A DNA stretch of 64,000 nucleotides from Neisseria yangbaofengii. Its GTDB lineage: Bacteria; Pseudomonadota; Gammaproteobacteria; Burkholderiales; Neisseriaceae. Below are positions 1-64,000 of this stretch, piece after piece. Made by a program: the position numbers and the translations under genes. The notes below the pieces were generated by a model. That model did no database searches. It had not been told where the DNA came from and saw only the letters and a program-made list of their open reading frames with translations. Every line of letters begins with the position of its first letter. Within the stretch, counting starts at the first letter, position 1. The stretch covers positions 1-64,000 of the forward strand of contig NZ_CP062976.1 of assembly GCF_014898075.1 (NCBI RefSeq), in the 5' to 3' direction.

Positions 1-33
1 TTGTGGATAAAAAATTGATGCGGTTGTGGATAA
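1..33. other. DnaA boxes, edge of oriC
   Basis: Two copies of TGTGGATAA (2-10 and 25-33) match the reverse complement of the DnaA box TTATCCACA. They lie directly upstream of dnaA, which fits the right edge of the replication origin; the rest of the origin is outside the window. A TATAAT at 41-46 could be the -10 of the dnaA promoter, but no good -35 is seen. Confidence 0.75.
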
Positions 34-77
34 AATTCAGTATAATCGCTGAATCTGTATATGCTTACATAGATTTC

Positions 78-133
78 AGGCCGTCTGAAAAACAGTGTGT
101 CATCAAGCTGTTTCTTTTATTTTCAGACGGCCT
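78..133. other. Inverted DUS pair upstream of dnaA
   Basis: AGGCCGTCTGAA at 78-89 and its inverse at 122-133 can form a 12-bp stem with a 32-nt loop. The loop is long for a terminator. The pair sits in the dnaA leader, about 55 bases before the start codon. Confidence 0.7.
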
Positions 134-186
134 TTGCTGTTTTCCTGCCTTTGTTTTCCCAAACGTTTTACGATTTGAGCCATTCC

Positions 187-1743
187 ATGACCTTAGCTGA
201 ATTTTGGCCGCAGTGCCTTTTGAGTCTGAACCTGACCTTACCCGCGCAACAATTCCAGCAATGGATTGCACCGTTGACCGTGGGCGAGGAAGGCGGCGTG
301 TGGGTGGTGTATGGCAAAAATCAGTTTGCCGTCAATATGTTGAAAAACCGGTTTGCCGCTAAGATTGATGCCGTTTGTGCGCAATTGGCGCCACAGCAGG
401 GGGCGCTGGTGTTTAAAGTCGGTGCAGGGCAAAGCTATGACATGGCGGCACAACAGGATGCGCCTGCGGCAGAGAATCAGGAAGTACAGGCGGCAGAAGC
501 GCCTTCGCAAGCAACGATTGCTGAAACCGCGCAAACCGATTTGGCTATGCCGTCTGAACACACGGCCAAGCCGATACCGAAAAAATCCGCTGCCGATATT
601 TTGGCCGAACGTTTGAAAACCCTACCGGAAAGCAAAGCCGCACCGGAAGCGGCAGAAGACAAACCCGCGCCCGGTAAAATCAAGCAGGAAGTGCAGCGTG
701 AGGCAGAAGAAGCGCGTTATCAGGCGACCAATTTATCGTCGGATTACACGTTTGACACCTTGGTCGAAGGTAAGGGCAACCGCATTGCCGCTGCCGCAGC
801 GCAGTCAATTGCAGAAAATCCGGGACAAAGTTATAACCCGTTTTTCCTATACGGAAGCACAGGCTTGGGTAAAACCCACTTGGTGCAGGCTATTGGTAAC
901 GAATTGCTGAAAAACAAGCCCGATGCCAAAGTGCGTTATATGCATTCCGATGATTACATCCGCAGCTTTATGAGCGCCGTGCGTTCCAATGGTTATGATG
1001 TGTTCAAACAGCAATACAAACAATACGATTTGCTGATTATCGACGATATTCAGTTCATCAAAGGCAAAGACCGCACGATGGAAGAGTTCTTCTATCTGTA
1101 TAACCATTTCCATAATGAAAAGAAACAGTTAATCTTAACTTGTGATGTATTGCCGGCCAAAATCGAAGATATGGACGACCGCCTGAAGTCACGCTTCTCA
1201 TGGGGGTTGACACTGGAACTCGAGCCGCCCGAATTGGAAATGCGCGTGGCGATTTTGCAGAAAAAAGCCGAATCCGCAGGCGTAAACCTGACCGAAGAAG
1301 CGGCGTTTTTCATTGCCAACCTGATTCGCTCGAATGTGCGTGAATTGGAAGGCGCGTTCAACCGTGTCAGCGCCAGCAGCCGCTTTATGAATAAGCCGAT
1401 TGACATCGATTTGGCACGAGATGCGCTGCAAGACATCATCGCCGTGCGTCATAAAGTAATTACCGCCGATTTGATTATCGATGCCACTGCCAAATATTAC
1501 CGCATTAAAATCAGTGATATCCTGGGCAAAAAACGCACGCGCAATATTGCCCGCCCGCGCCAAGTGGCGATGAGTTTGACTAAAGAACTCACCAATTTAA
1601 GCCTGCCGTCCATCGGCGATGTTTTCGGCGGTCGCGACCATACCACTGTGATGCACGGCGTGAAGGCGGTCGCAAAACTGCGCGAAGAGGATCCCGAATT
1701 GGCGCAGGATTATGAAAAACTACTGATTATGATTCAGAACTGA
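187..1743 (+). CDS. dnaA: Chromosomal replication initiator DnaA
   Basis: 518-residue DnaA, the usual neisserial length. It binds DnaA boxes at oriC and melts the origin as an ATP-bound filament. An N-terminal DnaB-interaction domain (about residues 1-90) is followed by an acidic/alanine-rich linker, the AAA+ module with Walker A GSTGLGKT (223-230) and Walker B LLIIDD (about 281), and a C-terminal DNA-binding domain with the signature GRDHTTVMHG (about 482). The start at 187 was chosen because MTLAEFWPQCL is the family N-terminus; upstream in-frame codons run through the DUS pair. dnaN follows 183 bases downstream. Confidence 0.97.
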   Translation: MTLAEFWPQCLLSLNLTLPAQQFQQWIAPLTVGEEGGVWVVYGKNQFAVNMLKNRFAAKIDAVCAQLAPQQGALVFKVGAGQSYDMAAQQDAPAAENQEVQAAEAPSQATIAETAQTDLAMPSEHTAKPIPKKSAADILAERLKTLPESKAAPEAAEDKPAPGKIKQEVQREAEEARYQATNLSSDYTFDTLVEGKGNRIAAAAAQSIAENPGQSYNPFFLYGSTGLGKTHLVQAIGNELLKNKPDAKVRYMHSDDYIRSFMSAVRSNGYDVFKQQYKQYDLLIIDDIQFIKGKDRTMEEFFYLYNHFHNEKKQLILTCDVLPAKIEDMDDRLKSRFSWGLTLELEPPELEMRVAILQKKAESAGVNLTEEAAFFIANLIRSNVRELEGAFNRVSASSRFMNKPIDIDLARDALQDIIAVRHKVITADLIIDATAKYYRIKISDILGKKRTRNIARPRQVAMSLTKELTNLSLPSIGDVFGGRDHTTVMHGVKAVAKLREEDPELAQDYEKLLIMIQN

Positions 1744-1763
1744 TGTTCAGACGGCCTGATAAA

Positions 1764-1870
1764 TATAGTAAATCCACTTTAAAATAGTACGGCGTTGGTT
1801 CGCCTGGCCGTATTATTTATACTGTCTTCTGCTCGCCGCCTTGTCCTGTTTTAAAGTGAAGCCACTGTAT
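1764..1870. repeat. Correia (NEMIS-type) element
   Basis: 107-bp element beginning TATAGT and ending near TGTAT, with the typical core halves GTACGGCGTTG and CGCCTTGTCCTG. It lies between dnaA and dnaN. It is flanked by inverted DUS copies (1746-1757 and 1872-1883), so it sits inside a former DUS pair. Confidence 0.85.
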
Positions 1871-1926
1871 CAGGCCGTCTGAAACCGAAAACCGACAAAA
1901 CCAAACAAAATCCAAAGGACTTTCCC

Positions 1927-3030
1927 ATGTTAATTTTGCAAGCCGACCGCGACAGCATTCTCAAGCCGCTGCAAGCCGTTACCGGTATTGTGGAACGCCG
2001 CCATACCTTGCCGATTCTGTCTAACGTGTTAATCGAAAGCAGCAACGGTCAAACCAATATCTTGGCGACCGACTTGGAAATCCAAATCAACACCCACGGC
2101 CCGGAAAGCCAAGCGGGGGATTTCCGCATCACCACCAACGCCAAAAAATTCCAAGACATTCTGCGCGCGCTGCCGGATAGCGCCATCGTGTCGCTGGATT
2201 GGGCGGATAACCGTCTGACCTTGAAAGCGGGTAAATCGCGTTTCGCGCTGCAAACCCTGCCTGCGGAGGACTTTCCGTTGATGAGCGTGGGAGAGGACGT
2301 GAGCGCGGCTTTTGCGCTGACGCAGGACACCTTTAAAAACATGTTGTCGCAAGTGCAATACAGCATGGCGGTGCAAGACATCCGCTATTACCTCAACGGC
2401 TTGCTGATGCAGGTGGAGGGCAATCAATTGCGTTTGGTGGCGACCGACGGCCACCGTTTGGCGTATTCCGCCACCGCCATTGAAGCAGAATTGCCGAAAG
2501 CCGAAGTGATTCTGCCGCGCAAAACCGTATTGGAATTGTTTAAGCTGCTGAACCATCCGGGTGAGGCCGTCAGCGTGGAACTGTTGAATAACCAAGTACG
2601 TTTCCGCTGCAACGATACCGTAATTGTGAGCAAGGTCATCGACGGCAAATTCCCCGATTTCAACCGCGTGATTCCGTTGGACAACGATAAAATCTTTTTG
2701 GTATCGCGCACCGAATTGCTGGGCGCGCTGGAGCGTGCTTCGATTTTGGCCAATGAAAAATTCCGTGGCGCACGTTTATTTTTACAACCGGGCCTGCTGA
2801 GCGTGGTGTGTTCCAACAACGAGCAGGAAGAAGCGCGTGAGGAACTGGAAATCGCTTATCAAGGCGGCGAATTGGAAGTGGGCTTCAACATCGGCTATTT
2901 GATGGACGTATTGCGCAACATCCATTCAGACGATATGCAGCTTGCTTTCGGCGATGCCAACCATTCGACCTTGTTTACCATGCCGAATAATCCGGACTTC
3001 AAATACATTGTGATGCCGATGCGCATTTGA
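1927..3030 (+). CDS. dnaN: DNA polymerase III sliding clamp, beta subunit
   Basis: 367 residues, full length for DnaN. It forms the ring-shaped dimer that tethers the replicative polymerase to DNA. The N-terminus MLILQADRDSILKPLQAV, the HTLPILSNVLIES segment and the C-terminal YIVMPMRI are characteristic; this last part contributes to the hydrophobic cleft that binds clamp-binding peptides. The conserved dnaA-dnaN order supports the call. An AAAGGAC ribosome-binding site sits a few bases before the ATG. An AT-type DUS hairpin follows the gene as a terminator. Confidence 0.97.
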   Translation: MLILQADRDSILKPLQAVTGIVERRHTLPILSNVLIESSNGQTNILATDLEIQINTHGPESQAGDFRITTNAKKFQDILRALPDSAIVSLDWADNRLTLKAGKSRFALQTLPAEDFPLMSVGEDVSAAFALTQDTFKNMLSQVQYSMAVQDIRYYLNGLLMQVEGNQLRLVATDGHRLAYSATAIEAELPKAEVILPRKTVLELFKLLNHPGEAVSVELLNNQVRFRCNDTVIVSKVIDGKFPDFNRVIPLDNDKIFLVSRTELLGALERASILANEKFRGARLFLQPGLLSVVCSNNEQEEAREELEIAYQGGELEVGFNIGYLMDVLRNIHSDDMQLAFGDANHSTLFTMPNNPDFKYIVMPMRI

Positions 3031-3083
3031 CGAAAATATATCGGCAAGGCCGTCTGAAAAGCGCCGGCCTTGCCGCAATGATT

Positions 3084-3113
3084 ATGCCGTCTGAAACTGT
3101 TTTCAGACGGCAT
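3084..3113. terminator. AT-dialect DUS hairpin after dnaN
   Basis: ATGCCGTCTGAA and its inverse form a 12-bp stem with a 6-nt loop, followed by a T run. It uses the AT dialect, unlike most copies in this window. Confidence 0.8.
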
Positions 3114-3139
3114 TTTTCATGAAAGATTTGCATACGTAA

Positions 3140-5686
<2,547 letters not shown>

Positions 5687-5704
5687 TTAAATGAATGTAT
5701 TCAA

Positions 5705-5735
5705 AGGCCGTCTGAAACTGTGTTTCAGACGGCCT
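5705..5735. terminator. DUS-pair terminator after gyrB
   Basis: Perfect inverted AGGCCGTCTGAA pair with a 7-nt loop, followed by TTTTT. Confidence 0.85.
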
Positions 5736-5778
5736 TTTTGTATGATATTGATGACATCGAATCAAACCAGTCAAAATG

Positions 5779-5796
5779 TATAGTGGATTCACTATA
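5779..5796. repeat. 18-bp palindrome, collapsed Correia termini
   Basis: TATAGTGGATTCACTATA equals the two terminal repeats of the Correia element joined with no core between them. It is probably a deletion remnant, or a site with little more than the ends left. Confidence 0.5.
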
Positions 5797-6248
5797 ATTA
5801 TTACGTTAATTTTTTGGCGGTTGATAGGCCGCCTGAATCCGTTAATAGTGTGGGGCATGATAATCAGAACGAGATTAAATGATTGTATTTAAAATAGAAT
5901 AAATAGTTTATTTGGCTGGTTATCTTCTTCATTTGATTTAATTTTTCGTAAAAATTCCACTGTTGGCCGCGCTTTATGTCAAACTGCATAAATCAGGACA
6001 GATGGCTGTTTCGGCAGAATGTTAATAGTTTAAAGATACTAAGATTAAGATTTAGATTTAAAATAGTAAACTATAATCGATTCCATAGTTTTAATAGCTA
6101 AAATCTTCATGTATAGTCTGTTTCGTCATAGCAAACAAACAGCATCTGGCGGCAGTCATCTCCGACCATGATAATAAAAATCATCGAAGCAGCTTAAACT
6201 AAGCCTGCTTTAAAGATTTCCATTTAACTAATACCAAGGAGCAACACC
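5797..6248. other. Gene-free katA upstream region
   Basis: About 450 bases with no supportable gene. From about 6000 it is AT-rich. It contains the short palindrome ATAGTAAACTAT (6063-6074), and ATAG recurs at about 6087 and 6115. ATAG/CTAT quartets are the unit of OxyR sites and catalase genes are classic OxyR targets, but the spacing here does not match the full four-quartet pattern. A leftover AGGCCGCCTGAA (DUS with one change) is near 5828. Confidence 0.4.
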
Positions 6249-7757
6249 ATGAATAAATGCCCTGTAAACCACTTGACCATGAGCAACGGTGCGCCGGTTG
6301 CCGATAACCAAAACAGCCTGACCGCCGGTCCGCGCGGTCCTTTACTGTCGCAAGATTTGTGGCTCAATGAAAAATTGGGTGATTTTGTGCGCGAAGTGAT
6401 TCCTGAGCGTCGTATGCACGCGAAGGGCAGCGGTGCATTCGGTACTTTTACCGTTACTAACGACATCACTCGCTATACCCGTGCATCGATTTTTAGCGAA
6501 GTCGGCAAAAAAACCGAAATGTTTGCTCGCTTTTCTACCGTGGCCGGTGAGCGCGGTGCGGCCGATGCTGAGCGCGATATTCGTGGTTTTGCCTTGAAGT
6601 TTTACACTGACGAAGGCAACTGGGACATGGTCGGTAACAACACGCCGGTGTTCTTTGTACGCGACCCGCGTAAATTTCCGGATTTGAATAAGGTGGTAAA
6701 ACGCGACCCGCGCACCAATCTGCGCAGCCCGAACAATAATTGGGACTGGTGGACATTGCTGCCGGAAGCCTTCCATCAAATAACCATCGTGATGTCGGAT
6801 CGCGGTATTCCACGTTCTTACCGCCACATGCACGGTTTCGGTTCGCACACTTATAGCTTCTGGAACAAAGAAGGCGAACGTTTCTGGGTGAAATTCCACT
6901 TTTGCACTCAGCAAGGCATTGAAAATCTGACCGATGCCCAAGCCGAAGCGGTGATTGCGAAAGACCGTGAAAGCAACCAACGCGACCTGTATGAAGCGAT
7001 TGAGCGCGGCGAGTTTCCGAAATGGAAAATGTACGTGCAAATCATGCCGGAAGCCGATGCCGAAAAAGTGCCTTACCATCCGTTTGATTTGACCAAAGTA
7101 TGGCCGAAAGGTGATTATCCGCTGATTGAAGTGGGTGAGTTTGAATTAAACAAAAATCCGGAAAACTACTTTGCCGATGTCGAACAAGCTGCTTTTGCGC
7201 CGAGCAATCTGGTGCCGGGCATCAGCGCATCGCCGGATAAAATGCTGCAAGCGCGTTTGTTTAACTATGCCGATGCCGGGCGTTACCGCTTGGGTGTAAA
7301 CCGCAATCAAATTCCGGTCAATGCGCCGCGTTGTCCGGTACACAGCAATGCCCGCGACGGTTTGAACCGCGTTGACGGCAACTATGGCAGCTTGAAAAAC
7401 TACGAGCCAAACAGCTACGGCCTGTGGCAGGAGCAGCCTGAATTTTCCGAGCCGCCTTTGAAAATCAACGGTGATGCTGATTACTGGAATTTCCGTGAAG
7501 ATGATGCGGATTACTTCAGCCAACCGCGCGCGTTGTTCAACCTGATGAACGATATGCAAAAACAAGCTTTGTTTGACAACACCGCTGCGGCCATGGGTGA
7601 TGCGGCAGATTTCATCAAACACCGCCACATCCGCAACTGCTTCATGTGTGACCCTGCTTACGGCGAAGGCGTTGCCAAAGCCTTGGGCATGACCGTTGCC
7701 GATGCACAAGCCGCCCGCGAGACCGATCCTGCGCTGGGCCAACCGGGTTTGCTGTAA
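6249..7757 (+). CDS. katA: Monofunctional haem catalase
   Basis: 502 residues, the size of a small-subunit (clade 3) catalase. It converts hydrogen peroxide to water and oxygen in the cytoplasm. Visible are the distal haem motif [12 protein letters not shown] with catalytic His57, the [12 protein letters not shown] segment with the distal Asn, and the proximal haem-ligand motif [14 protein letters not shown] with its Tyr. An AAGGAG ribosome-binding site precedes the ATG. It is a single-gene unit followed by a Correia element. The symbol katA is used by family; the neisserial gene is also called kat. Confidence 0.95.
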
Positions 7758-7787
7758 TGTGGTTGGAGATTAACGAGCGGATTGATG

Positions 7788-7894
7788 CATAGTGAATCCA
7801 CTTTAAAATAGTACGGCGTTGGCTCGCCCAGCCGTATTACCGATACTGTCTTCGGCTCGCCGCCTTGTCCTATTTTTAAAGTGAATCCACTATA
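7788..7894. repeat. Correia element after katA
   Basis: 107-bp copy beginning CATAGTGAATCCACTTTAAA and ending GTGAATCCACTATA, with the same core as the other copies. It lies 30 bases after the katA stop. Confidence 0.87.
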
Positions 7895-7934
7895 TTGATT
7901 CACCCGAATCAGGATTAAGGCTTGATATGAGTAA

Positions 7935-7960
7935 AGGCCGTCTGAATGTTCAGACGGCTT
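7935..7960. terminator. DUS-pair hairpin
   Basis: AGGCCGTCTGAA (7935-7946) and TTCAGACGGCTT (7949-7960) with a 2-nt gap; the outer base pair is lost. It directly abuts the following miniature element. Confidence 0.65.
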
Positions 7961-8089
7961 GAGACCTTCGCAAAATCTCCATCTTTGGCGTTATGCGCCC
8001 GAAAGTTTGCCTGTCTTTATATATCTCTTCGCTTTCCGTGCTGCTCTGGCTTGGAACTGCACTCAAATCCGGGGTTTTGTAAAAGTCCC
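7961..8089. mobile_element. Miniature element with IS5-family-like ends (copy 1)
   Basis: About 129 bp with imperfect inverted termini: GAGACCTTCGCAAAA on the left and TTTTGTAAAAGTCCC on the right. These match the GAGACCTTTGCAAAA ends of the decayed IS1106-like elements at 30020 and 43828. It holds no coding capacity and is related to the copy at 11757-11899. Confidence 0.7.
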
Positions 8090-8132
8090 GGCCTGGCTTT
8101 AAATATGAAAAAATTAAATATGAAAAAAGGTT

Positions 8133-9095
8133 TCAGACGGCCTCGACCAAATATTTCCATTCGCCGTAACCTTCTTCATCCATTTTGTCCAACGGAATAA
8201 AACGCAGGCTGGCGCCGTTGATACAAAAGCGCAGACCGCCGAGTGCTTGCGGGCCGTCGGGGAAAACGTGGCCCAAATGCGAATCGGCTGCTTTGCTGCG
8301 CACTTCGATTCGGCGCATGTCATGACTCAAGTCTTCCAGCGCGGTGATGTGTTCGCGTGCGATCGGTTTGGCAAAGCTCGGCCAGCCGCAGCCGGAATCG
8401 AATTTGTCGGCGGAGCTGAACAAAGGTTCGCCGCTGACAATGTCGACATAAATGCCCGGATCGAACAAATGGTCGTAAGCGTGGGAAAACGGGCGTTCGG
8501 TGCCGCTTTGTTGGGTGACGTAATATTCTTCCCCGCTCAATTTTGCCCGGATTTCGGTTTCAGACGGCCTGCCGAATACGCGCGGGGTGGCATGAGCGGC
8601 GGATAAGGGTTTGTGCGCCAAACGGATGTCGATGTGGCAATAACCGTTAGGATTTTTGCCCAAGTAATCTTGATGGTAGTCTTCGGCAGGATAGAAATGC
8701 TGCAAAGGCCCGCATTCCACCACAATCGGCGCGGTGTGTTTTTGCTGCTCGGCGGCCAAGGCGGCGCGGATGACTGCTTCATCGTCCGGCTTGGTATAAT
8801 AAATGCCGGTGCGGTATTGCTCGCCGACATCGTTACCCTGGCGGTTGAGCAAGGTCGGGTCGATGATGCGGAAATAGTATTGCAACACATTGTCCAAGCT
8901 GATTTTTTCGTCGTCAAACACGACTTTCACCACTTCGGCATGGCCGGTGTTGCGGTGGCAAACGTCTTCGTAAGAAGGGTTGTCGGTACGGCCGTTGGCA
9001 TAGCCCGATACGGCTTCCAAGACACCGTGGATGCGGCGGAAATAGGCTTCGACGCCCCAAAAGCAGCCTCCGGCCAGATAAATGGTGTGTGTCAT
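8133..9095 (-). CDS. msrAB: Fused methionine sulfoxide reductase MsrA-MsrB
   Basis: 320 residues. MsrA reduces the S and MsrB the R epimer of methionine sulfoxide. The MsrA domain (1-170) has the catalytic GGCFWG near its N-terminus; the MsrB domain (about 185-320) has SGCGWPSF and the catalytic RFCINGASL. The well-known neisserial PilB/MsrAB is about 520 residues because it starts with a periplasmic thioredoxin-like domain and signal peptide; both are absent, so this version is probably cytoplasmic. The linker residues GRPSET are encoded by a DUS. I chose the second ATG because its spacing from AGAG is better; a start at 9101 adds two residues. Confidence 0.92.
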
Positions 9096-9229
9096 TGTCA
9101 TTCTCTGTTTAAAATTGAATTACTTACATATGGGCATTCCCTAAAATTTCTATTCGTTTTACAATTGCGAATTATTCTTAAATTTATGCCGAACTCATCA
9201 GGCCGTCTGAAAGCTCATGAAAGCTTATT

Positions 9230-10309
9230 ATGTCCATCGCTGATCCCAAAAGAATTTTAATCATCAAATTGCGCCATCATGGCGACGTGTTGCTGACCAC
9301 GCCGGTAGTGGCCGCCATCAAACAGCGTTTTCCCGATTGCGAAGTCGATATGCTGGTGTATCAGGAAACAGCCGACATTATCCGAGACAATCCCGAGATT
9401 ACACATATTTTCAGTGTGGATCGCGCGTGGAAAAAGCAAGGGGTGACGGCGCAACTTAAGCATGAAACCGATTTATTCAAGCGGCTTAAAGCGCGCTGTT
9501 ACGATTGGGCATTTAATTTGTCCGACCAATGGCGCACGGCGTTTATTGCCAAATTCTGCGCCGAATGCAGTGTGGCCTTGGCTTATGGAAAACGCGATAA
9601 TGCGGCATGGCGTTTTTGTCATGATTTTATCAACCCTGATTTGGACGTAAACCATCATGTTATCGAGCGGCATTTGGCGGTGTTGCCGCCGTTGTTGGTG
9701 CGTGAAGATTGCGGCGAAGCGAAAGTACTGCTGACCGTCAGTGACGAAGTACGCCGCAGTTGGGAAAACAAATTGCGTGAACAAGGCTGGCGCGGCGAGA
9801 ATTATGTGTTGGTGCATCCCGGCTCGCGCTGGTTGTTTAAATGTTGGGAAGACGGTAAAAATGCGGCGGTGGTACAGCTTTTGCTCAACCACGGCTGCCA
9901 TGTGGTGCTTACCGCCGCGCCCAATGAAGCCGAGCGCAATATGCTGGATGAGATTTTAGGCCGTCTGAACATTCCGGCCGGCGTGAGGGTGTGGGACATG
10001 GGCGGCAAACTCAACCTGCGCGAACTTGCCGCCGCGATTGACGGCGCGCAACTGTTCTTCGGCGTCGATTCGGTTCCCATGCACATTGCGGCGGCCTTGG
10101 ATAAACCGCAAGTCGCTCTGTTCGGCCCGACATGGGTTGGCCGTTGGCGGCCGTATTCGGAACAGGCTGAAGTAGTTTGGGCGGGTGATTTCGGCGAATT
10201 GCCGCATCCGGACAGTATCAATACCGATGATAAAACGCGTTTGCTTGGCGCAATTCCTTTAGAAGCGGTATGGGAAAAAATTGCAGCGAAGCTGGGCTTG
10301 CCGCGTTAG
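9230..10309 (+). CDS. Lipopolysaccharide heptosyltransferase, GT9 family (WaaQ-like)
   Basis: 359 residues. The ADP-heptose:LPS heptosyltransferase family adds heptose to the inner core of LPS at the cytoplasmic face of the inner membrane. The N-terminus KRILIIKLRHHGDVLLTTPV is the glycine-rich donor-side signature, and the C-terminal half has VLVHPGSRWLFKCW and FFGVDSVPMHIAAALDKP, where GT9 enzymes bind ADP-heptose. It most resembles the heptosyltransferase III (RfaQ/WaaQ) branch, though the exact acceptor cannot be read from sequence. It follows a short intergenic region divergent from msrAB. Confidence 0.85.
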   Translation: MSIADPKRILIIKLRHHGDVLLTTPVVAAIKQRFPDCEVDMLVYQETADIIRDNPEITHIFSVDRAWKKQGVTAQLKHETDLFKRLKARCYDWAFNLSDQWRTAFIAKFCAECSVALAYGKRDNAAWRFCHDFINPDLDVNHHVIERHLAVLPPLLVREDCGEAKVLLTVSDEVRRSWENKLREQGWRGENYVLVHPGSRWLFKCWEDGKNAAVVQLLLNHGCHVVLTAAPNEAERNMLDEILGRLNIPAGVRVWDMGGKLNLRELAAAIDGAQLFFGVDSVPMHIAAALDKPQVALFGPTWVGRWRPYSEQAEVVWAGDFGELPHPDSINTDDKTRLLGAIPLEAVWEKIAAKLGLPR

Positions 10310-10317
10310 CAGTGTTT

Positions 10318-10424
10318 TATAGTCGTTTCAAATAAAAATAATACAGCGTTGCCAGCTTCCTTATGTACTAGATGTACACGGCGGTCGCTGTCGCCTTGTC
10401 TTATTTCTATTTGAAACGACTATA
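10318..10424. repeat. Correia-like element with different termini
   Basis: 107-bp element with ends TATAGTCGTTTCAAATA and TATTTGAAACGACTATA, perfect inverted repeats. The core (ATACAGCGTTGCC and GTCGCCTTGTCTTATT) and the length match ordinary Correia copies, but the terminal repeat after TATAGT is wholly different from the usual GGATTCACTTTAAA. Confidence 0.75.
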
Positions 10425-10431
10425 TATCAAC

Positions 10432-10463
10432 AGGCCGTCTGAAAAACTGGTTTCAGACGGCCT
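10432..10463. terminator. DUS-pair terminator
   Basis: Perfect 12-bp inverted DUS with an 8-nt loop, between the heptosyltransferase gene and the converging porin fragment. Confidence 0.78.
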
Positions 10464-10471
10464 GTTCGATT

Positions 10472-10813
10472 TCAGCGCTCTTTCCCGAAACCGATATATG
10501 ATTCGCCACGCTGTTTGCGTTCGCGCCATTCTTGGCGTAATGAGCCGTTGTTGCCGTTGTATTTATCGGAAGCGGTCGGTGTGTCTTGTTGCCATTGCCA
10601 CGTCATTTGGTTGCCGTTGCTGCCAATCGGATACGAGCCGCGCAAGCCGATAAGGCTGCCTTGGTCGGCAATTTGGGTATGGGAAACGGATTTGCCGTTG
10701 ATTTTGGTGCGCGAGCTTTCCACGCCGCTTTTGAGTTGGCCGTAGATTTTTACTTCGGCACACGCCAACACGGGCAGGAGCAGGGCAGTTAAGACAAAGG
10801 CGGCGGATTTCAT
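10472..10813 (-). CDS. Short porin-like protein (N-terminal part of a neisserial porin)
   Basis: 113 residues. A signal peptide (KSAAFVLTALLLPVLACA) is followed by VKIYGQLKSGVESSR, SLIGLRGSYPIGSN and MTWQWQQDT, the order seen in the first strands of PorA/PorB-type trimeric porins, and by ESYIGFGKER near the end. Full porins are about 330-390 residues, so roughly two thirds is missing; no remainder is found downstream, where a DUS terminator starts 8 bases past the stop. The start at 10813 is favoured by AAAGG seven bases upstream. It is either a truncated porin gene or a small secreted protein derived from one. Confidence 0.65.
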   Translation of the reverse strand: MKSAAFVLTALLLPVLACAEVKIYGQLKSGVESSRTKINGKSVSHTQIADQGSLIGLRGSYPIGSNGNQMTWQWQQDTPTASDKYNGNNGSLRQEWRERKQRGESYIGFGKER

Positions 10814-10915
10814 GATTGCCTTTCGCATCAAAAGAAAATAAGATGGAATCAAGTATAACCGACTTGGCTGTAAAAGAATGACGGTTCAGGTAAAGGCCGT
10901 CTGAAAGGAAACGAT

Positions 10916-11722
10916 ATGGTTCGCACAATCCGCGCTGCCGCTGTGCAGATGATTTCCGCCACAGATCCCGATACCAACATCCAAACCATGCGCCGCTTGG
11001 TCAAAGAAGCCGCCGAAAAGGGCGCCGATTGGGTATTGCTGCCGGAATACTGGCCGATTATGGGTCGGCAGGATACCGATAAAATCGCCTGCGCCGAAAC
11101 CTTGGGCGAAGGCAAATTTCAGACGGCCTTAAGCGATGCGGCGCGTGAAAACCGGGTGATTTTGTTCGGCGGTACCATACCGTTAACCAGCGGTGAAGAC
11201 GGTAAAGTGATGAACACCATGCTGGCTTATGACCGCGGTGGCCGGCTTTTGATGCATTACCACAAAATGCACTTGTTCGGCTTTTCCGGTTTGGGCGAAC
11301 GCTATGCCGAAGCCGACACCATCACCGCGGGCAAGGAAGTGCCCGATTGGCAGGCGGACGGGCTGAACGTGGCGGCCGGCGTATGCTACGATTTGCGTTT
11401 CCCTGAATTTTTCCGCATGCAGGCACCGTTTGACGTATTGCTGCTGCCGGCGGCCTTTACCTACACCACCGGCGAAGCGCATTGGGAATTGCTGTTGCGC
11501 ACGCGGGCGGTGGAAAACCAATGTTACGTCGTGGCATCGGCGCAGGGTGGTAAACACGAAAGCGGACGGCGCACCTTCGGCCACAGCATGATTATCGACC
11601 CGTGGGGGGAAGTGCTGGCGGTATTGCCGGAAGGCGAAGGCGTGGTGGCGGCGGATTTGGACGCGAGCCGTCTGAACAGCGTGCGCACGCGTTTACCGGC
11701 CTTGCAGCACCGTTTGCTTTAA
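10916..11722 (+). CDS. Carbon-nitrogen hydrolase (nitrilase/Nit family)
   Basis: 268 residues with the family catalytic triad: Glu44 (LLPEYW), Lys117 (HYHKMHLF) and Cys157 (GVCYDLRFPE). This subgroup resembles Nit1-type amidases that hydrolyse deaminated glutathione, a metabolite-repair role; the substrate is inferred from family only. The ribosome-binding site AAGGAAA is formed partly from the end of a DUS just upstream. Another DUS is embedded in the coding sequence at 11117-11128, encoding FQTAL. The gene stands alone between a divergent porin fragment and ruvC. Confidence 0.88.
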   Translation: MVRTIRAAAVQMISATDPDTNIQTMRRLVKEAAEKGADWVLLPEYWPIMGRQDTDKIACAETLGEGKFQTALSDAARENRVILFGGTIPLTSGEDGKVMNTMLAYDRGGRLLMHYHKMHLFGFSGLGERYAEADTITAGKEVPDWQADGLNVAAGVCYDLRFPEFFRMQAPFDVLLLPAAFTYTTGEAHWELLLRTRAVENQCYVVASAQGGKHESGRRTFGHSMIIDPWGEVLAVLPEGEGVVAADLDASRLNSVRTRLPALQHRLL

Positions 11723-11756
11723 ATATAAGGCCGTCTGAAACCGATTCAGACAGTCT

Positions 11757-11899
11757 GAGACCTTTTCAAAATCCCCATCTTTGGCACATTTCTTCGTTAT
11801 ACGCTGCTTGAAAGCTTGTCTATCTTCATGATATGCCTGCGCTTTCTGTGCTGCTATGGCTTCAAACTGTGCTCAAATCCGAGGTTTTGCAAAGGTCTC
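11757..11899. mobile_element. Miniature element with IS5-family-like ends (copy 2)
   Basis: 143-bp element from GAGACCTTTTCAAAA to TTTTGCAAAGGTCTC. It shares CCCCATCTTTGGC and the CTGTGCTGCT region with copy 1 (7961-8089). A decayed DUS pair lies to its left. Its right end is 26 bases before the ruvC start, so it occupies the ruvC leader and may carry the promoter. Confidence 0.75.
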
Positions 11900-11925
11900 A
11901 GCCCATTTTCCCAAGCTTTGATGAA

Positions 11926-12468
11926 ATGAATAAGAAACCCATCCGCATTTTAGGCATTGACCCCGGCAGCCGCATAACCGGTTTCGGCGTGATTGACGTA
12001 TATGGCCGCGAACACAGCTACGTTGCTTCCGGCTGCATCAAAACCATTCCCGGTGACGAACTGGCCGGCCGCATCGGCGTGATTTGCGAACACATCAACG
12101 AAATCATTGATGTGTACCAACCCAACCAAACCGCCATCGAACAGGTATTCGTCAACGTTAATCCGGCGGCAACGCTGATGCTGGGGCAGGCGCGTGGTGC
12201 AGCGATTGCAACCATGGTGTTGCGTGGTTTGCCGGTGTATGAATACACCGCGTTGCAGGTCAAGCAGGCGGTGGTCGGGCAGGGCAAGGCGGCGAAAGAA
12301 CAGGTGCAGCATATGGTGGTGCAGATGCTGGGGTTGTCGGGTACGCCGCAAGCCGATGCAGCGGACGGGTTGGCCGTGGCGCTCACCCATGCGCTGCGCA
12401 ATCATGGTTTGGCCAATCAAATCAACCGCAATGGCTTGCAGATTAAGGGCGGGCGGTTTCATGGTTGA
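11926..12468 (+). CDS. ruvC: Holliday junction endonuclease RuvC
   Basis: 180 residues, normal for RuvC, which cuts Holliday junctions symmetrically with RuvAB during recombination. The start [17 protein letters not shown] carries the first catalytic Asp; [11 protein letters not shown] carries the catalytic Glu, and [13 protein letters not shown] the C-terminal acidic pair. The start at 11926 fits the family N-terminus. No clear ribosome-binding site is visible, and the upstream 26 bases run straight into a miniature element. Confidence 0.95.
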
Positions 12469-12859
12469 GGCCGTCCGAAAAGATTGGATAAGCATACGGG
12501 CGAGTGAAACATACGGTCGGCGAAGTGAAAAAGTCATACAGGCGGCGCGCCCGACGGGTAGGGTGGGCATTTATGCCCGCCGGATACCGTTTAAAACCAG
12601 CGGTAATCTTAAACCGGAAGATTGCGTGGGCAGCGAGTGCTTTACCGCTACTCAAACGGTTTGAAAGCGTCTGGAAATCGCAAATTAAGGCTTTGATAAA
12701 TTGATGAATTAAAACAATAATTATTAATATCAATAAATTATAGTGAATCCGCTATAACAGCCGTCGGCTGTCGGTGGGTAAGGCCGGATTCTCTGAAAAA
12801 TTACTATTCACTAAAAAATCAGGCCGTCTGAAAGCAGCAAAATTTCAGACGGTCTTTGC
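12469..12859. other. Gene-free region after ruvC
   Basis: About 390 bases without a supportable gene. It contains a mutated DUS (AGGCCGTCCGAA) straight after the ruvC stop, the inverted repeat GGTGGGCATTTATGCCCGCC (12562-12581), a collapsed Correia palindrome (12740-12757) and a DUS at 12822-12833 with a degenerate inverse partner (TTCAGACGGTCT, 12844-12855). Confidence 0.5.
12740..12757. repeat. 18-bp palindrome, collapsed Correia termini (second copy)
   Basis: TATAGTGAATCCGCTATA, the same size and plan as the palindrome at 5779-5796, with one arm mismatch. Confidence 0.45.
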
Positions 12860-12868
12860 TGTTATAAT
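12860..12868 (+). promoter_or_regulatory. Extended -10 promoter of the acyltransferase gene
   Basis: TGTTATAAT, an extended -10 (TGn then TATAAT), 32 bases before the start codon and right after a degenerate DUS arm. No -35 is evident. The ispB promoter at 58815 has the same design. Confidence 0.55.
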
Positions 12869-12899
12869 AACCACACTTAACATACAGGCCGTCCGAATA

Positions 12900-13769
12900 A
12901 TGAAATTTGCTTTTTTTATTTTGTATCTGGTGCAGCTTTTGCCTTTCAAGCTGATCCACAAAATCGCCGATGCGGTGGGTTGGCTGGCGTATTACGCCGT
13001 GAAACCGCGCCGTAAAGTCGGGCTGGTGAACCTGAAAAAATGTTTTCCCGAGTGGAACGATGAAAAGCGTGAAGCGGTATTGAAACGCCATTTCCAACAC
13101 ATGGCCAAACTGATGTTTGAATACGGCCTGTATTGGTACGCCCCTGCCGAACGGTTGCGCAGCTTGGTGCGCTATGAGAACAAACATTATCTTGATGATG
13201 CTTTGGCTGCGGGCGAAAAAGTGATTTTGCTTTATCCGCACTTTACCGCGTTTGAAATGGCGGTGTACACGCTCAATCAAGATGTGCCGCTGACCAGCAT
13301 GTATTCGCATCAGAAAAACAAAGCGGTAGACGAGCAGATTTTAAAAGGCCGCCACCGCTACGATAATGTGTTTCTGATTGGCCGTACGGAAGGCCTTCGC
13401 GCGATTATCAAGCATTTGCGCAAAAGCGATGCGCCGTTTCTGTATCTGCCCGATCAGGATTTCGGCCGCAATGACTCGATTTTTGTCGATTTCTTTGGTG
13501 TTCCCACTGCCACCATTACCGGGTTGGGCCGCATTGCCGGTATGGCCAAAGCCAAAGTGATTCCGGCGGTACCGTTTCGAGAGGCCGATAATACCGTGAC
13601 ATTGCGTTTTTACGAGCCGTGGGAACATTTTCCCGGCGAGGATGTGGCCGCCGACACCCAACGCATGAACGACTTCATTGAAGCGCGTGCGCGTGAAATT
13701 CCCGAGCAGTATTTTTGGTTGCACAAGCGGTTTAAAACCCGTCCGGAAGGCGAAGCAGGGTTTTATTGA
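12900..13769 (+). CDS. lpxL: Lipid A late acyltransferase (LpxL/HtrB family)
   Basis: 289 residues. The family transfers a secondary acyl chain to lipid A at the inner-membrane surface. An N-terminal hydrophobic segment (FAFFILYLVQLLPF) anchors the protein, and the catalytic HX4E/D box is seen in YPHFTAFEMAVY; LPDQDFGRNDSIFVDFFG and the C-terminal YFWLHKRFKTRP are also typical. The start at 12900 is the first Met followed by the membrane anchor; a longer frame upstream is unsupported. LpxL1 versus LpxL2 cannot be decided with certainty. A hairpin terminator follows. Confidence 0.88.
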   Translation: MKFAFFILYLVQLLPFKLIHKIADAVGWLAYYAVKPRRKVGLVNLKKCFPEWNDEKREAVLKRHFQHMAKLMFEYGLYWYAPAERLRSLVRYENKHYLDDALAAGEKVILLYPHFTAFEMAVYTLNQDVPLTSMYSHQKNKAVDEQILKGRHRYDNVFLIGRTEGLRAIIKHLRKSDAPFLYLPDQDFGRNDSIFVDFFGVPTATITGLGRIAGMAKAKVIPAVPFREADNTVTLRFYEPWEHFPGEDVAADTQRMNDFIEARAREIPEQYFWLHKRFKTRPEGEAGFY

Positions 13770-13791
13770 TTACATACAGTTACAAAAAATC

Positions 13792-13821
13792 AAGGTTTGG
13801 TGGCTGCCGAACCTTTTTTGT
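13792..13821 (+). terminator. Rho-independent terminator after lpxL
   Basis: Stem AAGGTTTGG / CCGAACCTT with a short loop, then a run of six or more T. Confidence 0.75.
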
Positions 13822-14173
13822 TTCTGTTTAATCGAGCAGGGTTGATATTTATTCATACAAGGCCGTATGTAAGAAAAGCGCGGTATGCCTTATTCCAAAG
13901 GAAATCAAGCAGCCTGAAAATTTGGATAATGACGGTAAAATCATCTGTGTCATTTAAGTTTCATATAAGCCGAATATTTAATTAATATATTAAATTTAAT
14001 ATTTTTTAAAAACAATAAGTTATAAAAAATTAGTTTAAATTTAAATATATTATTTTTTTTAGATAAGATTTTAAATTTTAAATTTTTAGAAAAATCGGTA
14101 TTTTATTTTTCTAAAATCAAATTTTAGAAATTATTTTAAGATTCTTTGGTTCTTAGGGAAATATACTATTTTT

Positions 14174-14457
14174 AGAAGGGAAAGGGAATTTTTCAAAAAA
14201 AGACTTGGCAAGCACATTAAAAACGCGTACATTTCGCTACATTGAGTTACAAGATGTTCAGCCAGCAAGTCTGAATATCGCCCCGTTCCCTTAACGGGCG
14301 TTTTGCCGGTGCGGTTTCTGCCGATGAAACGACTGTTTATTAATGCAGAGTTGAGCTGCATTAATAAAGCCGCAGGCGAGAGCCTGTATTGTTTGTGAAG
14401 CGTAAATCTCTGATTTGAGGTATTGAGGCAATCCTGTGGGGGGTTGCCTCTTTTTTT
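14174..14457 (+). ncRNA. Candidate structured small RNA, family not recognised
   Basis: A gene-free stretch with dense RNA-like structure. A long-range pairing AGACTTG (14201-14207) with CAAGTCT (14266-14272) is followed by three hairpins: 14279-14300 (CGCC/CGTT with AACGGGCG), 14336-14368 (13 perfect pairs, TTTATTAATGCAG with CTGCATTAATAAA) and 14373-14386 (CAGGC-GAGA-GCCTG, a GNRA loop). The end is a strong terminator: GAGGCAA/TTGCCTC then T7 (14425-14457). A TATACT at 14162 could be the -10. No ORF fits. It does not match tmRNA, RNase P RNA, SRP RNA or a riboswitch I know; a 6S RNA was considered but not supported. The 5' end is a guess. The AT-rich stretch 13822-14160 before it shows nothing else. 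Confidence 0.55.
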
Positions 14458-14507
14458 ATCCGCGGCTTCGTGTCACAATGTCCGTATCCTGACTCGAGGA
14501 ACATGCC

Positions 14508-15302
14508 ATGACCCCGATACTCGCTTTTGATATTGAAACCATTCCCGATGTCAACGGCATCCGTCTGCTTTACGATTTGCCGCAAAGCGTGACGGATGAC
14601 GAAGTGGTGTTGTTTGCCCGGCAAAAACGACGCGCGCAAAACGGCAGCGATTTTATGCAGCATCATCTGCATCAAGTGGTGGCGATTTCGTGCTGTATGC
14701 GTTGGGGCAGCGAGAAGATCCATGTCGGTACCATCGGCGAAATCGATGACAGAGAAGAAACGGTGATTGCCAAGTTTTTCGAGTTGATTGAAAACCACAC
14801 GCCGCAGCTGGTGAGCTGGAACGGCGGCGGTTTCGATCTGCCGGTATTGCATTATCGCGCCATGATACACGGCATAGCCGCCGCACGTTATTGGGACATG
14901 GGCGAGGGCGATTTCGGCGACAGCCGCGATTTCAAATGGAACAACTACATCAGCCGCTACCACAACCGCCATTGCGATTTGATGGATTTGCTCGCGCTGT
15001 ATCAACCGCGTGCCAACGTGCCGCTGGACGACATGGCCAAGCTGTGCGGTTTCCCCGGTAAATTGGGCATGGACGGCAGCAAAGTGTGGGAAGCGTATTA
15101 TCAAGGCCGTCTGAAAGACATCCGCGATTATTGCGAAACCGATGCCGCCAATACCTATTTGATGTATCTTCGCTTCCGCCTGATGAGCGGTGCCTTGGAC
15201 AGCGACGAATATGAAGTCGAAGTGAAACGTTTGAAAAACTATCTTAAAGAACAAGCCGAGGATAAACTGCATTGGCAGGAATTTGTCGGTCAATGGCGAT
15301 GA
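14508..15302 (+). CDS. Predicted 3'-5' exonuclease, PolB-like DEDDy fold
   Basis: 264 residues. This is a stand-alone exonuclease domain related to the proofreading domain of family B polymerases. The DEDDy motifs are visible: FDIETIP (ExoI), SWNGGGFDLPVL (ExoII) and DYCETDAANTYLMY (ExoIII). The HLHQVVAISCC and DLMDLLALYQPRA segments are typical of this family. The biological role (repair or nucleic acid turnover) is not established. A DUS is embedded in the reading frame at 15103-15114, encoding GRLK. AGGAAC acts as ribosome-binding site; the putative small RNA terminator is 50 bases upstream. Confidence 0.85.
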   Translation: MTPILAFDIETIPDVNGIRLLYDLPQSVTDDEVVLFARQKRRAQNGSDFMQHHLHQVVAISCCMRWGSEKIHVGTIGEIDDREETVIAKFFELIENHTPQLVSWNGGGFDLPVLHYRAMIHGIAAARYWDMGEGDFGDSRDFKWNNYISRYHNRHCDLMDLLALYQPRANVPLDDMAKLCGFPGKLGMDGSKVWEAYYQGRLKDIRDYCETDAANTYLMYLRFRLMSGALDSDEYEVEVKRLKNYLKEQAEDKLHWQEFVGQWR

Positions 15303-15313
15303 ATGTTGGCAAC

Positions 15314-15349
15314 AGGCCGTCTGAAACTTAATCATGTTTCAGGCGGCCT
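15314..15349. terminator. DUS-pair terminator, one arm altered
   Basis: AGGCCGTCTGAA and TTCAGGCGGCCT with a 12-nt loop; the second arm has one transition that still allows a G-T pair. Confidence 0.65.
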
Positions 15350-15406
15350 TTTACTATCAACGCTTAATCAGGTAAACTCGTTTTTTTGTTCACGTTACCG
15401 TCCGTC

Positions 15407-16288
15407 ATGTCTGCCATCCCCCCCCTCAAACAAATCACCCTTATCGGCGTCGGGCTGATAGGCGGCTCGTTTGTGTTGGATTTGAAACGCTTGGGAATGG
15501 TGGAAACCGTAGTAGGCATCGATTTAAACCGTGAAAACCTTGACCGCGCGCTGGAGCGGCGCGTGATAGATGCCGCGTTTACCGAAATCAATGCCGAGAG
15601 CGTTGGCGGGGCGGATTTGGTGTTGATTGCCACGCCGGTATCGACCCTGCCGGCAATTTGTCAGGCCGTCAAACGGTTTTTGCGGGCGGATGCGCTGGTA
15701 TCGGATGTAGGCAGCACCAAGCAAATCGCCGTCGAAGCCTTCCGCACTTATCTGCCCGAGCATTTGCCGCGCTGTATTGCCGCGCACCCGATTGCCGGTT
15801 CCGACCGTCACGGCGCGTTGGCGGCGCAATTCGGTCTTTATCAAGATAAAAAGCTGATTATTACGCCGCACGGCGACGAGCATTCAGACGGCCTTGAGCG
15901 GCTTGAATCGCTGTGGCAGGCAGTGGGGGCGAAAACGTTTCGTTTAAGCGCGGCTGAACACGATGCCATTTTTGCCGCCGTGTCGCATATGCCGCATTTG
16001 TTGGCTTTTGCTTTTGTACACGAAATTTTCGATCATCCCGACGGGCGAGCTTACCTGAGCTTTGCCGCCTCCGGCTTCCGTGATTTTACCCGCATCGCGT
16101 CCAGCCATCCGGCGATTTGGACGGACATTTGTTTAGCCAATAAAAACAGCCTGCAGGATTTAATCGGCGGTATCCGTCGGCAATTGGATACGTTGGAGCA
16201 TCTGTTGGCAGCCGGGAACAAAGCGGCGCTGTACACTTATTTTGAGGAAGCCAAAAACACACGCGATGAGTGGTTGAAAGGGCAGTAG
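15407..16288 (+). CDS. tyrA: Prephenate dehydrogenase
   Basis: 293 residues. It oxidises prephenate to 4-hydroxyphenylpyruvate with NAD+ in tyrosine biosynthesis. A Rossmann fold starts at ITLIGVGLIGGSFVLDLKR; VSDVGSTK, AAHPIAGSDRHG and the AVSHMPHLLAFA / FRDFTRIASSHPAIW blocks are family signatures. The ATG at 15407 is preferred over a TTG seven codons earlier. Codons 4-7 contain an unbroken run of eight C (15418-15425), a homopolymer of the kind that slips in Neisseria. A DUS within the frame (15885-15895) encodes SDGL. Confidence 0.93.
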   Translation: MSAIPPLKQITLIGVGLIGGSFVLDLKRLGMVETVVGIDLNRENLDRALERRVIDAAFTEINAESVGGADLVLIATPVSTLPAICQAVKRFLRADALVSDVGSTKQIAVEAFRTYLPEHLPRCIAAHPIAGSDRHGALAAQFGLYQDKKLIITPHGDEHSDGLERLESLWQAVGAKTFRLSAAEHDAIFAAVSHMPHLLAFAFVHEIFDHPDGRAYLSFAASGFRDFTRIASSHPAIWTDICLANKNSLQDLIGGIRRQLDTLEHLLAAGNKAALYTYFEEAKNTRDEWLKGQ

Positions 16289-16303
16289 TTGTAAGAAATA
16301 ACA

Positions 16304-16337
16304 AGGCCGTCTGAAAGCAAATACTTTCAGACGGCCT
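16304..16337. terminator. Bidirectional DUS terminator, tyrA / nnrS
   Basis: Perfect inverted DUS with a 10-nt loop between two convergent genes, placed to stop transcription from both sides. Confidence 0.8.
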
Positions 16338-16351
16338 TTAGTTTAGATCGC

Positions 16352-17509
16352 TTAACCCGGTCTGCCGTCGGCGCGCGGACGAATCAGCCAGGGAATGTAT
16401 TTCCACGCGTAAAGCAGCAGCGCGGCGGCAAACAGCGCAGCCGACAAGCGGATGCTGTGGGTATAAGCCGTGCCGTGAACGAAAGTCGCCAAAATGCGCA
16501 CCAAGGTGGAGGCAATCATTAACCAAAATGCCACCGGCACCGATTTGGGCGGCGGATAGATCGCGTTGCCGGTGTGGCCGAGCGCGGTGCGCGCCATCAT
16601 GCCCAAGGTCAACACGCCAATGCCGCCCACGCCGATTAAGTGCACGCCCAAATTCAGGAACGATGGTGCGAAGTAGGAAATGCCGACCGCCATCAAGCCT
16701 AATCCGGTGAAGAAATAGCCGGCGAACAAAATCCACAGCATCGGTTCTTTCAACACATCGTTATGCCACCAACGATATACCTGTACCAAGCTGATGATAC
16801 CCGCGGTGAAAGAAAACAGGGCAGCCAGCGGCAACAGCATTTGGTGCGCCATCAGCATGGCGGCCGACATCGGCAGCCACAAAGAAGCATGGCCGACCCA
16901 TTGCGGGCTGGAGATTTGCGGGATATTCAAGCGTTTCGATGTGAAAAACGAGATAATGCGCATGCCGATTAAGCCGATAAAACCGGCTACCATAATCAGG
17001 CCGGATTGCAGGCCGGTCAATAAGGCAGCGGGGTCAAACGGGCTGAGTTGGCGGTGAAAAGCAACATGAGTGCCGCCCAACACGAAAATGGCGAATACGG
17101 CCACATAGTTGCGTTTGTTTTTGGTGCGGAACACCGGCAATGCCATGCACAACGCACCATACCAAAAGAAAATGGTGCCGAAAATGCCGCTGGCCGCCGC
17201 ACCCCAGCCGGGAATAAACACGCAAATGCGTGCCGAAAGCCAAAACGCGGTTAGGCCGGCCAACACTGCGCCGCGGGTCGGCGACCGGCCGGTCCAAGTA
17301 GCGACGGCGGTGAGCAGGAACGCAATCACCACCAAGCCGGCATAGCCCCAAATCATTTCATGTGCGTGCCAGTAAAAGCCGGGCAGCTCGGGCGTGCCTT
17401 GATAGCCGAAGCCCCACAGTAAAATCGATAGCGCACCGTAAAGGGCGGCCAGTGAATAAAACGGGCGGAAAGCCATAGCCCAAACGGGGTGTTTGAACAA
17501 TGCGTTCAT
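16352..17509 (-). CDS. nnrS: NnrS family haem-copper membrane protein
   Basis: 385 residues with about twelve hydrophobic segments, the plan of NnrS. This inner-membrane family protects cells from nitric oxide and the iron-nitrosyl species it forms. Conserved parts include MAFRPFYSLAALYG, FYWHAHEMIWGYAG, GTHVAFH and GVGGIGVLTLGMMARTALGHTGN, which contain the conserved His residues. CAAGGAACC gives the ribosome-binding site. It lies downstream of the hemerythrin gene on the same strand and divergently from nsrR, so an NsrR-controlled nitrosative stress unit is likely. Confidence 0.92.
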   Translation of the reverse strand: MNALFKHPVWAMAFRPFYSLAALYGALSILLWGFGYQGTPELPGFYWHAHEMIWGYAGLVVIAFLLTAVATWTGRSPTRGAVLAGLTAFWLSARICVFIPGWGAAASGIFGTIFFWYGALCMALPVFRTKNKRNYVAVFAIFVLGGTHVAFHRQLSPFDPAALLTGLQSGLIMVAGFIGLIGMRIISFFTSKRLNIPQISSPQWVGHASLWLPMSAAMLMAHQMLLPLAALFSFTAGIISLVQVYRWWHNDVLKEPMLWILFAGYFFTGLGLMAVGISYFAPSFLNLGVHLIGVGGIGVLTLGMMARTALGHTGNAIYPPPKSVPVAFWLMIASTLVRILATFVHGTAYTHSIRLSAALFAAALLLYAWKYIPWLIRPRADGRPG

Positions 17510-17546
17510 GGTGGTTCCTTGATTGATTATGGTGAATGGTGTAGAT

Positions 17547-17573
17547 AGGCCGTCTGAAAGTTTCAGACGGCCT
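17547..17573. other. DUS pair between hemerythrin and nnrS genes
   Basis: Perfect inverted DUS with a 3-nt loop. It may attenuate read-through from the hemerythrin gene into nnrS. Confidence 0.7.
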
Positions 17574-17584
17574 TGTCCGTATGT

Positions 17585-17962
17585 TTAGGCAGTTGCACCG
17601 TCCAAGTAAGGCTCAACGGCAGGGAAAAGCTCGCGCTCTTCGAAGCGGGCATGGTCGCGCAGGGTGGTGGCGAATTCTTGGTTCCATGCTTCGCTGGTGT
17701 AATCGGGTTGCGCCATCATTTGGCGTAATTTAGTGTGGTCGTTTTCAAAACGCGTGCGCAGTTCAGGCGCAATATTCGGCCAATGCGGGGCAAGCTGGTT
17801 TTCTTCTTCCTGAAAATGTTGCGCCAATTCAACAAAATGCGGCTCGAGTTCGGCTTGATGGCTTTCAGACGGCGTGCGCAGGATACGCACGCACAAAGAA
17901 AGGGAATGATGGTGTTCGCGCGAGAGTTCAATCAGTGCAGGATGGCGTTTTAATGGTTTCAT
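17585..17962 (-). CDS. Hemerythrin HHE domain protein
   Basis: 125 residues forming one hemerythrin-like four-helix bundle. Putative diiron ligands are in LSREHHHSLSLC, FVELAQHFQEEENQL, FENDHTKLR and LRDHARFEERELFP. Proteins of this type bind oxygen or nitric oxide, or repair iron centres. It is shorter than the RIC/YtfE (DnrN) repair protein of about 220 residues and lacks its N-terminal domain. A DUS is read through in frame and encodes PSES. The palindromic operator 40 bases upstream and nsrR beyond it suggest nitric-oxide control. Confidence 0.8.
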   Translation of the reverse strand: MKPLKRHPALIELSREHHHSLSLCVRILRTPSESHQAELEPHFVELAQHFQEEENQLAPHWPNIAPELRTRFENDHTKLRQMMAQPDYTSEAWNQEFATTLRDHARFEERELFPAVEPYLDGATA

Positions 17963-18001
17963 AATCGGCGGTTCGTGTCGGATTTTACTGGATTAATTTA
18001 T

Positions 18002-18024
18002 AAGTTTCATATATTATGAAACTT
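18002..18024. promoter_or_regulatory. Likely NsrR operator
   Basis: Perfect inverted repeat AAGTTTCATA-N3-TATGAAACTT. It matches the layout of NsrR sites (AAG..GCAT-N-ATGC..CTT, about 23 bp). It lies between the divergent hemerythrin gene (start 17962) and nsrR (start 18129), and could control both. Confidence 0.72.
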
Positions 18025-18128
18025 AATTCTATATAAAGTCAAACACATACCGCCCCAATTGTATGATGACTCATTAGAGCGGCTGATTTTAAATAACAAA
18101 TACAACCCGATTCAGAACAGAGATCGTT

Positions 18129-18674
18129 ATGTATCTAACCCAGCATACAGATTACGGATTGCGCGTTTTAATCTATACCGCCATCAACGATGACTCGTTG
18201 GTCAACATTAGCACTATTGCCGATACTTACGGCATTTCTAAAAGCCATTTGATGAAAGTGGTGACTGCCTTGGTAAAAGGCGGCTTTCTTACCAGCGTCC
18301 GCGGTAAAGGTGGCGGATTAAAGCTGGCTATGACTGCAGACAAAATCAACATCGGCGCCGTCATAAGGCATTTGGAACCTATGCAGCTGGTTGAATGCAT
18401 GGGCAATAACAATGATTGCCTGATTACCCCGTCTTGCCGCTTGGCCGGTATTCTTGGCGGTGCGATTAAATCGTTTTTCAACTACCTTGATGGTTTTACA
18501 CTGGAAGATTTGTTGAACAAGCCGACCTACGATTTGCTGTATTTCCCTAAAATCGACATCATGCCCGAGCAAGATTCTGTAGAGGTTATGCCGACGGCTC
18601 TGCCTGAAAACCTGGAACATGTACCGGAGAAAGTGGCACAGCCGGGTACTATTCGCATTGATGCGGCGAACTGA
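18129..18674 (+). CDS. nsrR: Nitric-oxide-sensing Rrf2 repressor NsrR
   Basis: 181 residues. The N-terminal winged helix of the Rrf2 family (MYLTQHTDYGLRVLIYTA, ISKSHLMKVV, VRGKGGGLKL) is followed by the cluster-binding cysteines Cys90, Cys97 and Cys103, the spacing of NsrR. NO destroys the Fe-S cluster and releases DNA. The gonococcal protein is about 146 residues; here a C-terminal tail of some 35 residues rich in Pro, Glu and Val is added. An operator sits upstream, and target genes are divergent. Confidence 0.92.
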   Translation: MYLTQHTDYGLRVLIYTAINDDSLVNISTIADTYGISKSHLMKVVTALVKGGFLTSVRGKGGGLKLAMTADKINIGAVIRHLEPMQLVECMGNNNDCLITPSCRLAGILGGAIKSFFNYLDGFTLEDLLNKPTYDLLYFPKIDIMPEQDSVEVMPTALPENLEHVPEKVAQPGTIRIDAAN

Positions 18675-18806
18675 GTTTAGACATCATTGCTTAAGCACAG
18701 TGGTTCGGCATAAAAATTTGGCGCTATGCCAGTAACTTTATATTTCTTCCAACGGCTTTATTTCCGATACATTGCCGAAATAAAGCCGTTTGTTTTAGCT
18801 TGACAA

Positions 18807-18825
18807 GAGAATGAATATCATATTC
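18807..18825. promoter_or_regulatory. Candidate Fur box upstream of tonB
   Basis: GAGAATGAATATCATATTC matches the 19-bp Fur consensus at 14 positions. It lies 122 bases before tonB, whose operon is iron-repressed in many bacteria. The rest of 18675-18946 is AT-rich and holds no gene. Confidence 0.6.
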
Positions 18826-18946
18826 AGTCTGTTTTAATTTAATGATTTTTAAAGTAATTATTTGAATGGTAATAAACCTGCTATCGGACTGAATTGTGTA
18901 AAAATAAGTTGCAAACAGGAATAATTGCTATTACCATGCGCATACT

Positions 18947-19864
18947 ATGAAAAAAGATCGAATGATAAACCCCACGGTGGTTGCCGTGGTCGCTCTTTTG
19001 CACATTGGATTGATGTCTTTATTATGGAAAGCCCATAAGCCCGACATTGTTGATGTTGAGCATATCGAGTTTGTTGAATTAGGAGATTTCGGTGGCGGCG
19101 ATGGCGCACCGGAAGGTGCCGGTGCGCCATCGCCGGTGCAAGCGCCGCCACCTCCGCCGCCGCCGAAACCTAAACCGCGCCCTGAGCGGAAACCCAAACC
19201 GAAACCGGTAGAAGAGGCGAGGCCGGAGATTAATCCGGTTATCATCAAAAAGGCAGAGGCGGATATTCAGCAACCTAAAGAAAAACCGAAACCGGTTGAA
19301 AAAAACAAGCCGAAACGCGAGCCTAAGCCGGAACCCAAACCAGAACCTAAACCAGAACCTAAACCTGAGCCGGCACCGGCGCCAGAAACTAAAGCAGAAA
19401 AACCTGCTGAGAAACAGGCCGAAAAAGCCGGCGGTAACGCGGCTGAAAAAGCAGGCGGCGAAGGCGGTAAAGGCGGATCATCTGCCAAAGGCGAAGGCAA
19501 TGGCCGCGGAGAAGGCAGCGGCAGCGGTTCAGGCGGTAAAAAAGGTGAAAACGGCACCGGTGAGGGCAGCGGCACAGGCGGCGGCAGCGGCCCGGGCAGC
19601 AGCCGCGACAATCCGGTAAAAGCCACCGGCTCGATTCCGACTCCGCCGTATCCTGCTTTATCGCAAGAAAATGGTGAAGAGGGTACCGTCGTGCTGAATG
19701 TATTGGTAGCACCGGGCGGCAAAGTCGCTTCGGTATCGGTTGCCAAGAGCAGCGGTTCGTCACGCTTAGACCGTGCCGCACGCAATGCCGCCAAATCCGG
19801 CCACTTCAGCACCAATGTATGGACGAGCTACCGCGTGCCGGTACGCTTCAGCTTAGATGGATAG
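18947..19864 (+). CDS. tonB: TonB energy transducer
   Basis: 305 residues. TonB spans the periplasm and passes proton-motive energy from ExbB-ExbD to outer-membrane receptors. An N-terminal membrane anchor (VVAVVALLHIGLMSLLW) carries the conserved His. A long Pro/Lys/Glu spacer follows, including tandem KPEP repeats from 12-bp units near 19326-19370, then a Gly/Ser-rich stretch, and the C-terminal TonB domain (about 225-305: PPYPALSQENGEEGTVVLNVLV, SSGSSRLDRAA). Repeats in the spacer could vary in length between strains. It heads tonB-exbB-exbD. Confidence 0.95.
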   Translation: MKKDRMINPTVVAVVALLHIGLMSLLWKAHKPDIVDVEHIEFVELGDFGGGDGAPEGAGAPSPVQAPPPPPPPKPKPRPERKPKPKPVEEARPEINPVIIKKAEADIQQPKEKPKPVEKNKPKREPKPEPKPEPKPEPKPEPAPAPETKAEKPAEKQAEKAGGNAAEKAGGEGGKGGSSAKGEGNGRGEGSGSGSGGKKGENGTGEGSGTGGGSGPGSSRDNPVKATGSIPTPPYPALSQENGEEGTVVLNVLVAPGGKVASVSVAKSSGSSRLDRAARNAAKSGHFSTNVWTSYRVPVRFSLDG

Positions 19865-19951
19865 GCCGTCTGAAAGCAGTAATGCTGTGGCCTGAATCCC
19901 AACAGGCTGCCGCCGAATGTTTCATTTATTTATTTTGATTTTGGAAAAACC

Positions 19952-20611
19952 ATGAATTTAGGATTAGTGTTTCAATCGGGCGATTACGTCTTAATCAGCG
20001 TATTTTTATTGATGGTCATTATGAGTATTGTCACGTGGAGCGTTTTGATCGTGCGCGTGATTAAGCTGCGCAAAGCCAAAGCAGGCAATGCCGCCGCCAA
20101 AAAAGCGGTTATGGATTCGTTTACGCTGAATGATGCTGTGCAGAAAGTCAGAAATATCGATGCACCAATCAGCACGCTGACCACTGATGCCGTACGTGCG
20201 TACGACAATTATCGCCAAAGCACCACCAAAACCTTGGCCAACGCATTGCCGCTGAATGAATTCTTAGTCGGCCAAATCCGCACCAGCATGAATCAGGCCA
20301 TGCGCCAATTTGACGGCGGCATGACGGCCTTGGCGTCGATTGGTGCGACCGCGCCTTTTATCGGTTTGTTCGGTACCGTTTGGGGTATTTACCACGCTTT
20401 GATTAACATCAGCGAAAGCGGCCAAATGAGCATCGCTGCCGTAGCAGGTCCGATTGGCGAAGCCTTGGTGGCAACAGCGGCCGGTTTGTTTGTGGCGATT
20501 CCGGCGGTGTTGGCTTACAATTTCTTAAACCGCGGCAAAAAAACCGTTTCTCAAGACTTAGACGCTTACGCGCATGATTTGCACGTTCGTCTGTTGAATC
20601 AGAAGGATTAA
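19952..20611 (+). CDS. exbB: ExbB, TonB-complex proton channel subunit
   Basis: 219 residues of the MotA/TolQ/ExbB family. Three membrane segments are visible (about 14-37, 125-150 and 165-190), with the conserved loop [20 protein letters not shown] and [21 protein letters not shown], which includes the conserved Thr of the channel. It forms the pentameric channel around ExbD. It is 87 bases downstream of tonB and 3 bases before exbD. Confidence 0.95.
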
Positions 20612-20614
20612 CAT

Positions 20615-21052
20615 ATGGCATTCGGTTCAATGAATTCCGGTGACGAAGATGCGCCGATGTCTGACATCAACGTGACTCCTTTGGTCGATGTGATGCTGGT
20701 GTTGCTGATTGTATTTATGATTACCATGCCGGTGCTGACGCATTCGATTCCGTTGGAGTTGCCGACCGCTTCCGAACAGGCGGCGAAAAAAGATGCGCAG
20801 CCTAAAGAGCCTTTGCGCGTGACGATTGGTGCCGACGGCGCATATTATATCGGTGGCGATTCCGACAAGAAAATCACCATTGAAGAAGTTGCCGCGCGTT
20901 TGAAGGAGGCTAAAACGGCGAATGAAGATGCCATCGTAGCCATTGCAGCAGATAAAGCCGTGGAATATGATTATGTGAACAAAGCTTTGGGTGCGGTACG
21001 CGAAGCCGGTATCAGCAAAATCGGTTTTGTCACGGAAACCAAAGCAGAATAA
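20615..21052 (+). CDS. exbD: ExbD, TonB-complex channel subunit
   Basis: 145 residues. A single N-terminal membrane helix (DINVTPLVDVMLVLLIVFMIT) contains the essential Asp (LVDVMLVLL) that carries protons, followed by a periplasmic domain. The start lies 3 bases past the exbB stop, so translation is probably coupled. After the gene, an uptake sequence in another dialect (AGGCTGCCTGAA, 21094-21105) is found. Confidence 0.95.
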   Translation: MAFGSMNSGDEDAPMSDINVTPLVDVMLVLLIVFMITMPVLTHSIPLELPTASEQAAKKDAQPKEPLRVTIGADGAYYIGGDSDKKITIEEVAARLKEAKTANEDAIVAIAADKAVEYDYVNKALGAVREAGISKIGFVTETKAE

Positions 21053-21234
21053 CAGTTGAAAACGTTGCAAAGATTTCTGCTTATCTGTTTAACAGGCTGC
21101 CTGAAAGAATAGTTGAACTAAAATTTTGAGTGTTTAGTCTAAGGTTTCAGACGGCCTGTTTGTATGAAAGCCAAAATTCTGCAATATTAGCCGATTAAAA
21201 TAAGCTTGCCTGATGGAGAAGGAGTACAACAGAC

Positions 21235-21354
21235 ATGACCTTATTGGATGTGAGTTTGTGGTTGATGGCTGCGGTTTTGTTGTTGATGCTGCTTTCCATC
21301 GTATTCGGTTTGGTCCATATGGCCGTGATGATGGCTAAGCAGCAAGAATTTTGA
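21235..21354 (+). CDS. Small membrane protein, 39 residues
   Basis: A short ORF with a strong ribosome-binding site (GGAGAAGGAG, 7-16 bases upstream) encoding one hydrophobic helix: MTLLDVSLWLMAAVLLLMLL, continuing through IVFGLVHMAVMM to a charged tail KQQEF. A helix with a short polar tail is typical of small accessory membrane subunits. It lies downstream of exbD, after about 180 bases including DUS copies, and is followed at once by a Correia element. Function unknown. Confidence 0.55.
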   Translation: MTLLDVSLWLMAAVLLLMLLSIVFGLVHMAVMMAKQQEF

Positions 21355-21356
21355 TT

Positions 21357-21462
21357 TATAGTGAATTCACTTTAAACTAGTACGGCGTTGGTTCACCTGG
21401 CCGTATTATCTATACTGTCTTCGGCTCACCGCCTTGTCCTATTTTAAAGTGAATCCACTATA
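21357..21462. repeat. Correia element
   Basis: 106-bp copy from TATAGTGAATTCACTTTAAA to GTGAATCCACTATA. It begins 3 bases after the small ORF's stop codon. Confidence 0.87.
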
Positions 21463-21475
21463 AAAGATAATGAAA

Positions 21476-21503
21476 AGGCCGTCTGAAATGTTTCAGACGG
21501 CCT
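21476..21503. terminator. DUS-pair terminator
   Basis: Perfect inverted DUS with a 4-nt loop and a T run on the plus strand. It lies downstream of the minus-strand phosphatase-like gene. Confidence 0.78.
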
Positions 21504-21517
21504 TTTATGTGTTTGAT

Positions 21518-21958
21518 TTAAGAAAATTTTTGTTCGGCTGCAGTTTGTAAACGCGCTTCAAAATTGCTCAAGTCAACACCGGCTTCGGCAGCGGCGGCTT
21601 TAGCCTCGGCAACGCGCATACCGTTTTGCACTTGATGATAAGCCCACAATAAAGAACTGCGCGTGCCGGTGCGGCAATAGGCTAATACGGGCTGGTCGGC
21701 GTGCTGCAATAGATCTTGAAATGCAGCAACATCGGCGGCGGAAATATTAGGCGCGGCAACAGGCTGGTGTTTGAAAGACGTAATGCCTTCTGCCGACAGC
21801 CATTGTTGCACTTGCGCCATTGATGGCTGATTGTCTTCTTCGCCGTCGGGGCGGTTGCAGATAACGGTTTGGATGCCCAATTGTGCGGCATCTTTTGCAT
21901 CTTGTTCGGTCAGTTGCGGCGACACGTATAATTGTCCGCTCAATTTCAAAATAGCCAT
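21518..21958 (-). CDS. Dual-specificity phosphatase-like protein (DUF442/BLH domain)
   Basis: 146 residues of the beta-lactamase-hydrolase-like phosphatase family (TIGR01244), often annotated as sulfur transferase. The P-loop AYCRTGTRSS has the catalytic Cys and Arg of the CX5R motif. The N-terminal ILKLSGQLYVSPQLTEQD and TVICNRPDGEE are typical. In other bacteria the domain occurs with persulfide dioxygenase and rhodanese genes; no such neighbour is here, so the substrate is open. The start MAILKL at 21958 has AAGGGAAATC upstream; a start 7 codons earlier is less likely. Confidence 0.78.
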   Translation of the reverse strand: MAILKLSGQLYVSPQLTEQDAKDAAQLGIQTVICNRPDGEEDNQPSMAQVQQWLSAEGITSFKHQPVAAPNISAADVAAFQDLLQHADQPVLAYCRTGTRSSLLWAYHQVQNGMRVAEAKAAAAEAGVDLSNFEARLQTAAEQKFS

Positions 21959-22015
21959 GATTTCCCTTCCTTTTGTCAATTGTTCAGACGGCCTGATGAA
22001 AGGCCGTCTGAAAGT

Positions 22016-23764
22016 TTAGCGGTTAAACAACCATTTATCCAACAAATCTTGATGGGTGATTTTCAACAAAGCCGTATTCGCTTCCACGGCTTGCACGGTA
22101 ATGTGCGTTTGGTGCAGCACGCCGCTGCGGAAAAAGTGCAGCGTGGCACGCTCGCCGACAGCCAATTGTGCCCATTGTGCGGCCAAGTCGGTGCAGGCAT
22201 AGCCGTTGAGTGCGATGATTTTGTCTTGCGGGCACAAAGCTGCGTTTTCCGCACTGCCGCCGTTGAATACGTGCGTCAGCGTGGCGCCGTCGCCGCTTTG
22301 TTTGAAGCGTGCGCCGAAATCGCCGGCCGGTTTTACGCAAACCGTTTCGCCCGCCAAGCCGCCGTGACTGTACGGCATGGGCTGCCAATCCAATGCCACG
22401 CCGACGTGTGCCAAGCATTCTTGCAAGGGCAGGTCATCGGTGCTGTATAAGGCCGTCTGAAAAAATGCTTGCAAATCCAAACCGGTGATTTGTTGGCAAC
22501 GCACTTGCCAGTGTTTTTCCGGAATGCCTTGCCCTGTATTGACCCAATCGCGGTAGTGCTGTTGCATCACACTGTCTAATGAATGCCTGCCGTTGCTTTT
22601 TTGACGAATCAGCAAATCCAAACACAATGCCGCCAACGCCCCTTTCTGATAATAGCTGACGATGGCATTGCTGCTGTTTTCGTCTTGTTTGTAAAACTTG
22701 TTCCATGCGGTGAAGCTGGATTCAGCCAATGTTTGTTTCAGACGGCCTTTGGTGTGCTGCACGCGGGTAATCGCTTGGCCGAGCAGATTTAAATAAGCAT
22801 TGCCGCCAATCACGCCGCTGCGTGCTAGGAACAAATCATCATAATAAGACGTAATGCCCTCAAATGCCCACAGCTGCTCGGTGTAACTTTCTTGGTCGAG
22901 GTCGTAAGGCACAAATGCTTCGGGCTTAACCGACTTTACATTCCAAGCATGAAAGTATTCGTGGCTGAACAGGCCGAGCAGTTGGGTATAGGCTTCGTCG
23001 GCTTCGCCTATATTGTGCAGCGGCAGGCTGTTGCGGTCGGCTAAAAGAGCGGTGCTGCTGATGTGTTCGAGGCCGCCGTAGATGTTGTCACCGATATGCA
23101 GCATAAACAGATATTCTTGAAACGGTGTAGGCTCGGGGAACATTGCCAATTCGGTTTCGCAGATTTTGCGAATGTCGTTGATAAAACGTTGGCGGTCAAA
23201 ATCGCGGTAAAAGCCGCTTAAGGCAATGCGGTGTGGAATACCGGCGGCGGTAAAGTCTAGAAATTCAATCTTACCCATTTCAACCGGATGGTCGATTAAA
23301 TCGGCATAAGAGGCCGTCTGAAATTGAAGTGCGGCGTTTTGGGGCAGGGTAGTGGCAATTTGCCATTGGCCGGGAAAATCTTGCAAAGTAACACCATGCG
23401 GTAGAGATTCGGAGCCATGGATTTTTAAAAACAGGCAGGCACCATCAAAGAAGCCGCGTTCTGTGCTTAAAAACGCGCCGCGCACGGATAAGTCAAACGC
23501 ATAAACGGTGTAGCAAATTTGCCACTTGCCTTTCCGGCCGTTTGCCTGCCATTTATTCTTGGTCAATTGCGTCAATGCAACAGTATGACCATTGCAAGAA
23601 GCACTTAATTGCGTGATATGTCTGGAGAAGTCACGAATCAGATAGCTGCCCGGTACCCAATTGGGCAGGCTGAATTCAATAGGTAAATCATTGTCTTGAT
23701 TTAAGCTCAATGTAATTTGGTATTCATGGCTCAAGGGGCGGAACGAGATTGTGTAATTAATCAT
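22016..23764 (-). CDS. M61 family metallopeptidase with C-terminal PDZ domain
   Basis: 582 residues. M61 enzymes (glycyl aminopeptidase type) have a beta-rich N-terminal domain, a thermolysin-like catalytic domain and a PDZ domain. The zinc site HEYFHAW (HExxH) is followed by the third ligand Glu in LWAFEGITSYYDD. The C-terminal PDZ part includes GSAENAALCPQDKIIALNGY. No signal peptide is visible, so it is likely cytoplasmic. Two DUS copies lie inside the frame. An outward-facing DUS pair (21983-22012) separates it from the next gene. Confidence 0.88.
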   Translation of the reverse strand: MINYTISFRPLSHEYQITLSLNQDNDLPIEFSLPNWVPGSYLIRDFSRHITQLSASCNGHTVALTQLTKNKWQANGRKGKWQICYTVYAFDLSVRGAFLSTERGFFDGACLFLKIHGSESLPHGVTLQDFPGQWQIATTLPQNAALQFQTASYADLIDHPVEMGKIEFLDFTAAGIPHRIALSGFYRDFDRQRFINDIRKICETELAMFPEPTPFQEYLFMLHIGDNIYGGLEHISSTALLADRNSLPLHNIGEADEAYTQLLGLFSHEYFHAWNVKSVKPEAFVPYDLDQESYTEQLWAFEGITSYYDDLFLARSGVIGGNAYLNLLGQAITRVQHTKGRLKQTLAESSFTAWNKFYKQDENSSNAIVSYYQKGALAALCLDLLIRQKSNGRHSLDSVMQQHYRDWVNTGQGIPEKHWQVRCQQITGLDLQAFFQTALYSTDDLPLQECLAHVGVALDWQPMPYSHGGLAGETVCVKPAGDFGARFKQSGDGATLTHVFNGGSAENAALCPQDKIIALNGYACTDLAAQWAQLAVGERATLHFFRSGVLHQTHITVQAVEANTALLKITHQDLLDKWLFNR

Positions 23765-23821
23765 ATCTATTGCTTGGTTTGTTAAAATTAATGAATAGCG
23801 TCGGCATACAGTGTCTGATAT

Positions 23822-23835
23822 TTAATTTACATCAA
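23822..23835. promoter_or_regulatory. Candidate FNR box
   Basis: TTAAT-N4-ATCAA matches the FNR consensus TTGAT-N4-ATCAA at nine of ten positions. It lies between the divergent M61 gene and the ccoN operon, 268 bases before ccoN. FNR control of cbb3 operons is common in proteobacteria. The remaining intergenic DNA to 24102 is AT-rich with no gene. Confidence 0.4.
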
Positions 23836-24102
23836 AAAGCCTTTAAAAAAACGGGTCTTGAAAAAAATGTATGTTGTTTATCGAGTTGGGTTTTATTTAA
23901 ATATTTGATTATTAAAATTTTTTATTTTTTAAGCTGCGTATTGGTTTGAGCGGAAGAAATATAATATTGCTTGGCTCAATCTTGTATATATGTTAAATTT
24001 AGAAAAATTTATACTTTGCCTTAATGTTTTTTGTGGAAACGCAGAAAACATTCGGGCGGGTAAAACAAAAATTTTTAATTCCCATAATTTATGGAGACTC
24101 CC

Positions 24103-25533
24103 ATGGACACACAAACTTATAACTACAAAGTGGTGCGCCAGTTCGCCATCATGACAGTAGTTTGGGGCATCGTGGGTATGTTGGTCGGTGTGATTGTCGC
24201 CGCCCAATTATACTTGCCGGCTCTTAATTTATCTGAAATCGGACCTTGGTTCCACTTTGGTCGTCTGCGTCCATTGCACACTAATGCAGTGATTTTCGCA
24301 TTCGGTGGCTGCGGTCTGTTTGCCACTTCTTATTATGTCGTACAGCGCACCTGTAATACCCGCCTGTTTGGCGGTTGGTTGGCATCATTTACCTTTTGGG
24401 GCTGGCAAGCGGTCATTGTAGCGGCAGTCATCACCTTGCCGATGGGCTTTACTCAAGGTAAAGAATATGCGGAGTTGGAATGGCCGATCGATATCCTGAT
24501 TACTCTGGTATGGGTGGCTTACGCAATCGTATTCTTCGGTACCATCGCCAAACGTAAAGTAAAACACATTTATGTGGCTAACTGGTTCTACGGCGGCTTC
24601 ATCTTAGCCGTTGCCTTACTGCATATTGTGAACAACATCAGCATCCCTGCCGGCTTCATGAAATCTTATCCGGTATATGCCGGTGCCATCGATGCCATGG
24701 TTCAATGGTGGTATGGCCATAATGCGGTAGGTTTCTTCCTGACCGCGGGCTTCTTGGGCATGATGTACTACTTCGTTCCAAAACAAGCAGGCCGCCCGGT
24801 TTACTCTTACCGTTTGTCTGTGGTTCACTTCTGGGCATTGATTTTTACTTATATGTGGGCAGGCCCTCACCACTTGCACTACACCGCATTGCCTGACTGG
24901 ACACAATCTTTGGGTATGGTCTTGTCGCTGATTCTGTTCGCACCATCTTGGGGCGGTATGATCAACGGTATTATGACCTTGTCTGGCGCGTGGGACAAAC
25001 TACGTACCGATCCGATTTTGAAATTCTTGATCGTTTCCCTGTCTTTCTACGGTATGTCGACCTTTGAAGGTCCGATGATGTCGATCAAAACCGTTAACTC
25101 CTTGAGCCACTACACCGACTGGACAGTTGCACACGTACACGCCGGCGCCTTGGGTTGGGTAGGTTTTGTGACCATCGGTTCGATTTACTACCTGATTCCG
25201 CGTCTGTTTGGTAAAACCCAAATGCACAGCGTGAAATTGATTGAAACACACTTCTGGATCGCAACCATCGGCGTGGTGTTGTACATTGCTGCGATGTGGA
25301 TTGCCGGTGTGATGCAAGGTTTGATGTGGGGATCGTTGAATGACGACGGTACTTTGACCTACTCATTTGTTGAGTCTGTAAAACGCACTATGCCTTATTA
25401 TGCAATCCGTGTGGTAGGTGGTCTGATGTATTTGACCGGTATGTGTATCATGGCGTACAACGTTTACCGTACTGCAATCAGTGGCAAACCTGTTGAAGCT
25501 GAGATCCCTGCGGTTTCTCAACACCACCACTAA
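24103..25533 (+). CDS. ccoN: cbb3-type cytochrome c oxidase subunit I (CcoN)
   Basis: 476 residues with twelve membrane helices. It is the catalytic subunit carrying haem b, the b3-CuB oxygen-reduction site and the cross-linked Tyr. Haem and copper His ligands are visible in [41 protein letters not shown] and [15 protein letters not shown]. The ATG at 24103 is chosen over 24091 because GGAGA lies 6-10 bases upstream. It is first in ccoN-ccoO-ccoQ-ccoP, the high-affinity terminal oxidase and the only oxidase typical of Neisseria. Confidence 0.96.
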
Positions 25534-25556
25534 ATAACAAGAAAGTAGGCTACCAA

Positions 25557-26168
25557 ATGAAATTACAACAATTAGCTGAAGAAAAAGTCGGCTTTCTGAT
25601 TATTTTCACTGTGATTGTAATCAGTTTCGGCTTGTTGATTGAAGTTGTGCCTTTGTTTGGCACGAAAGCAGTTATCGAGCCTGCTCCGGGTGTGAAACCT
25701 TATAATGCATTGCAAGTGGCAGGTCGTGATATTTATGTGCGTGAAGGTTGTTACAACTGCCATTCACAAATGATTCGTCCTTTCCGTGCAGAAACCGAGC
25801 GTTACGGCCATTACTCTGTTGCCGGCGAGTCTGTTTACGACCGCCCGTTCCAATGGGGTTCGAAACGTACCGGTCCTGATTTGGCACGTGTCGGCGGCCG
25901 TTATTCTGATGAATGGCACCGCATTCACTTGCAGAATCCGCGTGACGTGGTTCCTGAATCGAATATGCCGGCATTCCCATGGTTGGCACGCAACAAGGTA
26001 GACGCTGAAGCAACTGTGGCGCGCATGAAAGCATTGCGTGCCGTAGGTACCCCTTACAGTGATGAAGAATTGCAAAAAGCACCGGAAATGCTGACCAACA
26101 AATCTGAGCTGGATGCAGTGATTGCCTACTTGCAAAGTTTGGGCTTGGCATTGAAAAACGTAAGGTAA
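25557..26168 (+). CDS. ccoO: cbb3 oxidase subunit II, monohaem cytochrome c (CcoO)
   Basis: 203 residues. One N-terminal membrane anchor ([18 protein letters not shown]) is followed by a periplasmic cytochrome c domain with CYNCH haem attachment ([14 protein letters not shown]) and an axial Met in [11 protein letters not shown]. It passes electrons from CcoP to CcoN. It is 23 bases after ccoN. Confidence 0.96.
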
Positions 26169-26172
26169 CATC

Positions 26173-26337
26173 ATGGATATTAACTGGGTCCGCTCACTTT
26201 TTACGCTGCTGATTTTTGTCAGCTTCATACTGGTCATCTATATTGTGTTCAACCGGCACAATAAGAAAAATTACGATGAAGCCGCCAGTAGTATTTTTGA
26301 CAATAATGACGATACGCCTGATAAAAACGAGCGATAA
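26173..26337 (+). CDS. ccoQ: cbb3 oxidase small subunit (CcoQ/FixQ)
   Basis: 54 residues, starting 4 bases after ccoO. One membrane helix (LFTLLIFVSFILVIYIVF) is followed by a basic then acidic tail (RHNKKNYDEAASSIFDNND), the usual CcoQ layout. It stabilises the oxidase assembly. Its position between ccoO and ccoP confirms the call. Confidence 0.9.
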   Translation: MDINWVRSLFTLLIFVSFILVIYIVFNRHNKKNYDEAASSIFDNNDDTPDKNER

Positions 26338-26367
26338 CCGGTTAATCCGTGGTCACGGAGCAAAAGA

Positions 26368-27762
26368 ATGAACACAACATCCCAATTTACCAGTAATTTC
26401 TGGAATATATACATTGCCGCCATTGTCCTGCTCAGCTTTATCGGTTTGGCTTGGCTGCTTTTCTCGCAAAATGTGGTGAAACAGCCGAAAAAAGGCGAAG
26501 AAGTACAAACCACAGGTCATGAATGGGACGGTATTGAAGAATATAACAATCCGTTACCGCGTTGGTGGTTTTGGTTGTATGTCCTCACTTGGGTTTTCGG
26601 TGCTGTTTACTTGGTGCTGTATCCGGGGGTAGGTGACTGGAAAGGTATCTTGAATTGGACCAGTCACAACCAATACGAAAAAGAAGTGGCCAAAGCAAAC
26701 GAGCAATACCAACCGCTGTATGCTAAGTTTGCCAAAATGCCGATTGAGAAAGTGGCGAAAGATCCGCAAGCACAACAAATCGGTAAAAACATGTTTGATA
26801 CTTACTGTATCCAATGTCACGGTTCGGATGCCAAAGGTTCTAAAGGTTTCCCTAACCTGACCGACCACGACTGGTTGTGGGGCGGCGAACCGGAGCAAAT
26901 CTCCGAAACCATCGAAAAAGGCCGTACCAACGTGATGGCTGCATGGGGGCCGCAATTGGGTGAAGAGCGTGTGAAAGACGTTGCGCATTATGTGATGTCT
27001 TTGTCTAAAGGTAAAGACCAATACGATGAGGAACGTGCTGCTCGCGGTCAGGCTTTGTTTAGCGGTCCGCCTGCTAACTGCTTCACTTGTCACGGCGACA
27101 AAGGTCAAGGTATCCAAGGCTTAGGTCCTAACCTGACCGACGACACCTGGTTGTGGGGCGGTACGCAAAAAGCCATTATCGAAACCATTACCAACGGTCG
27201 TCATAACCAAATGCCGGCATGGGGTAACTTCTTGGATAAAGATAAATTACACATCATGACCGCTTATGTTTGGGGCTTGTCTAATAAAGACGGCAAAGCA
27301 CCGGTGAAAAAAGCAGAGCCTGCTGCGGCTTCTCCGGCTGCTAGCGAAGCTTCCGCTCCCGCAACTGAGGCTGCTTCTGCTGCCAGTACGTCTGCTGCAA
27401 CTGAAAAAGCCGTACCGGCTGCGGACACTGCTGAAGTCACTTACAATGCAAACGATGGCGCAGTATTCTTCTTTGCAACCGGTAAAAGTGATGTAGCTGC
27501 TAATGCAGAAACTGTAGTGGCGGATTTGGTTAAAGCTGCTAAAGACGGTAAACGTCTGATTGTAAGCGGTTATACCGACAGCACTGGTGACACTACAGCA
27601 AATGCCGAATTGTCTAAAAAACGTGCCCAAGCGGTTCGGGCATTTTTTGAAGCTCAAGGTGTAAAAGCAGAAAATATCGAATTGCGTAAACCTGAAAACA
27701 CTACTGCTGCACAAGGCAATGATGTTCAAGGTCGTCGCGTAGAAGTTAAATTGGAAGGTTAA
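26368..27762 (+). CDS. ccoP: cbb3 oxidase dihaem subunit CcoP fused to an OmpA-like domain
   Basis: 464 residues. Two N-terminal membrane helices (11-33 and 67-87) precede two cytochrome c domains with haem sites CIQCH (147-151) and CFTCH (238-242) and axial Met in NVMAAWG and NQMPAWG. That is a complete CcoP by about residue 310. It continues through an Ala/Ser/Glu/Pro linker (311-354) into an OmpA-like domain (358-464) with GYTDSTGD (Asp404) and LSKKRAQAV (Arg419), the pair that binds diaminopimelate in peptidoglycan. Gonococcal CcoP instead carries a third haem domain there; this one has only two CxxCH motifs. A terminator follows. Confidence 0.93.
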   Translation: MNTTSQFTSNFWNIYIAAIVLLSFIGLAWLLFSQNVVKQPKKGEEVQTTGHEWDGIEEYNNPLPRWWFWLYVLTWVFGAVYLVLYPGVGDWKGILNWTSHNQYEKEVAKANEQYQPLYAKFAKMPIEKVAKDPQAQQIGKNMFDTYCIQCHGSDAKGSKGFPNLTDHDWLWGGEPEQISETIEKGRTNVMAAWGPQLGEERVKDVAHYVMSLSKGKDQYDEERAARGQALFSGPPANCFTCHGDKGQGIQGLGPNLTDDTWLWGGTQKAIIETITNGRHNQMPAWGNFLDKDKLHIMTAYVWGLSNKDGKAPVKKAEPAAASPAASEASAPATEAASAASTSAATEKAVPAADTAEVTYNANDGAVFFFATGKSDVAANAETVVADLVKAAKDGKRLIVSGYTDSTGDTTANAELSKKRAQAVRAFFEAQGVKAENIELRKPENTTAAQGNDVQGRRVEVKLEG

Positions 27763-27772
27763 TATCCTGATG

Positions 27773-27801
27773 AAAAAGCCACTCGAAAGGGTGGCTTTTT
27801 T
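27773..27801 (+). terminator. Terminator of the cco operon
   Basis: AAAAAGCCAC / GTGGCTTTTT stem with a short TCGAAAGG loop and T run, 10 bases past the ccoP stop. Confidence 0.88.
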
Positions 27802-27933
27802 GTATTAAATTATTTAGTTTTCAGACGGCCTTAATTAGAACAAGGTGTAAAACACTCAAGGCCGTCTGAAAAATCGGTTATAATGAATTTATTTCAAAGG
27901 CCGTCTGAAAAGACGGTTTTCTTATTATTTTCA

Positions 27934-27970
27934 CGCGGTTCGTAACCCTCCCGCGATACCAAAACTAGGA
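27934..27970 (+). promoter_or_regulatory. preQ1-I riboswitch upstream of queC
   Basis: P1 stem CGCGG (27934-27938) / CCGCG (27951-27955), loop TTCGTAACCCTC, then the A-rich tail ending AAAACTAGGA (27961-27970). This is the compact class I preQ1 aptamer, an H-type pseudoknot. The 3' strand includes AGGA, the ribosome-binding site 6 bases before the queC ATG, so preQ1 binding should block translation. A TATAAT at 27879-27884 may be the promoter -10. Confidence 0.87.
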
Positions 27971-27976
27971 ATCAAT

Positions 27977-28636
27977 ATGCATAATCAAAAAGCCTTGATC
28001 ATCTTTTCCGGTGGCCAAGATTCTACCACTTGCCTGTTTCAAGCAATTCAAACGTATGGCCGAGACAATGTCCAAACTATCACTTTTCGCTACGGCCAAC
28101 GCCATTCAATCGAATTGGAACGCGCACAATGGATTGCTCAAGATTTAGGCATTGCGCAAACCGTATTAGATTTAAGCTTAATGCGGCAGATTACCCATAA
28201 TGCTTTAATGGAAGAGGGAGCGGCCATTCAGACGGCTGCCAACGGTATGCCGAATACTTTTGTCGATGGGCGTAATGCTTTGTTTTTAATGTATGCCGCT
28301 ATTTACGCCAAAGGGCAAAACATTAAGCACATCATTGTCGGTGTGTGTGAAACCGATTTTTCCGGTTATCCGGATTGCCGTGACGTGTTTGTTAAGTCTA
28401 TGAATGTAACCCTCAATTTGGCGATGGATTATGATTTCCAGATTCACACGCCTTTGATGTATCTGACCAAAGCACAAACATGGGCGCTGGCTGATGAATT
28501 GGGCTACTTGGATTATGTGCGCGAGCAAACGCATACCTGTTACAACGGTGTGGCCGGCGGTTGCGGCGAATGCCCGAGCTGCGTGTTGCGCGAACGTGGT
28601 TTGCAGGAGTATCTGGCGAGCAAACAGGCCATCTGA
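27977..28636 (+). CDS. queC: 7-cyano-7-deazaguanine synthase QueC
   Basis: 219 residues. It converts 7-carboxy-7-deazaguanine to preQ0 with ATP and ammonia in queuosine biosynthesis. The PP-loop ATPase motif [13 protein letters not shown] is at the N-terminus, and the zinc cysteines are in [18 protein letters not shown] at the C-terminus. It heads queC-queD-queE under a preQ1 riboswitch. Confidence 0.96.
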
Positions 28637-28664
28637 ACACATACACTTATTGTCTCTATAACAA

Positions 28665-28691
28665 AGGCCGTCCGAATGTTTCAGACGGCCT
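28665..28691. other. DUS pair between queC and queD
   Basis: AGGCCGTCCGAA (one change) and TTCAGACGGCCT with a 3-nt loop, 14 bases before the queD start; it may lower read-through in the operon. Confidence 0.6.
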
Positions 28692-28704
28692 CAAAGAATA
28701 CATC

Positions 28705-29127
28705 ATGAAAATCACCAAAATCTTTTCCTTCGATTCATCCCATATGCTTGATGGCCATGACGGCAAGTGCCAAAACTTACATGGCCATACCTATAAGCTC
28801 GAAATCACCGTTTCAGACAGCTTGATTCAAGGCGGTGCCAAAGACGGCATGGTGATGGATTTCACCGATTTAAAAGCCGTTATCAAACAAGAAATCATCA
28901 ACCCGTTTGATCATGCCTTTATCTACGATGGCAGCAACGAGCGCGAAAGCCAAATCGCTGCTCTATTAGAAGGCTGGAACATGAAAACCCTGCGCTTGGA
29001 TTACCGCACTACTGCGGAAAACATGAGTATGGAAATGTTCTCCCGGCTAAAGAAAGCTGGTTTGAAGGTGTGCAGCGTCAAGCTCTGGGAAACACCGGCT
29101 TCCTGCGCCGAATATGAGGGTGCATGA
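28705..29127 (+). CDS. queD: 6-carboxytetrahydropterin synthase QueD
   Basis: 140 residues of the 6-pyruvoyl-tetrahydropterin synthase fold. It makes 6-carboxy-tetrahydropterin from dihydroneopterin triphosphate, the first committed step to queuosine after GTP cyclohydrolase. Zinc-binding His residues are in FDSSHML and NLHGHTYKLEI. The start at 28705 (MKITKIFSFDSSH) fits the family. Its stop overlaps the queE start. Confidence 0.94.
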   Translation: MKITKIFSFDSSHMLDGHDGKCQNLHGHTYKLEITVSDSLIQGGAKDGMVMDFTDLKAVIKQEIINPFDHAFIYDGSNERESQIAALLEGWNMKTLRLDYRTTAENMSMEMFSRLKKAGLKVCSVKLWETPASCAEYEGA

Positions 29128-29759
29128 TGGTGTCGATTGAGTCTGTTAACCCGCAATACCGCATTGTCGAAATATTCGAAAGCCTGCAAGGTGAGGGCTG
29201 CAACACCGGTATGCCCGCTGTTTTCATCCGTTTGGGCAAATGCAACTTGGCTTGTTCGTGGTGCGACACCGATTACCTGCGTTTTGAAATGATGGGTCTG
29301 CAAGAGATTTTAGGCCGTCTGAAAAGCTACCGTGCGCGCAATATCATCATTACCGGCGGTGAACCAACCATTCAGCCGCATTTGGATACCTTGCTCGATG
29401 CACTCAAAGCAGCGGGCTATTATTTGTGTATGGAAACCAATGGCCTCAATCCTACACCGCCGCAAATTGATTTCGTTGCCGCCAGCCCGAAGGCATGTTA
29501 TGCGGATAAGTATGCCAAAAGCTGCATTGAGAAAGCTGATGAAGTGCGCATTGTTGCCGATGGTGATGTGCTGGCCTTTTGCGAACAAATCGAGCGCAAG
29601 ATTCAAGCCAAACATTTTTATTTATCGCCTTGCGAGCAGAGCGGCGTAATGAATATTTACGACACCATCCGCCAAATTGGTCTGCTCAACAGCCGCACCA
29701 ATACGCCTGTACATTGGCAATTAAGTGTGCAAACGCATAAATTGGCGGGAATCGAGTAA
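29124..29759 (+). CDS. queE: 7-carboxy-7-deazaguanine synthase QueE (radical SAM)
   Basis: 211 residues. It is a radical SAM ring-contraction enzyme, the step between QueD and QueC. The cluster motif CNLACSWC (CX3CX2C) follows SLQGEGCNTGMPAVFIRLG, and ITGGEPT is the SAM-binding GGE-type motif. It overlaps queD by four bases (ATGA), so translation is coupled. A DUS is read in frame (GRLKS). Confidence 0.94.
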   Translation: MMVSIESVNPQYRIVEIFESLQGEGCNTGMPAVFIRLGKCNLACSWCDTDYLRFEMMGLQEILGRLKSYRARNIIITGGEPTIQPHLDTLLDALKAAGYYLCMETNGLNPTPPQIDFVAASPKACYADKYAKSCIEKADEVRIVADGDVLAFCEQIERKIQAKHFYLSPCEQSGVMNIYDTIRQIGLLNSRTNTPVHWQLSVQTHKLAGIE

Positions 29760-29778
29760 GCGTTAAAATTTATGACCA

Positions 29779-29808
29779 AGGCCGTCTGAATCGTATTTCA
29801 GACGGCCT
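29779..29808. terminator. DUS-pair terminator after queE
   Basis: Perfect inverted DUS with a 6-nt loop. Its right arm lies 4 bases from the terminus of the following 204-bp repeat. Confidence 0.78.
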
Positions 29809-29812
29809 GAAA

Positions 29813-30016
29813 TGTAGGAAATTGTCGGGTTGTTTACACTTTTTATGCAAAACAGCTTTTGTTTTTTGCCCGAATGATTGTTTTAGGATTTTTGAGCATT
29901 ATCGAGAACCATGCGGCTTTGCCGTGCCTTTCGGCATTCTTGGCAACACTCGAAAATCCCAACATGGGTCTTCAAGCAAAAAAGCAAAAGTGTAAACAAC
30001 ACTAGGATTTTCTATA
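29813..30016. repeat. DUS-associated 204-bp repeat, copy 1
   Basis: From TGTAGGAAATTGTCGG to AGGATTTTCTATA, with near-palindromic ends (left TTGTTTACACTTTT, right AAAAGTGTAAACAA). Other copies are at 43621, 47387 and 61214. The left terminus abuts a DUS by four bases; the right side is followed 3 bases later by an IS1106-like remnant. An unbroken 43-codon ORF (29874-30005, MIVLGFLSIIENHAALPC...) lies inside. I do not recognise the family name. Confidence 0.8.
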
Positions 30017-30019
30017 CCT

Positions 30020-30777
30020 GAGACCTTTGCAAAATTTCCTTTCCCAAACAATAAAGGTTACTTGAATTATCAAGTAACCTTTATTTCCCTCCAAATACAT
30101 ATATTCCCCCTAAATTCCCCCGAACCCAGCCACCCAAGCGCCTGCTTTCCCGGGTGCTCCCTTTTCGGCAGCAGGCGCAACGAGGCTGAGTTTGTTTGCC
30201 GCTTCGGGCAAATTCAAACACCGCTTTCAAATGACTTTGTGCATTCGCTTTTCGTAAGCCGAAATATGTTGCCCTATGGCAGCGGAACTTGCGGTGCAAT
30301 GTACCGAAACCCTGTTCCGCCGCATAACGGGTTTCCGATAAGTATCGGTTGCGTTGTTTGCCTTCGTCTGTTAAGGGGCGGCCACGGCGGGCTTTACGTA
30401 TGATGCCGTCCGAAAGTTTTTTGTTGTTTAAGCATTCCCGATTGGCTTTGCTGCCGCAGCCTTTGCCGGCATATACGGCGGTGTATTCGGCTGTGCCGTC
30501 GAAGTGGCGGCACTCGTGTTCGTTGGCGGGGCTGACAGGCAGTTGGCCGGTACAGCCTTCTTGGCCGGTACGGGTATGTTGTTTACAGCTGGTTTGAATT
30601 TGCCGTCTTTTTTATCCGACGGGCGTCTTTGTCTTTGCCGGGAGCGATTTCGCCGGCGATACCCTCCACAGATGACAATGATGGTTTGAGCGGTTTGTTG
30701 GGAGAAGCTGCTTATGGGAAATCCTCTAAATTCGGTTTAGGGGAATTTAGAGGGTTTTTTTGGGGGGCAAAGGTCTC
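30020..30777 (-). mobile_element. Decayed IS5-family (IS1106-like) insertion sequence, copy A
   Basis: 758-bp remnant with inverted ends GAGACCTTTGCAAAA (left) and GCAAAGGTCTC (right). Minus-strand fragments of a transposase remain in several frames: LHRKFRCHRATYFGLRKANA near the left end (the conserved C-terminal block of IS1106-type transposases), and pieces like NEHECRHFD and VYAGKGCGSKANRE. The gene is broken by frameshifts and internal deletion and cannot be active. Confidence 0.82.
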
Positions 30778-31246
30778 GGCCTTTATGCATATTAAGTGTT
30801 GAGTAAGGTGTATTGAGATGTAGTTCTTTTGTAGTATTTTCTCAACAATTCTTATATTTTTATGAATGTATATTTAATAATGAGAAAATATATATATGAA
30901 TATTTTTAATTTTTTATTAAATGTAACCCAAGATTTATGTTCAAGAAAACAGACAGGGTTTTAAAATCATTTGGTATTTTGCCTAATACTTTTGAAGTAT
31001 TTATAGTAACATATTAATTTTAAAAAATAATTCTTTGCATTTTAATGGGTTTGCCTAACGGTAATCAGAAAAAACTTGACCGCTTACATAGGATTACGTA
31101 AAGTAATCGGCATGATAAGTAAATTGGTATGACCAATTTTAAATACGGCTTCTTTAATCGCTGCAGGTTTAGGGTGGATTAAGGCAAGCGTTTTTTATTT
31201 GGTTTTCTTGATTGAATGCTTTACACGTAATACAAGGATTTTCCGT
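30778..31246 (+). promoter_or_regulatory. lldP upstream region with candidate promoter
   Basis: About 470 AT-rich bases without a gene. TTGACC (31076-31081), a 17-nt spacer and TAAAGT (31099-31104) form a plausible sigma-70 promoter. The palindrome GGATTACGTAAAGTAATC overlaps this -10 region (about 31091-31108) and could be an operator. Confidence 0.45.
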
Positions 31247-32830
31247 ATGGCACTTTTTCTCAGTATTTTTCCCATTGTTTTCCTGATTTGGTTGATGGTG
31301 AAGAAAAACAGCATGCCTTCTTATATTGCCCTGCCGATTGTGGCGGTATTGATTTATGTGATTAAAATCACTTATTTCGGTGATGATTTTATGCTGTTAA
31401 ACGCCACCGCCGCATCCGGCTTGGTATCGACTTTGACGCCGATTACCGTGATTTTCGGTGCGATTATGTTCAACCGTATGATGGAAACTACCGGCTGTAT
31501 CGACATCATCCGCAAATGGTTGGCGAATATTAACCCGAATCCGATTGCGCAATTGATGATTATCGGTTGGGCGTTTGCCTTTATGATTGAGGGCGCATCC
31601 GGTTTCGGTACGCCTGCTGCCATTGCCGCCCCGATTTTGATGAGCTTGGGTTTTAACCCTTTGCGTGTAGCTATCTTTACACTGGTGATGAACTCCGTAC
31701 CGGTATCGTTCGGTGCGGTGGGTACGCCGACTTGGTTCGGCTTCGCACCGTTGAACCTGACGCCTGCCGATATTTTGAGCATCGGTAAGCAAACCGGTAT
31801 CATCCACTTCTTTGCCGCTTTTGTGATTCCGGTGATTGGTTTGAGCTTCATCGTTTCTAAAGAAGAAATCCGTAAAAATCTGGGCTTTATCGGTATCAGT
31901 GTGTTCTCATGTGCACTGCCTTACGTTGCCTTGGCGATGGTCAACGAAGAATTCCCATCTTTGGTGGCGGGTGCCATCGGTTTGATGGTTTCCGTGTTTG
32001 CCGCCAACAAAGGCTGGGGCTTGAGCAAAGATTATCCAAAAGATACCAACATGGAAAAAGTGCCTTTGGCACAAGTGGCCAAAGCATTGGCGCCATTGGG
32101 TATGCTGATCGGCATGCTGGTGATTACCCGTATCAAACAACTCGGTATTAAAGGTATGTTGACCAGCGCTGAACCATGGTTTGGCTTTTCGCTGCCGGGT
32201 TTGAGCGATATTACTGTGACCCAATCCTTAACGATCGTATTTGGTAATATTTTTGGTGAAGCAGTATCCGAAAAATACCAAACCCTGTATGTGCCGGCTT
32301 GGATTCCGTTTGTCATTACCGTGTTGATTTGTATTGTTTTATATAAAACCAAGGCTCAAGATGCTTGGGGCTTTTATAAAACTACCTTTAACCAGACCAA
32401 AAAACCATTGCTTGCCTTGATGGGTGCGCTGATTATGGTGAAATTGATGATGGTCGGCGGTGATGATTCAATGGTGAAAATCATCGGTAAAGAGTTTGCC
32501 GCTATGGCCGGTGACAACTGGATTTACTTCTCACCTTACTTGGGTGCCATCGGTGCATTCTTCTCCGGATCGAATACCGTATCCAACCTGACTTTCGGCC
32601 CGATTCAACAGCAAATCGCTTTGGATACCGGATTGTCGGTTACCCTGATTCTGGCGCTGCAGTCGGTCGGTGGTGCGATGGGTAACATGGTATGTATTAA
32701 CAACATCATCGCGGTATCCAGCGTGTTGGGCATCGACAAATGCGAAGGTGAGATTATTAAGAAAACCGTGATTCCGATGATGATTTATGGTGTGATTGCC
32801 GTCTTGGTTGCGTTGATTTTCTTCATGTAA
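31247..32830 (+). CDS. lldP: L-lactate permease, LctP family
   Basis: 527 residues with about twelve to fourteen membrane helices. It imports lactate with protons; lactate is a major carbon source for Neisseria in mucosal niches. Family landmarks are MIEGASGFGTPAAIAAPIL, NSVPVSFGAVGTPTWFGF and the C-terminal SPYLGAIGAFFSGSNTVSNLTFGPIQ. The ATG at 31247 has AAGGA upstream; an in-frame start 16 codons earlier has no support. A DUS hairpin terminator follows. Confidence 0.94.
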   Translation: MALFLSIFPIVFLIWLMVKKNSMPSYIALPIVAVLIYVIKITYFGDDFMLLNATAASGLVSTLTPITVIFGAIMFNRMMETTGCIDIIRKWLANINPNPIAQLMIIGWAFAFMIEGASGFGTPAAIAAPILMSLGFNPLRVAIFTLVMNSVPVSFGAVGTPTWFGFAPLNLTPADILSIGKQTGIIHFFAAFVIPVIGLSFIVSKEEIRKNLGFIGISVFSCALPYVALAMVNEEFPSLVAGAIGLMVSVFAANKGWGLSKDYPKDTNMEKVPLAQVAKALAPLGMLIGMLVITRIKQLGIKGMLTSAEPWFGFSLPGLSDITVTQSLTIVFGNIFGEAVSEKYQTLYVPAWIPFVITVLICIVLYKTKAQDAWGFYKTTFNQTKKPLLALMGALIMVKLMMVGGDDSMVKIIGKEFAAMAGDNWIYFSPYLGAIGAFFSGSNTVSNLTFGPIQQQIALDTGLSVTLILALQSVGGAMGNMVCINNIIAVSSVLGIDKCEGEIIKKTVIPMMIYGVIAVLVALIFFM

Positions 32831-32853
32831 ACGAGTTTTTGTGAACAGTCAAC

Positions 32854-32881
32854 ATGCCGTCTGAAAAGTTTCAGACGGCAT
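32854..32881. terminator. AT-dialect DUS terminator after lldP
   Basis: ATGCCGTCTGAA / TTCAGACGGCAT with a 4-nt loop and T6; the second strong AT-dialect hairpin in the window. Confidence 0.82.
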
Positions 32882-33043
32882 TTTTTCTTATAGATATGAT
32901 TGACTAATAGGACTTACTAATGGAATTTAACTGTTTGATTTATAATGCTTGTATAATTTATTTATCGGCAAGGCCGTCTGAAAGATTTGAACTGCACCCC
33001 AAAAGTTGGACACCCCTCCAACTTTAAAAGGTGCAGTTTTCTT

Positions 33044-33391
33044 ATGTCCAAATATAACCTACACTTCAAATACCGAGCCGTACTCCATTATCACCAAGTG
33101 CACAGCCAACAGCGCACCGCAGAGCACTTCAACGTCTCGCGCACCCACCTGCGCCGTTGGATAGCCGCCTATCGCCAAGGCGGTATCGCCGCACTTCAAC
33201 ACCCGCAGGCTACGTTTATGAAGACCAAACGCAAAAACCCGTTTATCGCCGACAAACCCGACCACGAAAAAACCCAGGCGGAACTGATTGAAGAGTTACG
33301 TTACATGAGGGCGGAGAACGACTACCTAAAGCACATGAAAGCCCTCAACGAAAAGAACGCCGCCAAAGCTGCGAAACCGTTCAAACGTTGA
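33044..33391 (+). CDS. IS3-family transposase OrfA
   Basis: 115 residues. A helix-turn-helix (AVLHYHQVHSQQRTAEHFNVSRTHLRRWI) that recognises the IS ends is followed by a coiled-coil (AELIEELRYMRAENDYLKHMKAL) for multimerisation. In IS3 elements OrfA is also the N-terminal half of the OrfAB fusion made by -1 frameshifting near the overlap with orfB. Confidence 0.88.
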   Translation: MSKYNLHFKYRAVLHYHQVHSQQRTAEHFNVSRTHLRRWIAAYRQGGIAALQHPQATFMKTKRKNPFIADKPDHEKTQAELIEELRYMRAENDYLKHMKALNEKNAAKAAKPFKR

Positions 33392-34078
33392 GAGCGAAGC
33401 ACCCGCTGAAATATCTGCTGCACAGTGCCGGCGTTCCCAAAAGCAGCTTTCATTACCATATCGGCAAAGCCGATCCCGATGCGGCGGCCAAAACCGCAGT
33501 AAGTGAAGTCTATCGCCCGCTACGGTCATCGGCGGATTGCCGCCGTATTGTCGTGGAACAAAAAGAAAGTGCAGCGCATTATGGGTTTGTTGGGACTGAA
33601 AGCCAAAGTCCGCAGCAAAAAAGCCTGCCGTCCGCAGGTAATAGGAGAGGCTTCGGATAATATTCTTAATCGTGAATTTACTGCTGGCAAACCGGCAGAC
33701 AAATGGCTGACCGATGTGACGGAGTTCAAATGCACAGACGGGAAGCTGTACTTATCGCCGATATTGGATGTGTTTAATCGGGAGATTGTGGCCTATTCTT
33801 TAAGCCGCAGAGCAAACAGTAAACTGGCGGCGCAAATGTTGGATAAAGCATTTGGCCGTCTGAAAGGCCAAACGCCGCTGCTGCATTCCGACCGGGGTGT
33901 GCTTTACCGCACCGGGGCTTATCGGGCGAAACTGGCTGGGAAAGGAATAGTGCAAAGCATGTCGCGCAAAGGAAATTGCCGGGACAATGCGCCGATGGAG
34001 CGTTTCTTCGGTACATTAAAAGAAGAGAGCTTCTATCAGGAAGGTGCGTTGTCGGTGGCAGAGCTGACAGAGGTAATA

Positions 34079-34954
34079 TAGTCAATCTCATGAATTTAAA
34101 TAACATTCCTAAACAACTCATCCACAGACACCACCCCAAGTTTTCTCCGTCTCGCCTTTAACCAAGCCCATTTCTTTTCGATGGGATTCAGGTCGGGGCT
34201 GTAAGGCGGCATCCATAGGACGGTATGCCCCTTTTTCTTCAGCAAGGCTTCTGCCTTACCCTTATGAAACGCCGCATTGTCCATCACCACAACACTCTCG
34301 GGCGGCAGTTGCGGGATCAGTAACCGTTCTACCCAAGTGTCGAATATCTTGCTGTTGATGGAACAGTCAAACAAACTGACCGCAAACAGTTGATTATCAT
34401 ACAGCGCACCGATGGCATTAGTCTGATTACGTCCCTGCCAGTCATGGGTATCAATACACCGTCTGCCTTTTGGGGCATAACCGTAAGGATGGTGGACGGA
34501 AGCTCTGAATCCGCTTTCGTCCAACCAAACAATCGGACGTTCCTTCAGTTGGAAACGGTGTCTGAGTCTGATAAAGCGTTTTCTGAGCCGAACATCTGCT
34601 TTGGGGTGTTTATTGGTCTTTTTTTCGGCTGATTCCGTATCTTTTCAATGCCTGGTGAATGCCGTTGGTCGAACAGTTGAGCCGTTGTGCCCGTTCGTAG
34701 CAATAGGCATCGGGGTATTGTTCGACATCTCTAAGCAGTGCTTCTTTGGTAATTTTGAGGGGTTTTCTGTCTTTGGGATAGCCTTTGGGAATGGGATTCT
34801 TTTTCCATTTGAACACGGTATCGCTGCCGATGCCGAGCTCTTTGGCTACTTGACGGATGGAGAGGCCTTGGGCGAGTTTGGCTAAGGCGAGTTGGCGAAA
34901 GTCTGTTGAATAGGTCATGGGGGCGATTGTAATTTATATTAGGGGGATTGACTA
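34079..34954 (-). mobile_element. IS630-family insertion sequence
   Basis: 876 bp with inverted ends TAGTCAATC / GATTGACTA and a TA target duplication (34077-34078, 34955-34956), the hallmark of IS630/Tc1-mariner elements. Removing it with one TA rejoins the interrupted IS3 orfB codons exactly (EVI-DDYI). Confidence 0.92.
34096..34918 (-). CDS. IS630-family transposase (expressed by frameshift)
   Basis: Two overlapping frames. The first (34918-34610, 102 residues) has a helix-turn-helix (FRQLALAKLAQGLSIRQVAKEL). The second contains the DDE domain: WLDESGFRAS (first D), VVVMDNAAFHKG (second D) and YSPDLNPIEKKWAW (E). They are joined at seven A on the coding strand (34619-34625), a slippery site for -1 frameshifting that yields a full-length protein. 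Both frames look intact, so the element may be active. Confidence 0.87.
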
Positions 34955-35149
34955 TAGATGATTACATACGTTACTACAATCATGAGCGGATTAGTTTAAA
35001 CTTAAAAAAGCTGAGTCCTGTCGGCTACAGAACCCAGCTTGAAAAGGCTGTTTGAGAAAGATTCTTAACTTGTCCAAGTATTGGGGGGCAGTTCACATTT
35101 CAGACGGCCTTGTCGTTAGATTAGAAATCTATTTCAAACACAAATCGGT

Positions 35150-36448
35150 TTATTTCCACACCAATAAAGCATGGTTACGTTTGCCGCGGCGCAGAATCGT
35201 ATATTTACCAAAACGCTTGTGTTCATCGGTCAACAGATAAGCATCGTCAGGTTTTTCCGCAGCATGATTCGAATTATTCGGATCGGTTACGGCAGTACCA
35301 TTAATTACGACTGCTTTGCTGTTTACAAAACCGCGCGCTTCTTTATTTGATTGCGCCAAGCCGCTGCTTACCAAGGCTTCGACCACATTCAGACGGCCTG
35401 AAACTTCAAAAGCAGGCAGACCGTCGAGGGCGAGTTGCTCGAAGTCGGCTTCGGTCAGGTTGCTTTGGTCTTCGGCAAACAGGCTGGCGGAAATGCGTTG
35501 CGCTGCTTCCAAAGCCGCTTCGCCGTGAATCAGGCGGGTCATTTCTTCGGCAAGAATGCGTTGCGCTTCGGGTTTGGTGCCGCTGGCTTGGTCTTTGGCT
35601 TCGATGGCGTCGATTTCTTCCACGGATAGGAATGTGAAATATTTCAGGAATTTATACACATCGGCATCCGCTACTTTCAGCCAGAATTGGTAGAATTGGT
35701 AAGGCGAGGTTTTTTTGGCGTTCAGCCATACTGCGCCGCCTTCGGTTTTGCCGAATTTGGTACCGTCTGACTTGGTTACCAGCGGCAGGGTCAGGCCGTA
35801 CACGGTTTTGCGGTGCAGGCGGCGGGTCAGGTCGATGCCGGCGGTGATGTTGCCCCATTGGTCGGAACCGCCGATTTCCAACACCGCCTGATGGCGGCGG
35901 TTGAGTTCGGCAAAGTCGTAGCCTTGCAGCAGAGCGTAGGCGAATTCGGTAAACGAAATGCCCACATCGTCCCGTTCCAAACGCTGTTTGACCGATTCAC
36001 GGGCCAACATGGAATTAACCGAAAAATGTTTGCCGATGTCGCGCAGGAAATCCAAACAGTTCATTTCGCCGAACCAGTCGGCATTGTTGGCCATTACGGC
36101 GGCGTTGTCGCCCTCGAAACTCAAAAACGGTTTGAGTTGGTTACGGATACTTTCCACCCAGCCGGCGACGGTTTCGGCGGAATTGAGGCTGCGTTCCGCC
36201 GCTTTAAAACTGGGGTCGCCGATCATGCCGGTTGCGCCGCCCACCAAGGCAATCGGCGTATGCCCCGCCTGTTGGAAACGGCGTAATGCCAAAACGGGTA
36301 GCAGGTGGCCGATATGCAGGCTGTCGGCGGTCGGGTCAAAACCGCAGTAAAGGGCGATTTTCTGTTCGTTCAATAAAGTTTCTAAGGCCGAAAAATCGGT
36401 GGTTTGGGCGATTAAGCCACGGGCTTGGAGGTCTTGCAGAACATTCAT
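35150..36448 (-). CDS. tyrS: Tyrosyl-tRNA synthetase
   Basis: 432 residues, normal for TyrS. Class I motifs are the HIGH box ([12 protein letters not shown]) and KFGKT in place of KMSKS; DQWGNI and the tyrosine-binding [10 protein letters not shown] are present. The C-terminal S4-like domain binds tRNA. The start [15 protein letters not shown] at 36448 matches the family; a start 15 codons earlier lies within a DUS and is less likely. Neither has a good ribosome-binding site. Confidence 0.94.
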
Positions 36449-36522
36449 TGCGTTTGGATCCAGTGGGAAACTGCTGTTTTCAGACGGCATCATGATGATT
36501 TGAGGCCGTCTGAAAATCGGGT

Positions 36523-37614
36523 TTATACATTAAACAAAAAGTGCATCACATCACCGTCTTGTACGACATATTCTTTGCCTTCGACACGCATTTTGCCGGC
36601 TTCTTTGGCTTTGGCTTCGCCGCCCAGAGCGACAAAGTCTTCATAAGCAATCACTTGGGCACGGATAAAGCCCCGTTCGAAGTCGGTATGAATCACGCCT
36701 GCGGCTTGCGGGGCGGTATCGCCTTTGTGAATAGTCCATGCACGCACTTCTTTGACGCCGGCGGTGAAGTAGGTTTGCAGTCCCAAAAGGTCGTAACCGG
36801 CACGGATTAAGCGGTTCAAGCCCGGCTCTTCCAAGCCCATTTCGGCGAGGAACTCGGCTTTTTCGTCTTCTTCCAACTCGGCGATTTCGCTTTCCATAGC
36901 GGCGCAAACGGCAACCACAGGGGCGTTTTCTTTGGCGGCGAGTTCTTTCAGTCGGTCGAGATGGGGATTGTTTTCAAAACCGTCTTCGGCAACGTTGCCG
37001 ACATACATGGCGGGTTTGGCGGTGAGCAGGAACAGTGGCTTGAGCATGGCGAGTTCTTCGGTGTCCAAGCCCAGCGAGCGGACCGGTTTGCCTTCGTCCA
37101 AATGCGGCAGGAGTTTTTTGCACAATTCAACCAGTTTTTGCGCATCTTTGTCGCCGCTGCGGGCGCGTTTTTCTTCACGGACGATGGCTTTTTCGACGCT
37201 GGCAAGGTCGGCAAGTGCCAATTCGGTGCCGATGGTTTCGATGTCGGCAATCGGATCGACTTTGCCGGCGACGTGGACGATGTTGTCGTTGTCGAAGCAG
37301 CGCACCACGTTCACAATCGCATCGGTTTCACGGATATTGGCGAGGAACTGGTTGCCCAAGCCTTCGCCTTTGCTTGCGCCTGCGACCAAGCCTGCAATAT
37401 CGACAAATTCTACAATGGCGGGCTGCATTTTTTGCGGATTGACGATTTTCGCCAGTTCCGCCATGCGGGGATCGGGTACTTCGACAATGCCGACATTGGG
37501 TTCGATGGTGCAGAAGGGATAGTTCGCCGCTTCGATACCGGATTGGGTCAGGGCGTTAAAGAGGGTGGATTTGCCGACGTTGGGCAAACCGACAATGCCG
37601 CATTTCAAGCTCAT
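36523..37614 (-). CDS. ychF: Redox-regulated ATPase YchF
   Basis: 363 residues, full length. It is an Obg-family P-loop protein that prefers ATP and binds ribosomes; it is linked to oxidative stress responses. [15 protein letters not shown] (P-loop) and [19 protein letters not shown] (G3) are near the N-terminus, a coiled-coil is central and a TGS domain is C-terminal ([21 protein letters not shown]). It lies upstream of tyrS, separated by an outward-facing DUS pair (36478-36514). Confidence 0.95.
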
Positions 37615-37687
37615 GTTTTTTCCTGATATTTGCTAAAATTTTTAAATGGGCAATTATAGCATAATTCGTTTGTGCGGTCGGATGACA

Positions 37688-37726
37688 AGGCCGTCTGAAA
37701 ACGGTGTGTTAATTTTCAGACGGCCT
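37688..37726. terminator. DUS-pair hairpin upstream of ychF
   Basis: Perfect inverted DUS, 15-nt loop. Confidence 0.65.
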
Positions 37727-37770
37727 AGAATGGTATGTATAGCGTGAATGAAATCTTGGCTAAATCATTC

Positions 37771-37804
37771 AGGCCGTCTGAAAACGGATGATTTCAGACG
37801 GCTT
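37771..37804. terminator. DUS-pair terminator of ubiB
   Basis: AGGCCGTCTGAA and TTCAGACGGCTT, 10-nt loop, beginning 5 bases past the ubiB stop. Confidence 0.7.
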
Positions 37805-37808
37805 ATGC

Positions 37809-39320
37809 TTATTTAAAAATCAAAATCAGCAGCAGGGTAATGGCAATCAAGCCAAGCCACAGGCTTTGCCGTTGCTGCACTTTAATCAAATGCAGATAAG
37901 CATCGCGCATTTCTTGCTGGCGGTTTTCATCAACCAGTGCATTGAGTTTGCGCGGCAGGCAGGGCAGGATTTGCGCCCAGTCGGGGGCTTCGTTTTTCAG
38001 ATTGTTAAAAAAGGCTTTAGGGCCGATTTGTTCATTCATCCATTTGGTGAGGAAAGGCTTGGCGGTAGCCCACAAATCCAAATCAGGGTCGAGTTGGCGG
38101 CCTAAGCCTTCGATGTTGAGCAGTGTTTTTTGCAGTAAAACCAGTTGCGGCTGGATCTCGACATTAAAGCGGCGGCTTACTTCAAATAAGCGCATCAGCA
38201 CCAAGCCGAAGGAAATCTGTGAAATCGGTTTGTTGAAAATCGGTTCGCACACACTGCGCACGGCGGCTTCGAGTTCTTCCGCCCGTGTGTCGGCAGGCAC
38301 CCAGCCCGATTCGATGTGAGCGGTGGCAACGCGGTGGTAATCGCGGTTGAAAAAGGCGAGAAAGTTAATCGCCAAGTAGCGTTTGTCGTAATCGGTGAGG
38401 CTACCGACAATGCCGAAATCGAGTGCGATATAGCGGTTGTCGTCGGCAACCAGAATATTGCCCGGGTGCATATCGGCATGGAAAAAACCGTCGCGGAATA
38501 CTTGGGTGAAGAAAATTTCTACGCCGTAATCTGCCAGTTTTTTCAGGTCGATGCCTTTGGCTCTGAGCGCAGCGATGTCGGAAACCGGCGTGCCTTCCAT
38601 CCATTCGATGGTCAATACGTCACGGCTGCAATAATCGTAAAATACCTTGGGAATAATCAGCATGTCGCTGCCGGCGAAATTGCGGCCAAGCTGGCTGGCA
38701 TTGGCCGCTTCGCGCATTAAATCCAATTCGTCATGCAGGTATTTGTCGAATTCAGCCACGACTTCGCGCGGTTTCAGGCGTTTGCCGTCGGTAAATAAGT
38801 GTTCCAACCAACCGGCTCCCAAACGCATCAACGCCAAATCCTGTTCGATAACCGGCAGAATATTCGGGCGCAATACTTTAACTGCTACTGTTTCGCCACT
38901 GTGCAAGCGTGCTTTGTGGACTTGGGCTATCGAGGCGCTGGCGACCGGCTCGGTTTCAAACTCGGCATACAGGGTTTCAATCGATCGGCCTAGGGCTTTT
39001 TCAATTTGGCGGCGTGATAATTGCGCGTCAAACGGTGCTACGCGGTCTTGCAGTTTCGCCAGTTCGATAGCGTATTCGTAAGGAATCAAATCGGGGCGGG
39101 TGGATAAAATTTGGCCGAATTTGATGAAAATCGGGCCGAGATTTTCCAAAGCCAAGCGTAAACGCACGGGCAGGGCTTGGTCTTGGTATTCGGCAGCTTG
39201 CGGCAGCTTGCCGATTAAGTTGCGCAACCAATTTTGCCGGATGTGATTGATAAATAAATCGGACAGTCCGTAAAGATAAAGAGTGCTAAAGATGGTTTTA
39301 ATGCGTTTGAGCCATTTCAT
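37809..39320 (-). CDS. ubiB: Ubiquinone biosynthesis protein kinase-like UbiB
   Basis: 503 residues, the usual UbiB length. It is an atypical protein-kinase-like ATPase needed for ubiquinone synthesis, anchored by a C-terminal membrane segment ([17 protein letters not shown]). The KxGQ motif ([17 protein letters not shown]), [19 protein letters not shown] and LDFGIVGSL are visible. The start [11 protein letters not shown] at 39320 is chosen over MPIMKW three codons earlier. Confidence 0.94.
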
Positions 39321-39420
39321 GATGGGCATTCGGTTGCGCTGGAGATGGTACGAATTATAAATCATTGCAAGGCGTTGCGCCAAAGCTTCTATTGGGCGTG
39401 AATAGGAAAATGTAATAAAA

Positions 39421-39453
39421 AGGCCGTCTGAAACGGGTATGTTCAGACGGCCT
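39421..39453. terminator. DUS-pair terminator
   Basis: Perfect inverted DUS, 9-nt loop, T5 on the plus strand; it ends 14 bases from the stop of the gene on its right. Confidence 0.75.
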
Positions 39454-39466
39454 TTTTATTGGAAAT

Positions 39467-40141
39467 TTACAGGAATTTAGCAGCAATATAACCAACCGCT
39501 ACCAATACGATCATGAGGATAAAAGCGGCCACAGCGATTAAGATGTTTTTGCGTTTGGCTGCGATGGTAACCAGGTCGGGATTTTTGCCCAATTCTTCAC
39601 GCAGTTTTTCTTCCAATTCCGCACGGATTTGCTTACGCAGGATTTTTTCTTCGCGTTCGCGCTCTTGTTGGAGCCTGTGGACAATTTCGGTTTGCTTTTT
39701 GTGCTCAAAGGCCAGCTTTTCTTGCCATTCAATGCGTTTTCGGTCAACGATTTGAGGTGTGGCGCTGGAAAACTGAAAATTGCAGACCAAACAATGAGAC
39801 TGGCTTGGTTCTTCAATAATAGTCATACACACCGGACATTGGCTGATTCCCGCCGGCGTCTCTTCTTCCGAATCAGGATTAACGGAATTAGGCATCAGCT
39901 CTAAGGAATGGCGAACAATGACATCTAAGCCCAAGTAATTGAAATAATGTTGGGCATTTTCGCGTTCTTCTTGCGTGCAGTTTTCAGCAATAATGGCTTG
40001 TGGGCGCTCTGCCAGTGCCTGTACCAAGTCTTCTGCTTCGTTTTCCGGCAGATTGTCATACAGACAAGCATTAATCCGCTCGCGATCGACATTGGGCGGA
40101 TAAGAAACATATACGTCGTAAAGCTTTGCTTTTTGGTTCAT
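39467..40141 (-). CDS. Zinc-ribbon, coiled-coil, tail-anchored protein of unknown function
   Basis: 224 residues; not recognised. An N-terminal alpha/beta region (1-85) contains VYVSYPPNVDRERINACLYDN. A four-cysteine zinc ribbon follows, CPVC then CLVC 16 residues later (about 102-122). A highly charged helix rich in Glu, Arg and Lys (about 135-190) predicts a coiled coil. The protein ends in one membrane helix (ILIAVAAFILMIVLVAVGYIAA). It looks like a tail-anchored adaptor with a cytoplasmic metal-binding head. It stands alone upstream of ubiB. Confidence 0.75.
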   Translation of the reverse strand: MNQKAKLYDVYVSYPPNVDRERINACLYDNLPENEAEDLVQALAERPQAIIAENCTQEERENAQHYFNYLGLDVIVRHSLELMPNSVNPDSEEETPAGISQCPVCMTIIEEPSQSHCLVCNFQFSSATPQIVDRKRIEWQEKLAFEHKKQTEIVHRLQQEREREEKILRKQIRAELEEKLREELGKNPDLVTIAAKRKNILIAVAAFILMIVLVAVGYIAAKFL

Positions 40142-40577
40142 CGGTATCCCATTTATACAATTGATAAAACGGTTTATGTCGTTTTTAGGCGCTTTATCAG
40201 GAGATTTTCTATTGTTATATATATTATAGAAGTATAAGCGTTATAGGGTTGTATGTCTTCTGCAACAGATAAAGGGTAGTTTCTAGGGTTAAAACAGCCT
40301 GGTGTAATAAAACTAAAAAATCAGGTTTGCGAGTAGTTGATGTCAATTGGTGTTATTGTTCAATAATAGATAATATACCAGTTAATTGTTTTATGTGTAT
40401 CATAAATTACACAAAACGGATACTTACTTGAACAAAATATTATGAAAAGGCCGACTGAATCATTCAGACGGCCTTTTGCCGGAAAAAATTTCAAGCGGTA
40501 GTCAGTGCCAATCTTTGCGATTGGTTGAAATATTGGGCTTGGATATGCACACTCAATCTTTCTTAAGAGAGCAACCA
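40142..40577. other. Gene-free region with a mutated DUS hairpin
   Basis: About 435 AT-rich bases with no supportable gene. A hairpin of AGGCCGACTGAA and TTCAGACGGCCT (40448-40475) could end erpA transcription; its left arm has one change. Confidence 0.5.
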
Positions 40578-40916
40578 TTAAACCGAGAATGATGAACCGC
40601 AGCCGCAGGTGGTTTCGGCATTCGGATTGCGAATCACGAATTGTGAGCCCTGCAGACTTTCGGTGTAGTCGATTTCGGCACCAACCAAGTATTGGTAGCT
40701 CATTGGGTCAACCAAGAAAGTCAGGCCGTTTTTTTCGATTTCGAAATCATCGTCGTTTTTGATTTCATCGAAAGTAAAGCCGTATTGGAAGCCGGAGCAA
40801 CCGCCGCCGTTCACGAAAACACGCAATTTGAGTTCGGGATTGTTTTCTTCCGCGATAAGGTCTGCCACTTTGGTGCAGCAGCTATCGGTAAAGAGAATAG
40901 GGCTTTCAGATGACAT
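40578..40916 (-). CDS. erpA: Iron-sulfur cluster insertion protein ErpA
   Basis: 112 residues of the A-type carrier family. ErpA passes Fe-S clusters to target enzymes, including those of isoprenoid synthesis. The three conserved cysteines are in [12 protein letters not shown] and [18 protein letters not shown] lies before the ATG. Confidence 0.92.
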
Positions 40917-41017
40917 GATGTGATTCCTTTTATATGACTGTTATGTGTATTGTCGCGCAATCCGCTAAGTAAGGCAAGTTGAGATAATGACTTAAAATTC
41001 AATAGCCCATATAAAAA

Positions 41018-41704
41018 TTAGATATTGCGCCCAAACCATTCCACGCGGCCGATGATGGCAATATCGTCACCCAGATGGTTCAAATCGATTTCAAAGGTTG
41101 GGTAGGCTTCGTTAGCGGAAATGACATTTACGATGCCGCCGGGCATTAACTGCAAACGTTTGACCAACAGATTTTCATTCAGGCGTAAAACATACAGCCC
41201 GTCGCGCGGAGTGATTTCGCTGTGGTTAATCAAAATCGAATCACCATCATTGAGCACACCTTCCATTGAGTCGCCTTTAACCGAAATCACGGATAAATTT
41301 TTGGTGTCGCGGGTGACGTAGTTTTCAATCCAATAGCGGCGGAAAGCCATGGTAAAGACGGGTTTTTCATCACCCACCAATTGGCCGTGACCCGCAGCGG
41401 CTTGAATGTTGTAACGCGGCACAAAGACAAATTCTTCGACATCAACCGGATTGCCCAGCGTGTCGTAAGCAGTGGTGTTGGGAGCGGCTTGGTCGGGAAA
41501 AGGCTCGCCTTCGCCGGTCAGCAGCCAATCAATGCTGCAACCTTTTAATTGTTTGATTTTTTTTAAGGTTTCTGATTTTGGCAAGCCGCCTTCATTCCAA
41601 ATGCGGCTAAAGCCGGCAATGGTCATATCGATATCGGCTGCAATTTTTGCTTGCTTGGCATCGCCTTTCCATAAAAAGGCCAGTCTGTCTTTAAAGGTAT
41701 CCAT
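41018..41704 (-). CDS. S24 (LexA-like) repressor with helix-turn-helix
   Basis: 228 residues with the architecture of phage repressors such as lambda CI and phage 434-type proteins. The N-terminal XRE helix-turn-helix (AKIAADIDMTIAGFSRIWNEG, about 19-40) is followed by a self-cleaving S24 domain: Ala-Gly cleavage site near 104-105 (QAAAGHG), catalytic Ser146 (KGDSMEGV) and Lys182 (LLVKRLQ). AAGGAATAAC precedes the ATG. No phage genes are near, so it is a stand-alone regulator, perhaps DNA-damage responsive. Confidence 0.85.
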   Translation of the reverse strand: MDTFKDRLAFLWKGDAKQAKIAADIDMTIAGFSRIWNEGGLPKSETLKKIKQLKGCSIDWLLTGEGEPFPDQAAPNTTAYDTLGNPVDVEEFVFVPRYNIQAAAGHGQLVGDEKPVFTMAFRRYWIENYVTRDTKNLSVISVKGDSMEGVLNDGDSILINHSEITPRDGLYVLRLNENLLVKRLQLMPGGIVNVISANEAYPTFEIDLNHLGDDIAIIGRVEWFGRNI

Positions 41705-41795
41705 GTTATTCCTTAGGTGAAAGTGTGATTTTGGATACACACTGGTTAATTGCTTTATATTTTACTTCATTTTTAAGAATGGCGTAAGAAAAAAA

Positions 41796-41808
41796 TTAGT
41801 TTAACTAA
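41796..41808. promoter_or_regulatory. Candidate operator of the S24 repressor
   Basis: Perfect palindrome TTAGTT-T-AACTAA, 92 bases upstream of the repressor gene; a second TTAACTAA half-site is at about 41863-41870. The region 41705-42013 between divergent genes is otherwise AT-rich and empty. Confidence 0.4.
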
Positions 41809-42013
41809 GAAAAAGTATTGCATTATTTATTTTTTCTGAGTATTATGTCGGAAATTGAAGATTAACTAAAGTTCCCTGCCATATTTTTGAGTTTATCTCT
41901 ATATTCATTTTGTCATATACCTTGCGTATATTGTATGAAGAGGGCTTACAAGATTAATCTGATTGATTTCAAAAGAATGGGATTATTTTTAATTTTTAAT
42001 TAAAGGAATCAAA

Positions 42014-42289
42014 ATGACAGGCTATCGTAAAAATACTTGGTTGGCAGTAATGGCTTTGGCTTTAGGCCTGGTAGCGTTTCCTGTCAGCTATTCAGAAGCG
42101 CAATCTTCTAATGTGTCGATCTCTGCATTAGAGTGCGAGCAATTAAGCCATTTGATTTTGGAAAACATGAATGTCAAGCAGCGCAAATTCGCGCTCGAGT
42201 GTGACATCGTTGAAGCATCGCATGATTGGGAACAGCAATATGGCGGTCTCAACGAGCAAGAATTCGTAGCAAGTGTGGTTTACGAATAA
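42014..42289 (+). CDS. Small secreted protein of unknown function
   Basis: 91 residues. A signal peptide (KNTWLAVMALALGLVAFPVSYSEA) predicts export; the mature part of about 62 residues has two cysteines (LECEQLSHL and ALECDIVEA) that could form a disulfide. AAAGGAATC is a good ribosome-binding site. It is divergent from the S24 repressor and may be controlled by it. I do not recognise the family. Confidence 0.7.
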   Translation: MTGYRKNTWLAVMALALGLVAFPVSYSEAQSSNVSISALECEQLSHLILENMNVKQRKFALECDIVEASHDWEQQYGGLNEQEFVASVVYE

Positions 42290-42337
42290 ATCGATTAATA
42301 TCGAAAACAATACGGTAGAAACACGCAGTAAAATTTG

Positions 42338-42370
42338 AGGCCGTCTGAAATAGTAGCATTCAGACGGCCT
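42338..42370. terminator. DUS-pair bidirectional terminator
   Basis: Perfect inverted DUS, 9-nt loop, between the convergent secreted-protein gene and argC. Confidence 0.75.
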
Positions 42371-42404
42371 CAGGTTTATTTTCAAATCATTACTTAATTG
42401 AAAA

Positions 42405-43448
42405 TTAAGGTAATAATGGCGCAGCTTGCAGGCCTAAGCGCTCGTCAAAACCAAACATAATGTTCATATTTTGAACAGCTTGTCCGGCAGCTCCTTTAAC
42501 CAAGTTATCAATGACCGACAACACTACCCAAAGTTGGCTCTGCGGCGCTTGCTGTACGCTGATGCGACAGATGTTGGCACCGCGTACGCTGCGGGTTTCT
42601 GGTGTGCTGCCCGGTTTCATCACATCCACAAAAGGGCTGTCTTGATAAAATTCGTTCAAGATGTCGTATGGATTGATGTTGTTTGCCAAGTGCAGGTAAA
42701 CGGTGGCATGCATGCCGCGAATCATCGGGGTTAAGTGCGGAACAAACACAAAACCCTCTGCTACATCAGCTTGCAAGCTGCTGATGGTTTGCTTGATTTC
42801 CGGTAGGTGGCGGTGGCCGCCGATGCCGTAGGCTTTAAAATTGTCGCCTGCTTCACACAATAATGAACCAACATTACTTTTGCGGCCTGCACCTGAAACG
42901 CCGGATTTACAGTCGGCAATCAACGGCATATTGGCTTTCAGATGGCCTTGTTGCAATAATGGCAGCAGGGGTAGAGATACGCAGGTAGGGTAGCAGCCAG
43001 GATTAGCCACGATTTGTGCCTTAGCAATAGCGTCGCGGTTCATTTCGCATAAGCCGTAAACGGCTTGCGGCACAATATCGGGACAAGCGTGCGCCATGCC
43101 GTACCATTGCTCCCATGTCGGAATGTCCTGAATGCGGAAGTCGGCAGATAAATCGACAATACGCGCGCCTTTGGCCAATAATTCCGGTGCCTCTTTCATG
43201 GCTATGCCGTTGGGAGTGGCAAAAAAGACCACATCGCATTGATTAAGGTTGGCTTCGTCCGGTGTTTGGAAAATCAAATCATAAATGCCACGTAAGCTGG
43301 AGAAGTAATCGGCAATTGCCGTGCCGGCCTCACTACGGCTGGTGACGGCGGTTATTTCAACATTGGGGTGTGTGGTCAGCAGGCGTAATAATTCAACGCC
43401 GGTATAACCTGTTGCGCCGACGATACCGACTTTGATTTTAGCGTTCAT
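42405..43448 (-). CDS. argC: N-acetyl-gamma-glutamyl-phosphate reductase
   Basis: 347 residues. It reduces N-acetylglutamyl phosphate with NADPH in arginine biosynthesis. [17 protein letters not shown] is the Rossmann motif; the catalytic Cys is in [15 protein letters not shown], and HRHLPEI carries the conserved His. The start MNAKIKVG at 43448 has GGAGAT upstream; the frame is open further but unsupported. Confidence 0.94.
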
Positions 43449-43620
43449 CTGTATCTCCAATAAGGGTAAATTCGATAGTGAGGGTAGTTTAAGGCTTGGC
43501 AGTCCGTCTGAAAAGGGTAGGAAATCATAAATTATTGGGCGAAGTGACTTATCAGCATAATAAATAAGAAAGGCCGTCTGAAAAAGATAAACCAAAGTTT
43601 CTTTTTCAGGCGGCCTGAGA

Positions 43621-43824
43621 TGTAGAAAATTGTCGGGTTGTTTACACTTTTATGCAAAACAGTTTTTGTTTTTTGCCCGAATGATTGTTTTAGGATTTTT
43701 GAGCATTATCGAGAGCCATGCGGCTTTGCCGTGCCTTTCGGCATTCTTGGCAACACTCGAAAATCCCCAAATGGGTCTTCAAGCAAAAAAGCAAAAGTGT
43801 AAACAACGCTAGGATTTTCTACAC
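43621..43824. repeat. DUS-associated 204-bp repeat, copy 2
   Basis: Same length as copy 1 and nearly identical. It lies four bases after the arm TTCAGGCGGCCT of a DUS pair (43571-43616) and is followed 3 bases later by the second IS1106-like remnant. The internal short ORF is intact. Confidence 0.8.
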
Positions 43825-43827
43825 CTG

Positions 43828-44847
43828 AGACCTTTGCAAAATTTCCTTTCCCAAACAATAAAGATTACTTGAGTTATCAAGTAACCTTTATTTCTCCTCC
43901 AAACACACAGATTTCCCTAAGTTTCCCTAAATTCTTCCAAATCCTGCCATCCAAGCACCCGATTTCCCAGGTACTCCCTTTTCGGCAGCAGGCGCAGCGA
44001 GGTTGAATTTGTTTGTCGTTTTGGGCAAATTCAAACACACCGCTTTCAAATGACTTTGCGTATTCGCTTTCCGTAAGCCGAAATATGTTGCCCTATGGCA
44101 GCGGAACTTGCGGTGCAATGTACCGAAACTCTGTTCCGTCGCATATAGTGGATTCACTTTAAAAATAGGACAAGGCGGCGAGCCGAAGACAGTATCGATA
44201 ATACGGCCGGGCGGGCCAACGCCGTACTATTTTAAAGTGGATTCACTATAACGGGTATTTGATAAGTATCGGTTGCGTTGTTTGTCTTCGTCTGTTAAGG
44301 GGCGGCCACGGCGGGCTTTACGCATAATGCCGTCTGAAAGTTTTTTGTTGTTTAATCATTCCCGATTGGCTTTGCTGCCGCAGCCTTTGCCGGCATATAC
44401 GGCGGTGTATTCGGTTATGCCGTCGAAGTGGCGGCACGCGTGTTCGTTGGCGGGGCCGACATGCAGTTGGCCGGTATAGCCTTCTTGTTCGGTACGGGTG
44501 TTGTTTGCAGCCGGCGGTTTGGATGATGGCGGAGGCAATAACAGCGGCGGCTTTTTCTACTTTTAAGCCTTTGCCGGTTAATCGGTTCCGACGGATAAGG
44601 CAAAGTTTGGTCTTGCGCCAATCGGTTGCGGCAGCGGTGGTCGCGAATTCAGCGGTTTTTTGTTGCTCAAGACAGGTATGGATGGGTTGCCAATCAATGA
44701 TTTGGTTGATTTTGAGCAGTGGGAACCGGTCGATGCCGTTGATGGCAATGATGGTTTGGGCGGTTTGTTGGAAAAAGCTGCTTATGGAAAATCCTCTAAA
44801 TTCGGTTTAGGGGAATTTAGAGGATTTTTGGGGGGTGCAAAGGTCTT
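43828..44847 (-). mobile_element. Decayed IS5-family (IS1106-like) insertion sequence, copy B
   Basis: 1020-bp remnant, longer than copy A, including a 107-bp nested Correia element. Minus-strand fragments keep the order of an IS1106-type transposase: QTIIAINGIDRFPLL and INQIIDWQPIH (N-terminus), GKGLKVEKAA, GQLHVGPANEHACRHFDG, YAGKGCGSKANRE, then VEQSFGTLHRKFR-like C-terminal pieces. Frameshifts and an internal deletion inactivate it. Confidence 0.84.
44144..44250. repeat. Correia element nested in IS remnant
   Basis: 107-bp copy in the opposite orientation to those at 1764 and 7788. Comparison with the same site in copy A (GCATAACGGG near 30322) shows insertion at TA with TA duplicated. 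Confidence 0.9.
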
Positions 44848-44869
44848 GGCTTGAATGTTTATTTAGCCA

Positions 44870-45910
44870 TTAAAACAGCAATTCGGTCGGCTCAGTCTCG
44901 GCCGGAATTTCCTGCGTCGGATAAGCAGGAGCAGGGGCATAGCTTGAGGCCGGGGGAGGCGTATTTTCTGCAGAAGCCGCTGCATTGCTTGGCGTAACCG
45001 ATTGAGCAGGTTGCGGTGTAGCCGGCGTTGGGGCAGTGATTGGTTTCACAGTATCATCACCGGCATCGATTTCGATTTCGGAACCTGAAGGCAATACATC
45101 GTTTTTAACTGGAGCCGGTTTTGGCATAGCTTTCGGTTTGCTGTAAGCAGATGAGCCGGTGGTCCAAGCCAGAGACTTCAATGGGCCTTTGAGCTTCACG
45201 CCTTTGGCACAAGTTAAGCAGTTAGCTTGGCCGGTGCGGTTTTTCAAAATCGCTTCAACGCGCTTAGTGTTGGTGTTTTTGCCGTGTGCTTTTGCCCATG
45301 CAGCAATGCTCTTTTTCAATGCTGCAGTATCGAGATTCTCTTTATTGTATGGGTCGCGGTAAGCGGCAAGCCATAAATTTTTATTAGCATCTTCATTTAA
45401 AGCCGCCATTTGGTAAATCACGTGAGCCGGTGAGCCGGTGGAAATAGTTTTGGCAAATTCCAGGGCATCAGGCGATTTCATGCGCACACAGCCGTGGCTG
45501 CGCACGCCCGGTACACTAGATGGTGCATTGGTGCCGTGGATACCCAAGCCCAATTTCGGGTCACCAAGACGAACGAATACCGGCCCTAAAGGGTTTTTCG
45601 GTCCCGGCGGAATGGTTTTCACATTGTCGCCACGCTCTTTTTGAATCGATTTTGGAATGTGCCATGTAGGATTAAAGGCTTTAACACCGATTTTGTGTTC
45701 GCCTAAGTTGGTTTGGGTCATGGCTTTCCCGACTGCAACAGGGTAGGCTTTGGTCAGCTTGCCGTCGGTGTATAAAAACAGGCGCTGTTGCGGGATATTG
45801 ATGAAAACGTGTTGGCCTTCGGTTGCCGGTGCGACATCAGGCAGTGGCGTGTTGGCAAATGCGGTGGTGGTCAGTGTCAGTGCAAATAAACTTAAGCTGA
45901 TTTTTTTCAT
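44870..45910 (-). CDS. Periplasmic L,D-transpeptidase (YkuD family)
   Basis: 346 residues. A signal peptide (KKISLSLFALTLTTTAFA) leads into a YkuD domain: VFINIPQQRLFLYTDGK, GIHGTNAPSS and the catalytic SHGCVRMKSPDALEFA with the active-site Cys. Such enzymes cross-link peptidoglycan or attach proteins to it. A segment with two cysteines (QANCLTCAKG) follows, then a low-complexity Pro/Ala/Thr/Glu tail (about 250-346), unusual for the family. Confidence 0.88.
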   Translation of the reverse strand: MKKISLSLFALTLTTTAFANTPLPDVAPATEGQHVFINIPQQRLFLYTDGKLTKAYPVAVGKAMTQTNLGEHKIGVKAFNPTWHIPKSIQKERGDNVKTIPPGPKNPLGPVFVRLGDPKLGLGIHGTNAPSSVPGVRSHGCVRMKSPDALEFAKTISTGSPAHVIYQMAALNEDANKNLWLAAYRDPYNKENLDTAALKKSIAAWAKAHGKNTNTKRVEAILKNRTGQANCLTCAKGVKLKGPLKSLAWTTGSSAYSKPKAMPKPAPVKNDVLPSGSEIEIDAGDDTVKPITAPTPATPQPAQSVTPSNAAASAENTPPPASSYAPAPAYPTQEIPAETEPTELLF

Positions 45911-46059
45911 GTATTTGTCTGTATTTTAACAAAGGGTTAAAAGATAATTTTGCGAAATCATACCTTAATATAGTGGTAACTGTGCGAAAATATGCTTTTC
46001 CGGTAAGTAATAACCGGCAAACGGTTATTTAAGATGAATATTTCAGTGAAGATAAATAG

Positions 46060-47391
46060 ATGGCCAAAGGTGAGTATGTGAAGAATGTGGCGGACGTTTT
46101 TTCTTTGGATTATGAAGGGCGCGGGGTAGCGCGATCGGACGGAAAAACGGTTTTTATCAAAGGTGCCATGCCGTCTGAAACCGTTGGCTACCGTGTGACC
46201 GGATCTAAAAAACAATTTGATGAAGCGGAAGTAGAATCTGTCTTAAAGCCATCAGGTGAACGGGTTAAGCCAAAGTGTCGCTATTTCGATACATGTGGCA
46301 GTTGCGTACTGCAGCATATCGAGCCGAATGCGCAGGTGGCATTTAAGCAGCGAATTTTAGAAGAACAATTGGCGCGTATCGGCAAAGTGCTTCCGGAGCA
46401 AATCCTGCCGCCGATTTATGCGGCGCCGTGGCATTACCGTGATAGAGCCAGATTGAGTGTCGCTATTGATGCTTCAGGTAAAGCCAAATTCGGTTTTCAG
46501 GCAAAGCGCAGTCATGATGTGGTGGATATTGCGTCTTGTGAAGTGTTGCCGCAACACATTTCGGTGCAGATTCCTTCGGTAACAATGTTGCTGCAAACAT
46601 TAGTGGATTCGGGAGCAGGAATCAAATTTGTCGAGTTTTACCGCAGTAAAAAATTAACCGTATTGAATCTGTGTTTTTATCAAAGGCCGTCTGAAAAAAC
46701 AGAGTGCCAATTGAGAAAATGGTTTGATGCATCTTTAAAAGAAAAAAACGAAACTTGGCAGCTGTGGATACAATACGGCAAAGAATCGGCACAGGCTTTT
46801 TATCCAATACATCATGTTGATTTATCTTATGATTTGCCTGAGTATGATTTGACTATGCCTTATCGGCCGGGTGACTTTACTCAAATTAATGCCGACTTAA
46901 ATGCACTGATGATTAGTCGGGCCATCCGGCTGCTGGATATCCGTTCAGGCGAAAGAATTGCCGATTTGTTCTGCGGGTTGGGCAACTTCAGTTTGCCTAT
47001 GGCAAAATGTGGCGCAAGTGTAGTCGGTATTGAAGGCGCAGATTATTTGGTCGATCGTGCGCAGCAAAATGCCATGGCAAACGGCTGTGCAGATCAGGTT
47101 GAATTTCAAGTGGCTGATTTATTTGATACAGATGAAGCAACGGTAGCATCGTGGGGACAATTCGATAAAATGTTGCTCGATCCGCCGCGAAGAGGTGCTT
47201 ATGCTGTCGTCAAATCGCTACATTTACCTTATTTACCCAAACGCATTGTTTATGTGTCGTGCAATCCTGCCACACTCGCGCGTGATGCTGCTGTTTTAAT
47301 TGAGAAAGGCTATGTTTTCAAGTCTGCCGGTGTGATGAACATGTTTCCTCAAACCGCCCATGTCGAATCCATCGGCGTGTTTGAGTGGTAG
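46060..47391 (+). CDS. rlmD: 23S rRNA (uracil-1939-C5)-methyltransferase RlmD
   Basis: 443 residues. An N-terminal TRAM domain is followed by [4Fe-4S] cysteines (CRYFDTCGSCVLQH and Cys in DIASCEV), the SAM site LFCGLGNFSLPMA and the catalytic nucleophile in YVSCNPATLARD. Two DUS copies are read in frame: AMPSETV (AT dialect) and QRPSEKT (AG dialect). The TAG stop codon coincides with the terminus of a DUS-associated repeat. Confidence 0.93.
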   Translation: MAKGEYVKNVADVFSLDYEGRGVARSDGKTVFIKGAMPSETVGYRVTGSKKQFDEAEVESVLKPSGERVKPKCRYFDTCGSCVLQHIEPNAQVAFKQRILEEQLARIGKVLPEQILPPIYAAPWHYRDRARLSVAIDASGKAKFGFQAKRSHDVVDIASCEVLPQHISVQIPSVTMLLQTLVDSGAGIKFVEFYRSKKLTVLNLCFYQRPSEKTECQLRKWFDASLKEKNETWQLWIQYGKESAQAFYPIHHVDLSYDLPEYDLTMPYRPGDFTQINADLNALMISRAIRLLDIRSGERIADLFCGLGNFSLPMAKCGASVVGIEGADYLVDRAQQNAMANGCADQVEFQVADLFDTDEATVASWGQFDKMLLDPPRRGAYAVVKSLHLPYLPKRIVYVSCNPATLARDAAVLIEKGYVFKSAGVMNMFPQTAHVESIGVFEW

Positions 47392-47518
47392 AAAATCTCG
47401 GTGTTGTTTACACTTTTCTTTTTTTACTTGAACACTCAAAAATCCTAAAATAATCATTTATGCAAAAAACAAAAGCTGTTTTGCATAAAAAGTGTAAACA
47501 ATCTGGCGATTTCCTACA
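47387..47518. repeat. DUS-associated repeat, copy 3 (short form)
   Basis: About 132 bp in the opposite orientation, with the centre deleted. Ends TGGTAGAAAATC and GATTTCCTACA and the arms TTGTTTACACTTTT / AAAAGTGTAAACAA are kept. A degenerate DUS (AGGCCGTCTGTC, 47524) lies 5 bases past the right end. Confidence 0.75.
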
Positions 47519-47684
47519 ATATCAGGCCGTCTGTCAAATGGTTTTTTAATGTAATTATCCGGGGAATCATGCTATCATAATCAATCTAGGGGATAACATG
47601 ATTCGATAGCATAAATAAATGAGTGTCGAACATATTAATACATTGGCAGTGTGATGCGCATTTGTGCATCATCGGGAGGTGTTC

Positions 47685-49133
47685 TTGAATTATTCGCTTT
47701 TAATCATCTTGCTGGCGCTTTTGTTGCTGGTCTTGTTGTTCGTACGCTATAAGCAAGGCGGTGAGACGGCAAAAAAACCGAGCAAAGCAGCTAAAGCATC
47801 CAGACAAAATAATCATCAAAATCAGGCTGATGAGGCTTCTGATGGTGCAGATTGGATGGATAAAGTCAATCAGTCTGTTTCCAATGCCGACAACCAAGAT
47901 TGGGAATGGGACACAGAAGGTGGCAGCGGCACATCTACAGCTTCCGTATCCGCTCAGGAAGTCGACCCATTAACCGAATATCAAGTCTATAAGCAATTCG
48001 GCTACGAAAGCAAAGCAGCCGAATCCCTCGCCAGCTATCTCAATGGCCTGCCTGATGGCGCGCCTGAAAAATTAGTTCATGAATTGGTCGGCTTAAATCT
48101 GCGTGTCGGTAACATCGATAAATTAGCCGAAACCTTAGAAAATCATGGTTCCGCTTTGCCGGAAGACAGCTTGGCTGAATATGTGAAGCTGGGTCTGATG
48201 GCCGAGTCTACTCATTTGCGCCTGCGCGTATTGGCAGAGAGCAAATTAGGCTGGAATATGCAGGAGGTTGCCCGTCAAATCGGTGAAAATAATGGCATTG
48301 AGGAAAATATTGTCACTAACCCTGTTCTTACCATCGATTCTGCCAATCCACAAGCAGCTAATGGGTTCTCTAAACGCGCTCCAATTGTTTTGGGTAAAAA
48401 AGAATTCAGCGATATCACGCCTGAAGAGATGAGTGCGGTAATCGGTTTTGTGAAGCCGGAGCAAAGTGCCAAGATTCTGAAAGATAAAGTGAATTATGAG
48501 ACAGCGGTAGAACAATACAACCGTGCGATTCATCATTCTGCCAAACCGGCAAGCCTCATTATTGATGCCTTGAAGTTGGACTATCAAAACGAAGAAGTCG
48601 GTCAATTTGCCAAGCATTTATGGAAATTATATTACTCTTTGGGCCAATATGGCCGCCAAGTTAAAGAACGTATGTTAGGCTGGGGCTACAGCCTAGGTTA
48701 CCATGAGCTTTTCGATGATTTGGAACGCAGCCCGAGTGAGCAGCAAGTGCGAGAAATCGGCTTGTCACGTGGTTATTTGCAACCAACTGCCTTACAAATG
48801 AAATCCAAATACCGCGACTTGGTGCAAAAAGATTCATCCATCATCAGCGCAAATAATTCACCTGCCGACGAGGCATTGAAAGAAGTGGAATCTTTGCTGA
48901 TGTATGGTCAGCTTGATCAAGCAATTGGTACTTTGGAACAGGCAGTATTGCAATATCCGAAAGAATCTCAGCTGTATGTGATGCTGTTTGACCTTTATGA
49001 GCGTGCTGAGGATTGGGCACGTTTGGAACAATTCTTACGTTTATTGCGAGAACGCGTCGTCAACTTGCCGGAGGAGGTGGTTTTGGCCATGAGCCGCTTG
49101 TTGCAACGTGTCAACCAACATTCTAAAAAATAA
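47685..49133 (+). CDS. FimV-like membrane protein with TPR motifs
   Basis: 482 residues from a TTG start chosen because GGGAGG ends 5 bases upstream. An N-terminal membrane helix (LLIILLALLLLVLLFV) is followed by a Lys/Asn/Asp/Ser-rich disordered region, then a helical part with FimV-type TPR signatures (DPLTEYQVYKQFGYESKAAE; VESLLMYGQLDQAIGTLEQA). FimV proteins organise pole-localised type IV pilus and signalling components. LysM is absent, so it is FimV-like rather than full FimV. It heads a five-gene operon. Confidence 0.78.
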   Translation: MNYSLLIILLALLLLVLLFVRYKQGGETAKKPSKAAKASRQNNHQNQADEASDGADWMDKVNQSVSNADNQDWEWDTEGGSGTSTASVSAQEVDPLTEYQVYKQFGYESKAAESLASYLNGLPDGAPEKLVHELVGLNLRVGNIDKLAETLENHGSALPEDSLAEYVKLGLMAESTHLRLRVLAESKLGWNMQEVARQIGENNGIEENIVTNPVLTIDSANPQAANGFSKRAPIVLGKKEFSDITPEEMSAVIGFVKPEQSAKILKDKVNYETAVEQYNRAIHHSAKPASLIIDALKLDYQNEEVGQFAKHLWKLYYSLGQYGRQVKERMLGWGYSLGYHELFDDLERSPSEQQVREIGLSRGYLQPTALQMKSKYRDLVQKDSSIISANNSPADEALKEVESLLMYGQLDQAIGTLEQAVLQYPKESQLYVMLFDLYERAEDWARLEQFLRLLRERVVNLPEEVVLAMSRLLQRVNQHSKK

Positions 49134-49156
49134 AATAACTCAAGAGAGTATCAATA

Positions 49157-50251
49157 ATGGACAATCTGTTGCCTAAGATTAAAACCATACGGATCATGTT
49201 GCAAAAAGTGGGTGATCAGCAAGAGGCCGTATTCCGTATGGCTTTTAAAATGCACAATACGACGAATTACGAAATTGTAACGCCGGAATCAGCCGATAAA
49301 CCGGATTTGATTTTGGTCGACACTGACTCACAACAAGGGATGGAAGCGTGGAAAGCAGCAACAGCAGCCTATCCTGAAACACCGGTAGCGATGTTTTCTT
49401 CATCTGAACCGACCGTTACCACACCTTATCTGCCGAAACCAATCAAATTTGATACCTTATTTCCTATCTTGCGCAGTTTGGCACAAGGCGGACAGATTTT
49501 TACCGTTTCAGACGGCGTGACTTCCAGTCAAGAAGCAGGTCAAACTCAAGCTGATGGTACGCGCAAAGCAACCATCCGCCGCTTCAATCCACAAAAAGGG
49601 TTGCTGGGCGCGTTGAAATTTGCCAGTCAAGGTCATCAAGATATTGCCGTTTTGCATCAAGGCAAACCGGTATTGATCGTGTTTCCAAACATTCAGCGTG
49701 TCTTATTGACCGTTAATGCCACTGAATTAGAAAAACTATGTAAAGATGATAATCTTGCCGTAGTGTGTAAGGCTGTGCCTGATAACCCGCAATGGAAAGA
49801 AAAGGCTAAAGTCACGATTATGTCGTGCTTGTGGCAAATGGCGATTTGGACTGCCCAAGGCCGGCTGATTTATCCGATGACACCGCAAACCGTTTTCACG
49901 TTGAAACGCTGGCCGAATTTGACCCGTTTGGCTCATGTGCCTGAATCGATGCGCTTATCGGCCTTTCTAACCAAAACATCGGTTAACCTGAATATTCTGT
50001 ATAAAGTCATGCCTTTAGAAATGCCGGATATTTTGAATTATCTGGCAGCGACGTCCGTAACGGGTTTCTTGGCAACCGATGCCGAATACGCTCAAGCAGT
50101 GCCGGCCAATCTGACCGAACGCGTTAATGTCAGCAGCGATGTGCCGGACAGCGAAATGGCTAAAGATGCCGAAAAAGTGGCTGGTCCGTCAGAAGAGCAG
50201 CCGCGTGGTTTGTTACAACGCCTGATGCGTAAATTGCTTGGTAAACGATAA
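49157..50251 (+). CDS. Receiver-like protein of unknown function (GTPase operon)
   Basis: 364 residues; not firmly recognised. The first 110 residues fold like a response-regulator receiver (IRIMLQKVGD, ILVDTDSQQGMEAW, PYLPKPIKFDTLFPIL, where the KP corresponds to the conserved Lys-Pro), but the acidic pair is altered. A middle region (about 140-330) of alpha/beta type follows, and a basic tail (LLQRLMRKLLGKR) could bind membrane or partner. It lies 23 bases after the FimV-like gene and 16 before the GTPase gene. Confidence 0.6.
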   Translation: MDNLLPKIKTIRIMLQKVGDQQEAVFRMAFKMHNTTNYEIVTPESADKPDLILVDTDSQQGMEAWKAATAAYPETPVAMFSSSEPTVTTPYLPKPIKFDTLFPILRSLAQGGQIFTVSDGVTSSQEAGQTQADGTRKATIRRFNPQKGLLGALKFASQGHQDIAVLHQGKPVLIVFPNIQRVLLTVNATELEKLCKDDNLAVVCKAVPDNPQWKEKAKVTIMSCLWQMAIWTAQGRLIYPMTPQTVFTLKRWPNLTRLAHVPESMRLSAFLTKTSVNLNILYKVMPLEMPDILNYLAATSVTGFLATDAEYAQAVPANLTERVNVSSDVPDSEMAKDAEKVAGPSEEQPRGLLQRLMRKLLGKR

Positions 50252-50267
50252 TAAAAAGGACAAGGCA

Positions 50268-50804
50268 ATGAAAGAAAATAAAATTATCTTTACCGGTCCG
50301 GTAGGCGTAGGTAAAACAACAGCTATTTCAGCATTATCCGATGAGCCGCCAATTCAAACGGATGCTTCCGCTTCCGATATGACTTTGGTCCGCAAAGGCT
50401 ACACCACCGTTGCTATGGATTATGGTGTGATTCATTTGGATGAAGAAACCAAAGTGCATTTATATGGCACACCGGGTCAAGAACGCTTTAATTTCATGTG
50501 GGAAATTCTTAGTCAAGGCAGTATGGGTTTGGTGTTGCTGCTGGATAATACCCGTACTAATCCATTGAAAGATTTGCAATTCTTTTTGGAAGCTTTCCGT
50601 GAGTTGCTGAAAACCGCTCCTTTGGTAGTTGGTGTGACCAAAATGGATATCCGTTCTTTGCCGGGTGTGGATGTATATCAAAAATACTTGGCTCAAAATA
50701 ATTTTAATGTACCGGTTTTTGAGATTGATGCCCGTCGTGAAGACGATGTGAAGCAGTTGGTGACTGCGATGTTATTCTCAATTGATCCGGGTTTAGAGGT
50801 ATAA
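50268..50804 (+). CDS. Small Ras-like GTPase (MglA / conservon type)
   Basis: 178 residues. P-loop GPVGVGKTT (10-18), switch region RKGYTTVAMDYGVIHL, G3 GTPGQERFNFMW (67-78) and G4 TKMD (124-127) are all intact, so GTP hydrolysis is likely. The TTVAMD.G and GTPGQ.RF.FMW blocks are those of the GTPases found with Roadblock proteins in actinobacterial conservons and of bacterial MglA relatives. The partner Roadblock gene is two genes downstream. Confidence 0.88.
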   Translation: MKENKIIFTGPVGVGKTTAISALSDEPPIQTDASASDMTLVRKGYTTVAMDYGVIHLDEETKVHLYGTPGQERFNFMWEILSQGSMGLVLLLDNTRTNPLKDLQFFLEAFRELLKTAPLVVGVTKMDIRSLPGVDVYQKYLAQNNFNVPVFEIDARREDDVKQLVTAMLFSIDPGLEV

Positions 50805-50805
50805 G

Positions 50806-51447
50806 ATGGAATCTACACTCTCTTTACAGTCAAATTTGTACCCCAAAATTACACCGGCAGGCGCCTATTATGCCGTTTCTAACGAAACCCCAAGTGCCAG
50901 CCGTACATTACTTTACGGTTTATTGCGGGCAGATCCTACTGAAACTATCAGCAGCCAAAGAGTGTTGGCTTGGGCCGATACCAGCGACATCAACACGGCA
51001 TTGAATCTGCTGTATCGTTTGCAACGCTTGGAATTTTTATACGGCGACGAGCAAATGAGCACAGACGATGTGAACCTGACTGATGAACAACTGCCGCAAT
51101 TATTGGAGCAATTGTCCAATTCAGGCAAAGCATTATTAGCTGATGAAAACGGGCTTTATTTTGCCAATGCAGGCTTTCATCATGAAGCTGCGGAAGAATT
51201 AGGCTTATTGGCGAGCGAAGTGGCGAAAGTTGAAGATAATCACCGCTTATTGATTCGCAACAACCTGTACATTAACAACAGCGCATGGGGTATTTGCGAT
51301 CCATCAGGCCAAAGCGAACTGACTTTCTTCCCGCTTTACGTCGGACAAACCAAACTGATTTTGGTTATCGGCGGTATGCCTGATTTAAATAAAGAAGCCT
51401 TTGTTACCATGGTTAAAGTGTTATATCACCGATACGGCAGTCGCTAA
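50806..51447 (+). CDS. Protein of unknown function in GTPase operon
   Basis: 213 residues; family not recognised. The start is 1 base after the GTPase stop, so the two are probably coupled. An N-terminal helical part (SASRTLLYGLLRADPTETIS, then DINTALNLLYRLQRLEFLYG) could be a winged helix, as in the DUF742 protein of conservons. The C-terminal half (about 130-213) alternates beta and alpha (LIRNNLYINNSAWGICD, LILVIGGMPDLN) and could be a second Roadblock-like or profilin-like fold. Confidence 0.6.
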   Translation: MESTLSLQSNLYPKITPAGAYYAVSNETPSASRTLLYGLLRADPTETISSQRVLAWADTSDINTALNLLYRLQRLEFLYGDEQMSTDDVNLTDEQLPQLLEQLSNSGKALLADENGLYFANAGFHHEAAEELGLLASEVAKVEDNHRLLIRNNLYINNSAWGICDPSGQSELTFFPLYVGQTKLILVIGGMPDLNKEAFVTMVKVLYHRYGSR

Positions 51448-51490
51448 CCCGACTTGATATAACCCACTACATTTTGAATGGAATAAAAAT

Positions 51491-51850
51491 ATGCAACAAT
51501 TATTAATCTCCGTATTAAGCGACTTGAATAATACCTCTACGGATATCGTCGCTTCTGCCGTGATTTCTCCTGATGGCTTGCCGATTGCAACGCTGCTGCC
51601 AAACCATTTAAATGCCGACCGTGTAGGTGCCATGTCGGCCACCTTGTTGGCTTTGGGCAACCGTTCCGTACAAGAGTTGGCTTGCGGCGAGCTTGATCAA
51701 GTGATGGTAAAAGGTAAAAACGGCTATATTTTATTGAGCCAAGCAGGTGATAATGCCGTATTGGCTTTAATGGCCAAAGAAAGTGGCAAATTGGGCTTAA
51801 TCCTGCTGGATGCCAAACGCGCTGCCAAACATATTGCGGAAATTTTGTAA
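51491..51850 (+). CDS. Roadblock/LC7 domain protein
   Basis: 119 residues, one Roadblock/LC7 fold (DIVASAVISPDGLPIATLLP, VMVKGKNGYILLSQAGDNAVLALMA, LGLILLDAKRAAKHI). In Myxococcus the Roadblock protein MglB acts as a GTPase-activating protein for MglA. It closes the five-gene operon, 43 bases after the preceding gene. Confidence 0.87.
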   Translation: MQQLLISVLSDLNNTSTDIVASAVISPDGLPIATLLPNHLNADRVGAMSATLLALGNRSVQELACGELDQVMVKGKNGYILLSQAGDNAVLALMAKESGKLGLILLDAKRAAKHIAEIL

Positions 51851-51928
51851 TGTAGAAACATTGGATTATCAAAAAATAAAATAATCTATTGACAGGTTTA
51901 TTATTCTTAACTAAAATCCAACTCTTAT

Positions 51929-52004
51929 TCCCTGATAGCTCAGTCGGTAGAGCGACGGACTGTTAATCCGCAGGTCCCTGGTTCGAGCCCAGGTCGGGGA
52001 GCCA
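51929..52004 (+). tRNA. tRNA-Asn(GTT)
   Basis: 76 nt including an encoded CCA. Acceptor TCCCTGA / TCGGGGA, D-loop GCTCAGTCGGTAGAGC, anticodon loop CTGTTAA with GTT, T-arm CCTGGTTCGAGCCCAGG. Confidence 0.97.
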
Positions 52005-52010
52005 AATTTA

Positions 52011-52041
52011 AAAAAGGCCACCTTATAGGTGGTCTTTTTTT
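52011..52041 (+). terminator. Terminator after tRNA-Asn
   Basis: AGGCCACCT / AGGTGGTCT stem with a TAT loop and T7. Confidence 0.82.
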
Positions 52042-52134
52042 ATAGATATTTTATAGATAAATGTTTAGGTCGATTTTATTCATTTTGTGTGATGTCAGCC
52101 ATTGATGTAGCAGTTGGAAATAAGTAGTGAAATA

Positions 52135-52226
52135 TATAGTGGATCCACTTTAAAATAGTACGGCGTTGGTTCGCCTAGCCGTATTATCTATACTGTCTCC
52201 GGCTCACTGCCTTGTCCTATTTTAAG
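52135..52226. repeat. Correia element, right end truncated
   Basis: Begins TATAGTGGATCCACTTTAAA and has the full core to TTGTCCTATTTTAA, but the right terminal repeat is missing and joins a gene fragment. Confidence 0.82.
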
Positions 52227-52338
52227 TGGTGACTTGCGCGTCTTCGGTAAACAAGGGCATTTGCTCGGCAACGCGTTTTTCATCGGCTAAATTTGAGAAT
52301 GTATCCACCAAATCTTTTAAGGCTTGGCGTTCCTGAAA
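52224..52338 (-). pseudogene. Fragment of a SnoaL/NTF2-like protein
   Basis: About 36 codons on the minus strand encode QERQALKDLVDTFSNLADE then KRVAEQMPLFTEDAQVTT, the start of the first helices of the SnoaL/NTF2-like fold. The rest of the gene is gone, cut off by the truncated Correia element. Such proteins sometimes accompany alpha/beta hydrolases, one of which lies downstream. Confidence 0.5.
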
Positions 52339-52352
52339 ATTTAGCTACAGTT

Positions 52353-52367
52353 TTCAGGCAGCCTGAA
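52353..52367. other. Foreign-dialect uptake sequence
   Basis: TTCAGGCAGCCTGAA contains AGGCAGCCTGAA on the plus strand (the Kingella-type dialect) and AGGCTGCCTGAA on the minus strand (the Simonsiella-type dialect). It is a single copy in a region that looks acquired. Between 52368 and 52518 a large hairpin-like stretch (GAGAAC...GTTCTC, 52377-52437) is seen, but no gene. Confidence 0.55.
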
Positions 52368-52518
52368 TTTTGGACGAGAACACGCGTCTTGCCGCGCACC
52401 ACGCTTTTGGGTGGGTGGTGCGGAACGGTGCGTTCTCCGTAGTGTCAGTACTGGCTCAAAATTCATTCTCAAAAATTTAACTATTTTTGCGATTAAAATT
52501 TTTATAGATTGAGTAGAT

Positions 52519-52595
52519 GAATTTTTAAAATAACTCGCCTATTGAATTTTTAAAATAACTCGCCTATTGAATTTTTAAACTAACTCATCTATAAT
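52519..52595 (+). promoter_or_regulatory. Tandem 25-bp repeats with promoter of the lipoprotein gene
   Basis: Three 25-bp direct repeats (52519-52543, 52544-52568, 52569-52593) of GAATTTTTAAAATAACTCGC plus CTATT. TTGAAT (52567-52572), a 17-nt spacer and TATAAT (52590-52595) form a good sigma-70 promoter across the third copy. The repeated TAACTC blocks could be regulator sites. Confidence 0.65.
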
Positions 52596-52655
52596 GCGTT
52601 TAAATTTTTAAACTCTTAAACATTTAAACGTATCTAAACATAGGAATTCAAATAT

Positions 52656-53612
52656 ATGAAAAAATTATCTGCTTTATTATTGAGTGCTGCTTTGAGCATG
52701 ACAGCGTGTAGCACAACCAACCCCACAACCACATCAACTGAAATCGTTAATCCCAATGCGGTTTACACCCAATATGCTACCGTTCCCACGCAATACATTA
52801 CGGCTGAAAATGGCGTTCGCTATGCCTATCGCCGTATGGGCAAACCACAAGCTGTGCCGATTATTTATTTCAATCATTTAGCATCTAATATGGATAACTG
52901 CGACCCTAGAATTATGGACGCATTGGCGCAAGATTTTGAAATTATCTGTTTTGATTACAAAGGAGTAGGCAGTACTTCTGGCAAACAAGCGCAATCTATT
53001 CAAGAAATGGCACACGATAGCTTGGCGTTTATCAAAGCATTGGGCTATGAAAAAATTGATATTTTGTCGTTTTCTATGGGCGGATTTATTTCACAGGAAA
53101 TCATGGAGTTGAAACCTGATTTAATTCGCAAAATTATTTTGGCTGGCACAGGTGGACGCGGTGGTCAAGGTGTAAGCGATGTGGTTGGTTTGACTTACAA
53201 AGAGATTGCCAGAGGGCGTTTGCATGGTGTTGACTCTAAATATTTCTTATTTTTTAATTCATCGCCAAGCGGTCAAGTCGCCGCCCAAGATTTTTTAAGC
53301 CGTTTGGAAGAAAGGAAAGTCAATCGTGATATACCTGCAAAATGGAGCAATTTACGTATACAATTAGAAGCCATTAGCAAATGGGGAAAAGAGCAACCTG
53401 CTGATTTGTCTAAATTTACTATGCCTGTATTGGTCATCAATGGCGACCACGACCGCATGGTACCAACGGTTAATTCCTACGATTTGGCAAAACGTTTCCC
53501 TAATGCCCAATTGCATATTTATGAAAATTCGGGACACGGGGCGATTTTCCAATATCATGAAGATTTTGTGAAACGTGCCAAAGCATTTTTTGCCAATAAG
53601 AACGCAAAATAA
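52656..53612 (+). CDS. Alpha/beta hydrolase lipoprotein
   Basis: 318 residues. The signal peptide ends in a lipobox (SMTAC, lipidated Cys18). The hydrolase fold has the nucleophile elbow SFSMGGF, the acid in NGDHDRMVP and the catalytic His in ENSGHGAIF. GYEKIDILSFSMGG and FDYKGVGSTSGK are typical of the family; the substrate is unknown. The gene is lower in GC than its neighbours, has no internal DUS and lies in a region with foreign signs, so horizontal gain is likely. Confidence 0.85.
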   Translation: MKKLSALLLSAALSMTACSTTNPTTTSTEIVNPNAVYTQYATVPTQYITAENGVRYAYRRMGKPQAVPIIYFNHLASNMDNCDPRIMDALAQDFEIICFDYKGVGSTSGKQAQSIQEMAHDSLAFIKALGYEKIDILSFSMGGFISQEIMELKPDLIRKIILAGTGGRGGQGVSDVVGLTYKEIARGRLHGVDSKYFLFFNSSPSGQVAAQDFLSRLEERKVNRDIPAKWSNLRIQLEAISKWGKEQPADLSKFTMPVLVINGDHDRMVPTVNSYDLAKRFPNAQLHIYENSGHGAIFQYHEDFVKRAKAFFANKNAK

Positions 53613-53711
53613 TGTTGTATGGGCTTGAGTGAATACACTATATAATATGCCGTCTGAAAATCATTTTCCAATTTTGATAAAACAACACTCACTTAAAACA
53701 CATTATATTCA

Positions 53712-54483
53712 ATGATTACCGACACAACTTTCCCAGCATCTTGATTTAAATTTGTGTTTAAAAATGCAGGTTGGCACTTATTAATCGGTCTTTTTGTAGC
53801 AGGTATAGCGGCACTATTGGTCTTTAAAATATAGTATCCACATCCTTATGAAGTGCTAACTGGTGGTTTGGCGTTATATAAATTGGTTGTTATCGTTGAC
53901 GTGATATGCGGCCCTTGATATTGGCCAACCCGAAGAAATCCACTAAAGAGCGCATAATCGATTTTAGCTTAATCGGTGTTATTCAATTGGTTGCATCATT
54001 GTATGGGCTTTACAGCGTTTCTCAAGCATGTCCGGCGGTGGCAGGCATTTGAGCAAGATAGAATCATGTAGTCACTGCTGCTGAAATGATCATAAACAGC
54101 TGCCTAGTGCACCGGAAGGTTTGCAGCAATTATCATGGTTTGGTGTAAAGCGTGTGGGTTTGCGTGAGGCTGTGAATGTGAAAGAGGTTAACCAAAGTTT
54201 ATCCATGTCTTTGCAGGGGGTTGAGCCAAGTATACGACCGAATTGGCGGCTTGAAGATGGTAAGAAAGAACGTGCAAAAATTCGCACCAAGATGAGACCT
54301 TTATCTGTATTGGCACAAGCAAAGGGCTTAAGTGAAGCGGAAATTCTTTCGAGTGCTTCAGTAAAATCCGATGAGCAACTTTATTACTTACCTTTTACCA
54401 GCAGTTTGAATCAAAACTGGGTTGTTTTGCTTATCCAACATGCAGATTTTGTGGCTTATGCCCCTATAGACGGTTTATCGTGA
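53712..54483 (+). pseudogene. Type IV pilin accessory protein, TfpX/TfpZ-like, broken
   Basis: Fragments read in order like a pilin accessory membrane protein: FKNAGWHLLIGLFVAGIAAL, then YPHPYEVLTGGLALYKLVVI, VDVICGP, frame-shifted ANPKKSTKERIIDFSLIGV, and an intact last 120 residues from 54121 (LQQLSWFGVKRVGLREAVNV). Lesions include in-frame stops (TGA near residue 11 and TAG after FKI) and frameshifts near 53920-54100. TfpX/TfpZ genes lie next to pilin genes in other bacteria, as here. An AT-dialect DUS precedes it. Confidence 0.72.
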
Positions 54484-54733
54484 ACTACTAGCATTATGCT
54501 TATATGTTATACAATAAGCATATAAATATTCGTTCAAAATTTAACTAGATAAATTTCCTATTAAGTCAAAATTAGAGTAAATGCCTAATTTTAGCTTAAT
54601 CATTTTTGATAGAGAAATAAACTGATTATAAACAATGGTATATTATTTAATATTTATTGCCGGTTTCCGTTTGTTTTAACTAATAACCGCTTATCCTTCA
54701 TTTTAATATATTATCAATTTCAGCTTGAAAAAG

Positions 54734-54809
54734 TGACAAGAAACGGCACATGACAAAAATGGCTAAGGCGTATATGACGAATACCAACTAAAACTGACAA
54801 AAAATGTCA
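54734..54809. promoter_or_regulatory. Candidate activator sites upstream of the pilin promoter
   Basis: TGACA/TGACG repeats at 54734, 54751, 54775 and 54795, the last forming the perfect palindrome TGACA-AAAAA-TGTCA (54795-54809). They are 130-200 bases before the -24 element, the distance for an enhancer bound by a PilR- or NtrC-type activator. Confidence 0.6.
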
Positions 54810-54937
54810 TATTAAAATCTTGAAATTAGCTTTAAGAGATAAAACTTTAGGCTGTTTGAAATGTAATATATAAAATTTATGTTTTAAAACAATGGCTTTT
54901 AATAAAATATTTGAAAATTTTAAGATTACTTAAAAAC

Positions 54938-54953
54938 TGGCACGTTCATTGCT
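54938..54953 (+). promoter_or_regulatory. Sigma-54 promoter of the pilin gene
   Basis: TGGCACG-N4-TTGCT, a perfect match to the -24/-12 sigma-54 consensus, 176 bases before the pilin start. Confidence 0.87.
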
Positions 54954-55128
54954 TGATAGATTATGTCCGGCGAAGTTGAAGCGCAACGGATACTGAGTCG
55001 GAAGCTGTATATTCCTTCCTCTTCATGGTTTTACTCATATGAAGTAAACGAAAATGCCAAGCGCATTACGGATTTTAAAATATAATACACAACCAATTAT
55101 TCACAAATTTTTAACCGGAGTTAATGAA

Positions 55129-55611
55129 ATGAAAAACATGCAAAAAGGTTTTACCTTGATTGAATTGATGATCGTAGTTGCAATTATTGGTATTCTGGCA
55201 GCCATTGCGTTGCCTATGTATCAAAACTACATCGCTCGCTCACAAGTTTCACGCGTAATGGGTGAATCAGGCAATTTAAAAACGGTTGCTGAAACTTGTG
55301 TTTTGGATGGTAAATTGACTGTTGGCAAGGACAACGGTAACTGTAAAATTGGTGCAACTGGATCTAATTTGTTAACTGGTGCCGCACAAAGTGGTGAAAC
55401 TCTAGAAACTGGTACGGGTGTGCCTCAAGTAACGTTGCAAAATACAGGTGCTGCAACTATTGTAGCTACGTTTGGTAATAATGCTGCAGCTGATTTGAAG
55501 ACTAAAACTTTGACTTGGACGCGTTCAGTAGATGGTACTTGGACTTGTGGTACAACTGCTCCTGAAAAATATGTACCATCAGGTTGTGCTGTGACTACTA
55601 CTACTCCTTAA
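55129..55611 (+). CDS. pilE: Type IV major pilin
   Basis: 160 residues. A class III leader (MKNMQKG) is cut by PilD before Phe8; the mature N-terminus [20 protein letters not shown] has Glu5. The globular domain has two cysteine pairs (ETCVLDG and NGNCKIG; WTCGTT and PSGCAV); the last pair bounds the D-region. GGAG precedes the ATG. Transcription is likely from the sigma-54 promoter. A terminator follows. It is shorter and less variable-looking than gonococcal PilE, and no silent pilS cassettes are seen. Confidence 0.93.
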
Positions 55612-55633
55612 TTTTAATCATTTTGTAATCTTG

Positions 55634-55664
55634 AAAAGCGTATCATGAAATGTGGTACGCTTTT
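55634..55664 (+). terminator. Terminator between the two pilin genes
   Basis: AAAAGCGTATCA / TGGTACGCTTTT stem of about twelve pairs with a TGAAATG-type loop. Confidence 0.8.
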
Positions 55665-55695
55665 ATATTTATAATTTGTAAAATAGGTTTAAAAG

Positions 55696-56193
55696 ATGCA
55701 TAAAAGCCATATGCTAGGTGGGTTTACATTAGTTGAATTGATGGTTGTGTTGGTTATCATAGGGGTGTTATCAGCATTTGCGCTACCAATTTATCAAAAT
55801 TATGTTGGAAAAGCTCAATTGGCGCGTATTGTGTATGAATTGTCAAGTACTAAAGCATCTATTGAGACCATTTTATCTAATGGTGGTTTTCCTACTGTAG
55901 ATGCTGCGCAAAATGGCACTCCATACTCTGATCATGGAGGTATTTATGAGTACATAGGAATTCAAGGTAATAATCCTGTGTCTAACATTATTAGTTTAGC
56001 TACTATTAAATCTGCTGATGGCAGTTTTGGCGGAATTGAGGCAGTTGTTGGTGGGGATGTTAGCGCGATATTAACAGGTACAACAATTGAATTATTGCGC
56101 AATCCTTCAGGCCTTTGGAGCTGTGAAATTAGAATCTTAAATAAAGTTGATAAAAGTGATTTTAGTATTAGTGGCTGCAAAATTGTTGATTAA
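55696..56193 (+). CDS. Second type IV pilin-like protein
   Basis: 165 residues. Leader MHKSHMLGG and mature FTLVELMVVLVIIGVLSAFAL with Glu5 show it is a prepilin. The C-terminal loop is closed by two cysteines (WSCEIRI and SGCKIVD). The body differs from the upstream pilin and is AT-rich. There is a terminator between them, so it needs read-through or its own promoter. It could be an alternative major pilin or a minor pilin. Confidence 0.85.
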   Translation: MHKSHMLGGFTLVELMVVLVIIGVLSAFALPIYQNYVGKAQLARIVYELSSTKASIETILSNGGFPTVDAAQNGTPYSDHGGIYEYIGIQGNNPVSNIISLATIKSADGSFGGIEAVVGGDVSAILTGTTIELLRNPSGLWSCEIRILNKVDKSDFSISGCKIVD

Positions 56194-56264
56194 GTAACAA
56201 ATTGGTTAAAATGTTATTTAAATATATCTATGGATGGATTCATATCATTTTGTTTATTTTAAAT

Positions 56265-56423
56265 GAGGCTGTCTTAGATAACTGGGAAAATCACCCTTAG
56301 GGTAGAATCCTTCCTATGAGAAAAAGCTGCTTAAGCTGGTTAACCATAGTCGAATAAAATCTCAAATTTCCATTTTAAAACAACTGGTAAAACAGGGGTG
56401 TTCTAGTTATCTAGGATCGTCCC
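56265..56423. mobile_element. IS1016-like miniature element with 8-bp target duplication
   Basis: 159 bp with inverted ends GAGGCTGTCTTAGATAACT and GGGACGATCCTAGATAACT (from the right), typical of IS1016/IS1595-family elements. TTTTAAAT is duplicated on both sides (56257-56264, 56424-56431). An internal MRKSCLSWL looks like the start of an IS1016 transposase that is otherwise deleted. Confidence 0.85.
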
Positions 56424-56481
56424 TTTTAAATTAATTAGAATCAAATCTAAAGTAGATTAGATAATCATGAAATTACATTAA

Positions 56482-56509
56482 AGGCCGTCTGAAAATTTTC
56501 AGACGGCCT
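56482..56509. terminator. DUS-pair terminator
   Basis: Perfect inverted DUS with a 4-nt loop, downstream of ubiM on the minus strand. Confidence 0.78.
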
Positions 56510-56542
56510 TTATTATTATCTACTGCTCAGCTATTTAATTTC

Positions 56543-57727
56543 TTAACCGGTCAACTGCTTAGTAATCAGCTTCTTAATCGGCGGGAAATTATTGCTGGCG
56601 CGCAACACCAGGCCGCGTAGAATTTTGGCCGGAGCGGTTTCATTGGTGAAAAGTTTCAACAACATATTGGTGCCATGGTAAATCGGATGGGCATGCAGCA
56701 TGTGTTTGCTGTTGTATTTTTCCAGCAGAGTGTTTGAGCCGATGTCTTGGCCGCGTTGCTCGGCTTCCAAAATCAGTTTGGCTAAAATATCGGCACTGGA
56801 TAAGCCTAAGTTGAAGCCGTGTGCGGTAACGGGATGCATACCAACGGCGGCATCGCCGATCAAGGCGCTGCGTTTGCCGTAGAAACGTTGGGCAATCATG
56901 CCGACTAAAGGATAATTATGGAAAGTGCTGACCACTTCCATATCGCCCAATCGGCCTTTTAATTGGGCTTTGACCATAGCGGCCAATTCTTCATTGCTCA
57001 AGGCTTTGACGGAATCGGTTTTATCGGCATCAACGGTGATGACGGTATTGGTGATATGTTCTTCCAGCGGCAACAGGGCGATGGTGCGGCCATAGTGGAA
57101 GCATTCATAGGCCGTGTGGTCGTTGGAAAGGGTATGTTTCATGCGGCCGACAAACATGGTGCGGCTGTAATCGTGCATATCGGATGAAATGCCCAATTGG
57201 CGGCGGGTCTGTGAGAAACGGCTGTCGGCGGCCAAAAGCAGGCGTGCGGTCAGGATGTTACCGTTTTCGATAATAACTTGCGCTTCTTGATCGGATATTT
57301 TCACATCTTTGACATTAGAGTCGGTCAGAATGGTCACGTTGTCGAGTGTGGCCACTACTTCATACGCAGCTTTGCGGATGTTGTGGTTGGAAACCAAGTA
57401 GCCTAAGCAGTCGGCCGGTTCGCCGCGTGCTTGGGCGGGTTGCGGGAAGTGCAGTTGGTAATCGGATTGGCCGTTTAATACTTTGGCATCGCGTAACGGA
57501 TAAATTTCGTCTGCGGGAATGCGTTGCCACATGCCTAAGCGTTGCATGATTTCGCGGGAAAGGTGGGTAAGCGCGATCTCTCGGCCGTCGTATGGCGGAT
57601 TTTGCAACACAGCGAGCGGGTTGCGTTCGATAAGGGTCACTTTTAAACCGCTGCCTGCCAGTTCTGCGGCAAAGCTGAGGCCGGCCGGGCCTGCGCCGAC
57701 GACGAGAATATCGCTGTGTAAGTTCAT
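56543..57727 (-). CDS. ubiM: Ubiquinone ring hydroxylase UbiM
   Basis: 394 residues of the UbiH/UbiF flavoprotein monooxygenase family. FAD motifs: DILVVGAGPAGLSFAAELA (N-terminal Rossmann), and LIGDAAVGMHPVTAHGFNLG (GD motif). Neisseria has UbiM instead of the usual set of UbiH, UbiI and UbiF; it hydroxylates the quinone ring in ubiquinone synthesis. It works in the same pathway as ispB (side chain) and ubiB, both in this window. Confidence 0.88.
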   Translation of the reverse strand: MNLHSDILVVGAGPAGLSFAAELAGSGLKVTLIERNPLAVLQNPPYDGREIALTHLSREIMQRLGMWQRIPADEIYPLRDAKVLNGQSDYQLHFPQPAQARGEPADCLGYLVSNHNIRKAAYEVVATLDNVTILTDSNVKDVKISDQEAQVIIENGNILTARLLLAADSRFSQTRRQLGISSDMHDYSRTMFVGRMKHTLSNDHTAYECFHYGRTIALLPLEEHITNTVITVDADKTDSVKALSNEELAAMVKAQLKGRLGDMEVVSTFHNYPLVGMIAQRFYGKRSALIGDAAVGMHPVTAHGFNLGLSSADILAKLILEAEQRGQDIGSNTLLEKYNSKHMLHAHPIYHGTNMLLKLFTNETAPAKILRGLVLRASNNFPPIKKLITKQLTG

Positions 57728-58021
57728 GGAGGTATCCTTTATTGTAATGGCGTAATGGCTGTGGATTATTTTCAGACGGCCTTAAGTGTACTGTTTTTTG
57801 GCGGTTGATGGGTAATCCGGAATAATTGGCAAATTATAGCAAAATTGCTTATAGAATAAAGCAAAGATTCATTCGGTATGCAAGTTTTTACGTGGGCTTT
57901 AATGTATATCAAGTGCCCGTATTTAAGATAGGGGAGAAAGGCCGGAATACCTGATCGAATAGGGAGAGGGTTAATATAAATTAACGCGGTGAGAGGTAGT
58001 AAGAAAATGAGGGTAAGAAAA
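57728..58021. other. Gene-free region between ubiM and rpmA
   Basis: About 290 bases with one unpaired DUS (57771-57782) and AT-rich DNA. No gene is seen. The ubiM promoter should be here; none is convincing. Confidence 0.4.
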
Positions 58022-58050
58022 AAACCGCTTCTTAAAACAAGAAGCGGTTT
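58022..58050. terminator. Terminator of rplU-rpmA
   Basis: Perfect 12-bp stem AAACCGCTTCTT / AAGAAGCGGTTT with a 5-nt loop, followed by T-rich DNA on the minus strand. Confidence 0.85.
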
Positions 58051-58062
58051 AATTTGAGCGGA

Positions 58063-58335
58063 TTACTCTTCAGAACCGGTGTAAGGGCGAACGCTTACGG
58101 TTTTACGGTTTAACGCGCCTTTGGTTTTGAATTCTACGTAACCGTCAACTTTAGCGAACAAAGTGTGGTCTTTGCCCATGCCTACGTTGTCGCCGGCGTG
58201 AAATTTAGTGCCGCGTTGACGAACGATGATAGAGCCTGCCGGAATCAGTTCGCTGCCGAAGGCTTTTACGCCCAATCGTTTGGCTTCTGAATCGCGACCG
58301 TTGCGGGTGCTGCCGCCTGCTTTTTTACTTGCCAT
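58063..58335 (-). CDS. rpmA: 50S ribosomal protein L27
   Basis: 90 residues, normal for L27, which sits near the peptidyl transferase centre. [20 protein letters not shown] and [15 protein letters not shown] are the family signature. It follows rplU by 27 bases with AAGGAG upstream. Confidence 0.97.
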
Positions 58336-58362
58336 GTTAAATACTCCTTAGCTTGTGTTAAA

Positions 58363-58671
58363 TCAGGCGATTGCCACGATTTCGATTTGGGTGAAATTTT
58401 GACGGTGGCCTTGGCGCTTTTGGTAGTGTTTGCGGCGGCGCATTTTGAAAATGCGGACTTTTTCGCCGCGGCCGTGGGCCACTACTTTGGCGGTTACTTT
58501 TGCGCCCTCGATAAAAGGTGCGCCTACTTTTACAGATTCGCCGTCAGCAATCATCAAAACTTCGTTCAGTTCGATTTGGCTGTCGAGTTCGGCTGGTATC
58601 TGTTCTACTTTCAATTTTTCGCCAACGGTAACTTTGTATTGTTTACCGCCGGTTTTTACGACCGCGTACAT
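58363..58671 (-). CDS. rplU: 50S ribosomal protein L21
   Basis: 102 residues. [14 protein letters not shown] and [19 protein letters not shown] are characteristic. The start at 58671 is the family start; a longer frame runs through the leader hairpin. It is first in rplU-rpmA. Confidence 0.97.
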
Positions 58672-58702
58672 ACTCAACTCCATGAGAATTTTGGTTAAAT
58701 CA

Positions 58703-58757
58703 TTCGCACCCCATGTGCGAAACATTGAATTCTATGCATATTTTGCTGTTTTGTCAA
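58703..58757 (-). promoter_or_regulatory. rplU promoter and leader hairpin
   Basis: On the minus strand TTGACA (58752-58757), a 17-nt spacer and TAGAAT (58729-58734) form a near-consensus promoter. The short leader then has a perfect 7-bp hairpin TTCGCAC / GTGCGAA (58703-58721), which may serve in feedback control by a ribosomal protein. Confidence 0.75.
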
Positions 58758-58814
58758 AGTTTATTTCTGTTGTGATGAAAATGCCGTCTGAAAGGTGTGT
58801 CAAACGGTCTTTAC

Positions 58815-58823
58815 TGCTATAAT
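58815..58823 (+). promoter_or_regulatory. Extended -10 promoter of ispB
   Basis: TGCTATAAT directly after a degenerate DUS-like CAAACGGTCT, 69 bases before ispB; no -35 is obvious. Confidence 0.55.
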
Positions 58824-58891
58824 CGCGCGCTGGATTATGATATTTTTATGCAATACTCTCTTTTAATAATAATTTTCTAGAAATTCCGGTC

Positions 58892-59866
58892 ATGCTCGAA
58901 AATCTGCCTTATTTCCAACGTCATCTGCCTGACGATTTAGCTAAAGTCAATGTTGTGATTAATCAAGCCGTTCAGTCGGATGTGGCGCTGATTTCCCAAA
59001 TCGGCAACTATATCATCAGTGCCGGCGGCAAGCGGTTGCGTCCGATTATCACCATTTTGGCGGGCAAGGCCGTGGGTTATGATGATGAGAAACTTTATTC
59101 GCTGGCGGCGATGGTGGAATTTATTCACACATCGACGCTGCTGCATGACGATGTGGTGGACGAGAGTGGTTTGCGCCGTGGCCGAAAAACCGCGAATAAT
59201 TTGTTTGGCAATGCGGCAGCGGTGTTGGTGGGCGATTTTTTATATACCCGCGCATTTCAGTTGATGGTCGGCTCGGGCAGCATGAAGATTTTGGAAGTAA
59301 TGGCAGACGCGACTAACATCATTGCCGAAGGCGAAGTGATGCAGCTGATGAATATCGGCAACACCGATATTACCGAAGCCGAATATGTGCAGGTCATTCA
59401 ATACAAAACCGCCAAGCTGTTTGAAGCTGCCGCGCAAGTCGGTGCGATTTTGGGTAAAGCCACTCTGGAACAAGAGCAAGCGTTGAAAGATTACGGCATG
59501 TATGTCGGTACTGCTTTCCAAATCATTGATGATGTGCTGGATTATTCGGGTGAAACCGAAGAAATCGGTAAAAACGTCGGTGATGATTTGGCCGAAGGTA
59601 AACCGACCTTGCCGCTGATTTATCTGATGCGTAATGGTTCGGAACAAGCGGTGAATGATGTTCGCCATGCTTTGGAAAATGCCGATCGCAGCTATTTTGA
59701 GAAGATTCATCATCATGTGGTCAATTCAGAGGCTTTGTCTTATTCGGTAAGCGAGGCGCGTAAGGCAGTTGGAAAAGCGATTGCGTGTTTGGGTGCTTTG
59801 CCGCAAAGTGAAATTACCGAAGCCATGCGCCAGCTTGCCGAAGAATCGTTGGCGCGCTTGTCTTAA
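58892..59866 (+). CDS. ispB: Octaprenyl diphosphate synthase
   Basis: 324 residues. It extends farnesyl diphosphate to the C40 side chain of ubiquinone. The two aspartate-rich motifs are [15 protein letters not shown] (first) and [11 protein letters not shown] (second); GKRLRP is the substrate Lys/Arg motif. It is divergent from rplU, a conserved arrangement in proteobacteria. Confidence 0.94.
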
Positions 59867-59877
59867 AAGAGCGTGAC

Positions 59878-60324
59878 ATGAATTTCAGTTTTATTCCGCT
59901 TTTCTTGGTGGCGCTGATTTTACTGGGTGTCTTGAGCAACAATAATTCGATTACGATTTCCGCGATTGCCTTGTTATTGATGCAGCAAACAGCCTTGGCA
60001 AAATACATTCCTTTAGCGGAAAAATACGGCTTGGGCGTCGGTATTGTTTTTCTGACTATCGGCGTATTAAGCCCCTTGGTTTCGGGTAAAGTGCAGCTGC
60101 CTAACCTTGCGGCATTTGTGAATTTCAAAATGTTGGCTGCGGTAGCTGTCGGTATTTTTGTGGCGTGGATTGCCGGACACGGTGTGCCTTTGATGAGCAG
60201 CCAGCCTATCTTGGTGACCGGCTTGTTAATCGGTACGATTGCCGGTGTCGCTTTTTTCGGCGGTATTCCCGTTGGACCGCTGATTGCTGCAGGGATATTG
60301 TCGTTTATCGTCGGAAAAGTTTAG
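59878..60324 (+). CDS. DUF441 family membrane protein
   Basis: 148 residues with four membrane helices. The YeaL/DUF441 family has no assigned function. [18 protein letters not shown] and [17 protein letters not shown] are typical. It lies 11 bases after ispB and is likely in its transcription unit. Confidence 0.85.
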
Positions 60325-60328
60325 TGCA

Positions 60329-60403
60329 CTCGCCATAGTTCAACGGATAGAACGTATGCCTCCTAAGCATAAAATACAGGTTCGATTCCTGTTGGCGAGG
60401 CCA
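60329..60403 (+). tRNA. tRNA-Arg(CCT)
   Basis: 75 nt including an encoded CCA. Acceptor CTCGCCA / TGGCGAG, anticodon stem TATGC / GCATA with loop CTCCTAA (CCT), T-arm ACAGGTTCGATTCCTGT. It reads AGG codons and begins 4 bases after the DUF441 stop codon. Confidence 0.95.
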
Positions 60404-60412
60404 ATAATATCA

Positions 60413-60440
60413 ATGCCGTCTGAAAAGCTTCAGACGGCAT
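60413..60440. terminator. AT-dialect DUS terminator after tRNA-Arg
   Basis: ATGCCGTCTGAA / TTCAGACGGCAT, 4-nt loop. A second hairpin with an altered arm (AGGCCGCCTGAA, 60462-60489) follows, next to the yhhQ stop. Confidence 0.78.
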
Positions 60441-60492
60441 TGTTGTTTTTAAAGATGAAAGAGGCCGCCTGAAAGTTTCAGACGGCCCAACT

Positions 60493-61176
60493 TTATTCTG
60501 GTGTCACCGGCGTAGCGGAGCTATCGGCATGGTTTGGTTGTAAGGCGGTCAGTTTCTTGGTGAGGAAATTCAGAATCACACCGTAAGCAGGTAGGAAAAA
60601 CAGGGTACAGATGGCGAGTTTGAATAAATAATCAACAAAGGCAATGCCCGGCCAATGCTGTGCCATAAAGGCATCGTTGCTGGCATAGAAAGCGACGCTG
60701 AAGAAAATCAATGTATCTAATGCATTGCCGAGAATGGTCGATGCGGTTGGGGCGGCCCACCATGATTTCAGACGGCGTAAGCGGTTGAATACAAAAATGT
60801 CCATCATTTGGCCAAACGCATAGGCGGCAAAACTGGCTAGAGCGATTCGGCCGACAAAGGTGTTGAATGTGGCCAACGATGCCCAGTCTGTCCAACTTCC
60901 TTCGCTGAACAAAACGGAGAATACATAAGAGAGTAATAAAGCGGGGAACATCACCCGAAAAATAATCCGGCGCGCTAGATGTGAGCCGAAAATACGCACG
61001 GTCAAGTCGGTGGCTAAGAAGATAAACGGAAAGCTGAGTGCCCCCCAAGTGGAATGCACACCAAAAATTTCAAAGGGAAATTGCACCAGATAATTGCTGG
61101 AAGCGATAATGAGAATATGGAATAAAACGAGCCAAAACAGGGCTTTTTTCTGTTGGGCTTGGGTAAATTGATACAT
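60493..61176 (-). CDS. yhhQ: Queuosine precursor transporter YhhQ
   Basis: 227 residues, about six membrane helices, DUF165/VUT family. It imports preQ0 or preQ1 for queuosine salvage. WGALSFPFIFLATDLTVRIFG and the GNALDTLIFFSVAFYAS block with conserved Asp residues are the family core. The start at 61176 (MYQFTQAQQKKALFWL) is chosen; the frame upstream runs into a DUS. queF lies upstream on the same strand, across a repeat. Confidence 0.9.
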   Translation of the reverse strand: MYQFTQAQQKKALFWLVLFHILIIASSNYLVQFPFEIFGVHSTWGALSFPFIFLATDLTVRIFGSHLARRIIFRVMFPALLLSYVFSVLFSEGSWTDWASLATFNTFVGRIALASFAAYAFGQMMDIFVFNRLRRLKSWWAAPTASTILGNALDTLIFFSVAFYASNDAFMAQHWPGIAFVDYLFKLAICTLFFLPAYGVILNFLTKKLTALQPNHADSSATPVTPE

Positions 61177-61213
61177 GAATGGCTTTCGGAAACGGCTTTC
61201 AGACGGCCCGGGA

Positions 61214-61417
61214 TGTAGGAAATCACCGGATTCTTCACACTTTTTATGCACAACAGTTTTTATTTTTTGTCTGAATGATTGTTTCGGGATTTTTGAGCGT
61301 TATCAAGAACCATACGGCTTTGCCTTGTTTTTCGGCATTCTTGACAACACTCGAAAATCCTCAAATGGGTCTTCGGGCAAAAAAGAAAAAGTGTAAACAA
61401 CGCTAGGGTTTCCTACA
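61214..61417. repeat. DUS-associated 204-bp repeat, copy 4 (DUS on both sides)
   Basis: Same length as copies 1 and 2. Both termini (TGTAGGAAATC and GGTTTCCTACA) are four bases from a DUS (61198-61209 and 61422-61433), and the spacers GGGA / TCCC are complementary, so the inverted repeat runs continuously through the DUS for about 27 bp. The internal short ORF is again open. Confidence 0.82.
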
Positions 61418-61459
61418 TCCCAGGCCGTCTGAAAAAACGATTTGATTTTAAAAATGGAT

Positions 61460-61933
61460 TTAGTGCATGTCGTGTTCGAAGAGACGTTTTCGTGCCAGGC
61501 TTTCGAACTCGGTACCGGCTTTGCCGTAGTTGGCAAAAGGATGAATGGCAATGCCGCCGCGCGGGGTGAAATCGCCATAGACTTCGATATATTTCGGATC
61601 CATCAGCGCAATCAGGTCTTTCATGATGGTATTGACGCAGTCTTCATGAAAATCACCGTGATTACGGAAGCTAAATAAATAGAGTTTCAGCGATTTGCTT
61701 TCCACCATTTTAATATGTGGAATATAGCGGATATAGATGGTGGCGAAATCCGGCTGGCCGGTCATCGGGCACAGGCTGGTGAATTCCGGACAGATAAATT
61801 TGACGAAATAATCGTTTCCGGGGTGTTTGTTGTCGAATGCTTCTAAGATATTGGGAGCGTATTCGGTGGGGTATTGGGTGCGTTGGTTGCCCAATAGAGA
61901 AATACCGTTTAGCTCTTCGGTGTTACGGGACAT
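61460..61933 (-). CDS. queF: NADPH-dependent 7-cyano-7-deazaguanine reductase QueF
   Basis: 157 residues, the short (type I) QueF. It reduces preQ0 to preQ1 with NADPH. The catalytic Cys is in [39 protein letters not shown] is the QueF motif and NADPH site. It is preceded by a preQ1-I riboswitch. Confidence 0.94.
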
Positions 61934-61941
61934 TTTTGATT

Positions 61942-61978
61942 TCCTTAGTTTTTTAATGTGGGAGGTTTTCGAACCACG
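61942..61978 (-). promoter_or_regulatory. preQ1-I riboswitch upstream of queF
   Basis: Read on the minus strand: P1 GTGG / CCAC (61974-61977 and 61958-61961), loop TTCGAAAACCTCC, A-rich stretch and AACTAAGGA at the end (61942-61950). The AAGGA is the ribosome-binding site, 8 bases from the queF ATG. Same architecture as the one before queC, with a different stem sequence, which supports a real structure. Confidence 0.85.
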
Positions 61979-62318
61979 TAACCGTTTATTTTAATATAAA
62001 AATTTGTTTCTGTGGGGATTTAACTTCAAGTTGGCAGGGGAAAATGATGAAATAGTGGCACGTTCAATGAACTAAATATACTGATTGTGCTTCTAAACCA
62101 GAGCGTTTATATGGCAATTATGTTTCTTGAGGGATAGTGTTTTGTGTCATAGTCATGAATTTAAAATAAGATTATCGGTTATTATCGCAGCTAATCAGAT
62201 GCAATATGCATAATGTGACCCGTTTGTAATTTGGGTAAACCGATTATCAGATTTTCATCGGAAAAATAATCAGCTGAATTAATATAGTGTTGGAAAGTAA
62301 GTATCTGCATATTGGGTA

Positions 62319-62340
62319 AATGAATATGTCATTATTCATT
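62319..62340. promoter_or_regulatory. Candidate MarR-family operator
   Basis: AATGAAT-N8-ATTCATT, a perfect inverted repeat 46 bases before the regulator gene. The rest of 61979-62386 is AT-rich, with a looser inverted repeat (GATTATCGGTT near 62168, AACCGATTATC near 62237), and no gene. Confidence 0.5.
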
Positions 62341-62386
62341 CTGCTTTATTCAAAACAAATTAGCCATCTGAATAAGAGAACATACA

Positions 62387-62881
62387 ATGGGTTTTTCACA
62401 AGTTGAATTAGTTAATGCGTTGTGCTTGTTGTCAGGCCGACTGCCTGAATTTTCCGAGCATCAAACCCAAGCCGGAAGATTGCTGCGTGTTGTGACCGAG
62501 CGTTTAAGCAGCCATTTGAACGAGAGCTTGAAAGTTTTCGGTATTAATGAAAATTTATGGTTTGCCATGATGGCGATTTATGTCAGCCCGAATAGCGAAA
62601 TTTTGCCGTCGCGTTTGAGCGATTTGATGGATTTGACCCGTACCAGCGCAACCCGTTTGTCGGATGAAATGGTGGAGCGCGGTTGGGTGGAGCGCCACAT
62701 CAATCAGCAAGACCGTCGTCAGATTGTGTTAAAATTGACCGCTGAAGGCGAATTGTTTATCCAGAAAGTTTGGCCGCAAATTTCAAGCAAAAGCGGAGAA
62801 GCTTGGCAGGATTACACTAATGATGATTATGTGCAGCTGCAATATCTGCTGACCAAGCTGTTAAACCGTTTGGATGGTTGA
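62387..62881 (+). CDS. MarR family regulator (EmrR-like)
   Basis: 164 residues with a winged helix: INENLWFAMMAIY, LPSRLSDLMDLTRTSATRLSDEMVERGWVER (recognition helix) and the wing DRRQIVLKLTAEG. It lies 43 bases before an efflux outer-membrane gene, the layout of emr/far-type multidrug operons in which MarR proteins repress and are released by the drug. Confidence 0.87.
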   Translation: MGFSQVELVNALCLLSGRLPEFSEHQTQAGRLLRVVTERLSSHLNESLKVFGINENLWFAMMAIYVSPNSEILPSRLSDLMDLTRTSATRLSDEMVERGWVERHINQQDRRQIVLKLTAEGELFIQKVWPQISSKSGEAWQDYTNDDYVQLQYLLTKLLNRLDG

Positions 62882-62924
62882 TGTGTCACGCTGACGGCTG
62901 CGAGACATGATAATGGAGTCGTTC

Positions 62925-64000
62925 ATGAAATTCCGAATTGCCAAAACAGGCATGTGCATCATCGCAGCGGCAACGCTGGCCGCATGTGCTCAATTTGGCA
63001 AACAAGCACCGTTGGAGAACCCAACGGTGCATTCTTTATCGCAGGGCAACTCAGTGCTCGGCCAAAATGCTTGGTGGTTGCAATTACAGGATAAGAAACT
63101 CAACACACTGATTGCGCGTGCTATTCAGACATCGCCCGATTTGCGCATGGCAAAAGCCCGTTTTGAGCAGGCTCAAGCTCAGTTGGGTATAACCGGTGCT
63201 GCCGATAAGACCCAATTGGGTTTGGTGGGTAATGGCCTTGTCATGTATACGGCACCTAAACCGTCTTCGATGCAGGGTGAAACAGACAATCAATTGTTGT
63301 TGGCCAATGTGGCGGTGCAAGGCAGTTGGGCGTTTGATTTCTGGGGTAAAAACCGCGAACAATTGGCCTCGATTTTAGGCCGGCGTCAGGCTGTATTATA
63401 TGAAGCACATCAAGCGCGTATTGCCTTAGCGCATGCAGTGGCGGCGCAATATTTTGCCTGGCAGGCGTTGGTTGGACAGCAGGCGCTGATTGAGCAGCGT
63501 ATGACTTTGTCCAATAAAATGCTGCAATTGGTCAAACGTCGGATTGATGCTAAGCTAATGCCGTCTGAATCGGTTTATCCGATTGAAATTGCGCAACAAA
63601 AATTGGAATTGGAAAAGCTGACGCTGGTGCAGCAGCAGCTTAAAGTGCGCCATAGCTTGGCTGCGCTAACCGGTACAACGCCGATGGGTTTGGCTGTTTC
63701 TGCGCCGGAAAAACTGGCAAATGCGCCTGTGTTGCCGGTGGGTAAATTGCATGCCGATTTATTGGCGGCGCGTCCGGATGTGGCGGCGCAAAAAGCCTTG
63801 TTAAGCGCGCGCTTGCATAAAGTAAAATCGACTGAAGCTGAGTTTTATCCGAATATTGAATTGAAAGTGTTGGCCGGTTTGGGCCATATTGATGCGTTCA
63901 ATGTGGTGCGGAATAAAGCTTCGGGTATACTGGGCGTAGTGCCGGCGCTGAACCTGCCTATTTTCACTTCCGGTGCCTTGCAGTCCCGTTTGGCCGGCGA
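62925..64000 (+). CDS. Outer-membrane efflux lipoprotein, NodT/TolC family (partial)
   Basis: At least 358 residues, cut by the window end. The signal peptide ends in a lipobox (TLAACAQ), so the protein is lipidated. AWWLQLQDKKLNTLIARAIQ, SPDLRMAKARFEQAQAQLG and QGSWAFDFWGKNREQLAS are signatures of the NodT branch of outer-membrane channels. A DUS in the frame encodes MPSESV. Genes for the adaptor and inner-membrane pump probably follow beyond the window. Confidence 0.9.
   Translation, partial: MKFRIAKTGMCIIAAATLAACAQFGKQAPLENPTVHSLSQGNSVLGQNAWWLQLQDKKLNTLIARAIQTSPDLRMAKARFEQAQAQLGITGAADKTQLGLVGNGLVMYTAPKPSSMQGETDNQLLLANVAVQGSWAFDFWGKNREQLASILGRRQAVLYEAHQARIALAHAVAAQYFAWQALVGQQALIEQRMTLSNKMLQLVKRRIDAKLMPSESVYPIEIAQQKLELEKLTLVQQQLKVRHSLAALTGTTPMGLAVSAPEKLANAPVLPVGKLHADLLAARPDVAAQKALLSARLHKVKSTEAEFYPNIELKVLAGLGHIDAFNVVRNKASGILGVVPALNLPIFTSGALQSRLAG

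Follow-up and report, generated by a model that had tools for sequence, protein, structure and literature searches.

The first 64,000 nucleotides of contig NZ_CP062976.1 from Neisseria yangbaofengii, hereafter the window, carry five tightly spaced genes that combine a small GTPase with Roadblock proteins, and we were interested in what such a set controls in this organism. To our knowledge, how many type IV pili Neisseria makes, and at which sites, is a question without an established answer. Gene content and losses among relatives suggest that the operon controls type IV pili of Neisseria and related bacteria. The original prediction had put it forward as a candidate for an undescribed system, which had to be given up, as Group 3 MglA was named in 2014 with Neisseria in its list (PMC4316618, compared here in its sections 15 and 18). 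The operon class is thus catalogued, and it is hardly studied: Snodgrassella mglB aside, no experiments on Group 3 MglA were found in open-licence PubMed Central papers. New are the five-protein core, found in 78/80 loci (the best 80 of 589 named loci), its co-absence with pilus genes in Neisseriaceae and the genes added to it in relatives.

Organization and conservation of the operon

Five plus-strand reading frames with intergenic gaps of 23, 16, 1 and 43 bases form one operon, flanked upstream by an RlmD/TrmA-type RNA methyltransferase gene (46060..47391, +) and downstream by tRNA-Asn (51929..52004, +). Promoter and terminator scans at the operon gave no more than chance level. All five genes are under purifying selection, with dN/dS of 0.01-0.07 against L085 (genome G024) and of 0.01-0.12 in the 20 of 35 gene-by-relative comparisons with computable dS. 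The proposed conserved synteny was confirmed by a five-gene order kept in 20/20 Neisseriaceae loci fetched (four with split reading frames), and this order together with the purifying selection indicates that the operon is real, far beyond chance. Among the best 80 of 589 named loci, which do not include N. meningitidis or N. gonorrhoeae and from which near kin of the window are possibly omitted, 73 read 1-2-3-4-5 with one reading frame each. Collapsing repeats leads to 76/80 by adding L122 (protein 5 twice), L161 (protein 2 twice) and L159 (split reading frames); L134 differs solely because an over-long protein 3 reading frame starts early, L157 and L169 are cut by contig ends, and L168 is truly rearranged. 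Fourteen of the 20 class-sample loci also read 1-2-3-4-5. Of the other six, L064 has all five proteins, the first reading frame lying at a contig edge, L059 is truncated by the start of its contig, proteins 1 and 4 are missing from L067, L068 and L071, and in L069, close to a contig end, the GTPase stands alone.

An MglA GTPase of Group 3 type

Protein 3 (178 aa; 50268..50804, +; ATG start at 50268, the automatic call beginning at TTG 50238) belongs to the Ras family (PF00071, E 1.6e-10), the top Pfam match being ATP_bind_1 (E 6.7e-17), and shows the motifs G1 GPVGVGKT, G3 GTPGQ, G4 TKMD and G5 DAR. In an alignment of the window sequence with 12 further rows (A2), GTPGQ was found in 13/13 rows, as were T46 and T47 in G2, with no arginine finger, and the G5 residues D154, A155 and R156 were kept in 12, 9 and 12 of 13 rows, respectively. 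Comparison of the GTPase profile with solved structures gave eukaryotic Rab proteins as the best matches, with MglA further down. As far as we know, the PDB holds solely Group 1 MglA structures and none of the other groups. GTPGQ, the G2 threonine and DAR in a beta/gamma-proteobacterial protein are as described for Group 3 MglA, whose genes adjoin one or two mglB genes and one for a receiver-like protein without known function (PMC4316618); in the window, too, a receiver-like protein and MglB genes lie beside mglA. The G4 motif of Group 3 departs from [NT]KxD, its lysine often missing, but the window keeps the canonical TKMD; the lysine occurs in 5/13 rows, the others having R, H or Q. Since the cited section says 'often', the canonical G4 is no bar to Group 3.

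Two unlike Roadblock proteins

The terminal protein 5 (119 aa; 51491..51850, +) is a canonical MglB-type Roadblock/LC7 protein, as predicted (PF03259, 58.2 bits, E 6.8e-16, cut-off 23), and its DG pair, D28 and G29, is invariant in 26/26 rows (alignment A5, the window and 25 of 79 extracted rows). Protein 4 (213 aa; 50806..51447, +) had been called an uncharacterised helical protein, and the window's sequence indeed matches no Pfam family up to E 1. This description was overturned by its homologues, of which 18 of 50 alignment rows match Robl_LC7 (A3, the window and 49 of 80 extracted rows), and by an AlphaFold2 model (pLDDT 93.2) with an MglB/Roadblock fold in structure comparison. Its profile comparison with protein 5 is weak yet in register (E 0.03, probability 1.7), and it is therefore the fold comparison that settles protein 4 as a Roadblock protein, at the level of the model, with an N-terminal helical domain followed by a predicted Roadblock domain at residues 90-212 (51073..51441, +). 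The glycine of the DG pair is present in 50/50 rows and the aspartate in 6/50, with N in the window; because the aspartate is mostly lost, we do not class protein 4 as a canonical GAP. The pairing of an MglA-type GTPase with Roadblock proteins is accordingly well borne out by PF00071 and the G motifs, PF03259 and the fold of protein 4.

A predicted membrane protein with TPR repeats that is not FimV

Protein 1 (482 aa; 47685..49133, +) starts at a TTG with GGGAGGTG just ahead, the automatic call beginning upstream at GTG 47664, and consists of an N-terminal transmembrane helix, an acidic linker and a C-terminal TPR domain (PF13428, E 2.9e-4, a weak match below the family cut-off; alignment A6, the window and 31 rows). 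Homologues occur in long and short forms, and the hydrophobic segment was detected in 40/41 long forms (window counted) and 0/33 short forms, which predicts that the long form is membrane-anchored. Hydropathy and hydrophobicity scales were used for this segment, for the tail of protein 2 and for the checks of neighbouring genes. The long form resembles FimV/HubP in having one transmembrane helix, an acidic linker and TPR repeats, and differs from it in the missing LysM, TIGR03504 and TIGR03505 matches and in the missing BLAST similarity to the genome's own FimV (BLASTP E 0.73). Protein 1 is thus not the FimV-like protein it had been taken for, and the genuine FimV, matching TIGR03504 and TIGR03505, is encoded elsewhere (G000:C1:391419-391550, at 391 kb). 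What stands of the FimV link is that five Thiothrix-type loci among the best 80 of 589 have a FimV/HubP-family gene 3' of the operon (one representative of the five searched).

A receiver-fold protein with an amphipathic tail

Protein 2 (364 aa; 49157..50251, +) comprises a receiver-like domain (residues 9-112; 49181..49492, +), a variable linker and a C-terminal region. Although the window's protein matches no Pfam family up to E 1, structure comparison, mainly over residues 8-112, led to a receiver fold, in agreement with the original prediction. D55, D57, K94 and P95 are invariant in 41/41 rows (alignment A4, the window and 40 of 76 extracted rows); D55 and K94 would be the phospho-acceptor aspartate and the lysine of a response regulator. 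Where the acid pair is expected, at the end of strand 1, a single aspartate is present in 32/41 rows, with none aligned there in the window. The basic C-terminal tail (residues 348-364; 50198..50248, +) is amphipathic: the median hydrophobic moment of 41 tails was 0.64 vs a 90th percentile of 0.52 for internal windows, L154 (0.30) and L179 (0.33) being low, and 29/41 tails match a strict regular expression. From its sequence, the tail is a possible membrane anchor. A common origin of the C-terminal region with the helical domain of protein 4 was considered and dropped, the profile match (E 0.014 over 17 columns) being unusable.

The receiver fold invites the suggestion, made in PMC4316618 from Phyre2 matches of the Group 3 receiver-like protein to receiver and winged-helix folds, that protein 2 regulates transcription as a response regulator, with a winged helix in its C-terminal region for DNA binding and with the GTPase and the Roadblock proteins gating it. 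We confirm the receiver part; the fold comparison, covering mainly residues 8-112, speaks neither for nor against the winged helix, and the 41 homologues gave just single weak Pfam matches, including two winged-helix families (E 0.054 and 0.097). Since the tail of protein 2 points to the membrane and the long form of protein 1 is predicted to be anchored there, signalling to transcription is unlikely.

Co-occurrence and co-loss with type IV pili

The GTPase was found in 70/83 Neisseriaceae genomes. PilM is present in 69/70 genomes with the GTPase vs 5/13 without it, and two or more PilT-family matches (E 1e-60) in 68/70 vs 1/13; mreB, as a control, gave 63/70 vs 8/13. The genomes without the GTPase are therefore for the most part those with a reduced set of type IV pilus genes, by which the proposed pilus link gains indirect support. 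An empty site in one relative, bordered by the RNA methyltransferase gene and tRNA-Asn, and a remnant of protein 1 in another indicate that the operon was lost. In an RlmD tree holding 8 of the 13 operon-less genomes, three independent pairs were obtained on well-supported branches and four on all branches; in the former, PilT went the same way in 2.8/3 and PilM in 2.2/3, neither ever opposite. With just three to four independent comparisons a sign test cannot reach 0.05, so the co-loss is not significant after correction for kinship. One genome (G009) lost the operon and kept PilM and two PilT-family genes, four more GTPase-less genomes also keep PilM, 4 of the 13 GTPase-less genomes are only 68-85% complete, and G060 (58% complete) was scored positive on a 48% identical paralogue. 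In the class sample, PilM was found in 26/26 genomes with protein 4 vs 208/274 overall, the 26 spanning 20 families (from a table reading, with genomes matched across tables by eye). Pili do not need protein 4, as 182 of the 208 PilM-bearing genomes are without it.

Such few independent losses would also fit an indirect link: in several lineages a shift of niche would have cost a range of surface functions at one time, and the GTPase would act in some other surface or redox behaviour. The neighbours of the operon in relatives may be read that way, namely a PAS protein and a substrate-binding protein of phosphonate-binding type, the latter without an evident signal peptide, in gamma-proteobacterial/methanotroph versions, and an ODP-family gene ahead of the operon in Chromobacterium-type loci; these adjoining genes suggest sensing. 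However, co-occurrence with PilM holds in the class sample too, and we consider an indirect link quite improbable. The 25 commonest neighbour clusters in the best 80 of 589 loci were inspected by eye and with seven family searches, and FimV/HubP was the sole pilus-related family recognised. Pilin genes lie 3.2 kb downstream in the window and do not recur among the neighbours in the best 80 of 589 loci.

A switch for polarity or the division site that acts on the cell envelope or on site selection instead of pili, a reading for which the original prediction had also left room, might be expected from M. xanthus, where MglA sets front-rear polarity (PMC9481161), and in the best 80 of 589 loci a bactofilin gene (PF04519; one searched) is near the operon in 5/80, as often as the FimV/HubP polar landmark gene 3' of it. 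The co-loss, however, tracks pilus genes more closely than mreB, and 7 of the 70 genomes in which the GTPase gene was matched, among them G023, whose operon genes are broken, gave no match to mreB, so this reading is very doubtful. Strict dependence of the operon on rod shape is ruled out by the same seven genomes. The host itself is likelier a rod than a coccus, as its genome carries mreB.

Proposed function

The balance tips slightly towards a membrane-tethered MglA switch that controls placement or activity of type IV pili. Protein 3 would be the GTP/GDP switch and protein 5 its presumed Roadblock GAP; protein 4 would modulate protein 5 or pair with it, comparable to MglC or RomY acting on MglB. 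By analogy, protein 2 may act in RomR's place, taking up input as a receiver-fold adaptor while its tail keeps it at the membrane, and protein 1 in SgmX's place, linking MglA-GTP to the pilus machine as a TPR effector anchored in the membrane. The output would be where, or how many, pilus machines are active. Of this picture, the folds, motifs, co-conservation and co-loss are observed, and all interactions, the GAP activity, membrane binding and the pilus output are inferred. More tentatively, the operon could be a dedicated type IV pilus switch of beta- and gamma-proteobacteria, kept in most mreB-less Neisseria, that uses local hydrolysis of GTP to gate or distribute pili, whether or not the cell has fixed poles. 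Its five-gene core would consist of a TPR effector, a tail-anchored receiver, the GTPase and two unlike Roadblock proteins, possibly a heterodimer, to which exchangeable sensors and landmarks are added: the PAS and substrate-binding proteins in methanotrophs, the ODP-type protein in Chromobacterium-type loci, and bactofilin and FimV/HubP in Thiothrix-type loci. A pilus switch of either kind would give Group 3 MglA a functional lead. Equipped with a receiver protein, a TPR protein and two Roadblock proteins of its own and lost along with pilus genes, such a switch would make the question of pilus number and place in Neisseria testable.

Comparison with known systems

Relative to sections 15 and 18 of PMC4316618, the additions are a fifth core gene coding for the TPR protein, which comes in a long and a short form, the amphipathic tail of protein 2, a first MglB in which the aspartate of the DG pair is lost, the genes that relatives add to the operon, and its joint loss with pili. 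In Snodgrassella, also of the Neisseriaceae, an orphan mglB allele altered spreading on soft agar (Meng 2024, PMC11112851). The mgl operon of Snodgrassella resembles ours in having mglA and two coupled, mutually distant mglB genes, which by our reading correspond to proteins 4 and 5, and 'FimV' does not occur in the main text of that paper. Snodgrassella differs in the additional orphan mglB-3; the window's genome has just one Robl_LC7 match, and protein 4 is missed by that model.

Actinobacterial conservons (Group 2 MglA) share a conserved operon with a GTPase and a Roadblock protein. The likeness that had been drawn goes no further, as the five genes include no histidine kinase (CvnA), which rules out conservon membership, and proteins 2 and 4, matching no Pfam family up to E 1, have no DUF742 match. 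In the favoured reading, the operon would work like the MglA/MglB/RomR/SgmX polarity module of M. xanthus, with a GTPase, a Roadblock GAP, a receiver-domain partner and a TPR effector on type IV pili; there, MglA-GTP binds the TPR protein SgmX and stimulates pili (PMC7519303). SgmX and RomR are likened to proteins 1 and 2 by role and domain type. Group 1 MglA carries TVPGQ in G3 and, in G2, an arginine finger (PMC4316618); the window has GTPGQ and TT at these places. If the proposed function is right, the operon would represent an independent design of a Ras-like switch in bacteria, the second next to that of Myxococcus.

Layout of the operon

Five closely spaced ORFs, all on the + strand and separated by gaps of 23, 16, 1 and 43 bases, were found at 47685-51850 as originally predicted, with an RlmD/TrmA-type methyltransferase gene upstream (46060-47391) and tRNA-Asn downstream (51929-52004). 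Comparison with locus L085 of genome G024 led to dN/dS values of 0.07, 0.04, 0.01, 0.02 and 0.03 for proteins 1-5, respectively, and across seven relatives the values ranged from 0.01 to 0.12 (20 of 35 comparisons, those with dS defined). All five ORFs are genes under selection. Further downstream, a short element at about 52140-52235 has TATAGTGGAT-like and TTTTAAGTGGT-like ends and presumably resembles a shortened Correia-type repeat, and direct repeats that are about 25 bases long and almost identical (aatttttaaaataactcgcctattg) precede an alpha/beta hydrolase gene at about 52510-52590. Two tandem type IV pilin genes (55054-55611 and 55696-56193; PF00114, E 1.2e-21 and 5.9e-11) begin 3.2 kb downstream of the operon; pilin genes were absent from the recurring neighbours recognised in the named loci (best 80 of 589).

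Conservation and distribution

The GTPase, protein 3, is present in 70 of 83 Neisseriaceae genomes, and the expected synteny across the family was borne out, as proteins 1-5 occur in order in 20/20 loci (one per genome, from 20 of these 70 genomes), four of them with split ORFs. The named loci, the best 80 of 589, include Neisseria elongata, N. wadsworthii, N. dentiae, N. bergeri and N. weixii, as well as Snodgrassella, Eikenella, Conchiformibius, Stenoxybacter, Chromobacterium, Aquitalea, Vogesella, Acidithiobacillus, Methylomonas, Thiothrix and Sphaerotilus. Proteins 1-5 are complete in 78/80, which is not a random-sample figure because the named loci carry the closest GTPases; contig ends truncate both incomplete loci. 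In 73/80 each protein has a single ORF and the plain order is kept, or in 76/80 once repeats and split ORFs are collapsed. Split ORFs affect proteins 1-4 in L091 (genome G023), protein 2 in L088 (G031), and the N. weixii copies L090/L159, with proteins 2 and 3 split and protein 5 short in L090; these copies may reflect either decay or assembly error. Across the class, sampled evenly with 274 genomes, 47 genomes gave a GTPase match at E 1e-10 and 26 contained protein 4. Of 20 loci taken from 20 of these 47 genomes, 15 carry proteins 1-5, a further one is cut, and four have neither protein 1 nor protein 4, with one of the four lying close to a contig end. In loci L067 and L071, which lack both protein 1 and protein 4, a pair of GTPase genes adjoins one or two genes for protein 2. 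Additional MglA-type GTPases of 44-52% identity were observed in a group of genomes whose named members come from ruminant stomachs (one in G057, two each in G058, G059 and G061-G064), and G060 has MglA-type GTPase solely of this kind.

Relation to FimV and added genes

Protein 1 had been called FimV-like. An NCBIfam search matched no FimV model to it, and the single TIGR03504 site of the genome lies at 391 kb inside a 775-residue ORF, also matched by FimV_core, to which protein 1 has no meaningful BLASTP similarity (E 0.73); protein 1 as FimV is thus ruled out. The proposed link to FimV itself is backed in relatives, because a FimV/HubP-family gene follows the operon 3' on the same strand in 5/80 loci (best 80 of 589; L164:9921-11156, L167:8690-9796, L170:9935-10963, L174:6660-8300 and L180:7192-8610). 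The one representative of the five that was searched scored 37.5 bits with FimV_Cterm (cut-off 30.65) and 35.3 bits with FimV_core, below the cut-off of 43.45.

Other additions were seen in the same best 80 of 589. A PAS protein and a phosphonate-binding-type protein directly follow protein 5 in 18/80, mostly methanotrophs and Thiothrix (L139, L141, L161 and L170 among them; representatives PF08447, E 2.7e-16, and PF12974, E 2e-34). In all 18 loci the latter protein starts at most about 15 residues before its domain, without a hydrophobic leader, and it appears from its sequence to have no evident signal peptide. An ODP-family gene directly precedes protein 1 in 11/80 (L117-L121, L128, L131, L134, L140, L145 and L155; representative PF19583, E 5.5e-68), in Vogesella, Chromobacterium, Crenobacter, Craterilacuibacter, one locus labelled Xenophilus and ruminant Neisseriaceae; ODP proteins bind oxygen. 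Five of the 80 have a bactofilin gene in the vicinity of the operon (L164, L167, L170, L174 and L177, on the opposite strand in 4/5; representative PF04519, E 1.8e-24), and in Myxococcus xanthus a bactofilin acts with an MglA-family GTPase on the pilus motors.

Loss of the operon and of pilus genes

In G026 (L095), rlmD ends at 6249 and tRNA-Asn starts at 6137 with no operon sequence between them, and in G009 (L093) a fragment matching protein 1 residues 248-366 remains between the same flanks. Therefore the site is ancestral and the loss is real, the operon having been deleted from between rlmD and tRNA-Asn. Nine of the remaining 11 operon-lacking genomes gave a full-length rlmD match; six of these sites were inspected, and nothing in them matched proteins 1-5 significantly, L094 and L100 being cut just behind rlmD.

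PilM (TIGR01175) was found in 69/70 Neisseriaceae with the GTPase versus 5/13 without (Fisher p 2.8e-7, kinship ignored), and at least two PilT-family matches at E 1e-60 in 68/70 versus 1/13 (p 1.2e-11, kinship ignored), where G039, G041, G042 and G007 among the 13 are 68-85% complete; the control mreB gave 63/70 versus 8/13 (p 0.018, kinship ignored). In the class sample, PilM accompanied protein 4 in 26/26 genomes versus 182/248 others (p 5e-4, kinship ignored), and a PilT match in 26/26 (247/274 overall). The RlmD tree has 31 rows and takes in 8 of the 13 operon-lacking genomes; on it the operon state changes four to five times, at least three of them on well-supported branches. Three independent pairs, too few to reach significance, had PilT following the operon state in 2.8 on average and PilM in 2.2, and neither ever in the opposite direction. 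G009 is an exception, having lost the operon yet kept PilM and two PilT-family genes. On balance, we slightly favour reading the operon as a switch for type IV pili.

Comparison with known systems

The original prediction of an undescribed system does not stand, as the available text of PMC4316618 already names and defines Group 3 MglA, though it is nearly unstudied. The gene set given there comprises MglA, either one or two MglB proteins, and an uncharacterised protein for which receiver and winged-helix folds were predicted, and transcriptional control was suggested. The available parts of the literature on Group 3 MglA yielded no experiments on proteins 1 or 2. What is new is the complete core of five genes, the real character of proteins 1, 2 and 4, the extra genes in relatives and the co-loss with pilus genes. 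For Snodgrassella, the accessible portion of PMC11112851 describes an operon whose two coupled mglB genes are distant from one another, and besides these an orphan mglB, an allele of which altered spreading on 0.5% agar. As far as the excerpts of PMC9481161 and PMC11016934 go, an auxiliary GAP partner and asymmetric MglB action have been shown, and according to the accessible part of PMC7519303, M. xanthus pili are stimulated by MglA-GTP together with the TPR protein SgmX.
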